This document shows positions 1 through 6,401 of a stretch of 6,401 nucleotides of DNA, one piece after another. The position numbers and the translations under genes were made by a program. Under the pieces are notes generated by a model. That model searched no databases. It was not told the origin of the DNA and worked only from the letters and a program-made list of their open reading frames with translations. The stretch spans positions 1 through 6,401 of the forward strand of contig JACPHN010000250.1 in NCBI GenBank assembly GCA_016188575.1. The letters are read 5' to 3'. Within the stretch, counting starts at the first letter, position 1, and each line of letters begins with the position of its first letter. This stretch comes from Candidatus Schekmanbacteria bacterium. Lineage in GTDB: Bacteria; CSSED10-310; JACPHN01.

Positions 1-1581
1 AACGGGGACGGCCATACCGACATTCTCTTTGGCTCCTACAACGAGCACGTGTACGCGCTGCGGGGGGACACTCTCCAGTCGATCTGGACCAACCCCTACC
101 ACCAGTGCACGACGTGCGACATCCGCAACGACCCCACCGGGTTCAGAGTCGGCGACACGATCTCCGCGGGTCCCGGCGTCGCTGACTTCGATCGCGACGG
201 CATGCTGGAGATGATTATCGGTGTCACCACCCACTGCTATCCGGATGCGACTCCCGCTGACGGCAGCGCGTCCTCCCCGACGCCCTATCCCGACAACTCG
301 TTCATCATCCCGTTCAATACCCAGCCCGGTGGCGCCATGTTGCCGCTCAACCACGACGCGACGCTCCTCATGAATCATTTCGTGGAGAGCTACGACGCGC
401 TCGACTACTGCCCATCCTGCGCCAGCCGGGACGCGCACCTCTTCAGGAACCAATTCAATCAGATCATCTCCTCCTCGCCGGCAATCGCCGACCTTACCGG
501 CGACGGCGCCTACGACTACGTGGTCGGAACCGGAATTTTCGACGGCGCCGGCTACGGCGGCGACCAGGGGCTGCACGGTTTCGACGGCAGCGGCAATCGC
601 CTCTTCTACGTTCCCACGGAAGATCACTGCCATGCGTCCCCCGCGCTCGGTGACCTGGACGGCGACGGCACCCTCGAGGCCGTTGCCTATTGCGGGCAGG
701 GGAAGTCAGGCCCCTTTGAGGAGCCCACCAATCAGCAACTGATCGCGGTGCATCGCGACGGCACGCTGCTGCCGGGGTTTCCAGTTCGCCCCACAGATTT
801 CTTCGGCGCCAACATCAACTACTTCTTCGCCTCCCCGGTGCTCGCCGATCTGGACGGTGACGGCGGCCTGGAGATCATCGTCACACTGAACCGCACGGTG
901 CGCACCTATCGCATTCTTCGCTCCGGCACGACGGCAACGGGAGTGGAGGTGGCCGACGACCTGTCCTACGAGGCCGACGGGCTCATTCGCGCCTCCGTAG
1001 CGGTGGGCGATATCGACAACGATGGCGTGATTGACATCGCGGTGCCGACGTACGAGTCCTCGAGTTTCTACGCGCTGAGCGGTGGACCGCGCAGCGCCAC
1101 CCGCGGGTGGCCGATGTTCAAAGGGGATGCCGCGGGCACGGCGCTATTCGACAACGTTGCGCCGGCGCGCGTGACCGATCTGGTTGCCACGGGCCGCGCT
1201 GAAAGCGCGGTCACACTGAAATTCACCGCGCCCGGCGATGACTCCGACTACTTCGGGCCGGCTGAGACTTACGAAATCCGGTACTCACCGTCGCCTCTGG
1301 TTCCCGAATCCTTCGCGGACGCCACGCTCGTCACCGAGCCTATCCCCGCCCCCAAGCGCGCCGGCGAGCCCGAGACCGTGGATCTGGTGGGACCGTTTGC
1401 GCCGGGGGTCTACTTTGCGCTGGTCGCCATCGACAGCGATGGAAATCGATCGGCCGTTTCGGTTTCCGCGCAGGTGTCGCCCCAGGTTCCAGCGCTGGGC
1501 GCGGCCATTGCGCTGGTGCTGCTGACGGCCGCCTTGCACGCGTGGCGCCGGCGCGCCGCGGCCGCCCGGCAGGGGCCGTGA
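1..1581 (+). CDS. FG-GAP/VCBS beta-propeller surface protein, 5'-truncated
   Basis: The reading frame is open from the first base, so the true start lies outside the window; 526 codons are visible before TGA. Seen: repeated calcium-loop motifs of the DxDxDG type at nucleotides about 184 (DFDRDG), 490 (DLTGDG), 652 (DLDGDG), 847 (DLDGDG) and 1010 (DIDNDG), plus NGDG at the very start. Each is followed by a hydrophobic strand such as LEIIVT or IDIAVP, the pattern of FG-GAP/VCBS propeller blades. Residues about 387-492 (APARVTDL to VSAQV) resemble a fibronectin type III domain. The end, VPALG plus about 15 hydrophobic residues plus WRRRAAAAR, is a C-terminal transmembrane anchor with a basic tail, similar in layout to IPTL/PEP-CTERM-type sorting tails. 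Inferred: an exported, surface-attached protein, perhaps for adhesion or carbohydrate binding. The substrate is unknown. Two CxxC pairs near the start (CTTC, CPSC) may form disulfides. Confidence 0.85.
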   Translation, partial: NGDGHTDILFGSYNEHVYALRGDTLQSIWTNPYHQCTTCDIRNDPTGFRVGDTISAGPGVADFDRDGMLEMIIGVTTHCYPDATPADGSASSPTPYPDNSFIIPFNTQPGGAMLPLNHDATLLMNHFVESYDALDYCPSCASRDAHLFRNQFNQIISSSPAIADLTGDGAYDYVVGTGIFDGAGYGGDQGLHGFDGSGNRLFYVPTEDHCHASPALGDLDGDGTLEAVAYCGQGKSGPFEEPTNQQLIAVHRDGTLLPGFPVRPTDFFGANINYFFASPVLADLDGDGGLEIIVTLNRTVRTYRILRSGTTATGVEVADDLSYEADGLIRASVAVGDIDNDGVIDIAVPTYESSSFYALSGGPRSATRGWPMFKGDAAGTALFDNVAPARVTDLVATGRAESAVTLKFTAPGDDSDYFGPAETYEIRYSPSPLVPESFADATLVTEPIPAPKRAGEPETVDLVGPFAPGVYFALVAIDSDGNRSAVSVSAQVSPQVPALGAAIALVLLTAALHAWRRRAAAARQGP

Positions 1582-2511
1582 TCAGCGCAGTGAGGAGGCC
1601 GTCAGGTCGAGTCGTCTGAAGCTCCGCAGTGCCGTTTCCTGCGATCGCACGGCGTAGCAGTACCGGCAGCCGGCGATGCACGTCTCGTCCATGCCGATGT
1701 CGACGACCGATACGCATCGGCAGTCCGGTCGGGATGGAGCGCGGCGGATCGCGGCGATGTCGTCCGCGACTGCCTCGCCGTATCCCCGGAACAGCTCGAC
1801 GCCGCAACAGGTCGAGGGCGGCAGCCCGAGCTCCGGATTACAGCAGGCGCGCAGCTCCATCTCGTGCTCCGCGGCGATCTGCGCCAGCGTCCGCAGCAGG
1901 TCACGCCCCTCCTCACCCCACACCCGCAGGTGCGGATAGCGTTGCGCGACGGCGCGATGCCGCGAGGGATCCGGAGCGCGGACGGCCGCGGAGGGATCAC
2001 CGAGCCGGCGGATGGTTCGTAGATACGGTTCGACAACCGACGTGTTTACGACTCGCGTAGCGCCGTGAAGCGTCCGCGCGATTGCCGTGAAAGTGCGCTC
2101 GTGGGTGCCGCGGTCCAGGTCATCCGCCAGCACGATGGGGTCGTAGCGCCACTGGATGGCGCGCGCGTCGGCGAGCTCCGCGCTGGTGCGGCAGAAGTCG
2201 CGCAGGGCGGCGGCGAGGCCCGGCGCGTGCGGTTCGAGGCGGCGCGGGTAGCCGGTGATCGTGAATTGCACCGCTACCGGTGTGCCCTCACCGCGGATGG
2301 CCCGGATCTGATCGCGAAACGCCCCCAGATGTCGTGTCCAGAAGAGGTAGGCGACGACATCGTCCGGAGCGAGCGAGACGGTTCCAGGCGTGCCGAACGC
2401 GGTCCGGAAGGCGGCGAGCCCGGCCGCTCGCCGCGCGGCAAACCACTTCGCGTAGTAGCGCGGGATGTCCGTTCGCCGCGAGGCGCTGATGATTACCCGT
2501 TGGTGTCGCAT
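1582..2511 (-). CDS. DUF1848 family protein with C-terminal CX3CX2C cluster
   Basis: A 309-residue protein matching the DUF1848 family over its length. Family-like blocks are IISASRRTDIP (residues 7-17), VAYLFWTRH (53-61), VQFTITGYPRRLEP (81-94) and IQWRYDPIVL (119-128). The C-terminal DIGMDETCIAGCRYCYA (271-287) has cysteines 278, 282 and 285 in CX3CX2C spacing, as in radical-SAM iron-sulfur sites but at the wrong end of the protein; more cysteines lie at 223-224, 235-236, 264 and 266. The biochemical role of the family is not established; metal or Fe-S binding is inferred. Start: ATG at 2511 is chosen over an in-frame GTG at 2529 because GGGGAG lies about 9 nt before the ATG and overlaps the GTG, and homologues begin close to VIISASRRTD. 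The transpeptidase gene upstream ends 19 nt before this start, so co-transcription is likely. Its stop abuts the convergent stop at 1581. Confidence 0.85.
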   Translation of the reverse strand: MRHQRVIISASRRTDIPRYYAKWFAARRAAGLAAFRTAFGTPGTVSLAPDDVVAYLFWTRHLGAFRDQIRAIRGEGTPVAVQFTITGYPRRLEPHAPGLAAALRDFCRTSAELADARAIQWRYDPIVLADDLDRGTHERTFTAIARTLHGATRVVNTSVVEPYLRTIRRLGDPSAAVRAPDPSRHRAVAQRYPHLRVWGEEGRDLLRTLAQIAAEHEMELRACCNPELGLPPSTCCGVELFRGYGEAVADDIAAIRRAPSRPDCRCVSVVDIGMDETCIAGCRYCYAVRSQETALRSFRRLDLTASSLR

Positions 2512-2530
2512 GGCCGGAGCGCTCCCCACG

Positions 2531-3487
2531 CTAGTGATGGCCCGCGCCTGGCGACGCGGCCAGGACGGTGTAGTGCCCGGATGCGTCGATCGTCACCTTG
2601 GGCGGCAGCCGCGTCCGCTCAAACGCCTCATAGGCTGGCCTCAGCTCGCGCCAAAACGCGACAAGCTCGGGCTCCGCCGCGTATTGGGCCGCCAGCTCCG
2701 CGAGTTTCGCATCTTCGAGCCGGGTCGGGAAGATGTGCACCGGGATGCGCGCTTGACCCTGCTCCCGGGCCTCGACTGCGGCGATGTACAGCAAGGTGAT
2801 GACGCGGTCGGTCATGGCGAGGCAGCCGATGGAGGCGCACTTGCCGTGGATGAAGATATCGCCTCCGGGGTCGAGCCCCCGCGAGCGGATCCGGTCGGCG
2901 GCGTTCGGATAGGTAACGCCGAGCGACAGGTGGTAGCTGCTCACCGGATTGAAGCGATCGATCGCATAGAGGCCTTCGGGGACCTGCCAGTCTCCGCGGC
3001 GGCGCTTGGGCCCGAGCCCACCCGAGGCCGCGCAGATCGGGAACGCCGCGACGAGCTCGTGGCGCGCCGCCCTGGTGCCCGGGGCCCACAGCTCGAGGAT
3101 GCCGCCGTCGCAGGATCCTGGACCGGCGACGGCGTCCCCGGCGTCGCCGCCGCCCTGGTCGCCGGCTTCGCCACCGCCGCCGGAAAACCGGCGCCAGAGC
3201 GCGCCCAGCAGCCCACGCGACGGCTCGTCGCAGCGCGCGTCAACCTTGAACGCCCGCAGGTAGATCGCGCGCGGCGGAAAGGTCGCCTGCACCTGCGAGA
3301 AAGCGCGCGCCAGGCGCCGATAGTCCGCGTCGTACGCGGCGCGTACCCGAGCATACCGCATCTGCTCCGCCTTGAATCCGGCGTGCGCGGGGCCGGCGAT
3401 GAGGATCAGCGCTGCCAGCAGGCCGCACGTCGAAACGGACCTTTGCCGCCACCTCGTCCGTGGCCCCTCGCTGTGCGTTGACTTCAT
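2531..3487 (-). CDS. YafK-like murein L,D-transpeptidase (YkuD domain), exported
   Basis: A 318-residue protein with an N-terminal Sec signal peptide: basic n-region (RTRWRQR), hydrophobic core (CGLLAALILIAG) and an AHA cleavage site near residues 34-36. The catalytic motif of the YkuD family is clear at residues 213-224: IHGKCASIGCLA, with His214, Ser219 and the presumed nucleophile Cys222. GGDIFIHG and the following MTDRVI resemble the YafK branch. The upstream block RGDWQVPEGLYAI and YHLSLGVTYPN also fits this family. Expected role: forming or cutting peptide cross-links in periplasmic peptidoglycan, or attaching proteins to it. Odd: residues about 102-129 are a glycine/aspartate-rich low-complexity insert between the N-terminal helix region and the catalytic domain. 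The frame stays open upstream to GTG at 3853, but ATG at 3487 is chosen because it gives the signal peptide and has GGAG 6 nt before it. First gene of a likely operon with the DUF1848 gene. Confidence 0.88.
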   Translation of the reverse strand: MKSTHSEGPRTRWRQRSVSTCGLLAALILIAGPAHAGFKAEQMRYARVRAAYDADYRRLARAFSQVQATFPPRAIYLRAFKVDARCDEPSRGLLGALWRRFSGGGGEAGDQGGGDAGDAVAGPGSCDGGILELWAPGTRAARHELVAAFPICAASGGLGPKRRRGDWQVPEGLYAIDRFNPVSSYHLSLGVTYPNAADRIRSRGLDPGGDIFIHGKCASIGCLAMTDRVITLLYIAAVEAREQGQARIPVHIFPTRLEDAKLAELAAQYAAEPELVAFWRELRPAYEAFERTRLPPKVTIDASGHYTVLAASPGAGHH

Positions 3488-3849
3488 GTTTCGCTCCGTT
3501 ACCCTGCCGTGGACTGCCGGGCCTTGGGCACGCCCGGTTTGCTCCATCCTACCGCGGCCAGCGCCGCCGTTCATCCCTTCGTAGGCCGGTCCAAGTCCCC
3601 GTCCTGCAGGGCGGAATTGCCGCGGAACCGAGCGCAGCGAGGTCCAGGGCGGCGCCCACCGCCGCAGGCGGTCGGAGGGTTCCCGAACCTCGGCCTGACA
3701 CGCGTGATGCACATCGTCGCGCCCACACCCGTATTTCGGCCCGATGAATCGCGCCGCCACGGCCTCGCGCAAAGCGTAGGCTCGCGATTTATCGCGCGAC
3801 AATACCGGGACGAGCGCTGCTTTGGTGATCTCGGGAGCCTTCGCGAGCG
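3488..3849. other. Intergenic region upstream of the L,D-transpeptidase gene
   Basis: No convincing gene is visible here. The minus-strand frame of the transpeptidase happens to stay open across it, starting at GTG 3853, which overlaps the stop of the broken gene upstream as GTGA. The first 60 or so residues of that frame have a protein-like composition but no motif I recognise. On the minus strand, TAGGAT near 3550 could serve as a -10 box for the transpeptidase operon, but no good -35 box accompanies it. Short GC-rich inverted repeats such as CCGCCGCAGGCGG near 3660 are present. No T-tract follows them, so they are not called terminators. Confidence 0.4.
3493..3499 (-). promoter_or_regulatory. 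Ribosome binding site deciding the L,D-transpeptidase start
   Basis: On the minus strand, ACGGAGC sits about 6 nt before ATG 3487. It supports this start over the in-frame upstream GTG at 3853, which would place more than 120 unrelated residues ahead of the signal peptide. Confidence 0.6.
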
Positions 3850-4026
3850 TCACGAGGAGCCGCTCGACTCTTCCCGTTGCGCCGCCAGCTCGACGAATAG
3901 TCGCTCCATCTCGCGGCGCGGTGGGGGCGCCTCCGCAAGCCCTTCGTAGAAACGCTAGCGGCGCTCCGGCGCCGCCCGCAATAGCTCGGGTAGACGGCCC
4001 AGGATCGCGTCAGCTTCCTGAATCAT
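3850..4026 (-). pseudogene. Small broken gene, possible DUF3782-like N-terminal fragment
   Basis: Reading the minus strand from ATG 4026 gives 23 codons (MIQEADAILGRLPELLRAAP then ERR), an in-frame TAG, then 34 more codons containing RFYEGLAEAPPPRREMERLF and VELAAQREES before TGA at 3850. The joined text, with LPELLR, then F..L, then PRREMERLF..L..QRE, resembles the helical N-terminus seen in DUF3782 / PD-(D/E)XK-associated proteins. That resemblance is from memory of the family and is weak. Either a nonsense mutation split one gene or only a stub remains; the downstream domain expected of such a protein is not recognisable. An in-frame TGA lies just before the ATG. Confidence 0.35.
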
Positions 4027-4123
4027 GCCTCATAGGGTACCACCGGCGAAGCCGCCATGCCAGTCACTTCCGGGTCGCCGGGTCCAGCCCCGACCGCACG
4101 ATGAAAGCCCCGGCCGCGGAAGA

Positions 4124-4159
4124 GTTTCAATCCTTGTTTTTCAGCCTCGGCAGAATGTC
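4124..4159. other. Solitary CRISPR-repeat-like 36-mer
   Basis: The plus strand begins GTTTCAATCCTTG and, read on the minus strand, the 36-mer ends AAGGATTGAAAC, the characteristic 3' end of many type I and III CRISPR repeats. Length (36 nt) fits, and an imperfect short stem TTC-T-GCC/GGC-T-GAA lies inside. No second copy, spacer periodicity or cas gene is in the window, so it is not called an array. It could be a relic repeat or coincidence. It is much more AT-rich at its GTTTCAATCC end than its surroundings. The flanking 4027-4278 holds no gene I can support. Confidence 0.3.
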
Positions 4160-4278
4160 CTTTACACCTTCCCGAGCACTGACGAGTGCCCCCGACAGGA
4201 GCGATGCGACCCTTGGCCTCGGCCTGATCGGCGAACCAGTGCGGCATCCACCCCAGTCAGCTCGCACCGTCCCCAACT

Positions 4279-4719
4279 CTACATCTCATCGAGGCAGGCG
4301 CGCTCGACCTGGCGCAGATCCACGCTCTGCCGGTAGTCGAAGGCCCGCTGATAGGCCTCACGGATGACCTGTCGGAGCGTTTCTTCCGAAATCCGCAAGG
4401 CGAAGACTTCGATCAAGAAGGCCACGATCATCGCGTGGGTGGCTCCGGTGATGGCGCGGAGAGCGACGATGGCGCGTTTCAAGGCGCCACAATCCACCCA
4501 GAGCCAGAATCCATCCGGGCTGAGCGGAGGTGGGGTGGAGTCGGCTGCCAGGGCGGCTTCCAGAGCGTGGCGCCCCTTACGGCCGATGGTATGAATCGTT
4601 GGCCGCGAAACCCCGGCCTCGCGGGCGATTTGGGCACGGTTGTTGGCTGGAAACGCGATTATCTTCGCGCTAATCTGAATACCGTCGGATGTCGAAAGAT
4701 CTTTGCGGCGAGCGGACAC
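4279..4719 (-). pseudogene. Transposase-like gene truncated before its catalytic domain
   Basis: A 146-residue frame with a helix-turn-helix at residues about 28-50 (AQIAREAGVSRPTIHTIGRK), then FWLWVDCGALKRAIVALRAI and ITGATHAMIVAFLIEVFAL. The tail, RQVERACLDEM, matches the point where longer transposase-like proteins I recall continue into a catalytic core (DEMF, then a V.AG.D-type segment). Here a TAG follows DEM immediately and no continuation is found in the other two minus-strand frames, so most of the protein (normally several hundred residues) is missing. Start: GTG at 4719, preceded by AGGAG about 6 nt upstream; no ATG competes. It may still be translated as a DNA-binding stub. Element ends and target-site duplications could not be identified. 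Family placement is inference; truncation is well supported if the family is right. Confidence 0.55.
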
Positions 4720-4739
4720 GCGATTCTCCTATCAGGTGA

Positions 4740-4907
4740 AAAGTCGGAGATTATCGTGTTGAGCTTTTTGTCTCCGAGGTGATTCTCCGCGAGGCAGCTG
4801 CTGCGGAAGTCGCAGCGATTTGTCGCGAAACGATCATGCGCGCGTCCGAAGAGTGGGAACGTAGTCCCAAGAATGAAGCGATACGGTTCTTCTGCGTCAC
4901 GTTCTAA
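4740..4907 (+). pseudogene. 3' end of a lost cassette gene, start missing
   Basis: An open frame after an in-frame TGA at 4737 encodes about 55 residues (KVGDYRVELFVSEVILREA, then AAICRETIMRASEEWER, ending FFCVTF) and stops at TAA 4905-4907. Only a GTG at 4779 and an ATG at 4836 could start it, and neither has a good ribosome binding site. The composition looks protein-like, and the stop lies 6 nt before the R'' box of the first attC-like site, the usual place for a cassette gene to end. Inferred: the tail of a cassette gene whose front was lost, perhaps when the transposase-like gene arrived. VELFVSEVILREA is similar to FVSELVLEEA in the PIN protein downstream, so it could be a fragment of a related protein, but the rest does not match. 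Confidence 0.33.
4744..4777. repeat. 7-bp inverted repeat upstream of the transposase-like gene
   Basis: TCGGAGA at 4744-4750 and TCTCCGA at 4771-4777 are perfect inverted copies separated by 20 nt. They lie 25-58 nt upstream of the GTG start of the transposase-like gene, where an operator or a terminal repeat would be expected. GATTCTCC also occurs twice nearby as a direct repeat (4722-4729 and 4781-4788). On the minus strand GATAAT between the arms could be a -10 box. Function is inferred only. Confidence 0.3.
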
Positions 4908-4913
4908 ACCGAC

Positions 4914-5010
4914 GGCTAACTCGGCGGTGGAGCGGACTCCGGCCCGCCAGCCGCAATCTTACTTTCACGTCCATTGCGTGGGCCGAAGCCGCTCACTCTG
5001 GACGTTCTTC
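4914..5010 (+). repeat. attC-like recombination site 1 (long form)
   Basis: R''-like box GGCTAAC (4914-4920), 6-nt spacer, left arm GTGGAGCGGACTCCGG (4927-4942), a loop of about 40 nt, right arm CCGAAGCCGCTCAC (4983-4996), 7-nt spacer, then GTTCTTC (5004-5010) at the R' position. The arms pair over 14 positions if one G and one A on the left side are left out of the helix. This is the asymmetric bulge pattern of integron attC sites, and the same G and A recur in the other three sites here. The right arm is followed by the first base of the gene-less cassette A. Confidence 0.5.
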
Positions 5011-5154
5011 CGACGCGCAGCGTCGGAAGAACGGCGCCGGGCAAGGCTCGGCTGTCCCGCCGCGCTGATTCGCGCGGCAGAACAACCGGCTGCAGCGGAC
5101 AGCGCCCTGCGGTAGTAAACTACCTCCGGGTGCTGCCGCTGACCCGGCGCCCCG
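5004..5154 (+). mobile_element. Gene-less cassette-like unit, copy A (about 150 bp)
   Basis: The stretch between two G/TT points (5004/5005 and 5154/5155) is about 150 bp and about 90% identical to 5952-6104. It holds a perfect 13-bp hairpin (5004-5016 with 5020-5032, 3-nt loop GCA), a 7-bp hairpin GCCGCGC/GCGCGGC (5059-5065 with 5072-5078), and an attC-like site at its end. No gene start with a ribosome binding site is inside. Frames crossing it are present in several phases and look like by-products of the repeat. Inferred to be a cassette without a gene, or a tandem pair of recombination sites with a structured spacer. Confidence 0.5.
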
Positions 5155-5161
5155 TTCTGCC
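5076..5161 (+). repeat. attC-like recombination site 2
   Basis: Perfectly matching R boxes GGCAGAAC (5076-5083) and GTTCTGCC (5154-5161) enclose arms CCGGCTGCAGCGGACAGC (5086-5103) and GCTGCCGCTGACCCGG (5132-5147). They pair with an extrahelical G and an extrahelical A on the left side. The centre folds further through GGTAG/CTACC with a TAAA loop. The layout is that of integron attC sites. The R box deviates from GTTRRRY (GTTCTGC here). The expected exchange point is between G5154 and T5155, and sequence identity with copy B is lost there. Confidence 0.6.
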
Positions 5162-5183
5162 GCAAACTCATGAGAGGCCATCG

Positions 5184-5207
5184 ATGGAAAAACAAGCTCA
5201 TTCATAG
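5184..5207 (+). CDS. Possible 7-codon leader peptide ahead of the PIN gene
   Basis: ATG at 5184 is preceded by GAGAGG at a good distance, and the frame reads MEKQAHS then TAG. It ends 11 nt before the GTG of the PIN-domain gene, whose own ribosome binding site (AGGCGGG) is weak. Inferred: translation of the leader could load ribosomes onto the downstream gene, a device described for integron cassettes lacking their own strong site. It could equally be chance, since the frame is very short. Confidence 0.3.
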   Translation: MEKQAHS

Positions 5208-5218
5208 GCGGGTAACCA

Positions 5219-5719
5219 GTGGCAAAGGAGGTTGAAGCCCAAGCGTCGATCTACGTCGAGACCACCGTCATGAGCTACCTCACCGCCCGGCCGAGTCGCG
5301 ACCTTTTGATAGCCGCCAGACAAGAAATGACGAGGGAATGGTGGGACGCATCGCTGGGGAAGTCTGCACTGTTTGTCTCGGAGCTCGTGCTCGAGGAAGC
5401 CGGTGATGGCGATCCGTTGGCGGCAGCGAGTCGCCTGAAGCTGGTCCAATCTCTTCCGCTCCTGGAGGTTACGGCGGACGCCAGCGCCCTCGCGCTGCGA
5501 CTCCTGCATGCGGGGGCGCTGCCTCAGGAAGCGCCACGCGATGCCCTACACATTGCGGTGGCCAGCCTCCATCGCATGCAGTACCTTGTGACCTGGAATT
5601 TCAAGCACATCGCGAATGTCACGAAGAGGCGGGTCATTGTGCGGGTTCTTGAGGACGCCGGGCACATCGCGCCGGTTATCGCTACACCCGAGGATCTGCT
5701 GGAGGTCAACGCATCATGA
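5219..5719 (+). CDS. PIN-domain (VapC-like) toxin homologue
   Basis: A 166-residue protein of the PIN-like family often annotated as a type II toxin. Motifs: IYVETTVMSYL at residues 11-21 with Glu14 where classical PIN proteins have the first Asp; ELVLEEA with Glu59/Glu60; RDALHIAVA at 107-115 with Asp108; and TWNFKHI at 125-131 with Asn127 in place of the last acidic residue. The family is associated with metal-dependent RNA cleavage, but the Glu and Asn substitutions mean catalytic activity is not assured. Start: GTG 5219 is the only candidate, because an in-frame TAA lies at 5213 and no other start precedes IYVETT. A strong AAAGGAGGT (5224-5232) lies oddly just inside the coding region. 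It overlaps the small downstream gene by 4 nt (ATGA), and both lie between two attC-like sites, so this is the main cargo of a mobile cassette. Confidence 0.8.
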   Translation: MAKEVEAQASIYVETTVMSYLTARPSRDLLIAARQEMTREWWDASLGKSALFVSELVLEEAGDGDPLAAASRLKLVQSLPLLEVTADASALALRLLHAGALPQEAPRDALHIAVASLHRMQYLVTWNFKHIANVTKRRVIVRVLEDAGHIAPVIATPEDLLEVNAS

Positions 5720-5943
5720 AGGACACGGTCGCCGAACAAGTACGGGCCGTTCGGCGGAAGCTGTCCGCTCGTTTCGACTTCGATGTAAGGCGCATCTGTG
5801 ATGATGTGATGCAACGGCAGCGCGCAGGCGCCAAGGAGTATGTGACTCAGCCAAAGGCCGAGGGCGAGCAGTCCCGATCCGCCACCGATGCCAGCGCCTC
5901 AGAACAACGGCTTGCAGTGGACGGCGCTACGCACCGCCGCTGA
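5716..5943 (+). CDS. Small antitoxin-like partner of the PIN gene
   Basis: A 75-residue protein beginning with ATG inside the ATGA overlap with the PIN gene and preceded by GGAGGT (5701-5706). Residues 1-48 (KDTVAEQVRAVRRKLSARFD, then FDVRRICDDVMQRQRA and GAKEYVTQP) resemble the short proteins with pattern D..V.EVR..R...A..F..D...I..D...RQ that often neighbour PIN/VapC genes and are assumed to neutralise them. That pairing is known from gene order; neutralisation is inferred here. From about residue 50 the sequence is low complexity, and the last 16 or so residues (SEQRLAVDGATHRR) are encoded by the attC-like site, with TGA at 5941 inside its right arm. The natural tail may therefore have been replaced when the cassette formed. 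Toxin-first order is less common than antitoxin-first. Confidence 0.65.
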   Translation: MKDTVAEQVRAVRRKLSARFDFDVRRICDDVMQRQRAGAKEYVTQPKAEGEQSRSATDASASEQRLAVDGATHRR

Positions 5944-5958
5944 AGCCGAGCGTTCTTC
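5898..5958 (+). repeat. attC-like recombination site 3 (compact, ends the PIN cassette)
   Basis: R''-like CTCAGAAC (5898-5905), spacer AACGGC, left arm TTGCAGTGGACGGCG (5912-5926), a short loop, right arm CGCCGCTGAAGCCG (5935-5948), then AGC and GTTCTTC (5952-5958). The arms pair with the same two extrahelical bases, G and A, as in the other sites. Total length of about 61 nt is close to that of short classical attC sites. The first bases of the PIN cassette (TTCTGCC at 5155) joined to G5952 would give GTTCTG, complementary to the R'' box CAGAAC, as expected for a cassette that circularises on its own ends. Confidence 0.6.
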
Positions 5959-6104
5959 CGACGCTGCGCGTCGGAAGAACGGGGCGCCGAGCAAAGCCCG
6001 GTTGTTCCGCCGCGCTGATCCGCGCGGCAGAACAGCCGGTTGCAGCGGACAGCGCCCTGCGGTAGCAAACTACCTCCGGGAGCTGCCGCTGACCCGGCGC
6101 CACG
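5952..6104 (+). mobile_element. Gene-less cassette-like unit, copy B (about 152 bp)
   Basis: Second copy of the unit at 5004-5154, differing by about 13 substitutions and a 2-nt insertion. It has the same order: perfect 13-bp hairpin (5952-5964 with 5968-5980, loop TGC), the GCCGCGC hairpin (near 6009-6028), and an attC-like site. The 29-nt hairpin is the exact reverse complement of that in copy A: the arms are identical and only the 3-nt loop differs, GCA against TGC. Identity with A breaks off at 6104/6105 on the right and just before 5952 on the left. Confidence 0.5.
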
Positions 6105-6110
6105 TAAGGC
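6026..6110 (+). repeat. attC-like recombination site 4
   Basis: R''-like GGCAGAAC (6026-6033), left arm CCGGTTGCAGCGGACAGC (6036-6053), central GGTAG/CTACC stem with loop CAAA, right arm GCTGCCGCTGACCCGG (6082-6097), spacer CGCCAC, then GTAAGGC (6104-6110). GTAAGGC is one base from the classical GTTAGGC core, unlike the GTTCT-type boxes at the other sites. This suggests that the cassette to the right carries a different end. The extrahelical G and A are conserved. Confidence 0.55.
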
Positions 6111-6157
6111 GGTATCACGATCCCTGGAGGACGAACACAACACTGAGCCAGGCCAAT

Positions 6158-6163
6158 GGAGGG
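6158..6163 (+). promoter_or_regulatory. Strong ribosome binding site for the right-edge gene
   Basis: GGAGGG lies 8 nt before ATG 6172. It is the best Shine-Dalgarno match in the right part of the window and is the main reason to believe the short, open-ended frame that follows. Confidence 0.55.
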
Positions 6164-6171
6164 TTATCGGC

Positions 6172-6401
6172 ATGCGGCGAGCCGCGTCAGGAGCGTGTTT
6201 TCAAAGAGCCCAGGGCCGCCTTCAACCGGGGAAAACGCGATGGCTATGCGTTATCGGTTTGCTCGTGGGGCTGCCTGGTTGCCCGCAGGTTGGCCCGCTG
6301 GTGACCTCAGCATGGCGACATGACCCGCCACGGGCAACGCGGTTGCGAGGTCGCCACGGGTGGTACGAGCGTTCCGGATCGCGACGTGCTATCGTGCGTG
6401 C
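6172..6401 (+). CDS. Probable lipoprotein, 3' end outside the window
   Basis: The frame runs from ATG 6172 to the window edge without a stop (76 complete codons). After an arginine-containing start, a hydrophobic stretch WLCVIGLLVGLPGC (residues 24-37) ends in a lipobox-like LPGC with Cys37, suggesting export and lipidation. The rest that is visible (PQVGPLVTSAWRHDPPRATR, then an Arg-rich run) matches no family I know. The n-region is long (23 residues). The gene starts about 70 nt after attC-like site 4, the usual distance for the first gene of the next cassette. Support is the ribosome binding site and the lipobox. Against it, the arginine-rich continuation could be GC-rich chance reading. 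Confidence 0.5.
   Translation, partial: MRRAASGACFQRAQGRLQPGKTRWLCVIGLLVGLPGCPQVGPLVTSAWRHDPPRATRLRGRHGWYERSGSRRAIVR

Follow-up and report, generated by a model that had tools for sequence, protein, structure and literature searches.

A payload-free integron cassette with a predicted branched attC site, repeated within one bacterial genome bin

Four short sites that share a fold lie at one end of a contig on which no integrase is in view. They raise the question of whether such a region can be part of an integron, and of what the sites delimit. The window analyzed here is the whole of this contig (C99, 6401 bp), which belongs to a genome bin of Candidatus Schekmanbacteria (G000; 9.2 Mb, 93.8% complete, 3.7% contamination). 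The lineage is isolated; a search for relatives returned only seven genomes from its phylum, with nothing more closely related. The initial annotation, made from the sequence alone, took the region for a short integron-type cassette array. This reading was correct and at the same time incomplete, as half of the sites belong to a repeated gene-free cassette whose attC site is predicted to be branched.

Integron cassettes that lack a gene form a recognized subclass. They occur in Vibrio superintegrons (PMC11014356) and in an oral metagenome (PMC6557892), and in Vibrio sp. DAT722 they occupy 25 of 116 positions (PMC2945992). Like these, the unit described below has no protein gene and shares its arrays with coding cassettes. 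By the published descriptions of the Vibrio and oral cassettes, it differs from them in having only 5 nt between R' and R'' and no payload; in addition, it is a single sequence with 18 full copies on many contigs, and its attC is predicted to branch. In the literature searched, which consisted mostly of papers open without subscription, no description was found of a three-way junction in an attC or of a payload-free cassette that had multiplied inside one genome. Gene-less cassettes are known, then, and what appears, as judged from sequence, to be new is a payload-free cassette with a predicted branched attC that has multiplied in one genome.

The region is best explained as one end of an array of integron cassettes, along which coding cassettes alternate with the gene-free cassette of ~150 bp. 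Its features are as follows.

4914..5010 (+): attC site 1, the end of the upstream cassette, whose start is outside the view (27.9 bits)
5005..5154 (+): gene-free cassette, copy 1, 150 bp, G^TT at both borders (genome repeat unit)
5004..5032 (+): R'/R'' palindrome of copy 1, GTTCTTCCGACG...CGTCGGAAGAAC (sequence, alignment, and pair counts)
5050..5087 (+): "hairpin A", the extra hairpin of copy 1, with the inner R'' GCAGAAC in its right strand (pairing and predicted fold)
5077..5160 (+): attC site 2, of copy 1, in the inner register, with the inner R'' and with L boxes that bear the extrahelical G and A; its R' falls within the next cassette
5155..5952 (+): coding cassette of the ordinary type, which carries the PIN gene pair and is bounded by attC sites 2 and 3 (R' match)
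5219..5719 (+): PIN-domain-like protein, putative toxin (Pfam PIN)
5716..5943 (+): small partner ORF, putative antitoxin, whose 3' end enters attC site 3 (overlap with the PIN gene)
5899..5958 (+): attC site 3, of the PIN cassette (73 bits)
5953..6104 (+): second copy of the gene-free cassette, 152 bp, in which the right border has become G^TA by mutation (90% identity to copy 1)
6027..6110 (+): attC site 4, of copy 2 (20.6 bits)
6105..6401 (+): first part of the following cassette (R' GTAAGGC), truncated where the contig ends, 291 bp after the last attC site (sequence)

attC sites of the array and integrases of the genome

The initial annotation had described four attC-like sites with a two-arm fold and two extrahelical bases. 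All four were located where it had placed them, on the + strand, with R boxes around AAC/GTT, a paired L arm, and an unpaired G and A around a CAGNGG-type block. Site 1 has the R'' sequence GGCTAAC, a long variable tip, and the R' junction CG^TTCTTC, in which ^ marks the border. The sites resemble classical attC sites (R''/L''/L'/R') in AAC/GTT, L boxes, the two extrahelical bases, and the variable tip, and also in their orientation relative to genes and intI.

The fold was named from an alignment of 14 ordinary attC sites, all from G000. It begins with AAC/GTT and continues with two stems of 6 bp each, between which one base is unpaired; an unpaired A then precedes the tip. In this alignment, 93.2% of cells are paired, compared with 73.3% after shuffling and 27-46% in slid controls, in which partners were moved by 1-3 columns. 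Double-sided changes number 43, against 14.7 in the shuffled alignments and 5-12 with slid partners.

A covariance model (R1) was built from the same alignment, whose attC sites had been chosen partly because they flank the gene-free unit. It detects 58 sites in the genome at E < 0.01, clustered on contigs that include C43, C56, C102, and C117. In the window, a search of this kind, which the initial annotation had proposed as a check, matched every one of the four sites, with 73 bits for site 3 (5899), which was part of the training set, and 38, 28, and 21 bits for sites 2, 1, and 4, which were outside it. The corresponding values are 38.1 bits for site 2 (genome-wide E 9.6e-7), 27.9 bits for site 1 (E 4.8e-5 over 412 kb), and 20.6 bits for site 4 (E 0.0075 over 412 kb). 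When each site was folded on its own strand, sites 2 and 4 stood out (z = -7.2 and z = -3.4, respectively); sites 1 and 3 were unexceptional (z -1.1 and z -1.6). R1 was also applied to 80 integrase loci from many phyla and gave 61 matches, 60 of which, by a count made by eye from the table that concerns the model and other genomes rather than the window, are on the side and strand expected of attC sites (the exception is L095:1822). The expected placement is the same strand downstream of an intI that faces the array, or the opposite strand upstream of an intI in the usual orientation.

The 5' R' of a real cassette is expected to match the R'' of that cassette's own attC rather than that of the attC immediately before it. 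For the 16 junctions that are not followed by a gene-free unit, the match to the own-cassette R'' averages 7.6/9; over all 29 junctions, R' and R'' of the same site match at 5.1/9 and randomly paired ones at 6.0/9. Several junctions match at 9/9 across 500-1450 bp. The complementarity of R' and R'' is 9/9 in the gene-free units and 7/9 in the PIN cassette, in which the 5' R' GTTCTG.. is compared with the cassette's own R'' CAGAAC.

No intI is present on C99, since the window is one short whole contig. The earlier statement that no integrase is in view therefore reflects how short the contig is: the genome has intact intI genes on C140 and C88, which score 477 and 424 bits against the NCBI model of integron integrases, and partial ones on C7, C177, C159, and C197. 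As the contig stops 291 bp past the last site, an intI may lie close by, and the array may belong to a complete integron or be a CALIN, a cluster of at least two attC sites that lacks an integrase. The covarying attC model, the match of R' to the cassette's own R'', and the presence of intI elsewhere in the genome together support the identification, from sequence, of the window sites as attC-type sites of an integron cassette array, as had been proposed.

The integrase genes of C140 (L051), C88 (L052), and C197 (L045) read towards the array, and the decayed intI of C7 (L039 9984-11179) faces away from it. Transcription of intI towards attI is known from Treponema integrons (PMC3607928). G000 differs from the Treponema type in that the C7 gene has the common orientation, so that platforms of both orientations coexist in this genome. 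The integrase frames exceed the family model N-terminally, by about 113 residues on C7 (L039:9984-10988 (-)), and the open frames of the C140 and C88 genes (464 and 497 aa, respectively) likewise have an N-terminus longer than the model.

Copies, borders, and predicted fold of the gene-free unit

Sites 2 and 4 are within two ~90% identical copies of one repeated unit. A 178-base query of this unit had 63 matches in the genome, some of which are the palindrome read on the other strand, and 18 of the copies are full-length. These are mostly 90-95% identical, and 80-82% at the extremes. In aligned copies with flanks, the unit starts at ..G^TTCTTCCGACG and ends at ..GGCGCCCCG^TT or at a sequence close to this; outside these borders the DNA is unrelated. 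The genome collection had no match to an exact pattern of the unit core, and a DNA search detected no unit in the 59 other genomes of the relatives search; the sequence is thus private to G000, as far as searched. A search of plasmid DNA found nothing similar to the region or to the unit, and an Rfam search of the window gave no match.

Fourteen of the 18 full copies directly follow an attC, three (on C7, C159, and C197) are beside intI remains, and one is unassigned. The pattern that the initial annotation had set against a cassette array, i.e., many copies scattered away from cassette genes, was not seen: the copies are numerous, but 17 of the 18 full ones adjoin an attC or intI remains. On C7, a frameshifted intI faces away from the unit and its frame begins about 190 bp before it; the C159 unit has the same flank, with 79% of positions identical to C7 over ~600 bp. 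A terminal piece of intI on C197 (26629-26697) is 170 bp upstream of the unit there, and the flank resembles the DNA after the C140 intI. The flanks of these three units are presumed to be attI. Left flanks differ among copies, being attC or intI-side DNA, and on the right side a different R' follows most copies. Such variation on both sides is the expected trace of repeated cassette insertion at attC and attI.

The full unit at C43:38664 (L040 8664-8819) has no recognized attC or attI upstream, and it is possible that it represents an insertion at a secondary site or that its attI has decayed. Partial copies occur on C195, C162, and C235, where the arm and the extra hairpin are kept and other DNA replaces the palindrome. 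In the partial copies at L054 6379-6498, L055 7080-7212, and L058 7156-7291, the arm, the extra hairpin, and the attC are retained in the absence of the palindrome; these may be branched attC sites of ordinary cassettes.

The unit opens with a palindrome composed of its own R' and an outer R'' (GTTCTTCCGACG, 5 nt, CGTCGGAAGAAC). Because only these 5 nt separate the 5' R' from the outer R'', the unit carries neither a gene nor any other payload. The palindrome is followed by the Y arm (GGGGCGCCGGG), which is complementary to the right arm, and by a long extra hairpin that carries a second R'' (GCAGAAC) in its right strand. The remainder comprises L boxes with the unpaired G and A, a tip, and the right arm, which extends to G^TT. 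The copies differ by frame-breaking indels of 1-2 nt, which excludes a conserved protein.

The bottom strand is predicted to form a small hairpin and a three-way junction of an outer stem, the L-box arm, and the extra hairpin. In contrast, a classical attC forms one hairpin; the unit has an additional left-arm hairpin between R'' and L'', and its outer R'' arm is complementary to the right arm. One may also read everything ahead of the inner R'' as an inverted copy of the attC that lacks the L-box head. Among 17 aligned copies, 93-97% of cells are paired in the palindrome, hairpin A, and the L arm (93% in hairpin A). Double changes number 2 in 43 pairs, as the copies are too alike for covariation within the genome to prove hairpin A, and the case for this hairpin comes from the occurrence of the same fold in unrelated sequences of other lineages. 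When the Y arm is kept from pairing, the fold is less stable by 6 to 15 kcal/mol in units of G000 and by 12 to 18 kcal/mol in those of other lineages; this constraint takes away the outer stem and does not single out the plain attC fold. The two R'' sequences, outer and inner, compete within the array, where pairing is certain for AAC/GTT alone. IntI may use either the inner R'', as a plain attC, or the outer R'', as a branched attC, and the two folds may compete.

The same architecture in other lineages

The same order of parts, in unrelated sequence, was found at 3 of the 80 integrase loci from named genomes. These are L085 (Nitrospira sp. nzgw278), L087 ("bacterium JPNA_maxbin.176"), and L088 (Syntrophaceae UBA6255, a MAG), each with one copy about 180 bp after intI. 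L085 copies occur next to intI and after ordinary attC sites, and this locus also has a 103-bp version without the extra hairpin beside 148-bp versions. Relatives of its unit are also present in G352, another genome from the Nitrospira phylum. Three copies occur in the L087 genome, one of them following an attC, and the L088 genome has a second copy, which is partly N-masked. Folded as single-stranded DNA, the units of G000, L085, L087, and L088 give the same hairpin and three-way junction, with z from -8.6 to -10.6; the G000 unit was folded in the locus-complement orientation, and both strands give the branched shape.

A strict scan, which required the palindrome and complementary arms, was carried out on 170 integrase loci (1.02 Mb), some of them from the same genome. 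It returned ten places, nine of which are of the unit's kind and come from three genomes. The tenth, in L140, was set aside, as its shape differs from the architecture of the unit. The same scan of ten shuffles of the 1.02 Mb gave zero matches; a loose version, with 4 matches in two shuffles, was dropped. Among the about 165 integrase loci examined, the architecture was seen in only 3 genomes. Their integrases belong to the closer relatives of the C140 IntI, at 67-75% identity.

Explanations for the unit and the coding cassette beside it

We consider it likely that the region is the end of an array whose integrases are on other contigs, and that the unit is a payload-free cassette moved in trans by IntI. 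The gene-free cassette would be an attC site closed on itself that carries nothing. An extra hairpin in the attC left arm would create the three-way junction, with the L-box arm and the extrahelical bases retained; equivalently, an attC would be joined to an inverted attC copy that lacks the L-box head. If host IntI proteins recognize the folded bottom strand, a payload-free cassette would be about the smallest thing that they can move. Most probably, IntI inserted the unit in trans, repeatedly, at G^TT of attC and attI. The unit would then be non-autonomous, with its own recombination as the sole selected function, and its multiplication would require no host benefit. What the sequences show directly is the sites, their borders, the number of copies, the predicted fold, and its recurrence in other lineages; we infer that IntI has moved the unit, that the unit is still mobile, and that its spread brings the host no benefit. 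A broader proposal, that payload-free cassettes with branched attC sites are recurrent selfish, non-autonomous elements moved by IntI and that their insertion or excision is controlled by two exclusive folds, a plain attC and a branched one, to which the extra hairpin and the outer arm give rise, is tentative.

The branched fold could also lack a function of its own. Tandem gene-less cassettes may have been fused by deletion, with one attC head lost between two R'/R'' palindromes, and the debris then copied within arrays. The shorter version in L085 that lacks hairpin A would fit such a history, and so would the resemblance of hairpin A to a second R'/R'' junction that duplicates the end of the Y arm. 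However, four unrelated sequences have all retained a complementary outer arm and a complementary hairpin A, and the cassettes flanking the unit differ at each copy, which makes this origin rather improbable. It is unlikely, too, that the unit benefits the array, as a transcript insulator, mRNA end, attenuator, or promoter, and that IntI spread it for that reason. Several gene-less cassettes of Vibrio and of an oral metagenome show promoter activity (PMC11014356, PMC6557892), and the unit trails many coding cassettes and is in the first position after intI in several integrons; yet neither sigma-70-type promoters nor intrinsic terminators were found beyond chance in 4700-6401. The lineages retain the fold although their sequences are entirely different, as would fit a structural role in either case.

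As a short, non-coding palindrome present in many copies, the unit also recalls MITE- or REP-like elements, and a transposase could have inserted it into attC sites without its being a cassette. MITE-like structures, according to the passage of PMC8618304 that cites Gillings 2009, mobilize integrons; as presented there, they are likewise short, palindromic, and non-autonomous, but flank integrons and move them by transposition, whereas the unit is a cassette bounded by G^TT. An origin of this type is highly improbable: the unit has no terminal inverted repeats and no target duplications, both of its ends are at G^TT, its left flanks include intI-adjacent DNA, and it ends in an attC itself.

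If the unit is indeed a payload-free cassette moved by IntI, an attC could itself turn into a selfish mobile element. With cassettes reduced to the recombination site alone and multiplying, spread without a useful gene would become directly testable. A branched attC, if real, would widen what an integron integrase can recognize, and models based on a single hairpin may partly miss or misparse such sites.

The toxin-antitoxin-like pair that the initial annotation had noted between two sites is a PIN-like gene and a small ORF, located between sites 2 and 3. The PIN-like protein scores 22.6 bits with Pfam PIN (E 1.7e-4) and just misses the cut-off of 23.6; a PDB search with it gave no significant match. 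The small ORF overlaps the PIN gene by 4 bp, and in other genomes, too, PIN homologues overlap small ORFs that resemble this one. These data suggest that the two genes may be a cassette-borne, possibly VapBC-like pair of the toxin-antitoxin type without a clear database family. Three paralogues of the PIN gene are present in G000 (C43:48898-49353, C256:42270-42731, and C10:868-1320), so that this genome has four PIN-like genes of one family, each near a match of the attC model. On the opposite strand of the window, a 146-aa ORF at 4279-4719 (-) has no Pfam match and two weak matches to PADLOC models (E 0.0005 and 0.006).
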